Of a stretch of 64,000 nt of DNA, positions 1-64,000 are shown in pieces. Within the stretch, counting starts at the first letter, position 1. Each line of letters starts with the position of its first letter. Position numbers and translations under genes: made by a program. Origin of the DNA: Methanobacteriota archaeon (GTDB lineage Archaea > Thermoplasmatota > Poseidoniia > Poseidoniales > Thalassarchaeaceae); contig JAERSV010000004.1 of NCBI GenBank assembly GCA_016845345.1, positions 82,814 to 146,813 of the forward strand. Direction: 5' to 3'. The notes beneath the pieces are model-generated. The model saw only the letters and a program-made list of their open reading frames with translations, was not told the DNA's origin and did not search any database.

Positions 1-1629
1 ATCAAGATACAGGATTTTTAAATCGCGGTCACATATTTCCTTGATTGCACTCGCGGGAAGACTCTGTACTACCTGTTCAGCAGAGGTTGCTGTTGATTGG
101 ATAAACACAGTACCACCATCCTTCAATCCTTTCAGAGGATTTCCTGTCGCAAACGCGTTTTCATCTTGGACAGCGATGAAGTCAAGGACATCTAATTCAT
201 GGTGAATTCGTATTCTTTCATCGGCAATGGTTAGATAGAAATTAGTTGGTAATCCCTTCTTTTCCGAACCATATTTTGGAAATGCTTGTACCCTTTTTCC
301 GAACAAGTCAGCAGAAATTGTAGCGATGATTTTGTTAGTTGTCACACTACCAAATCCACCTACACTGTGACCTCTCATACTGAAGGCACTATCCGGGCGC
401 CCATCGTACTCATGTGTGCGCTCTAGTGCAGTGGGGTGACCTATTCCAAGAGTGATGTAACGGGGTTCCTCACCACTCTCGAGCAAATCATAGGTTGCGA
501 TAATATCTGATGATGTGACATCTCTTGAACCAAGGCCATATGAGCCGGTGAATAATTTAGGATTGAAACCTGCATCGAACAAGGCTGTTTTGACCTCCAT
601 TGTGAGTGGATTATCTGCCGCCATCGGGTCATCCATCCGCTCAAGGACTGCGACTGCCTTACATCCACCAATCATGCGGGCGATTTCTTGATTAGGGAAT
701 GGTCGGAAACATGTAACATGAACACAACCAACTTTTCGGCCTTGTTCGCGTAGATGGTCTACAACCGCTGTCGCAGTCTCTATCATAGAACCGATGCCAA
801 CAATTGCATACTCAGCATCCTCCATCATATATCCATCAATTAAGTCATAATTTCTGCCAGTTAAGTCGCTGAACAACTGCATTGATTCCATCACTGCAGG
901 CTTAACTAAATCTGTGAAATGGCGTTGAGCAATCTTCCCTTTCATGTAAGCATCTTGATTTTGAACTACACCAGTCATTATCGGATTATATGGGTCAAAC
1001 ATATTACGAAGTTTGATTGCTGGGTCACCAACGAATTCACGCATCATCTCTGGTTCAATCAACAATGTGTTTTCTATTGTGTGAGTCGTTAAGAAACCAT
1101 CTTGAACATTGAGGAATGGGGTTGAACTTGCCTCTGCGGCTCTTCTACAAATTAGTGCTAGGTCTCCTGCCTCCTGAGCATTTCTAGCAAAAAGAATAGC
1201 CCAGCCAACATCTGACACACCCATCACATCATCGTGACCTGCATGAACATTGAGTGACTGACTCGTCATTGCCCGCGAGCCGATATGGAACACTATTGGA
1301 AGTCGTTTGCCGCTGATAACATAGAGAACTTCCTTCATCAAAATAAGTCCTTGACCACTCGTGAAGTTCGTGACGCGACCACCAGCGAGTGCAAATCCTT
1401 CTGCTGCAGATGCTGACGAGTGTTCTGATTCCGGTTCAATGAAGGCTAACCTAGTTCCCCAAAGATTCTCTTTACCGTTGGAAACCTCCATGTTGTAACC
1501 AACACCCATGGTTGTTGAGGAGGTTATCGGATAAGCACACGAACCATCAGTTATGTGACTCTCTACCCACACAATATTACCAGCGCCATCTGTAGTTGTT
1601 GGAATTCCTGGATATTCTACATCAGCCAT
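1..1629 (-). CDS. 2-oxoacid:ferredoxin/flavodoxin oxidoreductase, fused alpha-gamma subunit (partial, runs off the left edge)
   Basis: Manual translation from ATG at 1629: MADVEYPGIPTTTDGAGNIVWVESHITDGSCAYPITSSTTMGVGYNMEVSNGKENLWGTRLAFIEPESEHSSASAAEGFALAGGRVTNFTSGQGLILMKE..., followed by a gamma-type segment (MRGHSVGGFGSVTTNKIIATISADLFGKRVQAFPKYGSEKKGLPTNFYL). No stop before base 1, so absent from the ORF track. Confidence 0.88.
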   Translation of the reverse strand, partial: MADVEYPGIPTTTDGAGNIVWVESHITDGSCAYPITSSTTMGVGYNMEVSNGKENLWGTRLAFIEPESEHSSASAAEGFALAGGRVTNFTSGQGLILMKEVLYVISGKRLPIVFHIGSRAMTSQSLNVHAGHDDVMGVSDVGWAILFARNAQEAGDLALICRRAAEASSTPFLNVQDGFLTTHTIENTLLIEPEMMREFVGDPAIKLRNMFDPYNPIMTGVVQNQDAYMKGKIAQRHFTDLVKPAVMESMQLFSDLTGRNYDLIDGYMMEDAEYAIVGIGSMIETATAVVDHLREQGRKVGCVHVTCFRPFPNQEIARMIGGCKAVAVLERMDDPMAADNPLTMEVKTALFDAGFNPKLFTGSYGLGSRDVTSSDIIATYDLLESGEEPRYITLGIGHPTALERTHEYDGRPDSAFSMRGHSVGGFGSVTTNKIIATISADLFGKRVQAFPKYGSEKKGLPTNFYLTIADERIRIHHELDVLDFIAVQDENAFATGNPLKGLKDGGTVFIQSTATSAEQVVQSLPASAIKEICDRDLKILYLD

Positions 1630-1706
1630 AAAATCATCTCCAATTTTCGCGGTCTAGACTACTGTACGACCCATAGGGTCGACCTTCACGACTTGGGGGG
1701 CTCATA

Positions 1707-3173
1707 TTACCGTTTGTAGTTTGAAACCGTTTCAATTGCCATGAGAGAGGGGTGAATAGGAGGCCTCCAATTGCCATTTTTTCCAGCGTGGTCAAGTAGA
1801 TGCCAGTATAATGAATTGACCATGTAACTCGGTGTCAAAAGTGCATTTTCGCTTACGCATTTTGAATTTTTAGTAACTTTCATCCACTGCTGTTTCGCTA
1901 ATCTTTTCAAGAGTGGAATTCGTAGTGCTGGGCCTGTCATAGGTATTCCAAAGCAAGAATACCAAAATCGTTCGACCACGCCCTTCTTCCACGCAGTGTC
2001 CCTCACACTTTCAAAGCCTGATTTCAAACCTACCTTTCTATCGCTAACCTTGGTCACACTGCCCGACGAATCAAGTGTGATTCCATGTTCACTTAACACC
2101 TCAATCATCCAAGGTGCGATATAACCCCCGGGTGCGCGAAACCACGGGCGGAATTTTTCTCCTGCAAAAGCCGAGATTTTTTCAATGGAAAATGAAAGTT
2201 CATTGGCAAATCCGGCTCTATCTTCTGGCCAAGCAGACCAACATCTGTGCTTATTGCCATGACAACCGATAGTGATGGTTTCGTCGTGCTGTAAAAGTTG
2301 CTTCAAATTTTTAGCAAAATCAACATCTTCTAATTGCTCGCTGATAACAAATAGAGTAACTGGCAATCCTTTCCCTCGATTCTCCCTCCAATGGAAGAAT
2401 CCCTGCCATGATTTAGCCAACTTCTCACTCATTTTGTATACTTGAGGAGAATTTCTCCGTGACCGTTTTGGATGACCGTAAACTCTTGGGTGATGGGATA
2501 AATCGTCTGTGTCTAGTGAAAGCCAAATTTTCCCTTGCTGAGAATTTTCTATTACAGTTAATGGTAAACGAGGCAGTATGAATGTGATGTGGTGGCGCAT
2601 TTCACCAGCAATTTCAACCTCGCCATCAACCCATTCTACTCTTTCACCTCGCCATTTTTTGACGATGGAATTGCAAGTGGCTAATCCAGCCTCATTCTTT
2701 GGGTCAACCGTAATTTCTACCGCAGTAGGCCCACCTTGGGTGGTTGAAATCCAATCGAGTGACTTGTTTGCGGCCCGTTTAGCAATCCCCCTTCTAGTTG
2801 CGGAACTACGAACCCAATAGCCAAGATTCCAATGCGCTTCGCGTACTCTAGTGAATCGGTCAAACGCCACAAGGCCAAGTAATTCCTCTGATGATTTGTC
2901 AATAATTACCCAGTGATGTGCACGACCAATTTTACCACCTCTTCCAACATCATACAGATATTGTTCAAGTTGAACATGCATTTCATCTTCAACATCGTAC
3001 CAAGGCAAGCCACCAATGACTTCTGGCAACGATTCCTCGAATGCGATGATTAATTGCTCAAGGTATTCGATTCCAGCCGGCCGCAATAATAACTCATCAT
3101 CAATGATGAGGGTCGGTGTGGCGTGCATCATGATGCTCGAATGGCTATATGGTGTTATGATTTTGCCAAACAA
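1707..3173 (-). CDS. GNAT-family N-acetyltransferase fused to a NodB-type polysaccharide deacetylase
   Basis: N-terminal half RimJ/RimL-like (NLGYWVRSSATRRGIAKRAANKSL). C-terminal half has NodB motifs LSLDTDDL, GCHGNKH (HxxxH) and WFRAPGG. Confidence 0.8.
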   Translation of the reverse strand: MFGKIITPYSHSSIMMHATPTLIIDDELLLRPAGIEYLEQLIIAFEESLPEVIGGLPWYDVEDEMHVQLEQYLYDVGRGGKIGRAHHWVIIDKSSEELLGLVAFDRFTRVREAHWNLGYWVRSSATRRGIAKRAANKSLDWISTTQGGPTAVEITVDPKNEAGLATCNSIVKKWRGERVEWVDGEVEIAGEMRHHITFILPRLPLTVIENSQQGKIWLSLDTDDLSHHPRVYGHPKRSRRNSPQVYKMSEKLAKSWQGFFHWRENRGKGLPVTLFVISEQLEDVDFAKNLKQLLQHDETITIGCHGNKHRCWSAWPEDRAGFANELSFSIEKISAFAGEKFRPWFRAPGGYIAPWMIEVLSEHGITLDSSGSVTKVSDRKVGLKSGFESVRDTAWKKGVVERFWYSCFGIPMTGPALRIPLLKRLAKQQWMKVTKNSKCVSENALLTPSYMVNSLYWHLLDHAGKNGNWRPPIHPSLMAIETVSNYKR

Positions 3174-3188
3174 AAATGCCTCTAATAA

Positions 3189-3899
3189 TCAGATTAAGGG
3201 GCGATTGTACTGCAACACCTCACCACGGTCAAGGACAAGTAAGCGGTCAGGTTCTAGTTCGACCCAATGTTCTCCTGTGAGTTGTTGTGTAGATACTAAA
3301 GCGGCTCCACCATACGATTTAGAGCGACGGATAAGGTAAATTGGTTTGCCTGAATAGTGATGGAAAACATACATCATACTACCATCAGAAATTAATAAAT
3401 TTAGATTGATGTTTTCTCCATAGCGCTCAAACACTGTTGCGATTGCGTGTTTTAGAGCAGGGATTGTCCCACGTATTTCGCCACGTGACTGATAACACTC
3501 AACCTCATCCATGATGTGATTGAATATTTGCTCTGAATCTGTATCGCCTTCAGCCATTGGGTGCTCATCTGCACCACTGACCCAACCGTTGTGAGCAAAA
3601 ATCCAATCTCTACCTCGGTACTGCCGAACAAATGGATGGCAATTACAAGTAATTTGGCTTCCATGAGTAGCATAACGCACGTGTGCAATTAGGTTTGTAC
3701 TACGGGCTTCATCAATTGATTCTAGAAACTGCTCGGAATAATCCGCCCGACCAGGAGCACGCTCAATGCGGGCCATTCCTTCCTCATACCAACCAACACC
3801 CCATCCGTGAGGATTGCGTGAGGAGAAACCTGCAAAACGAGGTAAACTCCGGGTTGCTCTATCTTCTTGATTACAACTCATACCAAATAAATCGCACAT
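3189..3899 (-). CDS. Class II glutamine amidotransferase (YafJ/EgtC-like)
   Basis: MCDLFGMSC (Cys2 nucleophile), NPHGWGVGWY, HVRYATHG, CHPF, FAHNGWVSG. Confidence 0.88.
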   Translation of the reverse strand: MCDLFGMSCNQEDRATRSLPRFAGFSSRNPHGWGVGWYEEGMARIERAPGRADYSEQFLESIDEARSTNLIAHVRYATHGSQITCNCHPFVRQYRGRDWIFAHNGWVSGADEHPMAEGDTDSEQIFNHIMDEVECYQSRGEIRGTIPALKHAIATVFERYGENINLNLLISDGSMMYVFHHYSGKPIYLIRRSKSYGGAALVSTQQLTGEHWVELEPDRLLVLDRGEVLQYNRPLI

Positions 3900-3944
3900 A
3901 AAACATGAGATGTTTCCATCCCTTATGAACCCATCAAATTAGGA

Positions 3945-5303
3945 TTACATTCCTAGGCTGGTGAGTGCTGTTGCAACGTGTTGATCTTCGGGATGAAGCC
4001 TTCGGGCGGTCTCAAGCATCCGGCGAAGTGCCTCTTCCCTACCCAATTTTTTGAGTACAACACCCACGTGGAAAAGAATCTCTTTTCGGTCTCCAAGATG
4101 AGGACCTAATTTGTCAAGTTCTCTAGCCGCACCATCCAAATCGCCAGCCTTCACTGATTCCATCACTTGACGCAATTTCCTCTTTACGAGTAAGTCATCA
4201 TAGGATTCACCTTGTGGCCATGGCCACATATGGTCATCTAGGGGAGGAGGGCTTGGCGAATGTGACTCTACTTTGGCATCAACATCCAATCCTGCATCCT
4301 GTTTGAATGCATTAGCATCTGGTCTTGTTGATGGAACAGTTGGTAATGCTGGAGTTGTTGGTACTGAAGGAAGTGCAGGTGTTTTAGTCGCTGCTGCACC
4401 GTTTGCAGCAGCAGGATTCAAACTCGGAAGTTTTGGAATCTCTGGTTTGGCTACAGGAGTGGGACTTGGAGTCGGGGTTGCATTCACCTGTGGTGTTGCG
4501 GGCAGAGCCGGTGGGGTAGTGGCTGGAGTCTCTGGGATTGTAGTTGCTACTGGAGTAGGAGTAGGGACAACTACTGGCTCAACCGCCACAGGTTGGGCCA
4601 CTGCCGCAGGTTCGGCAACAGGTTCGGCCACTGTTTCGGCCACTGGTTCGGCTTCAACAGTAGGAGTTGGTTGTGCATTAACTTCAGATGAGGTCTCTTG
4701 TTTCTCTTCTGGTACCTCAGAGGGGTCGGACAATGGCTCTTCTTCTGTAGAATTCTCCGTGACCCCTTTTGGCAATAATGGCACAACTAGGTCAACCTGA
4801 TGAGTTGGCTCTTCAACGGTCTCAACTTCCTTTGAGGTAGGGACTACGAACTTCTCCACATTCTTGGGTGCATCTGATGTACTGAGTTCATATTCACCGT
4901 CTTCTAATTCTTCAGCAACTTTAGGAACTTGACTTGGTGCATCTGCTTCAATGGCTGCAAAGTTAGGTGCCGCAGACAAAGCGACTGCCTCTGAATCCTC
5001 TTCATACTGGCTGACATCAATCGTCACATCATCGATTTCAAAGGTATGTTTTGACCAATCAACAACCTCACCATCATCGCCATCTTCATCCTCGGCTAAC
5101 AATTCATCAAAAATAGATGTACTAACTTCTTCAGAAACGCTCTCATCTTGTTCAATAATACTCTTTCCAAGTTGATGATAACACTTCGGGCATTCTTCAA
5201 CCCCTTCGGGAGAAACTTCGCTGCATAAAGGGCAGGTTATGCCTGCCTCTTCCTTTGACTTGCGCCAGCGTCCGAACATTTGCCTCAATCTATATCCGCG
5301 CAC
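3945..5303 (-). CDS. Zinc-ribbon protein with long Pro/Val/Ala/Glu low-complexity linker and C-terminal TPR-like helical region
   Basis: CPLCSEVSPEGVEECPKCYHQLG, degenerate EPVAEP/TPTP linker, helical C-terminus LREVMESVKAGDLDGAARELDKLG-like. Confidence 0.65.
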   Translation of the reverse strand: MRGYRLRQMFGRWRKSKEEAGITCPLCSEVSPEGVEECPKCYHQLGKSIIEQDESVSEEVSTSIFDELLAEDEDGDDGEVVDWSKHTFEIDDVTIDVSQYEEDSEAVALSAAPNFAAIEADAPSQVPKVAEELEDGEYELSTSDAPKNVEKFVVPTSKEVETVEEPTHQVDLVVPLLPKGVTENSTEEEPLSDPSEVPEEKQETSSEVNAQPTPTVEAEPVAETVAEPVAEPAAVAQPVAVEPVVVPTPTPVATTIPETPATTPPALPATPQVNATPTPSPTPVAKPEIPKLPSLNPAAANGAAATKTPALPSVPTTPALPTVPSTRPDANAFKQDAGLDVDAKVESHSPSPPPLDDHMWPWPQGESYDDLLVKRKLRQVMESVKAGDLDGAARELDKLGPHLGDRKEILFHVGVVLKKLGREEALRRMLETARRLHPEDQHVATALTSLGM

Positions 5304-5407
5304 GATTAGGGTATAATACTCACCATCTGATGTATGCTTGATTCATCCGCCTACGGCGGTATTCCACAATTGGAAGGTTGAAAGACAACAGGTTGCCCGC
5401 CTAAAAT

Positions 5408-7423
5408 GTGGCAGATGGAAAGCGAGGTGACGTTCGTCGTCTCAAACCGGGTGATGGTTCAGACTTACCTTCACCCACACTTGATGGTGAGACCACTCGG
5501 TTCATCCGTGCCCAAGATTTTCACGGCCGCTATTCGCGATTAATCACTTGGGAACTTGAGGATGAAATGGCACAGGTTGATGAACGGTTGCGCCATTGGT
5601 CTAATCAAAAGTTGGTAGAGCATGGCTACACTCTAATCGGCGTAATTGCTAGAAATAGCGGCTGGTTATTTGGTGACAGAGTTGTAAAATTCTCTGCTCA
5701 AAAAGGACAAAATCTTGGGAACCATCGGTTTTCGCAGGGAGATATTGTCACAATATGCCGTAACAATCCACTCAAAGAAATTCCCGTTGAAGGTATTGTT
5801 CTAACCCGAAAACGTAACTCCATTTCAGTTGTTGTTTCAGAAAACCTTGACAAGGTTCGTACCGGTACTTGGCGCATCGACAGGGGAGCAAACAGAGTTG
5901 CTCATGATAGGATGCAGGATGCACTTCGTGAAATTCTTCGAGATGACCCCCCCACAACACTCTCAGATTTACTACTTGGTAAACCAAGAGACATTAATGA
6001 TTCAGCCAAAATGAGGCCTGAATTTCGCGGCGTAAAATGGCGTGATGTCTACTCTCCAAATGAACTAAATGAAAGCCAAGGAGAGGCTTTTGAAAGAGCC
6101 ATGACATCTAGACTTAGTCTGATTCAAGGGCCACCGGGAACTGGCAAAACCCACACCGCGGTAAGAATCCTTCAAGGGTGGGCAAAGCAAGGCACTGGTC
6201 CAATTTTGGCGACTGCTGACAGTAATGTAGCAGTTGATAATCTGCTTGAGGGCTTATTGGACCTTGGTGTTAAAGCGGTTAGAATCGGTCAACCCGTAAA
6301 AGTGAGAGCACATCTCAGGTCTGCAACTGTACGAGCAAAAATAGAAGAGCATCCACTTCAAGAAGAGGTCCGGGAATTACTGGGTCTTCAGGAAAGTCTA
6401 CAGCGACGTCTACCTACTTTCAAAGGTAAGGAAAAAGGGTTAGCACATCGTGATTTAAAGATGGGATGGAAATCAATTAGAGCACTGGAGACATCGATGA
6501 GTGATGATGTTCTTGATGGCGCTGAAGTCATTTGCTCCACATGCATTGGTGTTGGACATCAGATTCTTGGACAACGCAAATTTTCCAACATTCTAATTGA
6601 TGAAGCGACACAAGCAATTGAACCGGCGACATGGGTTCCAATCATGCGAAGTTGTCGCCGCCTTGTTTTAGTTGGCGATCATCGCCAACTTCCACCCACC
6701 GTAATTTCTCGTCGCGCCGAACAGGATGGTTTGAGGCGAAGTCTGTTCGAGCGTATGATAGATGTTGGAATGATTCCAACCATGCTAAAAACCCAATATC
6801 GAATGCATCCAGTGATTGCAGAATATTCGTCAGCACGCTACTATGATAATCAACTTGAAAATGGAGTTAGCGCGGATGATAGAATTGCACCCGCCGGCTT
6901 CTTGTGGCCTGATTGGAATGCACCTGTTGCCTTTGTTCCAATTGAAGGTGCTGAGGAATTAGCAGTTGATGGAAAATCACGAATCAACCGAGATGAAGCA
7001 GGATGGGTCGTGAAAATAGTTGACCAATTACTCAGCGCTGGTGACTTAGAACCATCAGATATCGGAGTAGTTTCGCCTTACAGTGGTCAAGTGCAATTAC
7101 TAACAGATTTGTTTGACGGAAAAGGAATTTTAGCGGGTGAAGGCGATGAAGAAGCAGGTGGTCTTGAAATCCGAAGTATTGATGGATATCAAGGGCGTGA
7201 AAAAGAAGTCATTGTTCTATCAACAGTAAGAGCAAACCATGACGGCGAAGTCGGATTCTTGTCGGACCACAGGAGGCTCAATGTCGCAATCACTAGACCT
7301 CGCCGCGGCCTAATCGTCGTGGGATGTGCTGACACCCTTCGTCATGATGGGGATTGGGAGGGCTGGCTTGATTGGGTTAGGGATAGGAAACTTGAGGCGT
7401 GGCATGTCCTCCAGAGTTACTGA
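5408..7423 (+). CDS. Superfamily 1 DNA/RNA helicase, Upf1/IGHMBP2/Dna2-like
   Basis: GPPGTGKTHTAVRI (Walker A), LIDEATQAIEP, GDHRQLPP, LKTQYRMHP, SIDGYQGREKEVIVLSTVRAN, RLNVAITRPRRGLIVVG. GTG start. Confidence 0.93.
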   Translation: MADGKRGDVRRLKPGDGSDLPSPTLDGETTRFIRAQDFHGRYSRLITWELEDEMAQVDERLRHWSNQKLVEHGYTLIGVIARNSGWLFGDRVVKFSAQKGQNLGNHRFSQGDIVTICRNNPLKEIPVEGIVLTRKRNSISVVVSENLDKVRTGTWRIDRGANRVAHDRMQDALREILRDDPPTTLSDLLLGKPRDINDSAKMRPEFRGVKWRDVYSPNELNESQGEAFERAMTSRLSLIQGPPGTGKTHTAVRILQGWAKQGTGPILATADSNVAVDNLLEGLLDLGVKAVRIGQPVKVRAHLRSATVRAKIEEHPLQEEVRELLGLQESLQRRLPTFKGKEKGLAHRDLKMGWKSIRALETSMSDDVLDGAEVICSTCIGVGHQILGQRKFSNILIDEATQAIEPATWVPIMRSCRRLVLVGDHRQLPPTVISRRAEQDGLRRSLFERMIDVGMIPTMLKTQYRMHPVIAEYSSARYYDNQLENGVSADDRIAPAGFLWPDWNAPVAFVPIEGAEELAVDGKSRINRDEAGWVVKIVDQLLSAGDLEPSDIGVVSPYSGQVQLLTDLFDGKGILAGEGDEEAGGLEIRSIDGYQGREKEVIVLSTVRANHDGEVGFLSDHRRLNVAITRPRRGLIVVGCADTLRHDGDWEGWLDWVRDRKLEAWHVLQSY

Positions 7424-7434
7424 GAGGTGGCGAG

Positions 7435-8040
7435 ATGACCGAACAAGAGAACCCAATATCCACACACCAAGGGGAATTTGTCAACCCAGCAAAAGAAGCT
7501 GTGAAAGCAGCGGGGGGGCACTGGATAATTCCTGAAGGAACTATACTCGCCGGGGCGTCTACGCGGGCGCTCGCATACATGATTGACACGGTTTTCGTGA
7601 TGGGGTTACTACACCTGATAACCTCTCTTTTATCCGGTGGAGTCGCGAGTATTGTGCAAGCGTATAACCTAGGATTGGCTCTTTCTGGAGGCAAAGGCAC
7701 AGCACTATTCTTGGTTGATTGGTTCTTGATTTTCTCTGCAAATTACCTCTATCACAAATTTACTGGAATCCGCTATGGACGTTCTTACGCACAGCGCTGG
7801 TTTGGTTTGGCAGTGGTACTTGAGGATGGTAAACCCCTAACAAAAAGTGATTGGGATGCACGGGCACTAAGAAAAATGAAGTATGCAATTCCATTATTTG
7901 GAATGTTATTGTTTGGAATTCGTGATTTGATGTTAATCCATAAACGCCATACACATCAAAGTTCAATTGATTTGACTGTTGGCTCTATTGTCGTGGATGG
8001 AACTAGTTTACCTCCAGCATTGCGAAAACATCTTCGTTAA
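7435..8040 (+). CDS. RDD family membrane protein
   Basis: GASTRALAYMIDTVFVMGLLHLI...YGRSYAQRWFGLAVV plus a second hydrophobic segment. Start chosen at ATG 7435. Confidence 0.75.
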   Translation: MTEQENPISTHQGEFVNPAKEAVKAAGGHWIIPEGTILAGASTRALAYMIDTVFVMGLLHLITSLLSGGVASIVQAYNLGLALSGGKGTALFLVDWFLIFSANYLYHKFTGIRYGRSYAQRWFGLAVVLEDGKPLTKSDWDARALRKMKYAIPLFGMLLFGIRDLMLIHKRHTHQSSIDLTVGSIVVDGTSLPPALRKHLR

Positions 8041-8177
8041 TCTTGAATTATACAATAAAAATTTCTGAATAACTCAGAAAATGAGTCAATATGAGAAAAA
8101 CACAAGTTGGGAATTAGAGCACTTGGCGGGGTGCGCTTCAAGTAATGGGGCGGCTGTCGGTACGGTTGGGAGTGCCC

Positions 8178-9320
8178 ATGAGCGACGAATTAACCGTGCA
8201 GAGTGGAGCACTCAATATTCGTATCCACTGCATTCAAGATGATATTGATGACGATGATAGGGATGCTCTCAGAATCGTAATTGAAGTTACAAATGAGGGC
8301 GCTCAAACAATATCTGGTATTGTTCCTCGAATGCGAACGATGGATGGTGGTAAGGCTGAAGCATTCGAATCTGCAAGTGAGATACAAGCAGGTCTTCGAC
8401 AAGATTACTCATATTTTGTCAATCCTGATTCTGGGGCTTGGTTGTTTAAACTAGAATACCAATCAAATGCTGGTGGTCAGACAGTTGAATTAGGCCCACA
8501 TCCATCTGACCTTAGAGTTGAGGAGAGTTTCCGGAAGCCAGTGCAATCAGATGGAAGAGGCAGTGCCGTAGGTGGTAGCATTTTTGATGCTGCTTTTGGT
8601 AATGCTTTGGTTGATTTTGGAGGGGAACCTGAACCTGCTGTTGCCGTTGCTGCAGCACCATCCTCGGACCCTTTGGCCAGTGCATTTAGTGCGGAAATTC
8701 CTGTACAAGAACCGGTTGCAACTCCGCCAGCGAGCAATCTTCTCGCTCCCGCGCACGCACCAATTTCCGCCCCCATTTCTGCACCTGTTGCAGAACCTGA
8801 GCCACCCACTGCACCTACTGGCCCTCCTCCCCAAATGAATCCACCAGCTACAATTGAAAAACCTCCCACACCAGCTCAAGAACCACAACCTGCCCCTGCA
8901 TCAGTACCAGAGAGTCCACCGACTAATCCAATGCCATCTGGGCCGATGGGGCCGGGGCCAATGCCGCCGGGAGGAATGCCACCTGGACCAATGCCACCCG
9001 GAGCGATGCCGCCTGGAATGATGCCACCGGGAGGAATGCCGCCTGGAATGATGCCGCCCGGAGGAATGCCGCCTGGGATGATGCCACCGGGAGGAATGCC
9101 GCCAGGGCCAATGCCACCCGGAGGGGTGCCACCTGGAATGATGCCGCCTGGGATGATGCCGCCAGGGCCAATGCCGCCCGGCCCAATGCCGCCGGATATG
9201 GCGCCACCTAGTGGAATGACTCCTCCACAAGGTCCACCACAAGGTCCACCGCAAGGTCCACCGCAAGGCCCCCCAGGGGCGAGCGAATTGGAAAAACCCG
9301 ATGGAGTGAATGTTGAGTGA
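8178..9320 (+). CDS. Hypothetical protein: N-terminal beta-rich domain plus Pro/Met/Gly tandem-repeat C-terminus
   Basis: Open frame; MSDELTVQSGALNIRIHCIQDDIDDDDRDALRIVIEVTNEG...; tail of MPPGG/MPPGM repeats then (QGPP)n. Confidence 0.8.
   Translation: MSDELTVQSGALNIRIHCIQDDIDDDDRDALRIVIEVTNEGAQTISGIVPRMRTMDGGKAEAFESASEIQAGLRQDYSYFVNPDSGAWLFKLEYQSNAGGQTVELGPHPSDLRVEESFRKPVQSDGRGSAVGGSIFDAAFGNALVDFGGEPEPAVAVAAAPSSDPLASAFSAEIPVQEPVATPPASNLLAPAHAPISAPISAPVAEPEPPTAPTGPPPQMNPPATIEKPPTPAQEPQPAPASVPESPPTNPMPSGPMGPGPMPPGGMPPGPMPPGAMPPGMMPPGGMPPGMMPPGGMPPGMMPPGGMPPGPMPPGGVPPGMMPPGMMPPGPMPPGPMPPDMAPPSGMTPPQGPPQGPPQGPPQGPPGASELEKPDGVNVE
8935..9200 (+). repeat. About 15-bp tandem repeat encoding MPPGG/MPPGM/MPPGP pentapeptides
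   Basis: Repeated atgccgccyggaatg / atgccaccgggagga units read directly; in frame with the CDS. Confidence 0.9.
9227..9272 (+). repeat. 12-bp tandem repeat caaggtccaccr (QGPP) x4
   Basis: caaggtccaccacaaggtccaccgcaaggtccaccgcaaggcccc read directly. Confidence 0.85.
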
Positions 9321-9721
9321 GCCAAGAATTGGAAAATTATAGTTCTATTACGCCAATTGATGACGAACTACAAGGGCGATTCAAAATCTTGAGAATTGTT
9401 GCTTTCATGCGATGGATAACCCTACTTGCTGGTCCGGCTGCAATTTTGATTGATGATTACATTCAACCATGGCTATTGAGGGGGGGATACCCTTCAATTT
9501 TGACAATGGAGGATCTAAGCAGGTTTCTTTTCTTAGAGGTATTAGGTATTTCGACGTATATTGATGAGGAGCAATTTCTTGCAATTTATCACCATGTAAA
9601 CATCGTCTCATGTTTTCTGTTTGTGGTGTTTGTAGGTTGGGTATTATTCGCCAAGAAAAAAGCAGTCATTGCCGCTCGTGACTTGACACTAATGGAACAA
9701 AAAATGAGGGGGAATATTTGA
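9317..9721 (+). CDS. Small membrane protein, two predicted TM segments
   Basis: Overlaps the upstream stop; hydrophobic stretches WITLLAGPAAILI and VNIVSCFLFVVFVGWVLFA. Confidence 0.65.
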   Translation: MSQELENYSSITPIDDELQGRFKILRIVAFMRWITLLAGPAAILIDDYIQPWLLRGGYPSILTMEDLSRFLFLEVLGISTYIDEEQFLAIYHHVNIVSCFLFVVFVGWVLFAKKKAVIAARDLTLMEQKMRGNI

Positions 9722-9722
9722 G

Positions 9723-9989
9723 GTGGGAGAATATCTCTTGGAAATTTGTAGTGGACGGGCCGCTTGGCAAGTTCAACCATCTTCCTCTGACCCAATTGAA
9801 ATGAATGAGGTTTCTGAGAAAATCATTGCATCAGGCTGGGAATGCACACTTAGAAATCGATTATGTTACACCTTTTCTGGTTCAGTCAACTTGACACTTT
9901 TTCCAAGTGGCAAGTTATTGATAAAAACTGCAAATCAGCAAATTGCTGATGAAATCGCCGAAAAACATGTTGAATCTTGGCTAACTTGA
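9723..9989 (+). CDS. Conserved small protein of unknown function
   Basis: Tightly packed, same-strand 88-aa ORF between coding neighbours. Confidence 0.6.
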   Translation: MGEYLLEICSGRAAWQVQPSSSDPIEMNEVSEKIIASGWECTLRNRLCYTFSGSVNLTLFPSGKLLIKTANQQIADEIAEKHVESWLT

Positions 9990-10020
9990 GTTCGGGTTTG
10001 ACGGTTTGTTTGAAGAGGGG

Positions 10021-10659
10021 ATGCCACGACGCTCTCCTGTTATGAGCGGCGATGACTCACATTGGCAAGCCTTGGTTGACAGGGTTAATCACGGTCAACC
10101 CATTGTTTATCCAACCCCAAATTTACCTGCACTGGGTTGTAAACCTACTCCAGATGCTCTGGATGAATTATTCAGATTAAAGCAGAGAGGAAATGATATG
10201 GTTGTATCTCTAGCCGTGGCTGATTTAGAACAAGCAAGTGAAATTGTTGAGATACCAAAACAAGCGCGAAAATTGTTTGAGGATTTCCCTCCATCAACAT
10301 TGACCCTAATCCTTCCCGCACTCAAAACTCTTGACAAGAGAGTTGGGGGGGATTCCATTGCTATTCGTATCATTACAACAGGAATTTGTGGAAAACTTCT
10401 CAGAGAAGTTGGACCACTTACAGCAACTAGTGCAAACCTTAGTGGGGTGAAACCTGTGGCAGATTGTCAAAAATCTGCTGAGGCATTAGGGATGGGTCCG
10501 ACAGAATACATTGCTGGAACTTGTTCAAATGAACCACCCACTACGTTGATACGGTGTGATGACTACGCCACCCTCATATCGGGTGAGCAATTACAGGTTC
10601 TCAGAGAGGGTATCATAAGTAAAAAGGAGGTGAAATCGTGGTCAATGAAGAAGATTTGA
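10021..10659 (+). CDS. YrdC/Sua5-like (threonylcarbamoyl-AMP synthase family) protein
   Basis: IVYPTPNLPALGCKPTPDALDELFRLKQRG...STLTLILPA...IAIRI...LREVGPLTATSANLSG. Confidence 0.82.
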   Translation: MPRRSPVMSGDDSHWQALVDRVNHGQPIVYPTPNLPALGCKPTPDALDELFRLKQRGNDMVVSLAVADLEQASEIVEIPKQARKLFEDFPPSTLTLILPALKTLDKRVGGDSIAIRIITTGICGKLLREVGPLTATSANLSGVKPVADCQKSAEALGMGPTEYIAGTCSNEPPTTLIRCDDYATLISGEQLQVLREGIISKKEVKSWSMKKI

Positions 10660-11651
10660 AAATCTGGCGTGATGCTGGACATGTTGCTCGCAGAGCATTA
10701 GAATCCATCAAGGATGAAATCAAACCTGGAGCAAGTTGGAATGATGTCATTGAATCTGCTGAACGCTATATTCGCCGCCATGGAGGTAAGGCTGCATTCC
10801 CAACAACAATTGCAGTGAATGACATCGCTGCCCATTACACAACCGACCACAATGAAAGTGATCCACCTGGTTGGGAAAAGGATATGGTGTTCAAAAAAGG
10901 AGATTTGGTTAAACTAGATATTGGTGTCCATGTGAAAGGGGCTATTGGAGATAATGCCCTAACACTAGAGGTAGGTAATAGTAACAAACACACTGATCAA
11001 ATAAAGGCTTCAATAGAGGCTAGGGGTGCATCGATCGAGAAGATGCACCCCGGTACTCCATGGCATGAAGTGGGCGCTGCTGCTGAACAGGCTCAAACCG
11101 ATGCGGGTTTTGCACCAATCAGTAATCTCTGTGGTCATCAACTTGAAACTTTCAATTTACACGCAGGAACTTCGGTTCCTTCGTATGCTTGTGGGCCTGA
11201 TAACCCATCCTTCAAGGGTGAAGTCACGGAAGGTGGAATTTTTGCAGTTGAGCCTTTCAACACCACAGGTGCACAGGGATTAATAGAAAATGTCCCACCG
11301 AGGAATTCGAGCAATATTTGGAGAATAACAGGTGATATCTCGGTAAAGAAGGCTTTGGCAAAAAACAAGTTAAAGCCGTTAGGCGCTACAATGGCAAGAT
11401 ATCTTGAAGAACGATATCACCAGTTACCATTTGCAGAAAGATGGGCATTCCCTCTGCTGAAAAAACCATTCCCAAATGAGGATGAAGAAAGCCTACAAAG
11501 TAAATGGGATGCTTTGACAAAGAAATTAATCAACATTCGTTTCCTTGAAACATACCACATGCTAAAGTGTGTGGATGGGGGATTGATTAGTCAATACGAA
11601 CACACCGTTTGGATCGCGCCTGGAGGCGCTGAAATTCTCACAATCGAATAA
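10638..11651 (+). CDS. map: Type II methionine aminopeptidase
   Basis: GTG start with strong SD (aaaaaggaggtg). AAHYTTDHNE, GDLVKLDIGVHVKGAIGDNALT, GHQLE, AVEPFNTTG, QYEHTVWI. Confidence 0.92.
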   Translation: MVNEEDLKIWRDAGHVARRALESIKDEIKPGASWNDVIESAERYIRRHGGKAAFPTTIAVNDIAAHYTTDHNESDPPGWEKDMVFKKGDLVKLDIGVHVKGAIGDNALTLEVGNSNKHTDQIKASIEARGASIEKMHPGTPWHEVGAAAEQAQTDAGFAPISNLCGHQLETFNLHAGTSVPSYACGPDNPSFKGEVTEGGIFAVEPFNTTGAQGLIENVPPRNSSNIWRITGDISVKKALAKNKLKPLGATMARYLEERYHQLPFAERWAFPLLKKPFPNEDEESLQSKWDALTKKLINIRFLETYHMLKCVDGGLISQYEHTVWIAPGGAEILTIE

Positions 11652-12061
11652 AAAAAATGGTCTTAATAACAGCCTCACAAAGGCGAAATTGGAGTATCTG
11701 CAATTGAAAACGATTTTATGCCATCACTGTAAGGGCTATTGTGAACAGGGCCGTTGAGTGTTCTTCGTCGAGTGTGCATCCCATCCCCTCTACGTATACC
11801 TCTCTCCCTGTTCACCTTTCTTTTTTGATAGATAGGCTGAGCCATCAATCGTGGTAAAATCCTGCTGAATTGCTATTAGGAGTAAATCATCTGAAGGTGG
11901 TATTCTACAAAATATTTGTACTAGTGCGATGATGTTATATTTTCTGACACGATACTCTAAATACACATCAAATATTAGACCAGTGTTGCGTTTAGGAATG
12001 GATGTATTGTGATTCAATCCGGCAGTTACCTTAATATCAATAGGCATCATAGGCGGAAGCA

Positions 12062-12074
12062 CCCCCGCTGGGGG
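12062..12074 (+). promoter_or_regulatory. Short perfect inverted repeat (CCCCC-GCT-GGGGG) in the presumed pilin 5' leader
   Basis: acccccgctgggggaatgaggactaaaaATG; hairpin ends 14 nt before the ATG at 12089, with a gagg SD-like element after it. Confidence 0.4.
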
Positions 12075-12088
12075 AATGAGGACTAAAA

Positions 12089-12586
12089 ATGATGAAGAAC
12101 GAGAAGAATGAGCAGGCAGTCAGCCCGGTTATCGCAACCATCCTAATGGTAGCAATCACCGTCGTGTTGGCCGGAGTACTGTACGTGTGGGCAAACAGCC
12201 TAGCAAGTGAGGGCACAGACACCTCAGCTAGCACACTGAACACATACACAGCAGATGACGCAGATGATGACGCAAACGATGCAGCTGGCGGAGCAGACAC
12301 ACTGATCCGCATGCAGATGACTGGCAAGGATGACCTAGCATGGTCATTCGTAAAGGTCACACTGAGTGTGGGTGACAACATCTACACATGCAGCGTAACA
12401 GCAGGCGATGACTGCACTATCAGCCAATCCGCTGGTAGCAACGACAACGCATGGGAACCTGGGGAGTACATCTTCCTAAGTGAAGGCACAGCAGAAATCT
12501 GCAGTGCACAAGGCTGTGACGTCGGTATCTCCGTAACAAACGGTGGCCACACAGTTGCTGGTGACACAAGCCAGACTGTCAACTGA
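12089..12586 (+). CDS. Archaeal type IV pilin/archaellin-like protein
   Basis: Class III signal peptide and H-domain: MMKNEKNEQAVSPVIATILMVAITVVLAGVLYVWANSLA. Confidence 0.85.
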   Translation: MMKNEKNEQAVSPVIATILMVAITVVLAGVLYVWANSLASEGTDTSASTLNTYTADDADDDANDAAGGADTLIRMQMTGKDDLAWSFVKVTLSVGDNIYTCSVTAGDDCTISQSAGSNDNAWEPGEYIFLSEGTAEICSAQGCDVGISVTNGGHTVAGDTSQTVN

Positions 12587-12631
12587 GCGCTGAAAAGCTG
12601 TTCACGTAGATAACACAAGTAATGCAAACAC

Positions 12632-12681
12632 GGTCCTCGTTGGGTCGCCTTCGGGCGGCTCAACGGGGGCCATTTTTTTTT
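12632..12681 (+). terminator. Intrinsic-style terminator: 18-bp stem, UUCG loop, T9 run
   Basis: ggtcctcgttgggtcgcc-ttcg-ggcggctcaacgggggcc-a-ttttttttt. All 18 positions pair in the + strand RNA when G-U pairs are allowed. Confidence 0.88.
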
Positions 12682-12759
12682 GTAAAAATTTCACAACCAA
12701 GTGAATTAATCCTGTATTCTAAATTCTCGAATCATTGGATTTTGCATTCGCTCAATGAC

Positions 12760-14022
12760 TCACTGTAATTGGTCATAACGATTAATTGATTCTCGAATCT
12801 CTTGAATAGGTCTCCAAATATGGGACTTCAAACGAAGTACGATTCTCAGGTGCACCCACACTAGTATAGCCATTGAATGTACAAATGACGTTAATGCATT
12901 CATCGGCCGTAGGTGCTTTGTCCTTAGAACAAGAACACAAAACGGAGGGGTGAGTAATACAAGGAACAAAGACAAATTTAGTAACGCAACACTGAGAGTA
13001 AACAAATTCCATTGTTGTAATTCCAGCGCCACAGACAATAAGACACCAACACCACAGGCAAGAGATGCAATGACTAAGGCTGGCATTTTGATATGTATAT
13101 AAAACAGGGTTCGCATGGTCATCCGCATCGGTGCCCCCATCTTCTTTGAAAACATCAAATCTGAATTGCGCCAAAGGTGTCGCACGAGCCCTTGGGCTCG
13201 CCGCATCCTTTGGCTGTGAATTGCTGATAACGACCTTGGCACGGCTTCAAAGAAGTGGAGGTCAGGGTCATGAATTGCTCTCAAGCCTTGGCGACGTGCT
13301 TCAACTGCTAGTTGAGAATCATCGGCATTGGAATCCGCCACAACACCTGCGTTGATTGCACTACGACTGTAAGCGGCTAAAGACCCTTCAAAAATTGGTG
13401 TTGAATCTAAGCGGCTTTCCGCTTCTCTCGCCCGATTATAGTATGAACGATATGCATTTGAACCCAACATTGGTTTACCATTTTCATCTATTGGTTGCTG
13501 TTGTCCACAAACCGCGCCAATTTCTGGATTCAAAAACCAACGCCCAATTCTCTCCAAAGAATTCACCTCTAAACGTGAATCTGCATCAGTGAGAACTACC
13601 ACTTCGCTATCAGCATGGGATTCAGCCAAACCCAAATTGACTGCCGCAGATTTACCTGCAACACTAGTTGTTGAGAGTAGCCGAACGAGTGGGCCAAATT
13701 CTGGAGCATTGGAAATCCAATCTTCTACGACTTGCATGGTCTGGTCGGATGAGCCAGTATCGATTACCAAAACCTCAAGTGACTCTCTTGGATAATGTTT
13801 GAGTGCCAAATCGGACAATTTTCCTGCAATAACCAACTCTTCATCTCGCACACAGATTATCACGGTCATTCGTGGTAGTGGTTCACTACTTGCCTCCGGA
13901 AAAGTTGGAAAGGGGTGTTTTTTCAACCATTTACGGTTAAACCAATCCTGTAAAAGTAAGGGTAAAACTGCGATTGAACCAAGGCCAATTTCTGCAAAAA
14001 TCAGCCATTCAGTTGGTGTCAT
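12760..14022 (-). CDS. Membrane-associated family 2 glycosyltransferase
   Basis: MTVIICVRDEELVIAGKLSDL, VLVIDTGSSDQTMQVVEDW, VVLTDADSRLE, QRMRRAQGL, C-terminal hydrophobic segments. Confidence 0.88.
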   Translation of the reverse strand: MTPTEWLIFAEIGLGSIAVLPLLLQDWFNRKWLKKHPFPTFPEASSEPLPRMTVIICVRDEELVIAGKLSDLALKHYPRESLEVLVIDTGSSDQTMQVVEDWISNAPEFGPLVRLLSTTSVAGKSAAVNLGLAESHADSEVVVLTDADSRLEVNSLERIGRWFLNPEIGAVCGQQQPIDENGKPMLGSNAYRSYYNRAREAESRLDSTPIFEGSLAAYSRSAINAGVVADSNADDSQLAVEARRQGLRAIHDPDLHFFEAVPRSLSAIHSQRMRRAQGLVRHLWRNSDLMFSKKMGAPMRMTMRTLFYIHIKMPALVIASLACGVGVLLSVALELQQWNLFTLSVALLNLSLFLVLLTPPFCVLVLRTKHLRPMNALTSFVHSMAILVWVHLRIVLRLKSHIWRPIQEIRESINRYDQLQ

Positions 14023-15053
14023 TCAGACGACTCCTGAATTGAATTTTGATAAAGTTCTGCCCACTGTTTACCTAGCATTTCTGGCGTCTGCTGAGTGACA
14101 GACTCGGGGCCAGCAGATGACATTTTTTCCCAGTAATCAGAATCATTGAGCACCTTCTCTATTGTGTTGGCCCAATCATTAGAGTCTAAGTTTTCAACAA
14201 TGATTCCACCGTCTCCTAAAATTCCTTGACAAGAAGGGGAGGCCATTACGGGTAAGCCGCATGAAAGGGCCTCCATAGCCGCCACGGGCATACCCTCGTA
14301 ATCAGACGGAATCAACAACAAACCAGCGGTTGTTAGTAACTCATCCTTCTGCTCACCAGTCAACCATCCTCGAGCATGTATTCCTTGCTCTGGACCCAAA
14401 TCCCCTACCCACTTATGACTGGGTGAAACTCCTGAAAGGTGAAGATGTACGTCATGACCACGGGTTCGCAATTCTTGTGTGACTTTGATTGCCAATCGAT
14501 GGCCTTTGATAGGTGATGGTCGAGCGAGTAAAATCATCAATTTAGGGTCTCGATTAGATGTTTCAATCATCCTAATTGGTGGTGCGGGAGAGCCGATAAC
14601 CTGTAATTTTTCCAAGCCTATTTCCTTTTTATGACGTGGAGTTAGAGCAACGGGTGTAACTAATTGATGGGATGTAATCTTAAAAAAATCAGTTCTAACC
14701 GAATTTGAATTAAGCAGAAATGAGTTGAAATTTCCTGCATGAATTTGTAAAATGACAGGTACCTTTGCCTGAATACACATTTTAACTGCTCTAATCTTTC
14801 TCCACCACGAATAACTGGTAGCCGTATGAATATGAATGACGTCTGGGGGATTATTTTTGAGTCTTAATTTCAATTCTCTTTTAGCAGTGCGCCATGCATT
14901 GATTTTTGCTAACACTGAACCATCAACATGTGTGTTAATTGATTCTGTAGTCCAATCTACTGGTGGATGCTTGAGATGGTGCCTGATTGTTGCCTGCATA
15001 CCACCCCGGCTTTCTACCGGCCCGACATGTAAGACTCGCTTCAACCCAGCCAC
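14019..15053 (-). CDS. Family 4 glycosyltransferase
   Basis: LKRVLHVGPVESRGGMQATIRHHL...VIHIHTATSYSWWRK...LLARPSPIKGH...LLLIPSDYEGMPVAAMEALSCGLPVMAS. GTG 15053 preferred over the 15167 ORF start because the longer frame overlaps the divergent gene. Confidence 0.88.
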   Translation of the reverse strand: MAGLKRVLHVGPVESRGGMQATIRHHLKHPPVDWTTESINTHVDGSVLAKINAWRTAKRELKLRLKNNPPDVIHIHTATSYSWWRKIRAVKMCIQAKVPVILQIHAGNFNSFLLNSNSVRTDFFKITSHQLVTPVALTPRHKKEIGLEKLQVIGSPAPPIRMIETSNRDPKLMILLARPSPIKGHRLAIKVTQELRTRGHDVHLHLSGVSPSHKWVGDLGPEQGIHARGWLTGEQKDELLTTAGLLLIPSDYEGMPVAAMEALSCGLPVMASPSCQGILGDGGIIVENLDSNDWANTIEKVLNDSDYWEKMSSAGPESVTQQTPEMLGKQWAELYQNSIQESSE

Positions 15054-15107
15054 CTTTAGTGCGGGGGAGATGGAGCAACGATATAGGAGTCGGCATTTCG
15101 GGTAATC

Positions 15108-16250
15108 GTGAATCTTCTTTGGGTGACAGCAAAGCGGCTCGGTGAAGACCTCGCCAGCACCACGCAATTAGCGGTCACAAACTCGTTGGCAAAAAGGGGA
15201 TGGGACGTCACAATCGTTGCACCAAAAGGTAGTGCGCCTCAGCAAAGTAATGTTTCAAGTGAATTGGATGCAGACGAAAATAGTTCTAAACCGACCTTTT
15301 TCGAAGTCAAAAGATCTCGTAAACCTGGATTAGGTTGGCTGACCTTTGGCCGTCATTTGAAGAAAATGTTGCCAAATGTGGTGAAAGGAGGAAGTTTTGA
15401 TGTTGCATTAGTGGAATGGCAAGCAGTTGCAGGTTCACATAAGGCACTGACGAAGTTCAAAATCCCGTGGCTAATTGTTGATAGAAGCCCACCGGTTTTC
15501 CGTTCCCTTGCTGGACAACTCCAATGGTTTGAGTACCGCCGCGCATACAAATTAGCCAGCAAAAATGGCGTCGCTGGTTCGGTACCAAAATCACAAGCAT
15601 TAGCAGATTGGAATCGCCAGCATAAACGAATTATTGAACCTGTTAGCATTCTAGAAGCAGGAGTTGATGTATCAAGATTCAATCCTTCAAATTTTACTGG
15701 AAAACCGTCAATAATTTACCACGGCCAACTCGATAAAGAAAGGAATATAATGCAATTAGTAGATATTGGCTCACTCATTGCAGAGAGAGGAATTGATTTC
15801 AAAATGAGAATTGCTGGCGCGGGGAATTGTTTAAGAGAACTACAGAAGACAGCCACTGAACATGAATGGTTGGAGGTTTTAGGCCCAATACCCTCAGACC
15901 AAATACCCCTGTTTCTTTCGTCGGGCCATGTCGCTCTCTTCCCCCTCCCTGATGGTGAAAATTGGCGTTTAGCAAGTCCTCTAAAAGTGCGTGAATGGGC
16001 CGCAGCGGGTTTACCTATGGTTCTTTCAAATATCACTCCGCACAAATCAATCGGAGATAGAAATTGGGTCAAACTTGTTGAGCATGATGCAACATCAGAT
16101 GAATGGGCAAATCAGGTTGAAGAATTGCTGAATTCGGACCTTAAAAAGTTGGGTGCAGAGGCAAGATCAGATGCTGAAACCGAGTTTGATTGGGATATAA
16201 CGACCAGAGAACTCGTCCTGAAAATTATCGAACTTGGGGGAGCAAAATGA
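15108..16250 (+). CDS. Family 4 glycosyltransferase
   Basis: MNLLWVTAKRLGEDLASTTQLAVTNSLAKRGWDVTIVAPKG...IIYHGQLDKERNIMQLVDIGSLI...VALFPLPDGENWRLASPLKVREWAAAGLPMVLS. GTG start. Confidence 0.87.
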   Translation: MNLLWVTAKRLGEDLASTTQLAVTNSLAKRGWDVTIVAPKGSAPQQSNVSSELDADENSSKPTFFEVKRSRKPGLGWLTFGRHLKKMLPNVVKGGSFDVALVEWQAVAGSHKALTKFKIPWLIVDRSPPVFRSLAGQLQWFEYRRAYKLASKNGVAGSVPKSQALADWNRQHKRIIEPVSILEAGVDVSRFNPSNFTGKPSIIYHGQLDKERNIMQLVDIGSLIAERGIDFKMRIAGAGNCLRELQKTATEHEWLEVLGPIPSDQIPLFLSSGHVALFPLPDGENWRLASPLKVREWAAAGLPMVLSNITPHKSIGDRNWVKLVEHDATSDEWANQVEELLNSDLKKLGAEARSDAETEFDWDITTRELVLKIIELGGAK

Positions 16251-16269
16251 CTGAGCTTTGGTGGTTAAA

Positions 16270-17607
16270 ATGACCGTGCAAGAAAGTGAGGGAGTCACCC
16301 CAAAAGTAGGAGAGACTCGGCGCAAAGTTGTGCCACAAAGAGACACACTTTGGCTCTCTGGAGCAGATGCGGTTAACCTCGTGTTTGGAGTCATAATTCA
16401 CGTAGTTTTGACTCGCGCTTTACTCAGTGATGATTATGGAACATTCGTGTTACTGCTCGACTTTTTCCATGTCTGTGTGATACTGGTGGACCTCGGACTT
16501 CCCACACTCATCGCCCGCGATGGTGGCAGGCTAGGCAACCGACTTCCTTCCTTTGTCAAGCGGATTGGAAGGGTGCAAGTGATGCCGGCGCTCGGATTTA
16601 TTGTGCTGATTCACATCTCTGCATTCGCCTTGATATCCAAGGTCGAAACCGACTGGCTGAGTGCATCGGTTCTGTTGTTGATGAGTGCGTGCATTCAGGT
16701 ATTCACCTACTCCTTCCGCGCCGGACTCAGGTCAATGGGTGAGGCGCGGGCCGAGGCGTTCGTGCGCATCGTAGACCGTGGTGTAGTCGCGGTGTTGATG
16801 TTGTTCTGGGCCGACGGCCTTGTTGATTTCAGTGTAGCAACTGTTGCGGGTCCACTGCTCTCCTTCGCGTTGGCGATTGGCTACCTACAATTCATCCTCG
16901 CCCCCAAACTCGGAGACCCCGATGAGAATTCACCTGAGACGGCAGAAATGGAAAGCAAGGAATTGGTCAAATCCGGCCTCCCATTCCTGATTGCTGGTGC
17001 GGCGCTCGTAGTCAATGTCCGAATCGAGAAGCTGTTACTGGGGGTGTTCGCGACTCCGGCTGACATCGCGGTTTTTCAGATTGCATGGCTTGGCTTCATC
17101 GCCGGCTACGGACCTATTCTCTCTTTGAGAGCGGTACTTCTCTCATGGTTTGGTGAGGTTCGAGACGACTACGAAAAGTTGGTGCACCGCTACAAAAGGG
17201 CGTTTTTCGCAACCGCGATTCTCGCACCTGTTGGAGCCGGAATCGGACTGTTGATGGGACCGTTTGCATTTGAGGCCTTGTTCCCAGAGTATACTGAAGT
17301 TGTCGAAAAGCCGTTCCTCGGATTATTGTTGGCGTGGCTATTCCACACGATGGCGAGTCCCTCGCTGTCCCTCATTCAGGCAGGAAAGAAGCCATGGAAT
17401 TATACCCGAATACTCTGGCTAGGAATCCTAGTCAGCACTGTCACCTGCGTTATACTGATTCCCACCCAGCCAAGTGCAGTGATTGGTGCTACAGCCGCAG
17501 CAGTTTGTGGTGCGTTGACAGTCTTCGCATTCGCCTTCACTGGAATCGGATTGGCAGGTATCGAACCGCCTGAAAACACAAAGGAATCAACCACTTCAAC
17601 CGATTGA
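16270..17607 (+). CDS. Polysaccharide flippase (Wzx/MATE-like multi-TM exporter)
   Basis: Multiple TM segments; NLVFGVIIHVVLTRALLSDDYGTFVLLLDFFHVCVILVDLGLPTLIAR is typical of the N-terminus of this superfamily. Adjacent to glycosyltransferases. Confidence 0.82.
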   Translation: MTVQESEGVTPKVGETRRKVVPQRDTLWLSGADAVNLVFGVIIHVVLTRALLSDDYGTFVLLLDFFHVCVILVDLGLPTLIARDGGRLGNRLPSFVKRIGRVQVMPALGFIVLIHISAFALISKVETDWLSASVLLLMSACIQVFTYSFRAGLRSMGEARAEAFVRIVDRGVVAVLMLFWADGLVDFSVATVAGPLLSFALAIGYLQFILAPKLGDPDENSPETAEMESKELVKSGLPFLIAGAALVVNVRIEKLLLGVFATPADIAVFQIAWLGFIAGYGPILSLRAVLLSWFGEVRDDYEKLVHRYKRAFFATAILAPVGAGIGLLMGPFAFEALFPEYTEVVEKPFLGLLLAWLFHTMASPSLSLIQAGKKPWNYTRILWLGILVSTVTCVILIPTQPSAVIGATAAAVCGALTVFAFAFTGIGLAGIEPPENTKESTTSTD

Positions 17608-17661
17608 AGCAATTCTCTCTTTTTCCTTTGAGTTCCTAAGATTTTGTGCTGGAAAAATGAG

Positions 17662-17985
17662 TCAAGCGCCTTCTGAAATCATTTCTTGAAGTTCACCTGA
17701 TTCAAACATTTCTAATGCAATATCTGATCCACCAATAAGTTCGCCATCAATGAAGCATTGTGGCATCGTTGGCCAATCTGACCATTCGCAAACTGATGGA
17801 ATTGCTCTTGGGTCGGCTAAGATATTGACTGATACGAATGGCACCTCCAACTGTTGATACACCATTGCGGCGCGGGCAGAAAATCCGCATTGTGGTTGTT
17901 CTGGCGTTCCTTTCATGAAGAGAACTAATCTGTTCCCGTCCACAATTTCCTGTAATTCATCTGCTGTCCAATTAAATTCTGTCAT
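17662..17985 (-). CDS. Monothiol glutaredoxin (Grx4/GrxD type)
   Basis: LFMKGTPEQPQCGFSARA (CGFS active site), WPTMPQCFIDGELIGGSDI. Confidence 0.94.
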   Translation of the reverse strand: MTEFNWTADELQEIVDGNRLVLFMKGTPEQPQCGFSARAAMVYQQLEVPFVSVNILADPRAIPSVCEWSDWPTMPQCFIDGELIGGSDIALEMFESGELQEMISEGA

Positions 17986-17987
17986 TT

Positions 17988-18320
17988 TTATTCCTCCTTG
18001 TTTGTTCGTCGAACTTGTAAGCCGACGAATTTCGTTCTCTTTGCCTCATGAGGTGAAAATGGTTCATCACCACTACTCTTTTCCGCCTCTTCAGGGGTCT
18101 GGCATTTAACATCAAGAGCGTGTACATAATTAGTCTGGATGTGCGGTTTAAAGTGCTGGATGACCGGCTTCTGCCGCTTGAATGATCTCACACCCTCAAA
18201 TCCAATATCGACAATTCGTACAAACCAATGGTCACCACCTCCTGTGGTATCAGTGGCTTCAACATCTGCGTTTGGATAGACCTCTTTGACCTGTTCAACC
18301 ATCCACTCGGCGGTAGGCAT
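17988..18320 (-). CDS. BolA-family protein
   Basis: YPNADVEATDTTGGGDHWFVRIVDIGFEGVRSFKRQKPVIQHFKPHIQTNYVHALDVKCQTPEE; immediately upstream of the CGFS glutaredoxin. Confidence 0.85.
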   Translation of the reverse strand: MPTAEWMVEQVKEVYPNADVEATDTTGGGDHWFVRIVDIGFEGVRSFKRQKPVIQHFKPHIQTNYVHALDVKCQTPEEAEKSSGDEPFSPHEAKRTKFVGLQVRRTNKEE

Positions 18321-18379
18321 TGATTCATTGGCCGCGTTAGACCATTTTCAACCCTCGTGTTGAGGACGCTTGCACTAAC

Positions 18380-19084
18380 CTAGAGAGCTGAATTGATTTC
18401 TGCAAGGTTTTCAGCGATTGTTCCGCTATCATTAATGAGGCCTGAACCAACTACTGCGGCCTCAATACCCCAGTCTGCAACCTCTGCAATATTGTGCGCT
18501 TTGATACCACCATCAATCATCAATTTTGTTGATCTACCCCCTTGGGATATTTGCGCATCTACTGCTGCTCTAAGAGCCCGTACCTTATCTTCTACTTCTG
18601 GCATGAAAGATTGGCCTCCCTTTCCAGGAACCACAGACATGACTAGCACTAGGTCAAGATCTGGGAGCATTGGAAGAACATCATCAAGAGTTGTGGCAGG
18701 ATTTAGAACTAAGCCTGCCTGACAGCCTGCATCGTGCAAATTTGTGATTAGTTTTGGAAAATCATCAACCGCTTCAACATGAGCAATCACAAGGTCGACT
18801 CCAGCCTCAACATATTGCATCCAAGTATCAGCCGCATTGGTTACCATTAGATGGCAATCGAGGAATATATCGCTACCAACTCGCTTCCTAATGGATGAAA
18901 TTAATGCGGGACCAAAAGTGATGGTTTTGTTGATTACCCAATTACCATCCATCACATCAAGATGAATCCATTCGATTCCTGCTGCGACAGCGTCATCAAC
19001 CACTTTTCCTAAATTACAATAATCAGCGGTCAAAATACTTGGACAGACAATCACAACCTTCCCCTCATTCCACCCGAGAGGCAA
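18380..19084 (-). CDS. rpe: Ribulose-phosphate 3-epimerase
   Basis: CPSILTADYCNLGK, IHLDVMDGNWVINKTITFGP, DCHLMV, VMSVVPGKGGQSFMPE, IDGGIKAHNI. True start may be up to about 33 nt inside the ORF. Confidence 0.92.
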   Translation of the reverse strand: MPLGWNEGKVVIVCPSILTADYCNLGKVVDDAVAAGIEWIHLDVMDGNWVINKTITFGPALISSIRKRVGSDIFLDCHLMVTNAADTWMQYVEAGVDLVIAHVEAVDDFPKLITNLHDAGCQAGLVLNPATTLDDVLPMLPDLDLVLVMSVVPGKGGQSFMPEVEDKVRALRAAVDAQISQGGRSTKLMIDGGIKAHNIAEVADWGIEAAVVGSGLINDSGTIAENLAEINSAL

Positions 19085-19165
19085 GGGGTTCTCAATCCTT
19101 CACATTGAAGACGGCAAGTTCAAAGACCCTCTTGCGAGGGGAAAGGTTGCACAGGAGATATTGAC

Positions 19166-19489
19166 ATGGCAGGGGCAATTGTAGAAGCATCAGACGCAAC
19201 TTTTGACACAGTAACGACAGGCAATGAATGGGTTTTGGTGGATTTTTGGGCACCTTGGTGTGGACCATGCAAAATGATTGCACCCGTATTAGAACAAATT
19301 GCTGAGGAAAGGGATAATCTTACCATCGCAAAGGTCAATGTTGACAACAATCCAAACTCACCAGGGAAGTTTGGAGTAAGAGGGATTCCAACTCTAGTTC
19401 TATTCCATAATGGTAATGCGGTTGACCAAGCAACTGGCGCAATGCAAAAAGGCGGATTTGACGATTGGTTGAACCGACACATGAACTGA
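19166..19489 (+). CDS. trxA: Thioredoxin
   Basis: VLVDFWAPWCGPCKMIAPVLEQIA...VNVDNNPNSPGKFGVRGIPTLVLFHNG. Confidence 0.95.
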   Translation: MAGAIVEASDATFDTVTTGNEWVLVDFWAPWCGPCKMIAPVLEQIAEERDNLTIAKVNVDNNPNSPGKFGVRGIPTLVLFHNGNAVDQATGAMQKGGFDDWLNRHMN

Positions 19490-19495
19490 GAACTC

Positions 19496-21085
19496 TCATT
19501 CTTGGGTTTTCTTCATCGCTGTTGTGAGCGCCTTTCGACGCTCATCCACTGACTCACCGACTTCGCGCATCAATCTCTCACGGATTGCTTCGTGTAACCA
19601 TAATCCGTCTGCTAATTCTACAATGATTCCACGACTCAATAATTCCGTAGGCGGAGGGCCATCCAAACCCGCTGCCAACGCCAATGTCGGCCAAGGGGTT
19701 GGCCTCTCTGCAGCAGCTAAATAACCCAACAAATCACGGTGCTCTTCTGGAAGAACTTGTAAAATTTCTTCATCAAGGAATCTCAACCAATCACCGTGTA
19801 CAACATCCCCGTACATCTCTAATAATTCCACGGCTAAGGGATGTCCTCCAGTCATTTTGTGGACCTCTTCTGCTTCAGGTGGTAACGGCACATCAAACTG
19901 AGCAATCCATTGTTCCACCTCTTCCAAACTAAGTCCTCGGAGAGGTAATTCTGAAACTAATCCACGGGTGTGGACGTCGCGACGGTCGTAGAACGACAGG
20001 GCTGTGCGTGAGATAAGCAACATGCGAAGTGGGGTTTGGTCTGCAACTTGCAAAAGTGAACCTAATAGGTGTGCTGACTCAACTTCAACATTGTGAACAT
20101 CATCTAAAACTAACAAAATATAGGGGGGTGTCTCACTCTTCTCTTCTAGTTTTTCAAACACTTTTTCCCTAAGTTTTTCGGGGTCTGTGAGATAGGCAGT
20201 GAGGCGGCGGCGATATAGGTCAATGTCGAACTTTCCACTTGGCGACATTGGTAAGGATTCAAGAATACCGTAAGGGTCCCAACTCAAACTCCCTTTAGAT
20301 TCAATTCCAAGGCGGTGAAGAATACTTGTTGCAATTCCAATAGCAGTATCCCATGGTTGGCATGGATAATACATTACTCTGAGATTTGGTTCATCATCAA
20401 GGCGTTGGTTTAGCCAATGAGAAACAAGGGTTGTCTTGCCGCAACCAGCAATCCCGCTGACAACAAGAGTCGGCTCTCTGCCTTCATACCACGAATCAAG
20501 AGCGGCTCTCTCGTCGCTTCTACCGTGTACTGTACGAGTTTTTGGTGCCCTAACATGGTAGGTTGAATGTGCTCCGGCAAGGATTTGTAAGCGGCCTGGT
20601 GGTGGTTTGTCATCACCTTTTTCAATTCTACCAAGACGAATGTCGCCATACTGTAACATTCCCTCTGCGATTACCATCATTAAAACTTGTAAAAGTGTAA
20701 GGTTGCTGTCAAGTCTATCAGAGGCCTCACCTGCTTCCACTTCGAGCATTTTTCCATCTCTTCCTCTGATTAGAACGCTAGTCTTCTTGATTTTAGGTAA
20801 TCGATTATTGATTTCCTCTCTACCATTCTCTGTTAATTGCCACGTTTTTTGTCGACGTGCTTCTCCTCGAATTTGACGCGTATGCTCACTTACGAACCCT
20901 TGCCTCAATAGAGGTCTCATTGCTCTGCTAACATTTGGTGGATGAAGACCACAAGATTCTGCGATGCCAGGGCGAGTAACTGGGGCGGTGACAATGAAGT
21001 GGTCAGCTTGATGGTCATTCTCTAACAAGTGGAGCAAGACGCGGTCATTTACTGAGAGGGTCACGCGCAGTGGGGTCTCTGACAT
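19496..21085 (-). CDS. N-terminal winged-helix plus STAND/AP-ATPase-like NTPase
   Basis: wHTH region (TRPGIAESCGLHPPNVSRAMRPLLRQGFVSEHTRQIRG); GRSDERAAL...VVSGIAGCGKTTLVSHW (Walker A); YILLVLDDVHNVE (Walker B). Confidence 0.82.
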   Translation of the reverse strand: MSETPLRVTLSVNDRVLLHLLENDHQADHFIVTAPVTRPGIAESCGLHPPNVSRAMRPLLRQGFVSEHTRQIRGEARRQKTWQLTENGREEINNRLPKIKKTSVLIRGRDGKMLEVEAGEASDRLDSNLTLLQVLMMVIAEGMLQYGDIRLGRIEKGDDKPPPGRLQILAGAHSTYHVRAPKTRTVHGRSDERAALDSWYEGREPTLVVSGIAGCGKTTLVSHWLNQRLDDEPNLRVMYYPCQPWDTAIGIATSILHRLGIESKGSLSWDPYGILESLPMSPSGKFDIDLYRRRLTAYLTDPEKLREKVFEKLEEKSETPPYILLVLDDVHNVEVESAHLLGSLLQVADQTPLRMLLISRTALSFYDRRDVHTRGLVSELPLRGLSLEEVEQWIAQFDVPLPPEAEEVHKMTGGHPLAVELLEMYGDVVHGDWLRFLDEEILQVLPEEHRDLLGYLAAAERPTPWPTLALAAGLDGPPPTELLSRGIIVELADGLWLHEAIRERLMREVGESVDERRKALTTAMKKTQE

Positions 21086-21238
21086 CTAAAACCGCTGTGA
21101 CTATTGTCCCCATTGAAGCATTCGCCTCTCTGTTGCCTTCTGTCGCGGGTATTTGTTATGGAAATACCTACTTTTTGTCGCGTTTTAAATGATGCGGGAA
21201 CGCCATAAGCCCTTTTTATGATTGCAGGTCGGGATAAC

Positions 21239-24200
21239 ATGGTAGAAAGGGACTTAGTGAATATAAGATTCCGTGCAATCATGATTTCACTAACCATGAT
21301 TGTAGTTTTGTTCAGCCCATTTGCATCTGCCTTTGACACAGATGGGGACGGTGTTGATGATAGTACAGATGACTGCCCCATAGCGTATGGAACTAGCAGT
21401 GTTGACAGGGATGGATGTCCGGATAGTGATGGCGATGGAACAAGTGACTTAAATGACCCTTGGGTGATTCAAGCTGGTGGTTTTCTAGAGGATAACCGGC
21501 AATCTATGAGTGATAATCAATATGTTTCAGTATTCAACTTTGATGGAAGTAAATACCTGACAACAGAGGATACTGGTGGATGGGGTAATTCAAATGGCTG
21601 GTTAAGAATCTGGGACACTGCAAGTAAAACGAATGTAAAATCAGTTGAATTTAGTGGAAATTTCGTTCATGATGCCGATTGGTCAGATGATGGCATGTTT
21701 GTTGGCGCAGTAACTGACAACGATGAGTTACTTGTTTACTACTCTAGTAACGTCACGCCTCTATTTTCAGTGAGTACTGATGTAGGTAGCGGTGACCAAC
21801 CTAACGCACTGGCTTTCAGCCCCGACGGAACAATGATTGCCGTTGTTGTTGGTCGGTCAGGTAATGGAGGAACCAATGGCGAAGTACAAATTTACAATGC
21901 GATGAATGGCTCAGAAATTACCGCATTTGACCCCGGTTCTGATAGTCGGTTCAATTCTGTTGATTGGAGTCCTGATGGAAGTAGAATCCTAATTGGTGGA
22001 AATGAGGATGTTTATATTTACAATACAGGAAGTTGGAACGTCAACCGGACAATCAATACCAATAGAGGTGCAAACAATGCTGTGGCTTGGTCGCCAGATG
22101 GAAACACTATCACTACTTGTGAAGCATATGAAAATTCAGGTGCAAGAGTAAGGCTATACGATGTGGCAAGTGGATTACAAAATTGGAAATATGATACTTC
22201 TACCTCATGTAATGATGTTGCATATTCGCCGGATGGCACTCAAGTTGTTGCAGCACACACATATTATCAATCAGACGGAGCTAGTTTGAGAGTATTCAAA
22301 GTAAATGCGAATTCCCCGACTATTGTTGACACTATGTCTGCACCTCGTCCGGGTGGTTGCACCGCAAGTGGAGGAGGGAATAACTGTGGCACAATTTACG
22401 GAGTCAGTTGGCATCCTGATGGAGATTATGTTATCTCAGCACATGGACGAAATGACGAAGGAATTTACCATTGGGTAGTTGACCCTGATATTGATAATGA
22501 TGGTGTGCTAAACGTTGATGATGCGTTCCCTGAAGACCCGACACAATGGGATGATTCTGACAACGATGGATATGGCGATAACCCTGCACCTGCAAATGAG
22601 CCTGACGAATGTCCGAATGTTGCCGGGACTTCTACTGAAGATAGATTCGGTTGCCCTGATGGGGATGGTGATGGTTGGTCTGACCTAAATGATGCATATC
22701 CAAACGATGAATATCAATGGGCTGACGCTGATGGTGATGGACACCCCGACAATGTCGAGGATACTCGAGACCCGAACCCACACGGTACAGTAGACCGGTT
22801 ACCAAACAATCCAACTCAGTGGGATGACACTGACCTCGATGGTTATGGGGATAATTTCGCTAACGCATCTTGGGTTGGAATTAGGCCTTCTGAGTGGCCA
22901 GGAATTCTAATTACTACAATGACGCCGAGCCAATTGAATGACATTGACGTGTTTCCTACAGATACAGAACAGTGGAATGACAGTGACGGCGATTGGGTCG
23001 GGGACGAGCAATTTACAAGCCGTTCTGATGGATGTATCCATATATACGGCGATTCTATTTGGGATAGGCTCGCATGTTACGACACTGATGGAGATGGATG
23101 GTCCGACCCCGATGATAATTGGCCTGCTTGCAGAGAAGGCGCTGGAACTGGTGATGCTTTCATCGACGACCCAAGCCAATGGTGTGATGCTGATGGCGAT
23201 GGATTTGGAGATAACGCAAGCGGGACTAACGGCGATTCGTGTCCTGGATTTAATGGAAATTCATCAATTGACCGCACCGGTTGCAAAGACTCTGATGGAG
23301 ATGGATATTCCGATGCTGGTGACCCATTCCCGGGAGATGCCACTCAATGGTTAGACCGTGATGGAGATGGTTGTGGTGATAACAGCCATGGCAATAATCC
23401 AGACCTTTTCCCTGATGACCCATCCCAGTGTGGTGACCGTGATGGAGATGGATATGGTGATTACCCTGTTGGAGACAATGGTGACTGGTTCCCTGATGAG
23501 AACACCCAGTGGTATGACTTTGATGGCGATGGCTACGGTGATAATTTTGGCAATGCTTCATGGGTATTTGACCGCAATCAATCTTGGCCTGGCATATATG
23601 TAGAAAATGCGCATGAACCCGATTTGTGTCCAACAAAATATGGGCAGATGGAAGGCGAAACAACTCGTGGTTGTCCCGATACAGACCAAGATGGAATCGC
23701 CGATAATGAAGACGCTTATCCTGAAGACCCAATGCGTTCATCGGACCGTGATGGAGATGGCTATGCTGATGACCCTCTAGCAGCACAAAAAGATGATTGC
23801 CCGGACACATTTGGAACTAGTTTCAAAGGAAATACTTACGGCTGTATTGACTCTGATGGCGATGGTTGGGCTGACACTCGAGATGATTTCCCTGATATCG
23901 CCAGCCAATGGAAAGATACCGACGATGATGGGTATGGAGATAATTGGGGTAATTCGAGTTGGAATATCAGTCGAGAATTGAATTGGCCTGGTGATTTCAT
24001 TGTTGGGGCTGAACTTGCGGATGCGTTCCCTAACGATATTACTCAGTGGAATGATACCGATGGCGATGGTTGGGGTGACAATCCGAATGGTACCAACCCT
24101 GATGATTTCCCGCTCATTCATTCACAGCACAAAGACAGTGACAAAGATGGGTATGGAGATAATACTACTCGCGACGCATTCCAACCAGATGATTGCAGAT

Positions 24201-24703
24201 CAAAATTTGGAACATCATGGCAAGACCGATTTGGATGTGAAGACACAGATGGTGATGGTTGGTCAGATATCGCTGACATTTGCATCTATGACCCTAATGT
24301 ATGGGAAGTTCCCGGGGTTTGTGAAATTACAGAGGCTGAAACTGGAGTTACAAGTTCAAACAAAATGTCAATTATAGAATTGGGCACATATTTACTAGGT
24401 GGTTTGGGGGTACTACTCCTCTTAGCCATCCTAGTTGCTATGATTGCCCGCCAAGCCGCAAAACGCAGTGGCCAATTGATGCGCCAAAATGTTGCCTTAC
24501 AAGAGCAAATATTTGACGAAGAAGAAACCCGACGTGAAGAATGGATTGAATACTATGTGGGTCAGGGAGATCTAGAGAAAGCCAAAGAACTCGGATGGGT
24601 GGAAAAGGCTGATTGGCAACTTCATCAAGAGGCTGAGGAACAGCAGGCTGAAGAAGCGATCGAGGCATTGCCTGAAGCATTAGACCTTGATGACTTGCTT
24701 TGA
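21239..24703 (+). CDS. Large secreted, membrane-anchored protein: beta-propeller (WD40-like) region plus many thrombospondin type 3-like Ca-binding repeats
   Basis: N-terminal signal-like segment; YSPDGT/WSPDGN/SPDG propeller blades; >10 DxDGDGYGDN/DSDGDGWSD repeats with paired Cys; TM MSIIELGTYLLGGLGVLLLLAILVAMIA; cytosolic tail. Confidence 0.85.
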   Translation: MVERDLVNIRFRAIMISLTMIVVLFSPFASAFDTDGDGVDDSTDDCPIAYGTSSVDRDGCPDSDGDGTSDLNDPWVIQAGGFLEDNRQSMSDNQYVSVFNFDGSKYLTTEDTGGWGNSNGWLRIWDTASKTNVKSVEFSGNFVHDADWSDDGMFVGAVTDNDELLVYYSSNVTPLFSVSTDVGSGDQPNALAFSPDGTMIAVVVGRSGNGGTNGEVQIYNAMNGSEITAFDPGSDSRFNSVDWSPDGSRILIGGNEDVYIYNTGSWNVNRTINTNRGANNAVAWSPDGNTITTCEAYENSGARVRLYDVASGLQNWKYDTSTSCNDVAYSPDGTQVVAAHTYYQSDGASLRVFKVNANSPTIVDTMSAPRPGGCTASGGGNNCGTIYGVSWHPDGDYVISAHGRNDEGIYHWVVDPDIDNDGVLNVDDAFPEDPTQWDDSDNDGYGDNPAPANEPDECPNVAGTSTEDRFGCPDGDGDGWSDLNDAYPNDEYQWADADGDGHPDNVEDTRDPNPHGTVDRLPNNPTQWDDTDLDGYGDNFANASWVGIRPSEWPGILITTMTPSQLNDIDVFPTDTEQWNDSDGDWVGDEQFTSRSDGCIHIYGDSIWDRLACYDTDGDGWSDPDDNWPACREGAGTGDAFIDDPSQWCDADGDGFGDNASGTNGDSCPGFNGNSSIDRTGCKDSDGDGYSDAGDPFPGDATQWLDRDGDGCGDNSHGNNPDLFPDDPSQCGDRDGDGYGDYPVGDNGDWFPDENTQWYDFDGDGYGDNFGNASWVFDRNQSWPGIYVENAHEPDLCPTKYGQMEGETTRGCPDTDQDGIADNEDAYPEDPMRSSDRDGDGYADDPLAAQKDDCPDTFGTSFKGNTYGCIDSDGDGWADTRDDFPDIASQWKDTDDDGYGDNWGNSSWNISRELNWPGDFIVGAELADAFPNDITQWNDTDGDGWGDNPNGTNPDDFPLIHSQHKDSDKDGYGDNTTRDAFQPDDCRSKFGTSWQDRFGCEDTDGDGWSDIADICIYDPNVWEVPGVCEITEAETGVTSSNKMSIIELGTYLLGGLGVLLLLAILVAMIARQAAKRSGQLMRQNVALQEQIFDEEETRREEWIEYYVGQGDLEKAKELGWVEKADWQLHQEAEEQQAEEAIEALPEALDLDDLL

Positions 24704-24767
24704 GACCAATCCTCAAGCACAATTGCTATGCCTTATCTCCGTACCCAACAGACGAGGAGGCCTATAG

Positions 24768-25970
24768 ATGGACCCGTTTGACACACGCCCTGCACCAGCA
24801 ACTATGGAGGTTAGGTTACGAGCCCTTCTCTCTTCAATGCACAGTGCAATTTTAGAAATTGATGCTCAGGGTGCTCTTGTACATGCCAATAGAGCGGCAC
24901 AAATTATGCTACCAGATTTGCCTGCCACTCCTGCGCCTCCAGAGTGGATTCATGAATTCAAAGAAGACCACATTTTCCGTGACGGACACGGTGCCCCCAT
25001 GGGCTCTACTGAAGGCCCTCTTTTAGAGGCATTAAGAACGGGAGAATCACAGCGTGATTGGCAATTCAGTATTGAATTTAATAATGGGAGAATGCTCTAT
25101 TTGATGGGCGCTGCTGAACCATTATTCGGAAGTGATGGTCGCCTCAGTGGTGTGGTTTGTTCTTATCAGGACATAACCGAATTGATTGGGTTACAACACG
25201 CACTTGAAGAACAATTGACTGAGACAAAGAGCGCTGCTCAGGAATTACGACTAACCCATGGTGAGTTATCGCGTGCGCACAATCTTCAAGCAGGATTCAT
25301 TGCAAACTTCAGCCACGATTTACGAACCCCTCTTTCTGGTGTTCTTGGGTTCGCAGATTTACTTGATATATCACCTAACCTTGATATTGAAGAAAAGGAA
25401 TTCTTACAGGAAATTATTGATGCTGGGGATTCTCTCCGTATGATGATAGATTCTGTTATCACCTACTCTAACATTATCTCTGGTACTGTCCGGATTACCT
25501 CAGAATGGCATGATATTGACAGCGTGGTAGAAAAATCGAGTGAGGCTGCTAGAAAGGTGTGTACTCGGAGAGGACTTGAGTTCCATATGGAGATGGTTAA
25601 TGCGCCGGAAAAAATGTGTATTGATGAAATGAGACTTCAAGAGGTCCTCGAACAATTATTAGATAACGCGGTGAAATTTACAGAAAAAGGTCACATTGCT
25701 CTCAAAGTCAGCAGTGTTGCCGATAGTGTTGTGTTTGAAATCTCAGATACCGGACCAGGAATTTCTCATGAAGCAGAGATGAGATTGTACGAACCATACT
25801 CAAAGGCACTTGTCAAGGATGGGCAACTGAGGCGGGGGGTTGGCCTAGGTCTTACACTGGTCAAAGCACTTTGTGATTTGATGCACGGCAAAGTTGACTA
25901 CTCAACATCTGCACAAGGAACTACATTCAGAGTGCAGTTCCCGCTGATTTATACACCGGTGCTATCTTAA
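24768..25970 (+). CDS. Soluble PAS-domain sensor histidine kinase
   Basis: PAS-like (AILEIDAQGALVHANRAAQIML), H-box NFSHDLRTPLSGVLGFADLL, N-box LLDNAVKFTEKG, DTGPGI, GVGLGLTLVKAL. Confidence 0.9.
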   Translation: MDPFDTRPAPATMEVRLRALLSSMHSAILEIDAQGALVHANRAAQIMLPDLPATPAPPEWIHEFKEDHIFRDGHGAPMGSTEGPLLEALRTGESQRDWQFSIEFNNGRMLYLMGAAEPLFGSDGRLSGVVCSYQDITELIGLQHALEEQLTETKSAAQELRLTHGELSRAHNLQAGFIANFSHDLRTPLSGVLGFADLLDISPNLDIEEKEFLQEIIDAGDSLRMMIDSVITYSNIISGTVRITSEWHDIDSVVEKSSEAARKVCTRRGLEFHMEMVNAPEKMCIDEMRLQEVLEQLLDNAVKFTEKGHIALKVSSVADSVVFEISDTGPGISHEAEMRLYEPYSKALVKDGQLRRGVGLGLTLVKALCDLMHGKVDYSTSAQGTTFRVQFPLIYTPVLS

Positions 25971-26008
25971 AATTTAGTTAATGATAATTCATGTGATTTC
26001 CAATCGCA

Positions 26009-26713
26009 TTAAGAAAATGGGTCATACTTGTCTTCTTTTGAAAACTTCTCAACAATATTTTTGCTAGTTGCATCAGGATTTGAATCTAGATAAAGAAGGA
26101 TTTGTGATGCCAAATCCTCACCCGCTTTTATTGCGGTTTCATCCGCTTCTAGACCGAAACTAGATTGTAATTCATTATAGGTTGTATCCAACATTTCTTC
26201 TACTGATAATTGTCCATCTTTGTTTTTATCCATAATCAGCATTGAGGCAATCGCTAATACCTTATCTTGGTTGTTTTCTTCATCCGATAGGATATCAGTA
26301 ATCAGAGATTGTAGTTTTTGTTCTTCTTCATCTTTATCTAGAGCAGATAATTTCTGAATCATCTTCTTCTGTACAGCAAAATCCCGCTTGGTTTTCGCCT
26401 TGGTTTTTCGGTATACTAACGAGCCTGATTTATCATGCACAAGAACCGTATTTCCCATTAATGCATCTAATAGTCCTTTCAATATTACCAATGATAGAAT
26501 TGCCCCAAACCCACAATAGGGGTTCACAAAAAGGTATCCAGTTGCTGAAACAGCAAGAACTAAGGCAAGCCAAATTAATGAATATATTATATTAAAAAAG
26601 AAAGATTTAGGCTTGTCTCCACGTTTAAATGCGATATTGGGATATCTAATTTTAGCATGGCGAAGCAAGTCTTCATCGCCCATGCTTTCGGCCGGTGTTA
26701 AATTCACTTTCAA
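26009..26713 (-). CDS. Membrane protein with C-terminal cytosolic EF-hand
   Basis: TM segments IIYSLIWLALVLAVSATGYLFV and GFGAILSLVILKGLL; EF-hand loop DKNKDGQLSVEEM. Confidence 0.72.
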   Translation of the reverse strand: MKVNLTPAESMGDEDLLRHAKIRYPNIAFKRGDKPKSFFFNIIYSLIWLALVLAVSATGYLFVNPYCGFGAILSLVILKGLLDALMGNTVLVHDKSGSLVYRKTKAKTKRDFAVQKKMIQKLSALDKDEEEQKLQSLITDILSDEENNQDKVLAIASMLIMDKNKDGQLSVEEMLDTTYNELQSSFGLEADETAIKAGEDLASQILLYLDSNPDATSKNIVEKFSKEDKYDPFS

Positions 26714-26744
26714 TATATCCCCGACAATAATTCAAGAGGGGTTT

Positions 26745-27506
26745 TCATTTTGCCATGTCATCATCAAACCGCAAAAAATCAAGTTCCTCAAACTGAACTA
26801 AGGAAGGTGAATTCAGTGCTAAATTGTGTTCCAATGCCTCAGATAAACTAACCCAATTTCGTTCAGTCCCATCAATCCACTCGTAATTATGTCCTGGAAT
26901 TAGTCGCCAATCACTAGGTAACCCTTTGAGAATCTCCCTAGCATGAGTTACACTTTTCCATTGAGATTGTGAATCTCCCCCTGGTAGATCGACCCTGCCA
27001 GAACGTTGCGTGAAAAGTAAATCTCCCGCGTGAAAAACCCCATGACCATGGAAGGTGAGGTGACCGGGTGCGTGACCTGGTGTGTGAGTGACCTCAAGGC
27101 TAATGCCACCGGAAGTCCATTGCTCTCCAGAATGTATAGGATGATTCCAAGTGTGTGTGAAATCTATGTGACGAAATAATACTCTCCCGAGTAAATTAGG
27201 ATAGTTTGATTCAACATGCCCCCATAACTCAATTTCAGGGTGGGCTTTCATGATTTTCTTAACGCCTGATGTGTGGTCTCTATGGGTATGGGTTAGAATG
27301 ATGTGAGTTGGGGACAAACCTTCAGTTTCTAGCGCTGAAAGCCACTTTTTAGCAGAGTATGGGTCAATGATTACTACTGTATTTGTGGCTTTGTTAATGA
27401 ACGCAGTATTGACGTTTCCAAATGGTCCTTGCTGGCTAACCCAAACCTCAATTCCATCCTCTTCTATTCGGCGGTCAAACTCGCCTTTGGCTAACATCCA
27501 AATCAT
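26745..27506 (-). CDS. Metallo-beta-lactamase fold hydrolase
   Basis: ILTHTHRDHTSGVKKI, HTPGHAPGHLTFHGHGVFHAGDLLF, IPGHNYEW. Confidence 0.92.
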   Translation of the reverse strand: MIWMLAKGEFDRRIEEDGIEVWVSQQGPFGNVNTAFINKATNTVVIIDPYSAKKWLSALETEGLSPTHIILTHTHRDHTSGVKKIMKAHPEIELWGHVESNYPNLLGRVLFRHIDFTHTWNHPIHSGEQWTSGGISLEVTHTPGHAPGHLTFHGHGVFHAGDLLFTQRSGRVDLPGGDSQSQWKSVTHAREILKGLPSDWRLIPGHNYEWIDGTERNWVSLSEALEHNLALNSPSLVQFEELDFLRFDDDMAK

Positions 27507-27578
27507 GCGAAGGGGGGTATGCCATTGAAATTACTGATTTTACCCCGCGGGGCGGGTCTTAAGTGTGAGTGGGTTTGT

Positions 27579-27595
27579 CGCCTCTATAAGAGGCG
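27579..27595 (+). promoter_or_regulatory. Perfect inverted repeat CGCCTCT-ATA-AGAGGCG immediately 5' of the membrane regulator gene
   Basis: cgcctctataagaggcg read directly, 5 nt before ATG 27601, in the divergent intergenic region. Confidence 0.5.
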
Positions 27596-27600
27596 GCAGT

Positions 27601-30306
27601 ATGAGGGGACGTGATTCTGCTAGTAGATTGCTCATTGTTGGGCTGGCGTTTATCCTACTTGCTCCACTTGCGATGAGTTCTGCAAGTGCAGATTCTGATG
27701 ACATTGAATTAGTGATTTCTATTTCCGAACCAACTACCGGTGCAGATTGGTATGATGGGGAAGAATCTCTTTCAATCTCAATTTCTGTGAAGAATTCTGG
27801 TGCCACGACTCAATCGATTGAATACAATCCATCCTGCCCCGTTGAAATTGAAATACTTGACGAAGATGATGAATTTTTCACATCTCTGCGAGAGCACAGA
27901 GTCTGCCTTGAACAACGTCGAGCGATTGACATACCTGCTGGGCAAACAAGAAACCTTGATTCATTTGATTGGCAATGGCAAAATGCATCTGGAGCAGTTA
28001 TCAACAGTGGTGATATCACAATTGATTTCAACTTTGAGTCAGGTTTGGCAACTCATGTACAATCTATACAATTCCAGCGCAGTCCTGTGTTAATTGAAAA
28101 CTTGGTACTGCAAGTTAACACCGCTCCACCTATTTCAGGCGGATTAGATTACTTGTCAGGGGAGAGTGTTTACTCTCATGTTTCACTCAGCAATAGTGGT
28201 AGTAGCCCGGTGACTATTGATGCTGATGAAGGTTGCAAGATTACAATTCAAGTTAACAACATGGCTACATCGAATCCTCCTTCAATGACTGACTTAGAAT
28301 GTGGCTCAGGGACAACTCTTGGAATTGGTGAATCTGTTCCTTTGGGTTGGCTAATCTGGGACTTTACCTCTGGAGGTGAACAACTTGAATCAGGGCTGTG
28401 GTCCGTTGAAATTGCAACTACTGGTTTGAGTGGTTTGACAAGTACCTTTGAGGCAACACTAGCAATAGGTGAGCCTCGCCCTGAGGCTTTAGTTGAGGTT
28501 GCTATTACTTTACTTGGTGATGATGATTTTGACGGAGTAGTAACTGAAACAGATAATATTCAAATTAAAACTGAGTTAGTAAATTCAGCCGAAGTTCCTG
28601 CTGAGTTGCAATTCAACAGTAGTTGTCTCATTTCGATTCAATTAATATCTGAACAAGGAATGATAACCAAGGATTCAAGATTGAATGATATCTGTGAAAC
28701 GGAATTTTCCGAATTGAAGGTTGACCCCACTAGCCAATACACAATTGACCAGCGAATGTGGTCAATGAATGCAGATAGTACTTGTGAACTCGATGATGGT
28801 TCTTACTTAATGTTGGTAACAATCCCTGAATATGGGATTACCACTGAATATCTAATCAATTACGATGGAAGCGACAGTGGACCCGCCTGTTTAGCATCAA
28901 TGCAGGACACTAGCCTAGCCCAATTTAGAGTGATTGATCTACTTACCAACAATCCAGGAACCGAAGAAGAATCGATTACTTTCCAAATTCACCTAGAAAA
29001 CCAAGTTGACTTAGATATCCACTGGCCTCAAGAATGTCGATTGACATTCACCCTACAACGCATTGGTGATTCACAGCCTCATCAGATATGGAACGAACAG
29101 TGTGTGGGAACAGGTGGAGTCATGGAGACAATTACTGCAGGTAATGGTATACCATTTGATCCATTTACAATCGAGTTTGGTGAACTCAACCAAGGGACTT
29201 GGTCTATCTTCATAGAAACCACTGGCACACCTACATTCACAACCCAGTTAGCTCATACTTGGAATCCACCCATGATTGATGAGGAAGAGAATTTAGAAGA
29301 TGAATCCGAGAGTGAGGTTGTTGATGAAACAATAGAGCAAGAAGATGCAATTCTATTGAGTTGGATGGCCGAAGGTAGTTGGCAATATGTCACTACTGAT
29401 TCTGATGGGTGTTGGATTCTAATTGATGTTGATGGTAATGAACACGCATACTCATCTACCTTAGTGAACAACTGGAAACCACTGCCTAATCACCGAGGCG
29501 CATATTGGGTTGAGGAAACTGTTGACACCTCGACTGCATGTTCTGGCTGGTCATCTCACATTGTTGTAGTTGAAGTGTTAGGTGAGGCGCAAATAGCCTC
29601 AACAGAGACTAACATTGACAATGAAGTAGCATCTGAAGCACCTGTAATTTCTATTCCTGCCGCGGCCCCAACAATTGTTGCCTTGGTTGCATCAACTAGT
29701 TTACTCGCTTTAATCGCTGGTGCTTTTACTCAAGTTGAATGGATACGACTACCCGCAACAAAATATGGTCTTGCTCTCCTTGGCTTGGTTCGTAAGAAAA
29801 AGGAGTCTGGTGGAGAGTATCAACGTGGTCGGATTGTTGCTTACATTGAGTTACATCGAGGAATTCATTTCAGAGCCTTGCTCGGGGCTTTAGAAATGTC
29901 AAATGGACAGTTAACCCACCACCTATCCGTATTGGAATCTGATGAAAGAATATGGAGACGGAAGGATGGTCGTAAAGTTAGATATTATCCTGCTTCCATT
30001 GACTCAAGAACTGAGGATGAAGATTTACCTGTACCAGTTCTTACTCCTGACCCAAATAGTCTACAGGGCAAGATTCTACAAATCCTTGACATCCACGAAA
30101 ATGAAATTCTAAACCTATCACAGAAAGAATTGTCTGACAAATTGGAAACTAGTCAACAATTGGTATCATACCACCTCAAATCACTAGTGGATTGGGGGTT
30201 AGTTGAGAAAGAAAGAGTCGCTATGCGTTACCGCTACAGGTTGACTGACCGTGCACTGATTCTGCTTAACTCCAGCGACTTCCCATCTTTACTTGATGAG
30301 GCATGA
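27601..30306 (+). CDS. Transmembrane one-component regulator: signal peptide, extracellular repeats (BsuPI-like), one TM, cytosolic tandem winged-helix domains
   Basis: Signal MRGRDSASRLLIVGLAFILLAPLAMSSASA; TM APTIVALVASTSLLALIAGAF; wHTH1 RIVAYIELHRGIHFRALLGALEMSNGQLTHHLSVLESDERIWRRKDGRKVRYYP; wHTH2 LQGKILQILDIHENEILNLSQKELSDKLETSQQLVSYHLKSLVDWGLVEKERVAMRYRYRLT. Confidence 0.82.
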   Translation: MRGRDSASRLLIVGLAFILLAPLAMSSASADSDDIELVISISEPTTGADWYDGEESLSISISVKNSGATTQSIEYNPSCPVEIEILDEDDEFFTSLREHRVCLEQRRAIDIPAGQTRNLDSFDWQWQNASGAVINSGDITIDFNFESGLATHVQSIQFQRSPVLIENLVLQVNTAPPISGGLDYLSGESVYSHVSLSNSGSSPVTIDADEGCKITIQVNNMATSNPPSMTDLECGSGTTLGIGESVPLGWLIWDFTSGGEQLESGLWSVEIATTGLSGLTSTFEATLAIGEPRPEALVEVAITLLGDDDFDGVVTETDNIQIKTELVNSAEVPAELQFNSSCLISIQLISEQGMITKDSRLNDICETEFSELKVDPTSQYTIDQRMWSMNADSTCELDDGSYLMLVTIPEYGITTEYLINYDGSDSGPACLASMQDTSLAQFRVIDLLTNNPGTEEESITFQIHLENQVDLDIHWPQECRLTFTLQRIGDSQPHQIWNEQCVGTGGVMETITAGNGIPFDPFTIEFGELNQGTWSIFIETTGTPTFTTQLAHTWNPPMIDEEENLEDESESEVVDETIEQEDAILLSWMAEGSWQYVTTDSDGCWILIDVDGNEHAYSSTLVNNWKPLPNHRGAYWVEETVDTSTACSGWSSHIVVVEVLGEAQIASTETNIDNEVASEAPVISIPAAAPTIVALVASTSLLALIAGAFTQVEWIRLPATKYGLALLGLVRKKKESGGEYQRGRIVAYIELHRGIHFRALLGALEMSNGQLTHHLSVLESDERIWRRKDGRKVRYYPASIDSRTEDEDLPVPVLTPDPNSLQGKILQILDIHENEILNLSQKELSDKLETSQQLVSYHLKSLVDWGLVEKERVAMRYRYRLTDRALILLNSSDFPSLLDEA

Positions 30307-30384
30307 TAATTCCGTTCCTTTGATAGCGGACGGGTGATTCGGCCATTCAGTAACGAATGTCCATGTCGTTGAAGGGTTGATTGT

Positions 30385-33219
30385 ATGGAGGGGGAATTCT
30401 CACCTGCAAACATTGAACATAAATGGCAAAAGAGATGGCTTGATGAAGATGCTTTCATCGCTCAATTAGACACCGATAAACCGAAATTCTACTGCTTAGA
30501 AATGTACCCTTATCCTTCGGGAAAAATGCATATTGGTCATGTTAGAAACTATTCAATTGGGGATGCTGTTGCTCGTTATCGAAGAGCAAAGGGATTCAAT
30601 GTCATCTACCCAATGGGCTTCGACTCTTTTGGAATGCCTGCAGAAAATGCAGCAATAAAAGAAGGAGGACACCCTCGAGATATCACAGATCGTAATATCG
30701 CTAGCATCAAGTCAGACTTCAAGCAAATGGGATTTTCTCACGATTGGAATCGGCAATTAATGAGTCATGACCCAAATTATTACCGATGGAATCAGTGGTT
30801 TTTCCTAAAATTCTACCAAAGTGGATTAGCCTACAGAACATTTGCTAATGTCAACTGGTGTGAGCAGTGTAACACGGTTTTAGCGAACGAACAAGTCCAC
30901 AATGGAAGGTGCTGGAGATGTTCAAGCGAAGTTGCACAAAGAGACATGGACCAATGGTTTTTGAAAATTACAGAATACGTACAAGAACTGCTTGACTCAC
31001 TCGAGGACATACAATTCCCTAACCACGTGAAAGCATTGCAAAAGGATTGGATGGGGCGCTCAGAAGGTGCACAGATTAAGTTTCAAGTAGATGGTGATGA
31101 TAATCTTGAAATTGAAGCTTTTACCACTCGGCCTGATACTATTTTTGGTGTCACATTTGTAACTCTGGCTCCGGAAAACCCTCTATGTGAGGTTTTGGTT
31201 AAGGGCCATGAAAATGAACAAACATGGCGAGAGATGGAGAAAGAAGCAAAGCAACTTTCTGACATGGATAGAGGTATGTTGAAAGAGAAAAATGGTGTCT
31301 TCTTAGGCCGCCATGCGATTAATCCACTGAGTGGTGAGAAAATACCAATCTATGCTGGGAATTTCGTTATCGCATCTTATGGTACTGGGTCAGTAATGGC
31401 AGTACCCGGGCATGACCAACGTGACTTTGAGTTCGCAACTGAACATGACTTACCAATAATACGTGTTTTACTTGAAGATGGTACTCATGATGATTCTCCA
31501 CAAACTTGTGCCTTCGAAGGTTACGGCAAAATGACAAACTCTGTGCGAGACGGTTTTGATGGCTTGAGTGGAGATGAGGCGAAGCGGGCTGTCATCGAAG
31601 CGCTCGAAAGTGAAGGTTCAGGAAGCGGAATGGTCCAATGGAAAATTCGTGACTGGTTAATTTCGCGCCAAAGGTATTGGGGAACTCCAATTCCTATTAT
31701 CCACTGTGATGAGTGTGGTGCGGTTCCAGTTCCTGAGGATGAATTACCTGTGATGCTACCTGATGATGTAGTCTTTAGTGGGGCGGGAAATCCAATGGAG
31801 ACCTCGCCAACTTTCCTCAATGTTGATTGCCCAACTTGTGGAAATCCTGCAAGGCGAGAAACCGACACAATGGATACTTTTGTTGATTCATCTTGGTATT
31901 TCATGCGCTACACTGATGCAAAAAATTCTGATTTATGTTTCAGCAATCAAGCAGTAGATTATTGGATGAATGTTGACTTTTATTGTGGCGGAATTGAGCA
32001 TGCGCAAATGCATTTAATCTACGCCCGGTTTTGGACTAAAGCATTGAGAGATATTGGGTTGCATCGCTTTAATGAGCCGTTTGAAGAACTTTTATGCCAG
32101 GGTATGGTCAATGCCCAAGCACCGTTTTGTGCTCCTTGTAATATCACCCATCCTGTAAGTGAAAGGGGTAATTCTTGCCCATATTGCGCTGGAGAATTGA
32201 CAGAGCGTAGTGCGAAAATGAGCAAATCTCTTGGCAATACTGTAGGACCTGTTTCAATGATTGAACAATATGGTGCAGACACAGTGAGATTATTCATTTT
32301 GTTTGCAGCCCAACCGACTGCAGGGATGGATTGGTCTGATAGTGGTGTTGAATCTTGCTACAGACAAATGAAATCTGTTTGGAATTTAAGCCGCGAAATG
32401 TTGTCATGGGAGAATAATGATTCTGCAATTGATGAATGGCTGAATACCCAATTTGAATTGCGCAAAACTGAATGGGTTTCAGCAATGGAATCTGTTGATT
32501 TGAGAGCCGGCGTAATGCTAAGTCATTATGAGGTATACTCTGACCTTATTTGGTACCAACGACGTGGTGGGTGCAATGGTGAGTTAGCTAGAAAACTCCT
32601 ACTTGATTGGGCTAAGATGATGCACCCAGCCACCCCTCACATTGCCGAAGAAATTTGGTCTTCAGCAGGAGGAGAAGGCTTGATTGCAAATCAAACACTT
32701 GGGTTTGATGAAAATGTAAGTGAAGAGACTGAAGGGATAAACCCTGTTTTGGCTCGTGAAATTTTCTTGCAATCTGTTCTTGACCAGGCTAGGCAGATGA
32801 AAGGTTTAGCAGAGCGACATCTTGAGAATGATGCCACAACTGTAACCTTCCAAATCGCTGAAGATTGGAAAGGCGAATTAGTACGTACCGGCATTGAATT
32901 ACTGGAGAGTGATTTCCCGATGAAAGGAGCAATGGGTGAAATTATGTCACGCCCATTCGCACAGGCCGGGGAAGTTAGGGGACAAGTCCCTGGAGCTTGG
33001 AAACGAATAATGAAACAATTGTACAAATGGTCGCCAACCGAAAGAAATGTGCTGAAAGTTAATCTTGATGAAGTAACAATTCTCACCGATGCAAAGGATT
33101 TCTTGAGTCAAGAATTAGGTGTTAAGGGAGTGAACATTTACACTGCTGGTGAAGGGGAAGATGTTGGTGGTAAGGCCAAGTTTGCTTACCCATCAGAGCC
33201 AGGTATCGCCTATCTTTGA
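30385..33219 (+). CDS. leuS: Leucyl-tRNA synthetase, bacterial-type architecture
   Basis: MYPYPSGKMHIGHVRNYSIGDAVARY (HIGH), GFDSFGMPAENAAIKEGGHP, editing domain TTRPDTIFGVTF, WKIRDWLISRQRYWGTPIPIIHC, AKMSKSLGNTV (KMSKS). Confidence 0.96.
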   Translation: MEGEFSPANIEHKWQKRWLDEDAFIAQLDTDKPKFYCLEMYPYPSGKMHIGHVRNYSIGDAVARYRRAKGFNVIYPMGFDSFGMPAENAAIKEGGHPRDITDRNIASIKSDFKQMGFSHDWNRQLMSHDPNYYRWNQWFFLKFYQSGLAYRTFANVNWCEQCNTVLANEQVHNGRCWRCSSEVAQRDMDQWFLKITEYVQELLDSLEDIQFPNHVKALQKDWMGRSEGAQIKFQVDGDDNLEIEAFTTRPDTIFGVTFVTLAPENPLCEVLVKGHENEQTWREMEKEAKQLSDMDRGMLKEKNGVFLGRHAINPLSGEKIPIYAGNFVIASYGTGSVMAVPGHDQRDFEFATEHDLPIIRVLLEDGTHDDSPQTCAFEGYGKMTNSVRDGFDGLSGDEAKRAVIEALESEGSGSGMVQWKIRDWLISRQRYWGTPIPIIHCDECGAVPVPEDELPVMLPDDVVFSGAGNPMETSPTFLNVDCPTCGNPARRETDTMDTFVDSSWYFMRYTDAKNSDLCFSNQAVDYWMNVDFYCGGIEHAQMHLIYARFWTKALRDIGLHRFNEPFEELLCQGMVNAQAPFCAPCNITHPVSERGNSCPYCAGELTERSAKMSKSLGNTVGPVSMIEQYGADTVRLFILFAAQPTAGMDWSDSGVESCYRQMKSVWNLSREMLSWENNDSAIDEWLNTQFELRKTEWVSAMESVDLRAGVMLSHYEVYSDLIWYQRRGGCNGELARKLLLDWAKMMHPATPHIAEEIWSSAGGEGLIANQTLGFDENVSEETEGINPVLAREIFLQSVLDQARQMKGLAERHLENDATTVTFQIAEDWKGELVRTGIELLESDFPMKGAMGEIMSRPFAQAGEVRGQVPGAWKRIMKQLYKWSPTERNVLKVNLDEVTILTDAKDFLSQELGVKGVNIYTAGEGEDVGGKAKFAYPSEPGIAYL

Positions 33220-34376
33220 TTCAACAAAATATCAGGCTTGATGAGCCGGAGGTTGAAAAGGGAGGGGCTTCTCGCTCACTACAAGTGAACAGAAACGACA
33301 GAGAAGACAACAACCACCAACCAAGTAAAAAAAACCGCAATAGGAATCAAGGCGGCCGCACCAATAAAGGTAGCAAAAAAGGCCGCTCATCTTCCCAAAA
33401 AAGTGGTCGAACAGGTGGTGGGCAGAATAGCCAATTTGCTGCCCGAATTAAGGAAGCGAAGGAACGGGCTGAGGCTAGGTTCTCCGTCAGTCCGAAACCA
33501 TTGGGTTTTCCGACTGAATTTGAACCTCCAAATGATGTATCTATCAAATGGAAAACGAATCCCATAAAACAGCGTACAGAAAATCAAGCATGTGATTTAG
33601 TAATGATTCCGGGGGAATGGGGATTTCTAGATGATGAGCATGTCGATGGAATCGGCGAGAGATTAGAAAAGCATAACATGAGTGTTGACCAAGGTCTATC
33701 TTTGCGCAAAGCATTGATGCAAGAGAAAGCCGTTTATGGGCATTATAAAATGATGAATAAATCCAACACCTTCCTCAAAAGATATGAAAACGGTGAAAGT
33801 GTTTTACAACTTTCAAGGCGATTTGACTTTCCCCCTGTAGCGATTTTTAGAGCAATTCTTACTGCCCGCGGGTGGTCAAAAGTAAAGATTCGGGACTCCC
33901 TTAGAGCACCTGACAAAAGGTTGACAAAACGTGATGCTGATGAATTTCGTGAGGCCGAAGAAAAAGACCGCGTGACAAATGTTGACCAAGGCGAAACTGC
34001 GGTAAGAGCAGATTTGTTTGAGGTAGTGGTCGGGAACTACTTAGACACCTTAGGCATCAAATACCGTCGCCAAGAAGAATTGCTAAATGAACAACAAAAA
34101 GAGCATGGTAGGCCACTCAATACCCCAGACTTCCTAATAATGGATGATTTGAAGATTAATGGCAAGTCGATTGCTTGGATTGATGCTAAAAATTTCTATG
34201 GGGCTAATGTTTCATTTGCTAAGAAGAAAACTAAGAAACAAATGAATCGCTATATCGATGAGTGGGGAGCAGGTGCAATCGTTTACCGGCATGGATTCTG
34301 TGATGCGATGAGAATTCCCGGAGTCTTAATGTTAGACGAAACACCTCTAGATATCACTATCATGTATGATGAGTGA
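33216..34376 (+). CDS. CDIN1 (C15orf41)/TPD-motif restriction-like nuclease family protein with basic disordered N-terminus
   Basis: RADLFEVVVGNYLDTLGIKYRRQEEL...LNTPDFLIMDDLKINGKSIAWIDAKNFYG...YIDEWGAGAIVYRHGF; N-term rich in N/R/K/S/G. Confidence 0.78.
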   Translation: MIQQNIRLDEPEVEKGGASRSLQVNRNDREDNNHQPSKKNRNRNQGGRTNKGSKKGRSSSQKSGRTGGGQNSQFAARIKEAKERAEARFSVSPKPLGFPTEFEPPNDVSIKWKTNPIKQRTENQACDLVMIPGEWGFLDDEHVDGIGERLEKHNMSVDQGLSLRKALMQEKAVYGHYKMMNKSNTFLKRYENGESVLQLSRRFDFPPVAIFRAILTARGWSKVKIRDSLRAPDKRLTKRDADEFREAEEKDRVTNVDQGETAVRADLFEVVVGNYLDTLGIKYRRQEELLNEQQKEHGRPLNTPDFLIMDDLKINGKSIAWIDAKNFYGANVSFAKKKTKKQMNRYIDEWGAGAIVYRHGFCDAMRIPGVLMLDETPLDITIMYDE

Positions 34377-34382
34377 TTGGAT

Positions 34383-35372
34383 TTATCTGAGAGAGTTTTC
34401 AGATAATGAAACCTCAACTGATTTCAACCCCATCAAATTAAATCGTTCAATCATCCGCAACATCTCATCGTTCTTGAATCCAGATTCAAGTGAGGTTGGT
34501 AAGATAACAATGCTTTCTCCAAGCATGCATAAATGAGGAGATGCTTGCACTTGTGTAAATGAAATTACAGAATCTGCAATTTGTAAAAGTTCAGTTCGGC
34601 CTGCATCAGAAGCCAACTGAGAGTCGCGGGCAAAGGAAGTTGAGGATGCCAATATTTCCCCCCAGCGGCTCTTATTCCAAACACCTTGTTTGAGTTCAGT
34701 GAGTTGTTCTTCTCCCCTAATTCTGATTCGTGTTTTCCACTCTTCATCATCAATATATGCTGAAGTATGTCGGGTAGTTCTATCCCGCCAAGCGACTAAG
34801 AAATTGAGGTTTGAATACCATCCATCTACAACTCCTGAACCCCCCAATTTTGGGCTCACGTTAGGGCACCCGGGCTCTCTTCTAAGATCAACACCACCCA
34901 CCCAGAGTGCGGATATATCACCCAAGCCACCAGAGAGTTTACGCTCTACCAAATGGGCTACATGGAAGGATTGAGGATGGGCTAGTTGTTCTTCTACACC
35001 CAATGCTCTTTGTAAAGCATGGGCAGTGGCTAATGCACCAGCCGCTGAAAGGCCAAACCCTTGTTGTTGAGGTAATCCACAACTTTGTTGGATTTGCCAA
35101 TTATATTCTAAAACTGATGGGACTAACTGAGAAAGTGTGTCAATTACCGTCTGCTGTAAAGTTAAATTTTGATTTTGAGATTTCTCTAGAATTTTTCCTG
35201 AACCAATTTCACCAGTTACAATTATCTGACAAGTTGGCTCAATTGGGTCAATACAGAGGCCGATTCCCCGGCTCCCTTGATTAATTAATTCAGCATCATC
35301 ATCATGGACACTGAAAAGTAGAGTAATGTGACCCGATGAAGCGGCTTGCCCTGAAATCTTGGTCATTGTCAA
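34383..35372 (-). CDS. Archaeal pantoate kinase-like GHMP kinase
   Basis: GHITLLFSV...GSRGIGLCIDP...PQQQGFGLSAAGALATAHALQRALG...GDISALWVGGVDLRREPG. Confidence 0.85.
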   Translation of the reverse strand: MTMTKISGQAASSGHITLLFSVHDDDAELINQGSRGIGLCIDPIEPTCQIIVTGEIGSGKILEKSQNQNLTLQQTVIDTLSQLVPSVLEYNWQIQQSCGLPQQQGFGLSAAGALATAHALQRALGVEEQLAHPQSFHVAHLVERKLSGGLGDISALWVGGVDLRREPGCPNVSPKLGGSGVVDGWYSNLNFLVAWRDRTTRHTSAYIDDEEWKTRIRIRGEEQLTELKQGVWNKSRWGEILASSTSFARDSQLASDAGRTELLQIADSVISFTQVQASPHLCMLGESIVILPTSLESGFKNDEMLRMIERFNLMGLKSVEVSLSENSLR

Positions 35373-35411
35373 ACACCCCGTAAGGGTAATTTGGCTTGGT
35401 CTTACCGACTC

Positions 35412-36305
35412 TCACAGTGCTTCTGCAAAGTCATTGGAAAGTGCTTCAAAGCGTCCTGCTAATTCCTTGCAAGCCTGCTCTAAGCAAGTTCGGGCTGTCA
35501 TTGAACCATCGGTTTCAAATTGGAAAATAAATTCTCCTTCAACATCTTCCAAAGTGATTGCATCATTGAATTGTGCTTCTAAATCAGTTCCACTACCAAC
35601 ATGGTTGAGGTCATTTCGCAGTAAATCTACCTTATCGATATCATTGAGAGTACCATCTTTGTTGAAATCCTTAGCAGTGATATTCAAATTTAGGTCAAAT
35701 AACATCTTTGAGCGGGTTTTTACATTGATTTTACCGTTCTGACGCGCATAGAATGTCACCCCAGAGACTGGTGAATACTTTGCATGGTCTCTACCTCTAC
35801 CCATTATTGCGTAAAAGTACGCATGAAGGACTTGCCCTTCGAATAGTTTTGTTAGTGGGATGGAACCATACGCTTCTGGAATTTCTAATCGGCGGTCTCC
35901 AATTACATTCATCTCAGATGCAACAACACTTCTACCACCTTCTTCACCACTTGATGAAATTGTGTAGATTATTTGACATGATGGGCATCCACGTTGGTCT
36001 ACTACCATATCTTTGCAATCAGGACATTCATCTTGAAAGTAAAAATCATCGTGGAACGTTGGGATTGGAAGCATTGAAAATCTGTGAGCGAGTTGTTCGT
36101 CGCTTAAGGCATAGTTTGACTCGAATAATTCACCTGTCTCTTCATTTTTGAAAACACCGAGTTCAACTCTCATTTGGTCAATCGCGAATTTTGGCACATC
36201 AGAAATCATGGTTCTGCGTAGGGAATTTACGAATGCTCGGTTAACTCCTGAAAAGAGTATACGTAGTGAAGTATCGGTTTCTGAAAGAATTTTTAATTTT
36301 GTCAT
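35412..36305 (-). CDS. rpo3: DNA-directed RNA polymerase subunit D (Rpo3)
   Basis: FVNSLRRTMISDVPKFAIDQMRVE; ALSDEQLAHRFSMLPI; CPDCKDMVVDQRGCPSC; HAKYSPVSGVTFY. Located in the S13-S4-S11-Rpo3 block. Confidence 0.94.
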   Translation of the reverse strand: MTKLKILSETDTSLRILFSGVNRAFVNSLRRTMISDVPKFAIDQMRVELGVFKNEETGELFESNYALSDEQLAHRFSMLPIPTFHDDFYFQDECPDCKDMVVDQRGCPSCQIIYTISSSGEEGGRSVVASEMNVIGDRRLEIPEAYGSIPLTKLFEGQVLHAYFYAIMGRGRDHAKYSPVSGVTFYARQNGKINVKTRSKMLFDLNLNITAKDFNKDGTLNDIDKVDLLRNDLNHVGSGTDLEAQFNDAITLEDVEGEFIFQFETDGSMTARTCLEQACKELAGRFEALSNDFAEAL

Positions 36306-36323
36306 TTTTAATACACCTCTGAA

Positions 36324-36707
36324 TCAAACTCTTCGGCCTCGGCGGCCGCCCTTTCGCTTAGTACCATCATGTGGTCGTGGAGTACAATCCTCAATCCTAG
36401 CTACTTGAATCCCTGCACGAGTCAGGCTTCTGACTGCCTGTTGTGCTCCTGGTCCAGTATTTGGGCTCTTGTTACCACCTTGACCTCGGTATCGAACAAT
36501 TGCTTGTGAGAAACCCTTGTCTTGGATGGCTTCAGCAATTCGCTCTGCTGCTCTAATTGCTGCGAATTGGCTGCCTTTATCGCTACCTTTCTTGGTTACT
36601 TGACCACCACTGCACTTGGCGATTGTTTCAGCACCGGTTTGGTCGGTAGCGGTCATGAGAATGTTGTTGTAGGAACTGTAAATATTAATGATACACTTTC
36701 GAGACAT
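36324..36707 (-). CDS. rps11: Ribosomal protein S11 (uS11)
   Basis: NIYSSYNNILMTATDQTGAETIAKCSGGQVTKKGSDKGSQFAAIRAAE; GPGAQQAVRSLTRAGIQVARIEDCTPRPHDGTKRKGGRRGRRV. Confidence 0.97.
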   Translation of the reverse strand: MSRKCIINIYSSYNNILMTATDQTGAETIAKCSGGQVTKKGSDKGSQFAAIRAAERIAEAIQDKGFSQAIVRYRGQGGNKSPNTGPGAQQAVRSLTRAGIQVARIEDCTPRPHDGTKRKGGRRGRRV

Positions 36708-37432
36708 CAGGATTCACCCCCGCTAACATCATCTGCACTTGGAGCAGCCTCAGCCGCTTCAGCAATCTGTTGGACTTCTTCAGCAGTTGGAACCCCATCT
36801 GCAAGTTCCAAACTACTTTCCCCATCCTCACTTTCATATGTGGCTTGTGAACGGATTTCAGTAATACCTACACGGATTGGGTGGTTTTCGCCCGTTGCGA
36901 TGCCGCTCTTTTTGCTGTCACCGGCTCTCTTGGCGGAATCATGAAGAGATGATTGAATACTGTATTGAAGTGTATCTTCCTCCTCTCTTGTAATTGTATA
37001 TCCAGGAACTGTCATTACTTGGTCGCCAACTGAAATATGTCCATGAATAAGCAGTTGCCTTGCTTGCTTCATACTTGATGCGAACCCTTTGTAATACACT
37101 TGTGACTGTAGACGACGAGCCAAAACGTGCTCTACATTAAGACGAAGAATATCATCAAGAGTTGCGCCTTCGGGAAGCATCCCTCGGCGGTGCAGTGAAG
37201 TTATCAGGTCAGCCTTCTCTCGGGAAATGTGGTCATCTCCTGAATCGGTTGTTGCAATCAATTTCATTGCGTTAGAGCGCCAGCGACGTAGCTTACTACG
37301 AGCCTTCCAGATTTCTCTGTGGTTACGTAAACCATAGTTGAAAATGAGGGTGCGCTCCTCATCAATCCTTTCGGACTGCCATGGGTGTTTGGGGCCTTGC
37401 CATACTCTTCGACTAAACTTAGGATGTCCCAT
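36707..37432 (-). CDS. rps4: Ribosomal protein S4 (uS4) with acidic C-terminal extension
   Basis: MGHPKFSRRVWQGPKHPWQSERIDEERTLIFNYGLRNHREIWKARSKLRRWR; VYYKGFASSMKQARQLLIHGHISVGDQ; tail TAEEVQQIAEAAEAAPSADD. Confidence 0.95.
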   Translation of the reverse strand: MGHPKFSRRVWQGPKHPWQSERIDEERTLIFNYGLRNHREIWKARSKLRRWRSNAMKLIATTDSGDDHISREKADLITSLHRRGMLPEGATLDDILRLNVEHVLARRLQSQVYYKGFASSMKQARQLLIHGHISVGDQVMTVPGYTITREEEDTLQYSIQSSLHDSAKRAGDSKKSGIATGENHPIRVGITEIRSQATYESEDGESSLELADGVPTAEEVQQIAEAAEAAPSADDVSGGES

Positions 37433-37442
37433 TCTTCACACC

Positions 37443-37910
37443 TCACTTCTTCCTCTGAACACCGAGTGTCAATCCACTACGGTTGTTCGAACGTGTTCTC
37501 TGGCCTCTTACTCTGCCACCAATTGCGTGGCGCACACCACGGTAGCTCTTGACCGCACGATGCCTGTCGATGTCTTCCTTCTGGACCATCTTGACATCTT
37601 GTGAAAACAAGTGTAATTCGTCGCCTGAATGTAAATCTCTTTGGCGGTTTAGCATCCAAAGTGGAACTGCAGTTGGATAATTCTCAATCGCTTCCTTTAG
37701 TGAATCAATCTCTTCATCGGACAGAAGTCCACCCATTTTCTTTGCATCTATATCGGCTAAACCACACAATGCAATTGCAGTTCTCTGACCAACTCCATCA
37801 ATTGAAGTCAGGCCTAAGCCAATCGGTTTCATTCCATCAACATCAGCCATTGCGAGTCTCAGAATATATCTGAAATCGTCGCCTAACTGACTCTCGTCTA
37901 TTTTTGCCAT
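37443..37910 (-). CDS. rps13: Ribosomal protein S13 (uS13)
   Basis: FRYILRLAMADVDGMKPIGLGLTSIDGVGQRTAIALCGLADID; HRAVKSYRGVRHAIGGRVRGQRTRSNNRSG. Confidence 0.97.
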   Translation of the reverse strand: MAKIDESQLGDDFRYILRLAMADVDGMKPIGLGLTSIDGVGQRTAIALCGLADIDAKKMGGLLSDEEIDSLKEAIENYPTAVPLWMLNRQRDLHSGDELHLFSQDVKMVQKEDIDRHRAVKSYRGVRHAIGGRVRGQRTRSNNRSGLTLGVQRKK

Positions 37911-37976
37911 TATTCGGTTCCCCCGAGTACACCGGTTGCCCAGTGGCTACTACGTAGCGGCTCCGCGACTTACCCC

Positions 37977-37992
37977 CCCTATAAAAAAGGGA
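37977..37992 (-). promoter_or_regulatory. Candidate TATA box for the S13-S4-S11-Rpo3 operon (CCCTTTTTTATAGGGG on the minus strand)
   Basis: AT-rich TTTTTTATA element about 70 nt upstream of S13 ATG (37910) in an otherwise GC-rich leader. Confidence 0.5.
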
Positions 37993-38043
37993 CTATTTTC
38001 AAAGATGGGAAATATCAATGAAATGACTGATACAGGCTTAATT

Positions 38044-39327
38044 TTAAGGTTCTTTACAGATAAACCAAGCAAACCCACCATTAGTTTCGACATCAGCAAG
38101 AAAACCCGGTTTTCCTCTTGGATAATCCTTCAATCCGTGGTCTAATTTTCCCTGAAGTTTTGGTTGGGCAGATGGTTCCATTTTACATCTAAGAGTGAGT
38201 CTAGAAAGGTATGCAAAATTTGCTGATACAAGAATCGGGGAGATGTTCTCTAAAGTTGGTTCAACTTTCAAACGGCTCATGACTTGTCCTGTTGATGAGA
38301 CAAATGCACTGACTATTGATTTCTCCATTTGCAGTGGTTCACTGGAAAGTAACATCGGTCTGCGTCCAGAAATTCTAACCCAATGCCTCGTTGATTCTGC
38401 TGGTAATGCTTCGCGTAACCATTGGGCTTGTAATCCCGAGGCTAAAAGAGCAGAATCAACAATTGTTAACCATTCTCCGGTTTCAGGGAGAACGGAGGGT
38501 GACTTCTTTGCTTCTGTTGCTCTGCCTGCAAAACTGACTACAGAGCCGTCTGAAAGCAATCTTAGCATTCTAGCAGGTGTTGCCGGCTCTGCGGCCGCAC
38601 CGAACCAAATTGTCAGGCGGTCAATTCTCCCACGACCTGTTGAAACCCATTCCCAAGTAATTGGTGAGTCGGGCCAATGTGAAAGAAGAAGTTGTTCGAT
38701 TTCTTTTTGCTGAGAATCCAGTAACCTTGGAGAAAGGTCAATGATAATTGCTGGGCCTCTACTTCCTACAACAAAGTGCTCTGACCATTTATTTAGTAAA
38801 GTAGAGATTGGAGGTTGCATTTCATCAAGTGAGTGATTCTGTGTATCTAAAGGCCTAGCCGGGTCTACATGCATAACTGCAACGGCACGGTCTGTCAATC
38901 CAACTTCTGCCAAAGCAGCAGTTGCATCAGTTCCATCCCCAACTAATACGAAACTATCAGAAGTCCATTCGCTATTACCACCCTGAGCCACAATTTGACC
39001 ATTTGCGGCTGAAAGAACTGCAGAATCAGCGTCTAATTCGATTCCGATTCCTGCTCTCTCTAATTCTGAACAATAAGCAAAAAGTTGTGACCCAGAACCG
39101 CAAGCAGGGTCGAGAAGAATGCCTTTTCCAAGACGACAATCGGCCAACTGCTCGGCTCTAGTTAAACAAACTGACCAAGGAGTTGAAAGCCGTTTCATTC
39201 GATCTGTTTGGTATAGATGAGGTTCATTGGAATTTGATTTACCATCAATTTCCCCTTGTGGTGCAATCACTTCGGCAAACCCTAGAATATCGGGGGAAAT
39301 GGGTAAAACTGTATGAGTTGGCATCAC
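38044..39327 (-). CDS. Class I SAM-dependent methyltransferase with THUMP-like C-terminus
   Basis: GILLDPACGSGSQLFAY, HVDPARPLDTQNHSLDEMQPP, IIIDLSPRLL, EWVSTGRGRIDRLTIWFG. Start at ATG 39327 or TTG 39375. Confidence 0.75.
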   Translation of the reverse strand: MMPTHTVLPISPDILGFAEVIAPQGEIDGKSNSNEPHLYQTDRMKRLSTPWSVCLTRAEQLADCRLGKGILLDPACGSGSQLFAYCSELERAGIGIELDADSAVLSAANGQIVAQGGNSEWTSDSFVLVGDGTDATAALAEVGLTDRAVAVMHVDPARPLDTQNHSLDEMQPPISTLLNKWSEHFVVGSRGPAIIIDLSPRLLDSQQKEIEQLLLSHWPDSPITWEWVSTGRGRIDRLTIWFGAAAEPATPARMLRLLSDGSVVSFAGRATEAKKSPSVLPETGEWLTIVDSALLASGLQAQWLREALPAESTRHWVRISGRRPMLLSSEPLQMEKSIVSAFVSSTGQVMSRLKVEPTLENISPILVSANFAYLSRLTLRCKMEPSAQPKLQGKLDHGLKDYPRGKPGFLADVETNGGFAWFICKEP

Positions 39328-39371
39328 GCACCGAATTAAAGGACGGCTGTTGCTGTTATCCACTTTTCTAT

Positions 39372-40325
39372 TCAAATTAGTAGTTCATTGACACTCAATT
39401 CGAACACTAACCACTGATTATTTGCGGGTTCTCTATCAGGCCTATCTTTGTAAGCAAGTTCAGGTGGAAGAATGACTGTATGTGTCGTCCCATCACCAAT
39501 CACACAGCGAAGTACATCACAATCCAAGCCAATTACTCCCCAATGGAATCCTTTGATGTAACAAGCACTTGGAGCGCCTGCATCACAGGTTGGTTCCGAA
39601 CCAGCAGTAACTGGTAAATCACCTTCATCAAGTTGTTCTCCAGTATCTGAAATCCATACCTTGTAATGAACATTCATTCTATTACCGTAATCAGTATGTA
39701 GGGACCAATCATCACCTGCTAGCAATCTCACTTCTAATTGCACCCCTGCACCTTCAACAGTTGGATGTGAAATAGTAACCAAAAATACCTCTTCTTCAAC
39801 ATCAGAATCTAATTGTAAAACAAGTAATTCCGCTGAATCTCCTTCAATCGTAAGCAAGCCACTTGATGGTTCGCTCACTGAAACAGATTCACTATCAACT
39901 GTAACTTGCAAATCAAGAGTCGTATTACCCGCGTTATTAACAGCAACAACGGCAGTATCACCTACTCCTTGGTGACGCCATTCACAAGATACTTCGCCGG
40001 GTAACCAGAAGGGCTCATCTTGGGCAGAGAGATTTTCTGGCCAATCCCATGCATCATCTTTAGGATCACACGTGTCGAATAACAACATTGCTTCCCAAGC
40101 CCAGCGACCATCTTCTTGCAGTGATGTTTCGTCTACCGTAACAAAAGCCCCATCCATTTGTCCAAGGAAAGTGTAAGCACCCCACCCGACCCATATAATT
40201 GATATCAGAAGCATGGCAATTGTACCTATGGACGCCAAAATAGCAGCCCGCGGAATTGTCATCTCATTGAGTCCTAAAGGAACCGGCGGGTCCTCGGGCT
40301 CATCGCTTATCCACGGTCCAGACAC
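39372..40325 (-). CDS. Membrane-anchored protein with C-terminal FKBP-like (peptidyl-prolyl isomerase) domain
   Basis: One TM (ILASIGTIAMLLISIIWVGWGAY); C-term NRMNVHYKVWISDTGEQLDEGD...KGFHWGVIGL...GTTHTVILPPELAYKDRPDREPANNQWLVFELSV. ORF extends to 40379 with TTG. Confidence 0.68.
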   Translation of the reverse strand: MSGPWISDEPEDPPVPLGLNEMTIPRAAILASIGTIAMLLISIIWVGWGAYTFLGQMDGAFVTVDETSLQEDGRWAWEAMLLFDTCDPKDDAWDWPENLSAQDEPFWLPGEVSCEWRHQGVGDTAVVAVNNAGNTTLDLQVTVDSESVSVSEPSSGLLTIEGDSAELLVLQLDSDVEEEVFLVTISHPTVEGAGVQLEVRLLAGDDWSLHTDYGNRMNVHYKVWISDTGEQLDEGDLPVTAGSEPTCDAGAPSACYIKGFHWGVIGLDCDVLRCVIGDGTTHTVILPPELAYKDRPDREPANNQWLVFELSVNELLI

Positions 40326-40375
40326 AACACACCCTGTAAGCCACCTCAAATCAAGATATGGACGGATTGACTGAT

Positions 40376-43300
40376 TCAATCAATGGCCATTTGGCCCTCA
40401 TGTTTCTGTCCAAGCCAAGCGATTATACCTAATTCAAGCCCTAATGCAATACCCATCAATAATAGTGAATTTGTATTTATCACGCCTTGGGCTGCCAATG
40501 CTGCAGCCACTAAAGCGATTACCAAATCAGCGGCACCCCAGACACGAAGTGAACGGCGTAATTGTAGAATCCCAGTTACCCAAATAGTTAGAGAAAGGGT
40601 GAGTACAGAGATTACCAAAAATGCACTTATTCCTGTGAGTAATAGCACACCCAATGGTAGGAGGAGATGGGCATCCCAAGACCATGTTGAACTCCAACCC
40701 GGTTTTCGCATTGGAACACTTAACACCAAGCATACAAGAGAAATCAAGCCTAGAATAATCATCAAATGTGGGATGAATTCAACTAATCCGTCCAACCAAC
40801 TTGCTAGGGACCGAGCCGCAATAACAGTACTAAGTACGATGATGCCAACTGCTGCTGGTTGTTGCCATTGGAATGAACGGCGCAAACCCAGTACAATTGC
40901 GATGATTGCTACAGGGCCAAGAGAAAGCATTGCAACCGAAACTACCCAGCCACCTCTTCCTGCGGCGCCGTGGAAATCGGGTAGTTCATGTCGTCTTCGA
41001 ACCGCTTCTATCCAATCCCACCCTACAACACAAGCCAGCAACACGCCTTCAACTAATAACCATGGAACGGTGTAAGAGAGAGTGTCGCCTCCTTCCAACG
41101 GGGTGAATGGGTCTGTTAGCACTGGCATTGGCATAGTTCCTGCCATCATAGCACCAGCAATTCGAGATACGAGAAGAGTTGCCACATACCACTCAATTGC
41201 TGCAGGAATTCGATGGACCAAGTCCTTACGACCCGTTAGGGAAATGCCGATAATTAGCAATACAATGATTGCAAATACCCCAAAATCCAATTGATTGCCA
41301 AGAGATGCCCCAGGTGCTAATCTACCTGTAATTTGCATCAGAGTCAAACCTGCTATTGTTGCAGCAAATGGAGTTTCAATACCAAAAATATCTGGTAAAC
41401 TCAAATCATTACTGCTAGCGCGCCATCGCGATATGCCGATGAGGACGAGAGAAATTGCCCCACTCACAACTAATATTCCCGCCGAGGCAGAACCAAAATT
41501 CCACACAGTATATACTCCAAATAAGATAATACTAGCGATGAAAGCAAGAACAATCACTGGTTTATGGTGAATGTCACCATACAACATTTCTTCACGAGAT
41601 AAATCACCTCTCCTCTTAGACCGCTTGCGCATTCTTTCAGCCTGCATATACAACTCAGGAGCAACCGTTTTGATTGCACCTACTGATTTGGCTTGTGACA
41701 TGTGTTCAATGGATACGTCACCGCTAGCTGCCGCGGCCGCAGCCTCCTCAGAATCAAAATGATAAATTTTTGATGCTTCCTTAAGAGTTAATTCGGAGTT
41801 GCTAGATACTACCGATTCCTGTTTATCGCTTACCACTAATGGGGAAGAGGTTGAAGGTTCACCTGATGGAAGAGAAAGTTGCTCTGGTTGAAGTAGGGAT
41901 GGTAGTGACCCACTCGCCTCCAAAGAACGTTGAACTTCATCAATGCGTTCAATCCTACTCCTCCTGTCCTCCCTTGCCCCAACCGCCTTTAGTTCGGCTC
42001 GTAATTCGCCCTGTGCGGCTAACCAAATTGCCGAGCCAACAAACATTAGAGCGGAAAGTGAAAGATGGGTAAATGTCATTCCATCTGCTGCCATAGCCCA
42101 AACTGTTGCCATCAACATCAATGCAGAAGATGCTGCTGGTTTCAGCAATTTCTCCATTTTTCCAGCCCGTGGAAGGTATAGTGCAAGAGTCAGCAGTACA
42201 GAAATAAGAATTATCCAGCCTGTGCTTTCTATCGGCAGTAATTGCTCACCCTCCAACAAAGAAGTAGTTCTCTGATCAAGCGAGAATATCACAGTTTGAG
42301 CAGTTAAGAATCCCATCAATAGACTAAGAATGTCCTCGGTTTCGATATTTCTACTAAATAACACAAGAGAACCAAGACCACCTACCATCATCAGCATCCA
42401 AGCAGCATCAAGCCCGTTGCGCCATTGTAGCAACAAGGTTGTGATTCCAAACAACACCATCAAAGTGCGTGGGTTATCTTGATGCTCACCTCGGCATTCT
42501 GCAAAGATATTTATTGCCAAAACCACGGCTAAACCTAAAATCAACCCGTAGCCTGAAACATCGGTTCCACGGGATACAACAATCCAAATGATAAGTGAGA
42601 GGATAAATCCGATATTCCACAATTTCAACAAACCACTATCACGTAATCTCGCACCAACTTCTGAAAGTCCTACTAGACGGCTGGCTAGATTTACACCCGA
42701 TTCTCCAAGTGCTTTATTGACAGGATACTGTAATATCGTCACTACGACAAGATACGCAACCAAAAAATTGCCATCCCAACCGACTACACCTGCTGCCAAT
42801 TCCCAAGACTGATTTGCCGCGTTGAAAGTTTGTGCACCCATTGCCCAGAATGAAATGAACAAAACCCACAGCCATGGTGCAAGTATTGTTACACCTGCGA
42901 GAGAAGGTGATTTTCTCAAAAGGGCTAAGGCCGCTGTACCAAGATGAATCGCCCCCAGTGCGATGAACAAAACCAGTGCCCCGTCGCCACCTTGGGCAGA
43001 AGGGGTGGCTGGAATTAAAATCGTCATCAAGAGAATCAATACGAGGCTACCACCCCACAAAACATGGTCGCTTACCAGCGATTGATTCGATAGTAGTATG
43101 AATGCTGTAAGGATTGCCGCGCCAACCGCGAATATGTCGTACGCCCCGATTCCAAAAGGTGCTGTGAAAGGCACAGATAACTGAATGATTAGAATCAATA
43201 TCAAGGCAGGCAATGCAGTAGCGAGTGGAGTGAGTACTCGGCTCTTTGGAACCTTTCTGACAACCAAATACGAGCCACCAAAACAGGCAAGGAGCATCAT

Positions 43301-44398
43301 AATCAAGGCAAGGGCGTAGGAAGTTTCTGCGCGATTTGCTGAAATTGCCAGTAAAGCACCAATCATTCCTAAGCCAATCGAAACTGACCATAATCCAGGT
43401 CGGCCAAGCCCGACCAACTGTAATCCATCGGAAAACCAATTTTTCTCGGCTGAAAACCTTGCCGCTATCGCTGCATTTAGCGCATTGATGCCACCGAGTA
43501 GCAGGAATAGTAACAATAAGTCATCAAAGGGTACGATTTCTAATGCACCAACTTTCCAATTATTACTGAATGCATGCATTCCTATCCACAGATTGGATGC
43601 AGCAATTCCAAGCGATGCAAGATTGCCACTTTTACGATGCCATGCCAAACCATGTAGCAAAAGAGTTGCAACGATAATTCCAGCGGCTACACCAATCTGC
43701 CCAAACACCGCTCCCGCACCAGAGCCTATTGCAAGCAATACTAATGTTGCTTGAGCAGCGATTGCATCTTCATCATGGTGATAAGAAATCCAGACATTCA
43801 AGCCCACAAGAGCGAGTAGTACTCCACCTAACATGGTCGAGTCAAGTGGGAAAACACCCCACAATTCCCAGTGGCCTAGGTCAATGGCCAAGCCATACAA
43901 GAGTTTCATGGTGATTATCACCCAAGTAATGCCGAGCATCCTCATCGCTGGGTCAGGGATCCATCTCTCACCTAAGACAAAACCAAGAGTTGCTAAACCG
44001 AGTAAACCAATTAGACCTATAATTGGGTCAAGAGTTGTTCCTACTAACCAACCTACTATGGAATAAACCAGAATCATCCCTACCATGATTCCCCAATGAA
44101 GGCGTTTTTCTCCTGTTGTTGCAAGCCCAGTTATACTATCCATCTCTGGTGGTAGATGAACGGTTCCATCTCGTTGTACATCACCCGGTTGAGGCCCATC
44201 TGCAAATGGGTCGAAAACGTCGCCCATCGCCTCGTCTACAACTGCTTGTTCTGCTTGTTCTGTTTGGGGTGGGGGAAGTTGTTTGGTTTCCTCTACAATC
44301 TCCTCGTTAAGGAAGTTGGATAAATCAAGCCCACCACCCATGTCAAAGGCTCGTCTTCGGATGACTGAGTCATCCTCATCAGCCGATTCGTCCCCCAT
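40376..44398 (-). CDS. Giant polytopic membrane protein of unknown function (1340 aa, many TM segments)
   Basis: Long uninterrupted ORF with numerous hydrophobic segments; charged cytosolic loop near RMRKRSKRRGDLSREEMLYGDIHHKP. Confidence 0.85.
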   Translation of the reverse strand: MGDESADEDDSVIRRRAFDMGGGLDLSNFLNEEIVEETKQLPPPQTEQAEQAVVDEAMGDVFDPFADGPQPGDVQRDGTVHLPPEMDSITGLATTGEKRLHWGIMVGMILVYSIVGWLVGTTLDPIIGLIGLLGLATLGFVLGERWIPDPAMRMLGITWVIITMKLLYGLAIDLGHWELWGVFPLDSTMLGGVLLALVGLNVWISYHHDEDAIAAQATLVLLAIGSGAGAVFGQIGVAAGIIVATLLLHGLAWHRKSGNLASLGIAASNLWIGMHAFSNNWKVGALEIVPFDDLLLLFLLLGGINALNAAIAARFSAEKNWFSDGLQLVGLGRPGLWSVSIGLGMIGALLAISANRAETSYALALIMMLLACFGGSYLVVRKVPKSRVLTPLATALPALILILIIQLSVPFTAPFGIGAYDIFAVGAAILTAFILLSNQSLVSDHVLWGGSLVLILLMTILIPATPSAQGGDGALVLFIALGAIHLGTAALALLRKSPSLAGVTILAPWLWVLFISFWAMGAQTFNAANQSWELAAGVVGWDGNFLVAYLVVVTILQYPVNKALGESGVNLASRLVGLSEVGARLRDSGLLKLWNIGFILSLIIWIVVSRGTDVSGYGLILGLAVVLAINIFAECRGEHQDNPRTLMVLFGITTLLLQWRNGLDAAWMLMMVGGLGSLVLFSRNIETEDILSLLMGFLTAQTVIFSLDQRTTSLLEGEQLLPIESTGWIILISVLLTLALYLPRAGKMEKLLKPAASSALMLMATVWAMAADGMTFTHLSLSALMFVGSAIWLAAQGELRAELKAVGAREDRRSRIERIDEVQRSLEASGSLPSLLQPEQLSLPSGEPSTSSPLVVSDKQESVVSSNSELTLKEASKIYHFDSEEAAAAAASGDVSIEHMSQAKSVGAIKTVAPELYMQAERMRKRSKRRGDLSREEMLYGDIHHKPVIVLAFIASIILFGVYTVWNFGSASAGILVVSGAISLVLIGISRWRASSNDLSLPDIFGIETPFAATIAGLTLMQITGRLAPGASLGNQLDFGVFAIIVLLIIGISLTGRKDLVHRIPAAIEWYVATLLVSRIAGAMMAGTMPMPVLTDPFTPLEGGDTLSYTVPWLLVEGVLLACVVGWDWIEAVRRRHELPDFHGAAGRGGWVVSVAMLSLGPVAIIAIVLGLRRSFQWQQPAAVGIIVLSTVIAARSLASWLDGLVEFIPHLMIILGLISLVCLVLSVPMRKPGWSSTWSWDAHLLLPLGVLLLTGISAFLVISVLTLSLTIWVTGILQLRRSLRVWGAADLVIALVAAALAAQGVINTNSLLLMGIALGLELGIIAWLGQKHEGQMAID

Positions 44399-44414
44399 CT
44401 AAATGTCTCAGAGC

Positions 44415-44435
44415 CGACCTTATCCATCAAGGTCG
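44415..44435. promoter_or_regulatory. Inverted repeat CGACCTT-n7-AAGGTCG in the divergent membrane protein/PEPCK intergenic region
   Basis: cgaccttatccatcaaggtcg, perfect 7-bp arms. Confidence 0.4.
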
Positions 44436-44521
44436 CCCTTGGATGTAATGCTGAAATTATGATTTTTTAGTCATATATTCGTTCCGTAGCATTCTAAGAG
44501 GTCCCGCGACCCGCCCCCGCT

Positions 44522-46144
44522 ATGACGACCCTCATCCGAGAGGATGGCGCCCCCCCGGGGCCTGTCGACTTAGGTGCACACGGACTGACACCGAGCGGCA
44601 AAATTCACTGGAATAACGAAGGCACAGACTTGATTGAACAAGCAGTGAAAAGAGAGGAGGGTTTTCTCAGTGCACACGGTGTCTTAATCACAGAAACTGG
44701 TGAGCGCACTGGTCGTTCTCCAAATGACAAATTTATTGTCAGAGAAGAATTAGTTGAAGATAATGTATGGTGGGGAGATGTAAATGTCCCTACTACCCGG
44801 TATGTCTTTGACAATCTACGTGAGAAAGTTCGTGAATATCTGAACTCAACGCCAGAATTATTTGTTCAAGATCTCTATGCCGGAGCCGATGAAAATCAGC
44901 GGCTACCAATCCGCGTTATTACAGAAAATGCTTGGCACGCTGCGTTTTCCCGTAATATGTTTCTAAGACCTAGTCAAGAACAATTAAAGTCACATTTTCC
45001 TGAATTCACGATTTTACATGCACCTAACTTTTTGGCTGATGGAGAAATTGATGGCATTAATTCGGGAGTTTTTGTAATCGTTTGCTTTTCAGAAAAGCAA
45101 GTTATCATCGGTGGCACCAAGTATGCAGGAGAAATTAAAAAATCGATTTTCTCAGTGATGAACTACATTCTTCCAACTCAGGGACAATTGCCTATGCATT
45201 GCTCTGCCAATGTTGGAAAAGAAGGTGACTGTGCAGTATTTTTCGGACTCTCTGGTACTGGTAAAACCACACTATCTGCCGACCCAAATAGACCCTTGAT
45301 AGGTGATGATGAGCACGGCTGGAATGATGATGGTGTATTCAACTTTGAAGGCGGATGTTATGCCAAAATGATTGACTTATCTGAACAAGATGAGCCAGAA
45401 ATCTTTGCTACTACAAGAATGCCGGGCACAATTCTTGAGAATGTAATCTTAGATGGAAACGGGGTACCAGATTTCACTGACACCTCTTTGACCCAAAATA
45501 CCCGTGGGTCATATCCTCTTGAAGCGATTGATAATCGAGTTATTGAGAGCCGCGGAGGACAGCCAAAAAATGTGGTCTTTCTAACCTGTGATGCTTTCGG
45601 GGTTCTTCCTCCTATTTCACGGCTAACACCCGACCAAGCCGCTTACCATTTCATTTCGGGTTATACCGCTAAGGTGGCTGGAACAGAAGTTGGAGTTGTA
45701 GAACCTCAGGCCACTTTCTCGGCTTGTTTTGGGGCACCTTTCATGCCCATGCACCCTAGTGTTTATGCTAACCTATTATCTAAGAAAGTTGCAGAGAACA
45801 ACGCTTCATGCTGGTTAATCAATACGGGTTGGGTTGCTGGTGGATATGGAAATAGTAAGCGCATCAAAATCAGATGGACTAGAGCACTTCTCAATGCGGC
45901 ATTGGATGGCTCACTCAACGATACTGAATTTGTAATTGACCCGCGTTTTGGTTTTGAAATCCCTTCTTCTTGTGAAGGTGTACCCAGTGAAATTCTCAAT
46001 CCTAAAACAACTTGGGAAGATGTTGGTGAATTTGAAGCCGTGGCGGATAAGTTGGCTTTAATGTTCCAAGACAACTTCAAACAGTTCGCATCGGGTTGCA
46101 GTGATACGGTTTTAGATTCCGCACCTAGAGTTTTAACCGAGTGA
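44522..46144 (+). CDS. pckA: ATP-dependent phosphoenolpyruvate carboxykinase
   Basis: ERTGRSPNDKFIV, PMHCSANVG, FFGLSGTGKTTLSADPNRPLIGDDEHGW, FNFEGGCYAKMIDLS, INTGWVAGGYG. Confidence 0.96.
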   Translation: MTTLIREDGAPPGPVDLGAHGLTPSGKIHWNNEGTDLIEQAVKREEGFLSAHGVLITETGERTGRSPNDKFIVREELVEDNVWWGDVNVPTTRYVFDNLREKVREYLNSTPELFVQDLYAGADENQRLPIRVITENAWHAAFSRNMFLRPSQEQLKSHFPEFTILHAPNFLADGEIDGINSGVFVIVCFSEKQVIIGGTKYAGEIKKSIFSVMNYILPTQGQLPMHCSANVGKEGDCAVFFGLSGTGKTTLSADPNRPLIGDDEHGWNDDGVFNFEGGCYAKMIDLSEQDEPEIFATTRMPGTILENVILDGNGVPDFTDTSLTQNTRGSYPLEAIDNRVIESRGGQPKNVVFLTCDAFGVLPPISRLTPDQAAYHFISGYTAKVAGTEVGVVEPQATFSACFGAPFMPMHPSVYANLLSKKVAENNASCWLINTGWVAGGYGNSKRIKIRWTRALLNAALDGSLNDTEFVIDPRFGFEIPSSCEGVPSEILNPKTTWEDVGEFEAVADKLALMFQDNFKQFASGCSDTVLDSAPRVLTE

Positions 46145-46177
46145 AAGCATCAAGCCTGTTGAGGGCCTCGGCCTAAC

Positions 46178-46891
46178 ATGGCAGTACCTCTAGCCAGCCT
46201 CACCACGCCAAATTTATGGCCAAGCATGGTGAATCGAAACGAGTATTCGGGATATATTCCTAAACTACCCGAACAAGATGAACCGGTATGGTTGATTCTG
46301 AAACCCGCTCACGAGGATTCATTGTACAATCAACTAGAATATTTACTTGAACAGTATGGCCATGTAATTCCAGATTTACCTGACTCGGTTTCTATTGATG
46401 ATGCCAAAGGTCCTGTATGCATCGATGATAGGGCTAGCATTGGGGAGTGTGTCAGAATAGAAGGACCGTGCTATATTGGACCAAATGCCGAGGTTAGGCA
46501 CGGCGCCTATATTCGCCCATACACATGGTTGTGCTGTGATTCCGTGGTAGGCCATGCATCAGAAGTCAAACATTCACTGCTTTTACCGGGTGCAAAGGCA
46601 CCTCACTTCAATTATGTCGGGGACTCAATATTAGGGAAAGATGTGAATCTTGGTGCCGGTTGTAAATTGTCTAATTTGCGAAATGATGGGCGCTCAGTTC
46701 TCGTACGGGGGCTTGAAGGAGGAAGTGTTGATAGCGGATTACGAAAATTTGGCGCGATTCTTGGAGATGGTGTTGCAATTGGTTGTAATGCAGTTACTAA
46801 TCCAGGAGTGATTGTTGGACCAAATTCAAATATTTGGCCAAATGTCAATGTCAGTGGAGTATTTGGTGCTGATTCAACTATTGAGGAGTGA
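46178..46891 (+). CDS. Left-handed beta-helix nucleotidyl/acetyltransferase-like protein (GlmU C-domain-like)
   Basis: Hexapeptide-like IGECVRIEGPCYIGPNAEVRHGAYIRPYTWLCCDSVVGHASEVKHSLLLPGAKAPHFNYVGDSILGKDVNLGAGCKLSN. Confidence 0.83.
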   Translation: MAVPLASLTTPNLWPSMVNRNEYSGYIPKLPEQDEPVWLILKPAHEDSLYNQLEYLLEQYGHVIPDLPDSVSIDDAKGPVCIDDRASIGECVRIEGPCYIGPNAEVRHGAYIRPYTWLCCDSVVGHASEVKHSLLLPGAKAPHFNYVGDSILGKDVNLGAGCKLSNLRNDGRSVLVRGLEGGSVDSGLRKFGAILGDGVAIGCNAVTNPGVIVGPNSNIWPNVNVSGVFGADSTIEE

Positions 46892-46897
46892 GCCAAA

Positions 46898-48565
46898 ATG
46901 ATTGGCCAAAGATTGCACGGAACTGATGGCATTCGAGGTTTAATTTCGGCTTGTAAAGAGTCTGAAAATCCAATTGAAAAATTAATTTTGCAACGGGAAA
47001 TTTCACCTAACTTAATGCGTGTAATTGGATTTGCTACGGGCTCAGTCATCATTGAACAGAATGATTCTGAAAGCCCACCTCTTGTGGTAATCGGCTGGGA
47101 CCGAAGAGGTGGTAACAGCAAATTGGTCTCATCATTAAGAGCTGGGCTCCAAGAATCTGGTTGTGTAATCCAATTGGTTGGTGAATTACCAACACCGGGA
47201 TTACACCATTGTTTACTACTGTTAGAAGCAGATGCAGGAATGATGGTTACAGCAAGTCACAATCCTGCTACAGATTCTGGTGTGAAACTGTTTGATAGGA
47301 ATGGATACAAATCAATGCCAGCATTAGAAGACTTGATTTCAATTCAAGCCTGGAACTATGTTTCAAAACCCCAAATGGGGTCACCATTCAAACCATCTGA
47401 TTCACAAGAATCGCCCACATTCGATGGGCTGAGAGCCTACAGAAAGCATTTGAAAAATTGGTTAAATGTCCTTTCAACTACACTTGGTGTTGATGTGAAT
47501 TCCTTGGGTGACTCTATTTCTTCTCAGGGTTTAATTCTTGATTGCTCAGGAGGAGCGAGTACAGACTGGTTTAGTTTTGGACTTGCTAGACGAGGTCTTG
47601 AATGCGATGAAGTCTCATCTTTAGAACTACCAATCAATCACAATTGTGGGGCGGGAGAATTTAATTCCACAGACTGCTGGAGCATTGCTGAACTGTTGGA
47701 AACTGAACATCAACATATGCTTCTAATTGAAATCGCTGAGCGACTCAAAGAAAACGATGGTATGATGCCATGGGATGAAGGACAATTAATTGCTGCTGCA
47801 TTAGATGGTGATGGTGATCGATGTCTGCTCATAGAAGGCACAAAGGCTGGCATCAAAATTGTTGATGGAGACCAGATGGCTTTTGACTGGCTTCACGCAT
47901 TGGAAAAATCAGGATTTAAACAGTTGAAACTCGCGCACAGTATTGAGTCAGATCTCCGTCTGCCTGCAACTTGTAGCGACCATGGTATTGAGACAATTCA
48001 AACCGCAATTGGTGACCGCTGGTTATCTGATGCCCTGCGCCCAAAAAATGATGTTAACAATCAATTATTCAATGGTGAAGAGATGCCTTCAATCTGTGGC
48101 TGTGAAGACTCTGGCCACCTTGTAATGCCAACACCACACCCTACAAAATCGTGCTACTGGGGGCTTGCTGGAGATGGTGCTGCAACTCTGCTCTCTCAAC
48201 TTTTTGCTCGTGCAAAACTGGGGAATGCCCGAGTTAATGTAGCGCGTGGTTGGAAGGTGAGAATCGGGATTAAGGATACTGACCGGACACTATGGGATGG
48301 GTCAAACGAGTTGTCACAAATGGTTGAACAATTGGTTTCACAAGAGTTAGGCGAGGGTGTCTTATTTCGCCAGAAAATTGTTGGTGAGTCCAACCTAATG
48401 TTACTGAGTGGTAGCCTTGATGGTGTAGACCTAAGTATTGGGATTCGAAATTCAGGGACCGAGGCAAAAACTTCTGTTACGACCCGTACATCTGATGCAG
48501 GGGTTGAGCTCTCTCAATTGACCAACAATATTGTGGATTTACTGAAGTTACATCTCGTCAAATAA
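46898..48565 (+). CDS. Phosphoglucosamine mutase/phosphomannomutase family protein
   Basis: GTDGIRG, MVTASHNPATDSGVKLFDRNG, AALDGDGDRCLL, GIRNSGTEAKTSVTTR. Confidence 0.92.
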   Translation: MIGQRLHGTDGIRGLISACKESENPIEKLILQREISPNLMRVIGFATGSVIIEQNDSESPPLVVIGWDRRGGNSKLVSSLRAGLQESGCVIQLVGELPTPGLHHCLLLLEADAGMMVTASHNPATDSGVKLFDRNGYKSMPALEDLISIQAWNYVSKPQMGSPFKPSDSQESPTFDGLRAYRKHLKNWLNVLSTTLGVDVNSLGDSISSQGLILDCSGGASTDWFSFGLARRGLECDEVSSLELPINHNCGAGEFNSTDCWSIAELLETEHQHMLLIEIAERLKENDGMMPWDEGQLIAAALDGDGDRCLLIEGTKAGIKIVDGDQMAFDWLHALEKSGFKQLKLAHSIESDLRLPATCSDHGIETIQTAIGDRWLSDALRPKNDVNNQLFNGEEMPSICGCEDSGHLVMPTPHPTKSCYWGLAGDGAATLLSQLFARAKLGNARVNVARGWKVRIGIKDTDRTLWDGSNELSQMVEQLVSQELGEGVLFRQKIVGESNLMLLSGSLDGVDLSIGIRNSGTEAKTSVTTRTSDAGVELSQLTNNIVDLLKLHLVK

Positions 48566-49045
48566 TTAGAGAATGAACTTCGGTAAATGCCTAGCAACAA
48601 TTGCATGGCTTATTACTCCAATAAGTACGCCCTCGTCGTCGACAACTGCCATTTGATTGATGTCGTGGGTAATCATCAATGCTGCTGCTTTGAGAAGTGG
48701 GGTTCGGCTTGAAACCTGCAGAGGTGGTTGGGAAATTAGTTGGCTTGCTTCAACTGCTTGCATCCAAGCTAAATCCCGGTTTACTCGCTTTCTTTGGATT
48801 AATTTGAGCATGTCCACAGCATGTATCCGCCCTACAGGAATACCCAAGTCATCGACTAGGAATAAATGGTCCCAATCACGTGACGTCAAAGTAGTCAGTA
48901 CTCTATCCATTGTAACTGCTGAAGATAGAACTCTTGGTCTTTGCATAACTTTCCCACAAGTTAGTTTGCGTGCTGCATTTTGCTTCACCACATCTGGCTT
49001 ATTTGATTTTGCAGTTCGGCCGAATATACCTGACACTTCACCCAC
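48566..49045 (-). CDS. Tandem CBS-domain protein
   Basis: LTTLTSRDWDHLFLVDDLGIPVGRIHAVDML; TPLLKAAALMITHDINQMAVVDDEGVLIGVISHAIVARHL. Confidence 0.85.
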   Translation of the reverse strand: MGEVSGIFGRTAKSNKPDVVKQNAARKLTCGKVMQRPRVLSSAVTMDRVLTTLTSRDWDHLFLVDDLGIPVGRIHAVDMLKLIQRKRVNRDLAWMQAVEASQLISQPPLQVSSRTPLLKAAALMITHDINQMAVVDDEGVLIGVISHAIVARHLPKFIL

Positions 49046-49162
49046 TCCTGAAGCCGGCCGGCTGGCCCACCCTATTTGAAGGAAATGTGTTGGTGTGATG
49101 ATGTGAATTTCAAATTAACATGGTTGCATAACCTTGATGATAGAGTGAATACCGCCGATTAA

Positions 49163-49585
49163 ATGATGACGCAGTTGAGCAGCAGTGTTCTGAGCGAATT
49201 GGCGAACATGGATGAATATGACCGGATGCTCGCTCTTGACCGCATTGCTCGCCAACATAATGTGACGGTAGCACAAGTTGAAGAACAAATCAAAGTGTTC
49301 CAGCAAGGTGGTAGTTCTCAGCCAAGTATGAGCATTGTTGAGGACCATTCAACACCCAACCCAACAACTGAGCAAACACCCGTTGGTCAGCAACCGAATT
49401 ATATTGAAAACGCCCATCGCTATCGAGTCCGCTATGACCCTAGCCATGATGGGCAATCCCGGCAGTCAAACGTTGAACAGGCAATCCTCTGTCCACACTG
49501 TAGTGCGCCACTTGGGATTCCTGCGGTTAGGCCGATCAAAGTTACTTGCCCGAATTGTATGAATGAGGCAATGTTTGAGAATTGA
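49163..49585 (+). CDS. Small zinc-ribbon protein
   Basis: CPHCSAPLGIPAVRPIKVTCPNC at the C-terminus. Confidence 0.65.
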   Translation: MMTQLSSSVLSELANMDEYDRMLALDRIARQHNVTVAQVEEQIKVFQQGGSSQPSMSIVEDHSTPNPTTEQTPVGQQPNYIENAHRYRVRYDPSHDGQSRQSNVEQAILCPHCSAPLGIPAVRPIKVTCPNCMNEAMFEN

Positions 49586-49649
49586 GCACAAATTTCTCTC
49601 ACAACTATCTTGCCAAAGCCTCAAAAGTCACGCCGTCGAACGAGGATTC

Positions 49650-50381
49650 ATGCACATCATGACGAAGATTACCCTCGGCGTAGGGGCACTGATGCTGGTT
49701 GGAAGTATTATTGCAATGGTATTAGGCGGAGGTTCCTTCTTCAACGACTTCACTGAAAACCCAAATGGTACCGAAAAATGGTCTGGTACATCCCCAACCA
49801 CCTACGAAGGCGACTTTGAGTTGATGGGTATCTACTATGTGTTCGTGGAAGATGGCGCAACTGTTGATATTGAATTAGTAGGTGGCGATTCAGACAACCG
49901 ATTCATACCATGTGAAGAAAAAAGAGATTGTGATTTTTACGACTGGGCTGGTTACACATATGTTGGTGATATCTCAGTCATGACGGAAGGAACTTGGGAG
50001 GTTGCATTCACTGGGAATGGTGATGTAATGATTAGAGAACAGGTCATAGATCTAGGTGGTATGATGGCTATGGGGTTCGGATTTTGGGGTATATGTTGCT
50101 CAATTTGTGTACTTGGCCTAGGAATCATCTTCATCTTTACACTCAAGGATAACAAGGCTCAGCAAGGAGTTATGATGGTTCAGCAAGCAGATGGCACCAT
50201 CCAACCTGTCGGAGGTATTCAACAGCCAGGTGTAGCGGCACCGATGGTGGGAGGGGCTGTTCATCCCGCCTTTGCTAATCAGCAACCAGCAAGCCAGCCG
50301 GTGCAACAACAAGGAACTCAGCAAGGTCAAATTCTTCCACCTGTAGGTGGCGGCCAACAACCACCAAACCAAGGATTCTGA
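49650..50381 (+). CDS. Two-TM membrane protein with extracytoplasmic domain and Gln/Pro-rich cytosolic tail
   Basis: TM1 ITLGVGALMLVGSIIAMVLGG, TM2 MAMGFGFWGICCSICVLGLGIIFIFTL; tail QQPASQPVQQQGTQQGQILPPVGGGQQPPNQGF. Confidence 0.72.
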   Translation: MHIMTKITLGVGALMLVGSIIAMVLGGGSFFNDFTENPNGTEKWSGTSPTTYEGDFELMGIYYVFVEDGATVDIELVGGDSDNRFIPCEEKRDCDFYDWAGYTYVGDISVMTEGTWEVAFTGNGDVMIREQVIDLGGMMAMGFGFWGICCSICVLGLGIIFIFTLKDNKAQQGVMMVQQADGTIQPVGGIQQPGVAAPMVGGAVHPAFANQQPASQPVQQQGTQQGQILPPVGGGQQPPNQGF

Positions 50382-51497
50382 TTAGATACCCCAGTAACTA
50401 CCAGAGGTTTCTTGGCGATTAATTGAATTGACAACACCCTTAACCGCCCAGAATAGCACCATTGCTCCGATTGCTTGGTCCCAATCCTCCCAAAGAGTTG
50501 TTGGGTTAAGTGAATAGGTTTGATTGAGAACTTCTAATGCCATCCCTAATCCGGCACTGCATAGTGTCCAGATAACGATACCAAAAGCAATAATTTGCAC
50601 TGTTCTCCCGCTGAATGTTCCTTTTTTCATCTTCAAAACCAGCAAGGAAAGGGCTAGTGTGAGAAAGGCCAAAACAATCCAAGTTACGGCACCCTGTAAC
50701 ACTAGTAGTATAATTTCAAGTCCACCTGGTGGATTTGATAATGCCATGTTTGTTGAATAAACACGTAAACCTTCGGCGATGGCGAAGATAAAGAAGAATA
50801 CCATTGAGAACCATAATATCGATGAAACAAAGGCGGCATCGGCATTTTCTCTCATATCCCGCATAATTCGATTCAGATGTTGTTCTGCACCTAATCCCTT
50901 AGCCATCAAATAAATGCCAATGAATAATGGCATCATGCCAATTATGACCCCACCGTTTGGAAGAATCAAACCAAGTCCAATCATAATTAGGAAAATTGAC
51001 AGGGGGACGAGTAATTTCATTCGCCACTTTTCATCTTCAATCGCCTTCACGATGTAATAGTAAGTGCCTTCAATCCCTTTTGATTGGCGAACAATAATTT
51101 TCTGAACATGGTCAATGTGTAGCCTAGATTGAATAATTGGCAGGATACTCTCATCTTCTGCTCCATCAGTTACCATCACGCCTCGATCTGGCTGAAATTT
51201 CTCTATCACTTCTTCCAGTTGCTTTGCAATCGCTCGGTCAGAACGTACTCCTACTCTTTCATCGCCAGTTAGAACCGCGATTTCAACTGCGTCATTTGAC
51301 TCGCCACTTTCTTTCAACTGGTCGTGAAGGTGGAGGCCCCCAAGAATTGCATTTGTGTCACTCTCTTCTGGGTCTGCAATTCCGAGCCGAAGAGCGGCGG
51401 TTAAAACCTCTTTACGACCAACTATTGGACCGCGGATTCCTGCCTTTTTGCCAAGGTCATCATCACGGTCAACAGATAACACTAGAGTTCTCGTCAT
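50382..51497 (-). CDS. DUF373 family membrane protein
   Basis: TLVLSVDRDDDLGKKAGIRGPIVGRKEVLTAALRLGIADPEESDTNAILGGLHLHDQL; multiple TM. Confidence 0.85.
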   Translation of the reverse strand: MTRTLVLSVDRDDDLGKKAGIRGPIVGRKEVLTAALRLGIADPEESDTNAILGGLHLHDQLKESGESNDAVEIAVLTGDERVGVRSDRAIAKQLEEVIEKFQPDRGVMVTDGAEDESILPIIQSRLHIDHVQKIIVRQSKGIEGTYYYIVKAIEDEKWRMKLLVPLSIFLIMIGLGLILPNGGVIIGMMPLFIGIYLMAKGLGAEQHLNRIMRDMRENADAAFVSSILWFSMVFFFIFAIAEGLRVYSTNMALSNPPGGLEIILLVLQGAVTWIVLAFLTLALSLLVLKMKKGTFSGRTVQIIAFGIVIWTLCSAGLGMALEVLNQTYSLNPTTLWEDWDQAIGAMVLFWAVKGVVNSINRQETSGSYWGI

Positions 51498-51542
51498 CCT
51501 TACTCACCCGACCTTTCCTGAAGTGGCTGGGGTGTTACCCCG

Positions 51543-52784
51543 CTATGAATCATTGTCCCCTTCTTCACCTTTAGCACCATTGGTTTGAGTGTTTTCTGTA
51601 GTTTGGGGCTCTACTGATGGTGGTTCGGGAGGTGTGTCTCTAGCCCTTCTGCGTTGTTGTGCACGTACATATTTTAGAGGATGCGTCATCCATTCTAAGT
51701 TACAAAGTGAATCACTAATGGTACCCTGTGAGACGGGGCACCTAGCGTGTAATTTCAGAGTGTTACACTTCTCAGGTGTATATTCACCTTCGTAAAGATG
51801 GCCTAATTGATATTTGGTAGTACCCTCATTATAGTCAGGGGCATTGACAAAAAATGAGGCGGCTTCATCAATTGAGAGGCCAAGGGCTCGACTCATATTT
51901 GCTAGGAATCTACGACCAGCATGGTTGACATTTTCACCTTGGGCAAGGTCAGCAATTGCTGAAGTCATACAAGGTGGCCAATCACCTTCATGAGCCGCGG
52001 TAACCTTGATTTCTTGGCCCTTACTATGTTGTAATTGCGCTACCATTTTGCCAACTGGGTCAGCAAATTTTGCGGCAAATTCATCATCCATTTTTTCCAT
52101 ATTAATTTGACATCTCTCAACCAAAACTTGGCGAATTCTCTCTTTCAAGAGCCGGGATAAACGCTGCCTTGATGTCTCTGCCTGGGTCGCACACATTGTT
52201 ACCCAACCATCATTGATTGGGCGATTCACCATGCGCCAGTAACTTCCAGTAATTCGGGGTGAAAGTTCAATAAAATCAGTCATTGGAATCTCATATGTGA
52301 TAATTGAAGATTTAGCGGCGTGAATTGAAACACCCGCGACAGATTGTACTTGAACGCGTACATCGGAAAGGTATGTGTGTGTGACTAACTCGAATGTTTG
52401 TTCATCAATTGCATCACCGAGCAACTTGTCGGCTCTACTAGATTCACCTTCTACCCAACGCTTCACTAGTCTTTCGTCAAAAGATGCACAGACCACTAAC
52501 ATAGCATAGTAAAACCCCAAACCTTCTACCATTTGGCCATAGGGTTCATGGATATCGTGTGAGGTAGTTGAGGAAACACCCTCTTTCAGATTGATTGACT
52601 CCAACATTCTGTGAACTCCACGAATTCGAATCGGTTCAACCCACTCACCATCAATCAATGTATCAAGGTCAATATTATTGTCCGCTAAGAGAGATTTCAA
52701 CCACTCCTCGCCTTGTGGGAGAAAGGGGAACCGGGCCAGTAAACTGGGTGATTCGATGGTCGGGAAGCGGCGCGGGAGTGGCAT
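51543..52784 (-). CDS. priL: DNA primase large subunit (PriL)
   Basis: WPPCMTSAIADLAQGENVNHAGRRFLANMSRALGLSIDEAASFFVNAPDYNEGTTKYQLGHLY...CNTLKLHARCPV...CNLEWMTHPLKYV, i.e. the conserved Fe-S Cys pattern. ATG 52784 preferred. Confidence 0.87.
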   Translation of the reverse strand: MPLPRRFPTIESPSLLARFPFLPQGEEWLKSLLADNNIDLDTLIDGEWVEPIRIRGVHRMLESINLKEGVSSTTSHDIHEPYGQMVEGLGFYYAMLVVCASFDERLVKRWVEGESSRADKLLGDAIDEQTFELVTHTYLSDVRVQVQSVAGVSIHAAKSSIITYEIPMTDFIELSPRITGSYWRMVNRPINDGWVTMCATQAETSRQRLSRLLKERIRQVLVERCQINMEKMDDEFAAKFADPVGKMVAQLQHSKGQEIKVTAAHEGDWPPCMTSAIADLAQGENVNHAGRRFLANMSRALGLSIDEAASFFVNAPDYNEGTTKYQLGHLYEGEYTPEKCNTLKLHARCPVSQGTISDSLCNLEWMTHPLKYVRAQQRRRARDTPPEPPSVEPQTTENTQTNGAKGEEGDNDS

Positions 52785-52851
52785 GAGCGTACTGTGATGC
52801 TTCGCTCGGGTTCTTGAACTCTCAGTTTGACGGGGGGTTGGAGGGGGAGCC

Positions 52852-53583
52852 ATGCCGGCCAAGCAGGAGACTGAGTTAGATGCAGTTAATGCCGCCTTAG
52901 TTAGCATCCAAGACGAAGTGCGGATTGACTTTGGATGGGATTTGAAATCTGACCTGGAATCTGCGATATCTCTGCAACAATCCTGTAAAGATGTTGATGC
53001 CGTTAAATGTGCTACTGAAAGGTTGATTTCAACTCTTCAAGTGGCTGAAGAAGTTGCAATTCTTGGTGCCGCGGTGGAGCCAGATGACCTGCTTTTATTG
53101 GGAGATGAATGTCAATTTGTGGCTGCTGATGGAAGTGTCGGAGTGTTTGATGAATTACCACCTCAACTTGCACAATCCGCCTGGAATCGCCTAGCATTGA
53201 TTGTATCAGATGGGGATGGAGGAGACGCCATGCATCGAGCGAGTCACCAAAAGATTCCATTCGCCCTTCATGCACATGGGGACAATCAACAGGACTGGCA
53301 AGAATTACTCCCTGTTCTAAAACAAAATTGTCCGACCCTCATCCTTACTCATCAATGTCCCCAACCCATTGAAGGGATGTACAATCCCGGTGGGTTCACA
53401 GACGGCGATAGAGCCGCGTGTATAGTTGCGGCATGTGGGATTCCAATTAACAAAATTAGACTTATTGGTTTTCGAAGTGATAAGATAGGGCGATGGACTG
53501 GTGTTACTGACCCAGTACGCAAATTGCGGAAACTCAAATGGATGGATGCGGTTCTCGACATTTTGAGGGGGACGTCTTTTTGA
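52852..53583 (+). CDS. MptE-like 6-hydroxymethyl-7,8-dihydropterin diphosphokinase (DUF115-type)
   Basis: VAILGAAVEPDD, AADGSVG, IVSDGDGGDAMHRAS, HAHGDNQ, NPGGFTDGDRAACIVAACG, IRLIGFRSDKIGRW. SD ggaggggg before the ATG. Confidence 0.85.
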   Translation: MPAKQETELDAVNAALVSIQDEVRIDFGWDLKSDLESAISLQQSCKDVDAVKCATERLISTLQVAEEVAILGAAVEPDDLLLLGDECQFVAADGSVGVFDELPPQLAQSAWNRLALIVSDGDGGDAMHRASHQKIPFALHAHGDNQQDWQELLPVLKQNCPTLILTHQCPQPIEGMYNPGGFTDGDRAACIVAACGIPINKIRLIGFRSDKIGRWTGVTDPVRKLRKLKWMDAVLDILRGTSF

Positions 53584-54536
53584 TGGAAAAAAGAAAGAAA
53601 AAGACTGACCCAAATGCTCCAATTAAGCCTTGGGCAGCGATTATCACTTGGTTGATGTTGAACCTAATTTGGATGGGTTTCTCTCCAATGGCAACACCTC
53701 ATCCTGTACTTTCAGAAGAAGGAGGGCACAGAGAATATTACGAAATGACAGCACCAGATGTTCTTGGTGCTGAACTCCCTTTTGAGATTGATTGTCAATT
53801 CAGAACTAGTTATTCTGAACACTCGAACATTTCCGCTTCATGGGAATTGTGGGAGGTAGGAGCAAAGGAAAGGGCAGATTCCGGTGACTTTGATGATCCC
53901 ACCGCACCTCTTGGCGAACCAACAAGAATGTGGTCTGGTGGGTTGAACGAAGATTGTGGAGATTATGGTGGTACTATTTCACCTGGTGAATACATTTTGG
54001 AGTTACGATTCTATTCTGCCAATGAAACGAGAATTACTTGGGATGAAGCGGGGCGAATTGTTGATGGTGAGTTTACCATGCGTTATTGGATTTATTCACC
54101 TCATCAGAGCATTGGATATATAATTGCGAATGTGCTTGGAATTCTGATTTTAGTAACTGACCAAGCCGTAAGGAGAATGAGAAGACGAAAACGATTATCG
54201 AAGAACAAACTGCCACTACACAAACAACGTCACAAAGAGGAATGGGTATCACTACATGAAAAAATGGAAGGTGATGGTGGGGCTGCCGTTGAATCATTCC
54301 AAATTGAGTTGGGAGCCACCTCAGAATCCGAAAGAGAAGAAATGCGAAAGCGATTTGAAGAAACAACTGAGGATGAATCCGAAGACACTGGAATCCCAGA
54401 ATCTAAAATCACTCAAACAGATGACGAATTGGGCGGAGGGACTGTCAGAGGTCTAGAAGGAAAAACGAAAGTTGACAAAGATATCCACACCGTTAGAGAC
54501 TTGTGGAAGCGAATGGAAGATGATGATGAATATTGA
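53583..54536 (+). CDS. Membrane protein, unknown function (N- and C-proximal TM, charged cytosolic tail)
   Basis: MEKRKKKTDPNAPIKPWAAIITWLMLNLIWMGFSPM; second TM YIIANVLGILILVTD; basic then acidic tail. Confidence 0.72.
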   Translation: MEKRKKKTDPNAPIKPWAAIITWLMLNLIWMGFSPMATPHPVLSEEGGHREYYEMTAPDVLGAELPFEIDCQFRTSYSEHSNISASWELWEVGAKERADSGDFDDPTAPLGEPTRMWSGGLNEDCGDYGGTISPGEYILELRFYSANETRITWDEAGRIVDGEFTMRYWIYSPHQSIGYIIANVLGILILVTDQAVRRMRRRKRLSKNKLPLHKQRHKEEWVSLHEKMEGDGGAAVESFQIELGATSESEREEMRKRFEETTEDESEDTGIPESKITQTDDELGGGTVRGLEGKTKVDKDIHTVRDLWKRMEDDDEY

Positions 54537-54553
54537 TTCTCATATCATGGGGT

Positions 54554-54604
54554 ACGGGCGAGCGAACACGGGCGAGCGCGATCGGGGTAGGCGCGAGCGC
54601 GCGT
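54554..54604. repeat. GC-rich intergenic degenerate repeat (acgggcgagcg x2 plus a gcgcgagcg variant)
   Basis: acgggcgagcg at 54554-54564 and 54568-54578; aggcgcgagcgc at 54589-54600. Confidence 0.65.
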
Positions 54605-54684
54605 GGAGAACTTTATCCTAATTCCGAGAATATTGGGGTTTTCGTGCCACTGAGTAGTTGTTGACCAAATCCTTGGATGAAACA

Positions 54685-54722
54685 TTGTGACACAAGGTAT
54701 ATAGTAAACTTGTGACACAAGG
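54685..54722 (+). promoter_or_regulatory. Promoter/operator: two identical TTGTGACACAAGG boxes, 25 bp apart, flanking a TATATAG element
   Basis: TTGTGACACAAGG at 54685-54697 and 54710-54722; each core TTGTG-A-CACAA is a perfect inverted repeat; tatatag at 54698-54704. Confidence 0.65.
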
Positions 54723-54744
54723 GTTGGTATCGGAGAGCGACAAG

Positions 54745-56541
54745 ATGACGATGAACCCGAACAGATATGGAAAAATAAATGGACGAATGAACAAGCCTAT
54801 CACCTTTAGATCAAGTGTGATGGTGATGCTAATGTTAGCATCTACTTTGATGGCACCTGCTATCTCTTTTGAGACTGGAAATGAAGATATGAATGACCTG
54901 TTAGAATCATTACTTGGTCCAATCGCGACAGTACAAGCGGCAGATTTGGAATCCGATTCAAGCATGAATCCATTAGATCATGTTGAATTGATTACCAGCG
55001 ATGAAGTCGGAGAAAATATACGGCTCCAAGACGGCTTTGAAGACAATGATGATGAAGAAGATGATTGGTGTATGGGTGACTATGTAATGCTTAATGTTAC
55101 TCGTCGGCTTTCTTACTTCGCAGTGTGCTGGGGTTCAGAAGAGAATCCCGGGCCTGTCAGTATTGCTGCTCTTGAAGTACAATATCTTGGGGGGGTAAAT
55201 TTGGAAGATTTCCCTGTTGAGGGGGTGTCGGTTCCCGGTGTACCTCTTCCTATTGCTACTGTTTTCGCTACGAGTCTTGTTCACATGATTGAATTCGAAG
55301 ACACTGGTGTTCCTGGTGATGAAGAAAATACCAGCGGAAATGGTGTCTTTGACTACACACGAGATGGTACTGGCCTCACTGATTTTGACTTGACTAGTGC
55401 CGAAGATGTACACGCAGGTGTGTCGCTTTCACGGGATTGGGACATGTCTTCAGATGGTATCGAAGAATGGAGTGATGGAAGTGCAATGGGCTGGAACTTT
55501 ACTCTCTTGGCTGAGAATGTCGAATACGACAATAGCGACGGATGGTGGATGACTGAAAACAATGATGTTGTAGAGTTGATTGCTCTAACTTTCCATCTCG
55601 GAGTTGAAATCACTCCTGTAACTGATGAAGTAATCCCATGGTGGACTGTTACTCTAGATTCAAATCCAAACCATGATGAAAACTCTGAGGTTCTTGCAGA
55701 TCAAATCCCATTTGTAGTTGAAGACATTGGTGAACAACAGGATCTAACTTGGAGTGGCGTAAGAGTCGGTACTGACTTCAAATATGACCAAACCATTGAT
55801 GGATGGGATTTCCACAATGCAAATTCCCTATTGATGGTAGAATCGGTAATTGCTAGGGGCTCGTTCACATTTGGACTAATCTCTGACTTCTTGGATGATG
55901 TCAATAACGAAAGTGAAGGAAGTTTTGATGAAGAAATGGCATACGACAAAGATGATGAAGATGCAAACCTTCTATCTTCCGGGGAGAATAGGGCCGTCAA
56001 CAAAGTAAGTGGTACCTCAGTGACTTGGAGTCATGATTACACAAAGGTTCCTGATAAATATCATTGGGTTGACACAGCAGAGGTTGGAAGTGACAGTCTT
56101 ACGACTCAAACAGCAAACGTAACCTTCCAACTGCATGAATCTGAGAGCTTCCAAGAGAGCAACGATGCAGTTAGTGTTTCGTTGTATATCGCTATTGGAG
56201 GAGCAATCTATCCTCCTGCAGAATACATCTACCATGACCCTGGATACGCTGCAAGCGTAAGCATCATTCAATTAGGGGGAATGTTATTATCTGGTGAAAT
56301 TGTTGGGCTACAATTTGTTGTTGTTGGCTTACTTGGTGTACTTGGTTTAATCGGAATCACAGTTCGCAAGCGTAAGCATAAGAATGTTCTTCGAATGATG
56401 AACCAGCAGAATCAGCCTGCAACGCAAGTTGGCTACGGAACCACCCCTCAAGAGGCAGTGATACAAGCAAATATTCCAAGCATGGTGAACCTTGATTCGA
56501 GTCAACCTCCTGATGGTGGCGGCCAACACGGCCCGCTCTGA
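54745..56541 (+). CDS. Secreted, C-terminally membrane-anchored acidic surface protein, unknown function
   Basis: Signal-like SSVMVMLMLASTLMAPAIS; acidic ectodomain; C-term TM IVGLQFVVVGLLGVLGLIGITVRKRKHK. Start moved from GTG 54712 because that codon lies in the operator repeat. Confidence 0.75.
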   Translation: MTMNPNRYGKINGRMNKPITFRSSVMVMLMLASTLMAPAISFETGNEDMNDLLESLLGPIATVQAADLESDSSMNPLDHVELITSDEVGENIRLQDGFEDNDDEEDDWCMGDYVMLNVTRRLSYFAVCWGSEENPGPVSIAALEVQYLGGVNLEDFPVEGVSVPGVPLPIATVFATSLVHMIEFEDTGVPGDEENTSGNGVFDYTRDGTGLTDFDLTSAEDVHAGVSLSRDWDMSSDGIEEWSDGSAMGWNFTLLAENVEYDNSDGWWMTENNDVVELIALTFHLGVEITPVTDEVIPWWTVTLDSNPNHDENSEVLADQIPFVVEDIGEQQDLTWSGVRVGTDFKYDQTIDGWDFHNANSLLMVESVIARGSFTFGLISDFLDDVNNESEGSFDEEMAYDKDDEDANLLSSGENRAVNKVSGTSVTWSHDYTKVPDKYHWVDTAEVGSDSLTTQTANVTFQLHESESFQESNDAVSVSLYIAIGGAIYPPAEYIYHDPGYAASVSIIQLGGMLLSGEIVGLQFVVVGLLGVLGLIGITVRKRKHKNVLRMMNQQNQPATQVGYGTTPQEAVIQANIPSMVNLDSSQPPDGGGQHGPL

Positions 56542-56586
56542 GAGACATTCGTTTCTAGTAATAGAGGCCATCAAAGGTGATGAGAA

Positions 56587-57699
56587 ATGATAGGTGAGGG
56601 TAAACTACAACCATTGATAATGGATTTGTCACCCGTTTCATCTACTACTAACAATTTCAGTGAAGGGTTGGAACCAACGCCTGAAACAAGAGGCTGGAAG
56701 AGGCGGTGGATTGCTAGACTTATTGCATTAGCACTCGTTGGATTTGGGTTATACACATCAAGTTATGAACCACTTTTCACTGTGGTAATTCTTTTCATAA
56801 TAATCGTGCCCTTCGAGAAACTATTTCCTCGACATAAGGAACAGAAGTTACTGCGTTCGAAAATCTCAACCGATGTTAGTTACGCCCTTGCATCTCCCAT
56901 ATTGAATCTCATTGGGGCAATCGCAGCAGGTGTAGTAGCAATCATCAGCCTAGCGTGGATTCCTGGCCTTTTAATGCGGCCACTGGTAGCAATGATACCA
57001 CCAATCGCTGCGCCTGTTGTAGCGCTTGTCCTCTTCGACTTTGTAGTCTACTGGGCGCACCGCTGGTACCATGAGGTGCCTTTCCTATGGCGCTTCCATG
57101 CAATACATCACTCAACCGAGCATCTAGACTGGGCAAGTGGATTTAGGGCTCACCCATTTGATGGGACTTTGATTGCACCTGCTTTTATCTTCCTAATTGC
57201 TGCAGGTTTTGACCCTGCAACAGCAGGAATTATTGCGGTTGTCCAAATTCTCAGTGGATTATTCCTGCACGCAAATGTGAAGTGGAGATTCCGCCCCTTA
57301 CACAAGATAATCATCACACCGGAATTTCACCACTGGCATCACACGAACGAACCTGAAGCCATTTGGTCAAACTATTCAGTGTTCTTGCCAATTTGGGACC
57401 TAATCTTTGGCACCTATTACATGCCAAAAGACAAGCGGCCCGAGGTGTATGGTGTGGATGAGTACATCCCTGACGGTATTACCGAGCAGTTACTACACCC
57501 GCTGCGTGATATGGGTAACCCGTTGTGGATCTTACACCATCCAATAAAGGCAATTGGTGTTGGATTTCGTTCAACAAAAAGCCTAGTAAAACAGATGTGG
57601 GAATCAGCCACTCGCCCTCGTGGGCACACACCGTTCAGAAATCCAGAAGATGCTCATCAAGCATCACAATTCCCCACTCAACCTGTCAAAATAAAGTAA
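56587..57699 (+). CDS. Fatty acid hydroxylase/sterol desaturase superfamily membrane protein
   Basis: His clusters FVVYWAHRWYHEVPFLWRFHAIHHSTEHLDWASGFRAHPFD and HANV...PEFHHWHHTNE. Confidence 0.88.
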   Translation: MIGEGKLQPLIMDLSPVSSTTNNFSEGLEPTPETRGWKRRWIARLIALALVGFGLYTSSYEPLFTVVILFIIIVPFEKLFPRHKEQKLLRSKISTDVSYALASPILNLIGAIAAGVVAIISLAWIPGLLMRPLVAMIPPIAAPVVALVLFDFVVYWAHRWYHEVPFLWRFHAIHHSTEHLDWASGFRAHPFDGTLIAPAFIFLIAAGFDPATAGIIAVVQILSGLFLHANVKWRFRPLHKIIITPEFHHWHHTNEPEAIWSNYSVFLPIWDLIFGTYYMPKDKRPEVYGVDEYIPDGITEQLLHPLRDMGNPLWILHHPIKAIGVGFRSTKSLVKQMWESATRPRGHTPFRNPEDAHQASQFPTQPVKIK

Positions 57700-57758
57700 G
57701 GATGGGCGGGGCAAGGCTATGACGGAAGACCGGAGTAGCAAGATTAGGAGATGGGTTC

Positions 57759-58112
57759 ATGGCTCGAAAAGTAGACGCTGTTACCGAACTGCGAAGGGGG
57801 GCGTTTGAGTTGGCACTTCTCGCTTATCTCAACAAAGGTGCTAACTTCGGTGGGGCCATTATTGATGGCCTTGAGGAAGCTACCGCTGGGGGATTCAGCA
57901 TCACGGAAGGTGCCCTTTACCCCGCACTGGGAAGACTTGAGAAAAAAGGGTACCTTCAACCAGAAATGCGCAAAGAAATTGAAGGAAGGAAAGCTCGAAA
58001 ATACTACTCACTAACAACTGATGGAAAAGATAGATTGCAAGAGTTAAAAGATGCCTGGGTGCCACTAGTTGAAGGAATAAATACATTATTTGGAGATGAT
58101 AATAATGAGTGA
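57759..58112 (+). CDS. PadR-family transcriptional regulator
   Basis: LRRGAFELALLAYLNKGANFGGAIIDGLEEATAGGFSITEGALYPALGRLEKKGYLQPEMRKEIEGRKARKYYSLTTDGKDRL. Confidence 0.93.
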   Translation: MARKVDAVTELRRGAFELALLAYLNKGANFGGAIIDGLEEATAGGFSITEGALYPALGRLEKKGYLQPEMRKEIEGRKARKYYSLTTDGKDRLQELKDAWVPLVEGINTLFGDDNNE

Positions 58113-58638
58113 AATTGACAATTATTTGAAAATGGTACGCAAAGGTATGAGATTTGTTTCCCGTTCAAATAAAATCTCGTTCTGTAATGAATTAGGTGCT
58201 CAATTTGAGTACCGTGGTACGTTACCACAAGAAAGCCCTGTTGCTTTAGGAAAGGCAATGCGTCAAGTGTATGGAATTGGAATGTTATATCGGATTTTAT
58301 TGATTGTTACTGCGTTTCCTTTAGGGATTCTTTCAACACCTATGATTGAATCTTGGTTCCCAAGTGTTCCAGTCAATCTCTTCCTCCTGCTTTCACTCAT
58401 CTGGGTTTTCCTTGCGGCTTATTACGGAGGACGTTGGTCTGGTTTATTCACCGGGATTTCTGCTGCAGTACCGCGAATTATTGCCTTGATTTTGTTCACA
58501 GTTGGACTAGATTTTGTCAATCAATTCTTTGATTCTTTTGAGGTCTCAGAAGGTGATGTTGGGCTGGTCTTGATTACTTCTCTTCTACTACCTATTGTTG
58601 GATTCTTTGCAGGTGGGCGCATCCGCCGCCCTGAATGA
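58105..58638 (+). CDS. Multi-TM membrane protein translationally coupled to PadR (DUF1700-like module)
   Basis: ATG 58105 overlaps the PadR stop (ATGAGTGA). MSEIDNYLKMVRKGMRFVSRSNKISFCNELGAQFE, then several TM segments. Confidence 0.75.
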   Translation: MSEIDNYLKMVRKGMRFVSRSNKISFCNELGAQFEYRGTLPQESPVALGKAMRQVYGIGMLYRILLIVTAFPLGILSTPMIESWFPSVPVNLFLLLSLIWVFLAAYYGGRWSGLFTGISAAVPRIIALILFTVGLDFVNQFFDSFEVSEGDVGLVLITSLLLPIVGFFAGGRIRRPE

Positions 58639-58855
58639 AGAAGAGACGAAGATCAGTACAAGGCGGCGGAGTCCCGGGTTGAATGAGGACTGTGGTGACC
58701 AACACAATCCAAGCCAAAACAAAGTTGAACACGGTGGGCGAAGAATACGCCACCCTGAGTCTTGACCATGCTCGGCATCAACCTGTTCGGCAAATAAACA
58801 TAATGCCGGATTGATTCGTTGAAATTGACATATTCACCGAATTGCGGAAGGTTCG

Positions 58856-61800
58856 TTAGTAGAAATCATCTAATGTGTACACTTTTACGCGATCGTTCTT
58901 AAACAAACTATCAAGTGAATCTGCTAAAACCGCGTATTTTTGTTGAGTATAGTTAGATGTCCCGAATGTTTCCATTACATGGTTTGCCACTTTGACATAT
59001 TTTCTTACAGCCCCTTCTGAAACCGTCATGATTAGGTTGCCCTCACATTGCATTGGGCCGTCGGTTCGAGTAATCGCTGCAGTTCCAGTAGTCGCCTTTA
59101 CCGGTTTGATGCATTTACCAGATAGCGGTGCTCTGCGGAATTTTTCTCCGCACCTCCCACACCTAAATTTCTGACGAGTGAAGGCCAATAGATTACCTCT
59201 CAAATCCGGGAAAAAGTGAGATTCAACTACTGATGATGCAACCCTCTCAACATTAACTGAGCGTAATCTTTCGGCCAATGAGATTTGTGCATTCATCTTG
59301 TCAACCATGGTCTCAAGAATCTTGTAAGCAGAATTAGATGGCCCTGCGTCTAATGATGTTAGATTGTGAGTATACCCATACCCACGTAGTGCACCAATCG
59401 TTCCAATTCTCTTCTCAACGAAATCCATGATGTCAGCAACCTCTTTTGGATGCGGCATCTTGGTGGTTGCTTCGTAGAATTCTCGTGGATAAAACCACGC
59501 TGAATCAACGTTCAGAGCTTCTTTATCCAACTCTGCTGGATTCAAACGCGTAGTGAGGACAAGAGGAGCATCCATTCTTCCACCTCTATTAGCAGGGAGT
59601 ATTTGTTTAGAGAAATTCAGTAATCCGTCTAGTAATAACATAATACAATCTTCGTCACCGTCGCAGTTTCTACGCTTAGCAGCATGGAAAAGTGTGTGCG
59701 CATATCCACCTGATGCATCGGTAAATCCAATGATTCTACATAGTACCCCACCAGATGTGTGAGGCGCTAAAGCAATCCCCATCTGCCCTACAAGTCCTTC
59801 TACGCCTTCAACATTGTAAAATGGCTCCATTTTGTAAAATCTAATGAGCAAATCATCAATGAAATTACAGGTGTTCAATAAGTGATCAATTCCCTTAGTG
59901 CTAGGAATGAAATCTTGAGGAAACAACTCAACAACTTGGATGTCTGATTCCAGTGGATTACCGTCCACGTCTGAAACATAACCTAATTCCACCAAGCGTT
60001 GCCATGGAGTGCCTATCTCACAAGGCCGGAAATGGGTTACTGGGATATCGGACATGTCGAACCGCACAGTCCCATCGCGAAACACCGGTAAATTGTGACG
60101 AGCGCGTAATATTCCCTTCTCAAGAGGTTCTGGTGTTTGGGTTTTTGAGGTTAAACCCTTTACACATTTGACCTTCGGAATTTTGTCAATGCCCAGTTCT
60201 TCAATCTTTGATTCAAGAATACTTGTTAATGGAACCGTTTGGAATTCTCCTTGTCGACGGCTGTTCGAGTTTGAGGATTTAATCGCTAAAGTCCTACCAT
60301 TACAGGTTGATGAAACGTCTTCTGAAACCAGACGATGGTGACATTTTGTAAATGGTGAGGCTCGGCCGCATTTGGTGCATTCACGCGGCCCCATTGAAAT
60401 TCTTAGATTACCCTTGCTTGATGCCACCGTGAGTAAACGCTGGGGGCCACCCTGTGTACCTACAGGGAACAATGAATGAACCGAGGTTTTCATCAGTCTT
60501 GCGGCCGCCTTTTCGGGCCGGGCCATTCTCGCTCCAATGCGGATTGGTATATTGTGCTCCCATCTCGCTTCACTACATTCTCGGATGATGTGAAGGATAC
60601 CATCAACTGCGTTATCATCAAGTAATTTCTGAGCAGCAATGAGGCGGTCTGGGTCTGTCGTGCCCTCATCAATAACCGTGGCTGCTGCCTCATCTCCTGC
60701 CTTGTCTGTGGCAGCAATTCCGTCTCCCCTCTGACGTGCAGCAGTTTCTGCCTGAATTCTCACTTTTTCTCTTTTCGCTTCAAGAATCTTGTAGCGTTCA
60801 GATTCTACTTTGAGGATTTGAAGGGCGCCTTCAATGCGCTGTAAACGGTCTTCAAAATGTGGTGTCATTTCTACTCTCTTCGTTATCTGTTGGTCTTTTA
60901 CTTTCAACCCCAAACCGTCTAACAGCCCCTCCCAACTAGAAGTAACAATAATGTCATCACCATCGTGATAATGGGGTAATCCAAGTAGCATCATTGAGGT
61001 CTTTAACATACCGTGTTGAAGGTGTAAATCTCCACAACGATAAGATGCGTTGAGAGGTGGAGGGACATCTATTTTATTACCTGGAGTTGTGCTATCTTCA
61101 CCTTCTCTTGGCCAATTTTTTGCGCCGCCTTTCAATCTCATCCAAAGGATGGATGTTGAATCATTGTTCCATGGATTCTGCTTAGATTCTTCAGCAGGAA
61201 AAATCTCTGCTTCCTGAATAATTGAATGTAATACTGAAAGCCACTCGATTGGCAAATCCAACCAATTTAAATTCCATGGTGGGGGAATTGCACAGTTGAA
61301 TTGGTGGCTAATTCTGAGTGCTGATTTCCAATCAAGTGGCATTGTTTGCAAATGTTGAACCCAAGATTTCTTCAAGTGGAAGTTTTCCATATCATCATTA
61401 GAAATCATGCCTGGAATTCCGTCGGGGAGTTGAGAACGCTCAATGTCAAGAGCCTGAACAAAATTTGACAAAGACTTCTCATCATCTAGAGCCTCAATAA
61501 GTTCAGCCGCCCACCAATCACGATTATATGCAGATGGAACGAGATTCTTGTTGTTCTCTAAGAATTCACCGAATCCTAACATTATTTCCCCATTATCCCA
61601 AATTGAAAGGACGTCATCATCAATTTCGCTCCATTTTGACAAATAATCCACTCTACCAAAGCGGCCATCTTTGAGAATTACTGTTGGCCCTTGTAGTGAA
61701 TCACATGGAGTGACTGCACATGCTTTTCCCGGCCTTTCTATCTTCAATTGTGTGCCAACCGCGATGAATTCACCCATCGCATGCATGGTAACGGGTGACA

Positions 61801-62842
61801 ATGCGCCAGCCGCCAAGCCTGTCGCTCTAGTTCTTCCATATCTCAGGCGGAATCCCCCTGGGGCAAGGGGTTCTCCAAATACTGGTCGGCCAGCGATGAT
61901 GTCTTCCATGAATCTCGAAATTGGTTTGATTGAACGCTTTTCAAATCCAAGGCTTTGCCCTTCTTCATCTGATTTGCTCTTATTGGCAAAATGGCTGATA
62001 AATTCCCATCCTTCGACCTTTAAGTTTGAAGTGTGTTTCTGTACTTTAGGTGCTTTCAGACACAAGCCTTCACCGATAACTAGGAGGACACCCCCGCGCA
62101 CTCTTGAACCATCGACATTCTCGATATTTCCATATCCAGCACACTCTTGTGCTTCGGTTGATTCACCATTGACCATTATCGGACAAGCTTTGACAATCGT
62201 TTCAATCTCTTCTGGTGACGGGCGGTACTGCAAGTTTCCTCGATAGAGTCCAAACTCTTCTTTGACCCTTTCAATCTCTTCGTGACGTGCGATGTATGGG
62301 CCTACACCTAACTCTCTTCTCACCACATCTGTGATGAGGACTGCGAGTGCTTGTGCTGTACCACCTGCGGCTCGAATCGGGCCGCAAAAATCCACCGAAA
62401 CAAATTGTGAACCATCTGCATTGTTGAGTAACCTCACATTGCTAATTCCTTCGAGTGGGGCTACCAATACGGCTTCAGTCAAAATTGCGAGGCCAACTCG
62501 TAATCCAACCTCAACTGCTCGTTCTAAATCTGCAGTGCGTGCATGCATCCTCTTAGCAACTGATTTACTCATTTCAATCGCTGTGGTTTCTCTTTCAGAT
62601 TTTAGTAATAATTCTCTTAATTCATCTGCAATCTTCAAACCATCAAGATATTCATCAAGCAATTTTTCAGTTCTATCAGCCAAATCTGAGGCTCTAGGAA
62701 TCTCCACAACCTCGGTGAAATCTTTACCCAGACTTCTAGCCTTTTCTGCAATTTGATATTCTATCTCGCAATGCTCATCAAGCCACACATGGTATGCATC
62801 CATCTCCTTAGATAGACGCTCTTCATTCCATGGATGTAACAT
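58856..62842 (-). CDS. polC: DNA polymerase II (PolD) large subunit DP2, intein-free
   Basis: CGPIRAAGGTAQALAVLITDVVRRELG, GCKLSN-independent DP2 motifs LAPHTSGGVLCRIIGFTDASGGYAHTLFHAAKRRNCDGDEDCIMLLLDGLLNFSKQILPANRGGRMDAPLVLTT, C-term CGRCGEKFRR zinc motif. Confidence 0.96.
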   Translation of the reverse strand: MLHPWNEERLSKEMDAYHVWLDEHCEIEYQIAEKARSLGKDFTEVVEIPRASDLADRTEKLLDEYLDGLKIADELRELLLKSERETTAIEMSKSVAKRMHARTADLERAVEVGLRVGLAILTEAVLVAPLEGISNVRLLNNADGSQFVSVDFCGPIRAAGGTAQALAVLITDVVRRELGVGPYIARHEEIERVKEEFGLYRGNLQYRPSPEEIETIVKACPIMVNGESTEAQECAGYGNIENVDGSRVRGGVLLVIGEGLCLKAPKVQKHTSNLKVEGWEFISHFANKSKSDEEGQSLGFEKRSIKPISRFMEDIIAGRPVFGEPLAPGGFRLRYGRTRATGLAAGALSPVTMHAMGEFIAVGTQLKIERPGKACAVTPCDSLQGPTVILKDGRFGRVDYLSKWSEIDDDVLSIWDNGEIMLGFGEFLENNKNLVPSAYNRDWWAAELIEALDDEKSLSNFVQALDIERSQLPDGIPGMISNDDMENFHLKKSWVQHLQTMPLDWKSALRISHQFNCAIPPPWNLNWLDLPIEWLSVLHSIIQEAEIFPAEESKQNPWNNDSTSILWMRLKGGAKNWPREGEDSTTPGNKIDVPPPLNASYRCGDLHLQHGMLKTSMMLLGLPHYHDGDDIIVTSSWEGLLDGLGLKVKDQQITKRVEMTPHFEDRLQRIEGALQILKVESERYKILEAKREKVRIQAETAARQRGDGIAATDKAGDEAAATVIDEGTTDPDRLIAAQKLLDDNAVDGILHIIRECSEARWEHNIPIRIGARMARPEKAAARLMKTSVHSLFPVGTQGGPQRLLTVASSKGNLRISMGPRECTKCGRASPFTKCHHRLVSEDVSSTCNGRTLAIKSSNSNSRRQGEFQTVPLTSILESKIEELGIDKIPKVKCVKGLTSKTQTPEPLEKGILRARHNLPVFRDGTVRFDMSDIPVTHFRPCEIGTPWQRLVELGYVSDVDGNPLESDIQVVELFPQDFIPSTKGIDHLLNTCNFIDDLLIRFYKMEPFYNVEGVEGLVGQMGIALAPHTSGGVLCRIIGFTDASGGYAHTLFHAAKRRNCDGDEDCIMLLLDGLLNFSKQILPANRGGRMDAPLVLTTRLNPAELDKEALNVDSAWFYPREFYEATTKMPHPKEVADIMDFVEKRIGTIGALRGYGYTHNLTSLDAGPSNSAYKILETMVDKMNAQISLAERLRSVNVERVASSVVESHFFPDLRGNLLAFTRQKFRCGRCGEKFRRAPLSGKCIKPVKATTGTAAITRTDGPMQCEGNLIMTVSEGAVRKYVKVANHVMETFGTSNYTQQKYAVLADSLDSLFKNDRVKVYTLDDFY

Positions 62843-62991
62843 TGCTCAATCGCCGTCCCGCTTCCCAACAAAGCAGTTTAGAAAGCGGGCGCTAAAAGTC
62901 ATTCGCACTGAACAAGATTAGATAATTAGTGGAAATAAAGAACTCGCAACGTTGATGGCCCTACCATGATGACAACGTTTTGGCGACAAGC

Positions 62992-63579
62992 ATGGCGGAA
63001 TCAACCAGTGCACCTAACGCAAGAGAATCATTGATTGAGAAAATAAGAGAACTTGCTTGGCTACACTCAGACCATGAAGAATTCACCTTGGCAAGTGGGC
63101 GTAAGAGCCGACATTTTTTTGATATGAAACCGGTAATGATGGATCCACAATGCGCGCATTATCTTGGAGTGCTAATCCATGCCAAACTCGAGGAGCTCGG
63201 GGGCATTGACACCGTTGGTGGACTTGAACTAGGAGCAGTGCCGCTAACTGGAATTGCTATCGCTAAGGCTGGTGCAGGAAGCGATCTCAGGGGATTCATA
63301 ATGCGGAAAGAACCCAAGGGAAGAGGAGGACGTAAAACAGGAAATCCACCGGGAATCGAAGGGTCCACACTATTATTGGGAGACAGATGTGTCATCTTAG
63401 AAGATGTTACCACTACTGGTGGGTCTGCCCTAAAAGCAGTTGACCGACTAATTGAGATGGGTTGTGACGTTGTTGGGTGCATCACGATTCTTGACCGCCA
63501 AGAGGGTGGGATGGAGGCTTTTTCAGAAGCAGGCGTTCCTCTCTATCCATTAACTACTCTATCAGATATTGAGTCATGA
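62992..63579 (+). CDS. pyrE: Orotate phosphoribosyltransferase
   Basis: FTLASGRKSRHFFDMKPVMMDP, GGLELGAVPLTGIAIA, MRKEPKGRGG, CVILEDVTTTGGSALKAVDRL. Confidence 0.93.
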   Translation: MAESTSAPNARESLIEKIRELAWLHSDHEEFTLASGRKSRHFFDMKPVMMDPQCAHYLGVLIHAKLEELGGIDTVGGLELGAVPLTGIAIAKAGAGSDLRGFIMRKEPKGRGGRKTGNPPGIEGSTLLLGDRCVILEDVTTTGGSALKAVDRLIEMGCDVVGCITILDRQEGGMEAFSEAGVPLYPLTTLSDIES

Positions 63580-63710
63580 ATTTCATACATAATTTACTTC
63601 AAATCATACATTACTACACAGGTGACTTAAAACAGTAAATTGTAACGCAGTCTAATTAATAGAGAAAGTGAATAATACTCTAAGCCCCCGCCAAGTGCTT
63701 TGTTGATGTG

Positions 63711-64000
63711 ATGCCGGACTCTGAAAGTGTAACTATTGTTCGGCGTTGGTTTGAAGAAGGCTGGAATAAAAATAATTCAAATCTTATTGAGGAATTATTC
63801 TCACCCTCATTCCGTGCAGATGGTGGCCCGCATGGCGTCCTTGACAGGCTTGGCTACAAACAATACTTTGAGGCCGTTCACCTTGCTTCACCAGACATCC
63901 AGTGTAAAATTGTTGAATTACTTGATGCTGGTGAATATGTTGTTTCCAAAATCCATTCAGAAGGCACTCACTCTGGTTCTGTCAAAGGGATTGAAGCATC
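63711..64000 (+). CDS. SnoaL-like/ester cyclase family protein (partial, runs off the right edge)
   Basis: Manual translation: MPDSESVTIVRRWFEEGWNKNNSNLIEELFSPSFRADGGPHGVLDRLGYKQYFEAVHLASPDIQCKIVELLDAGEYVVSKIHSEGTHSGSVKGIEA; no stop before the window end. Confidence 0.72.
   Translation, partial: MPDSESVTIVRRWFEEGWNKNNSNLIEELFSPSFRADGGPHGVLDRLGYKQYFEAVHLASPDIQCKIVELLDAGEYVVSKIHSEGTHSGSVKGIEA

Follow-up and report, generated by a model that had tools for sequence, protein, structure and literature searches.

Domain 3 of archaeal Rpo3 (RNA polymerase subunit D) is known in more than one state. In Sulfolobus and Methanosarcina, Rpo3 carries one or two [4Fe-4S] clusters, and in Methanosarcina domain 3 and its clusters are dispensable, although they favour assembly with the large subunits (PMC5300874). 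Domain 3 retained without Fe-S motifs has been tabulated for Thermoplasmatales, Halobacteriales, Thermococcales and others (PMC5300874, Table 1). The Rpo3 considered here is encoded in a window of 64,000 nucleotides, the whole stretch of DNA that was analysed, from a member of the Poseidoniales near Thalassarchaeaceae. With the cysteine-free versions (T. kodakarensis, PDB 4qiw/4qjv; Thermoplasmatales, Halobacteriales), it shares the subunit, the domain order and a domain 3 devoid of Fe-S ligands, but it differs from them by a longer zinc-type loop in domain 2 (C-x9-C) and by a domain 3 that measures about 80 residues and contains an EF-hand-like turn. Compared to the Sulfolobus and Methanosarcina proteins, the position of domain 3 and the order of its elements are homologous, whereas the window Rpo3 lacks any Cys ligand. 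The EF-hand-like turn is a 12-mer for which a preliminary description had proposed Ca or Mg binding. We consider it highly probable that this 12-mer is the turn of an ordinary ferredoxin-like domain 3 whose [4Fe-4S] ligands were lost class-wide.

Features of the Rpo3 gene and its surroundings (positions within the window; residues of Rpo3)
Feature	Position	Strand	Basis or remark
rpo3	35412..36305	-	297 aa; downstream of rps13-rps4-rps11-like genes; NF001988, PF01193, PF01000
Putative domain-2 zinc-type site C-x2-C-x9-C-x2-C (residues 94-110)	35976..36026	-	sequence and alignment
Domain 3, ferredoxin-like insert without cysteine (about residues 186-262)	35520..35750	-	hhalign E=5.6e-9; AF2 pLDDT 90
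12-mer DFNKDGTLNDID (residues 213-224)	35634..35669	-	predicted to run from the last part of a short turn through a loop and a two-residue strand into a helix
Predicted helix 223-233 after the loop, N-capped by Asp222 (loop position 10)	35607..35639	-	model DSSP; Asp10 in 60/60
Cysteine-free domain-2 rows			L029, L030, L064, L216 and L048, L052, L054, L061, L062
TSP3-repeat protein gene	21218-24703	+	1161 aa
EF-hand-like membrane protein gene	26009-26713	-	234 aa

The open reading frame is an archaeal Rpo3. It has the interrupted Rpb3/Rpb11-type dimerisation domain, scores 176.4 bits against the NCBIfam model for RNA polymerase subunit D (NF001988; E=8.4e-52), above the cut-off of 153, and is matched in Pfam by RNA_pol_L (PF01193) and RNA_pol_A_bac (PF01000). 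Its best sequence match in the PDB is the Thermococcus kodakarensis Rpo3 (E=4.9e-20), and a whole-protein Foldseek search with the predicted model returned Rpo3, Rpb3 and AC40 chains as best matches. The closest named record, from a Thalassarchaeaceae MAG, is 95% identical, and Rpo3 is present in 59 of the 59 nearest genomes and in 231 of the 244 genomes of the order. The presence of rps13, rps4 and rps11 upstream of rpo3 is the usual archaeal order, and the same-strand open reading frames upstream are presumably these genes, as we read them from their sequence and general knowledge. Among the relatives, one single-contig genome has an in-frame TAG in rpo3, the stop lying within the match (L057, G036:C1:132948-133832), which may reflect either an error or a genuine interruption of the gene. 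Another bears two differing rpo3 copies on separate contigs (L018 and L067, G016:C21:1613-2488 and G016:C11:6076-6804), probably reflecting mixed strains in the bin.

Regarding the cysteines, the preliminary description was accurate: the Rpb3-like CPDC...CPSC pair is found in domain 2, and downstream of it residues 181-267 contain no Cys and hence none of the CxxCxxC...CP-type [4Fe-4S] motifs. Several other families of Thermoplasmatota have 7-9 Cys in domain 3, against zero, or a single isolated Cys at most, in the window's order and in the second family of the class. Using hhalign, the Poseidoniales domain 3 aligns end-to-end with that of other Thermoplasmatota over 76 columns (E=5.6e-9, a value that includes the conserved flanks of domain 3 and is not an E-value for the loop alone). 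Judged by this alignment, the Poseidoniales domain belongs by homology to the ferredoxin-like domain 3 of Rpo3, and the Fe-S ligands have been lost from it across the whole class, in agreement with the earlier proposal that this lineage remodelled its Fe-S domain. Since a Cys-less domain 3 is already tabulated in other archaea, the loss in Poseidoniales is not unique. Within the alignment, KDFNK-DG--TLNDIDKVDLL is paired with KVFEVEKGKVIIKNLENCDLC, and the counterpart of the 12-mer itself is VFEVEKGKVIIKNLENCDLC, a segment that comprises, in the [4Fe-4S] domain 3, the beta2-turn-beta3 hairpin plus the first part of helix 2.

The 12-mer is located in minus-strand Rpo3, within domain 3, as first reported. 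Like EF-hands and dockerins, it has the spacing D1-N3-D5-G6-L8-D12 over 12 residues with a helix after it; like the Dx[DN]xDG calcium loops, it fits the linear motif (DFNKDG), with a hydrophobic residue at position 8 and an acidic one at position 12. It is also compatible with the dockerin-like pattern D-x-[DN]-x-DG-x-[LIVM]-[ND]-x-x-D. The match claimed with the EF-hand consensus holds for the ligand pattern but not for the full PROSITE pattern (PS00018), which fails because position 13, where a hydrophobic residue is required, is a Lys; moreover, position 12 is Asp instead of the Glu usual in canonical EF-hands (PMC3123361). None of the 106 Rpo3 homologs matches PS00018. Among 263 predicted proteins of the same genome (104,094 aa, from 340 kb), the ligand pattern occurs 11 times versus 0.85 expected in shuffles, the remaining occurrences being mostly in Asp-rich repeat proteins; the match is thus uncommon, yet a few per proteome are expected.

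An AlphaFold2 model of Rpo3 (44 homologs, pLDDT 90.4) was used to examine the surroundings of the 12-mer, and a model of domain 3 only agrees with it in this region. DSSP assigns a helix at residues 196-204, coil at 205-210, a three-residue turn at 211-213, a loop at 214-218, a strand (EE) at 219-220 and a helix at 223-233. The helix-loop-helix that had been envisaged is therefore not predicted, as only coil and one short turn precede the loop and the entering E helix of an EF-hand, usually part of a pair, is absent from the models. There is a likeness to the exit half of an EF-hand or dockerin loop, in that a two-residue strand occupies loop positions 7-8 and a helix begins near position 11. 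A fold search with domain 3 only yielded nothing of significance (best E=2.1), and no EF-hand or dockerin is described among the 31 matches listed.

Which residues are conserved was assessed by aligning the loop of the 106 Rpo3 homologs, 93 of which bear Asp1; among these 93 loops, the length is the full 12 residues in 60, one residue less in 31 and greater in 2. The pattern recurs in many relatives, which makes a one-genome accident untenable, but it is not the ligand positions that are conserved. Indeed, the full ligand set is retained in only 41 of the 93 Asp1-bearing loops, and at least 12 changes in the fit to the full-ligand pattern are counted on the gene tree. Entropies among the 60 full-length loops are 1.37, 1.28 and 1.71 bits at positions 3, 5 and 12, so that variation affects three of the four positions that would supply side-chain ligands, while the invariant Phe2 and Asp10 (0 bits; Asp10 in all 60) and the near-invariant Val14 (0.12 bits) are not side-chain ligands. 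Lys13 is present in 56 of these 60 loops. The 31 shorter loops retain Gly6 (27/31), Leu8 (29/31), Asp10 (30/31) and, for the most part, Asp5 (18/31), with an acidic residue at position 12 in 18/31, which argues that something other than an intact EF-hand loop conserves these residues. Loops of the genus include DFDKEGRLTDID, DFGKDGKMTDID and, in the relative whose Rpo3 is 95% identical, DFNKEGILNDID; 8 of the 9 genus members are acceptable at positions 1, 3, 5, 6, 8 and 12 when Glu is permitted at position 5. The loop of the sister family, KLFGKDKKMTDI, is without Asp1, and that of the class's other family is FKKKGNKHVIDNP.

These data are best accounted for by a short connector that is equivalent to the beta2-turn-beta3 hairpin together with the helix 2 N-cap. 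Following the ferredoxin fold, from which we assign the hairpin and cap roles, Phe2 and Leu8 would contribute to the core, Lys-Asp-Gly would form the turn and Asp10 would cap the helix. Position 3 (Asp or Asn) and position 12 (Asp) would drift as polar sites, completing D-x-N-x-D-G in some species; the calcium-loop appearance thus most likely arose by drift in a domain 3 turn. Domain 3 would still be a structural element, probably helping the Rpo3/Rpo11 pair to join the large subunits, as suggested by its role in Methanosarcina (PMC5300874), with presumably no metal at the loop.

The best surviving alternative, itself improbable, is a genuine Dx[DN]xDG site for Ca (or Mg) that converged locally in the domain 3 turn, stabilises the cluster-less domain and was repeatedly lost in relatives. 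Calcium binding by such loops is known from at least 16 structural contexts, strand-loop-helix ones among them, and the motif seems to have arisen convergently inside existing loops, although intracellular examples other than EF-hands and calcium blades are uncommon (PMC3123361). In a bound loop of this type, the side chains at positions 1, 3 and 5 and the backbone at position 7 hold the calcium. The motif is matched by 37 of the 106 homologs, of which 34 also have an acidic residue at position 12, position 1 being an invariant Asp in the family and position 3 mostly Asp or Asn. However, the strict pattern is already broken in the 95%-identical relative (DFNKEG) and in 4 of the 9 genus members, variation is higher at ligand than at non-ligand positions, and residues 5, 6, 8 and 10 survive in the shortened loops. 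Unlike described Dx[DN]xDG loops, the putative one in Rpo3 has unconserved ligand positions and a variable length. The narrower version, in which the genus and a few related genera swapped the Fe-S cluster of domain 3 for a convergent Ca/Mg site of this type, is in our judgement decidedly improbable; if true, Dx[DN]xDG would gain a new structural context and an RNA polymerase would have an element that responds to metal, and if the loop bound calcium, the transcription machinery would contain one of the rare intracellular Dx[DN]xDG sites. The EF-hand-like Ca/Mg binding put forward initially is disfavoured by the unconserved ligand positions, the 31 shortened loops and the predicted lack of an entering helix, and the loop in the window's Rpo3 is unlikely to bind a metal.

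A pure coincidence in a single genome, involving residues without structural role, finds some support in the about 0.85 such patterns expected by chance per 104,000 aa, but Asp1, Phe2, Gly6, Leu8 and Asp10 are conserved across the family, which points to a constrained loop even if it is no metal site; with much of the segment conserved, we rejected this very unlikely reading. Finally, a true EF-hand or dockerin-type module, acquired by or evolved in Rpo3 in place of the ferredoxin-like domain, is scarcely credible and was rejected too: the dockerin-like pattern and the helix after the loop fit, but the domain aligns end-to-end with ferredoxin-like domain 3, Pfam EF-hand and dockerin models give no match at E<1, a PDB profile search retrieved no EF-hand and only a chance ferritin match, Lys occupies position 13, and the loop is single, with neither the paired second repeat nor the entering helix of such modules.

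The gene neighbourhood had also been taken as a possible sign of a calcium-adapted lineage. The two calcium-type proteins are real: a protein, either secreted or located in the membrane, that combines a WD40-type beta-propeller at the N-terminus with many TSP3-like DxDxDG repeats, and a membrane protein whose DKNKDGQLSVEEM matches PS00018, with sub-threshold Pfam EF-hand matches, which by its sequence looks a better EF-hand candidate than Rpo3. Their genes lie about 9-14 kb from rpo3, with a leucyl-tRNA-synthetase-like gene and others intervening, and nothing ties them to rpo3. This context is weak, and we rejected it as support for a calcium site in Rpo3. A literature search combining Poseidoniales with RNA polymerase and calcium returned nothing relevant, as judged by title or abstract.

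Other parts of Rpo3 also vary within these archaea. The domain-2 site, at which we assume zinc binding from what is known of the Rpb3 family, exists in two forms crossing family boundaries: 97 Rpo3 rows have CPxC...GCPxC, and 9 rows, from both Poseidoniales families, have the cysteine-free form DDPxNxxLPxxxWGxPxSQIIYHC. The cysteine-free loops share 65% identity between families but no more than 22-24% with the cysteine form found in the same family, unlike the rest of the protein, which follows the families. This pattern suggests loss with regain, or segment exchange. In addition, some Rpo3 have an extra Cys-containing insertion past about residue 51 in domain 1 (L011:1261-2217, from the window's own genus, L031:1492-2478 and L064:101-1084), e.g., CPECKKMTPDKRPCEKC or CLSCGHLNPAA...GTGCNQC, which resembles a patchy zinc ribbon.

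The patchy domain-2 zinc site of Rpo3 may be a more interesting lead than the EF-hand-like loop. As for the loop, what looks like a new metal site in a conserved subunit can be no more than a match to a short motif, and it is the aligned family that points to an inherited turn. With its domain 3 devoid of Fe-S ligands throughout, the class of marine group II archaea joins the lineages whose Rpo3 lost the Fe-S cluster.
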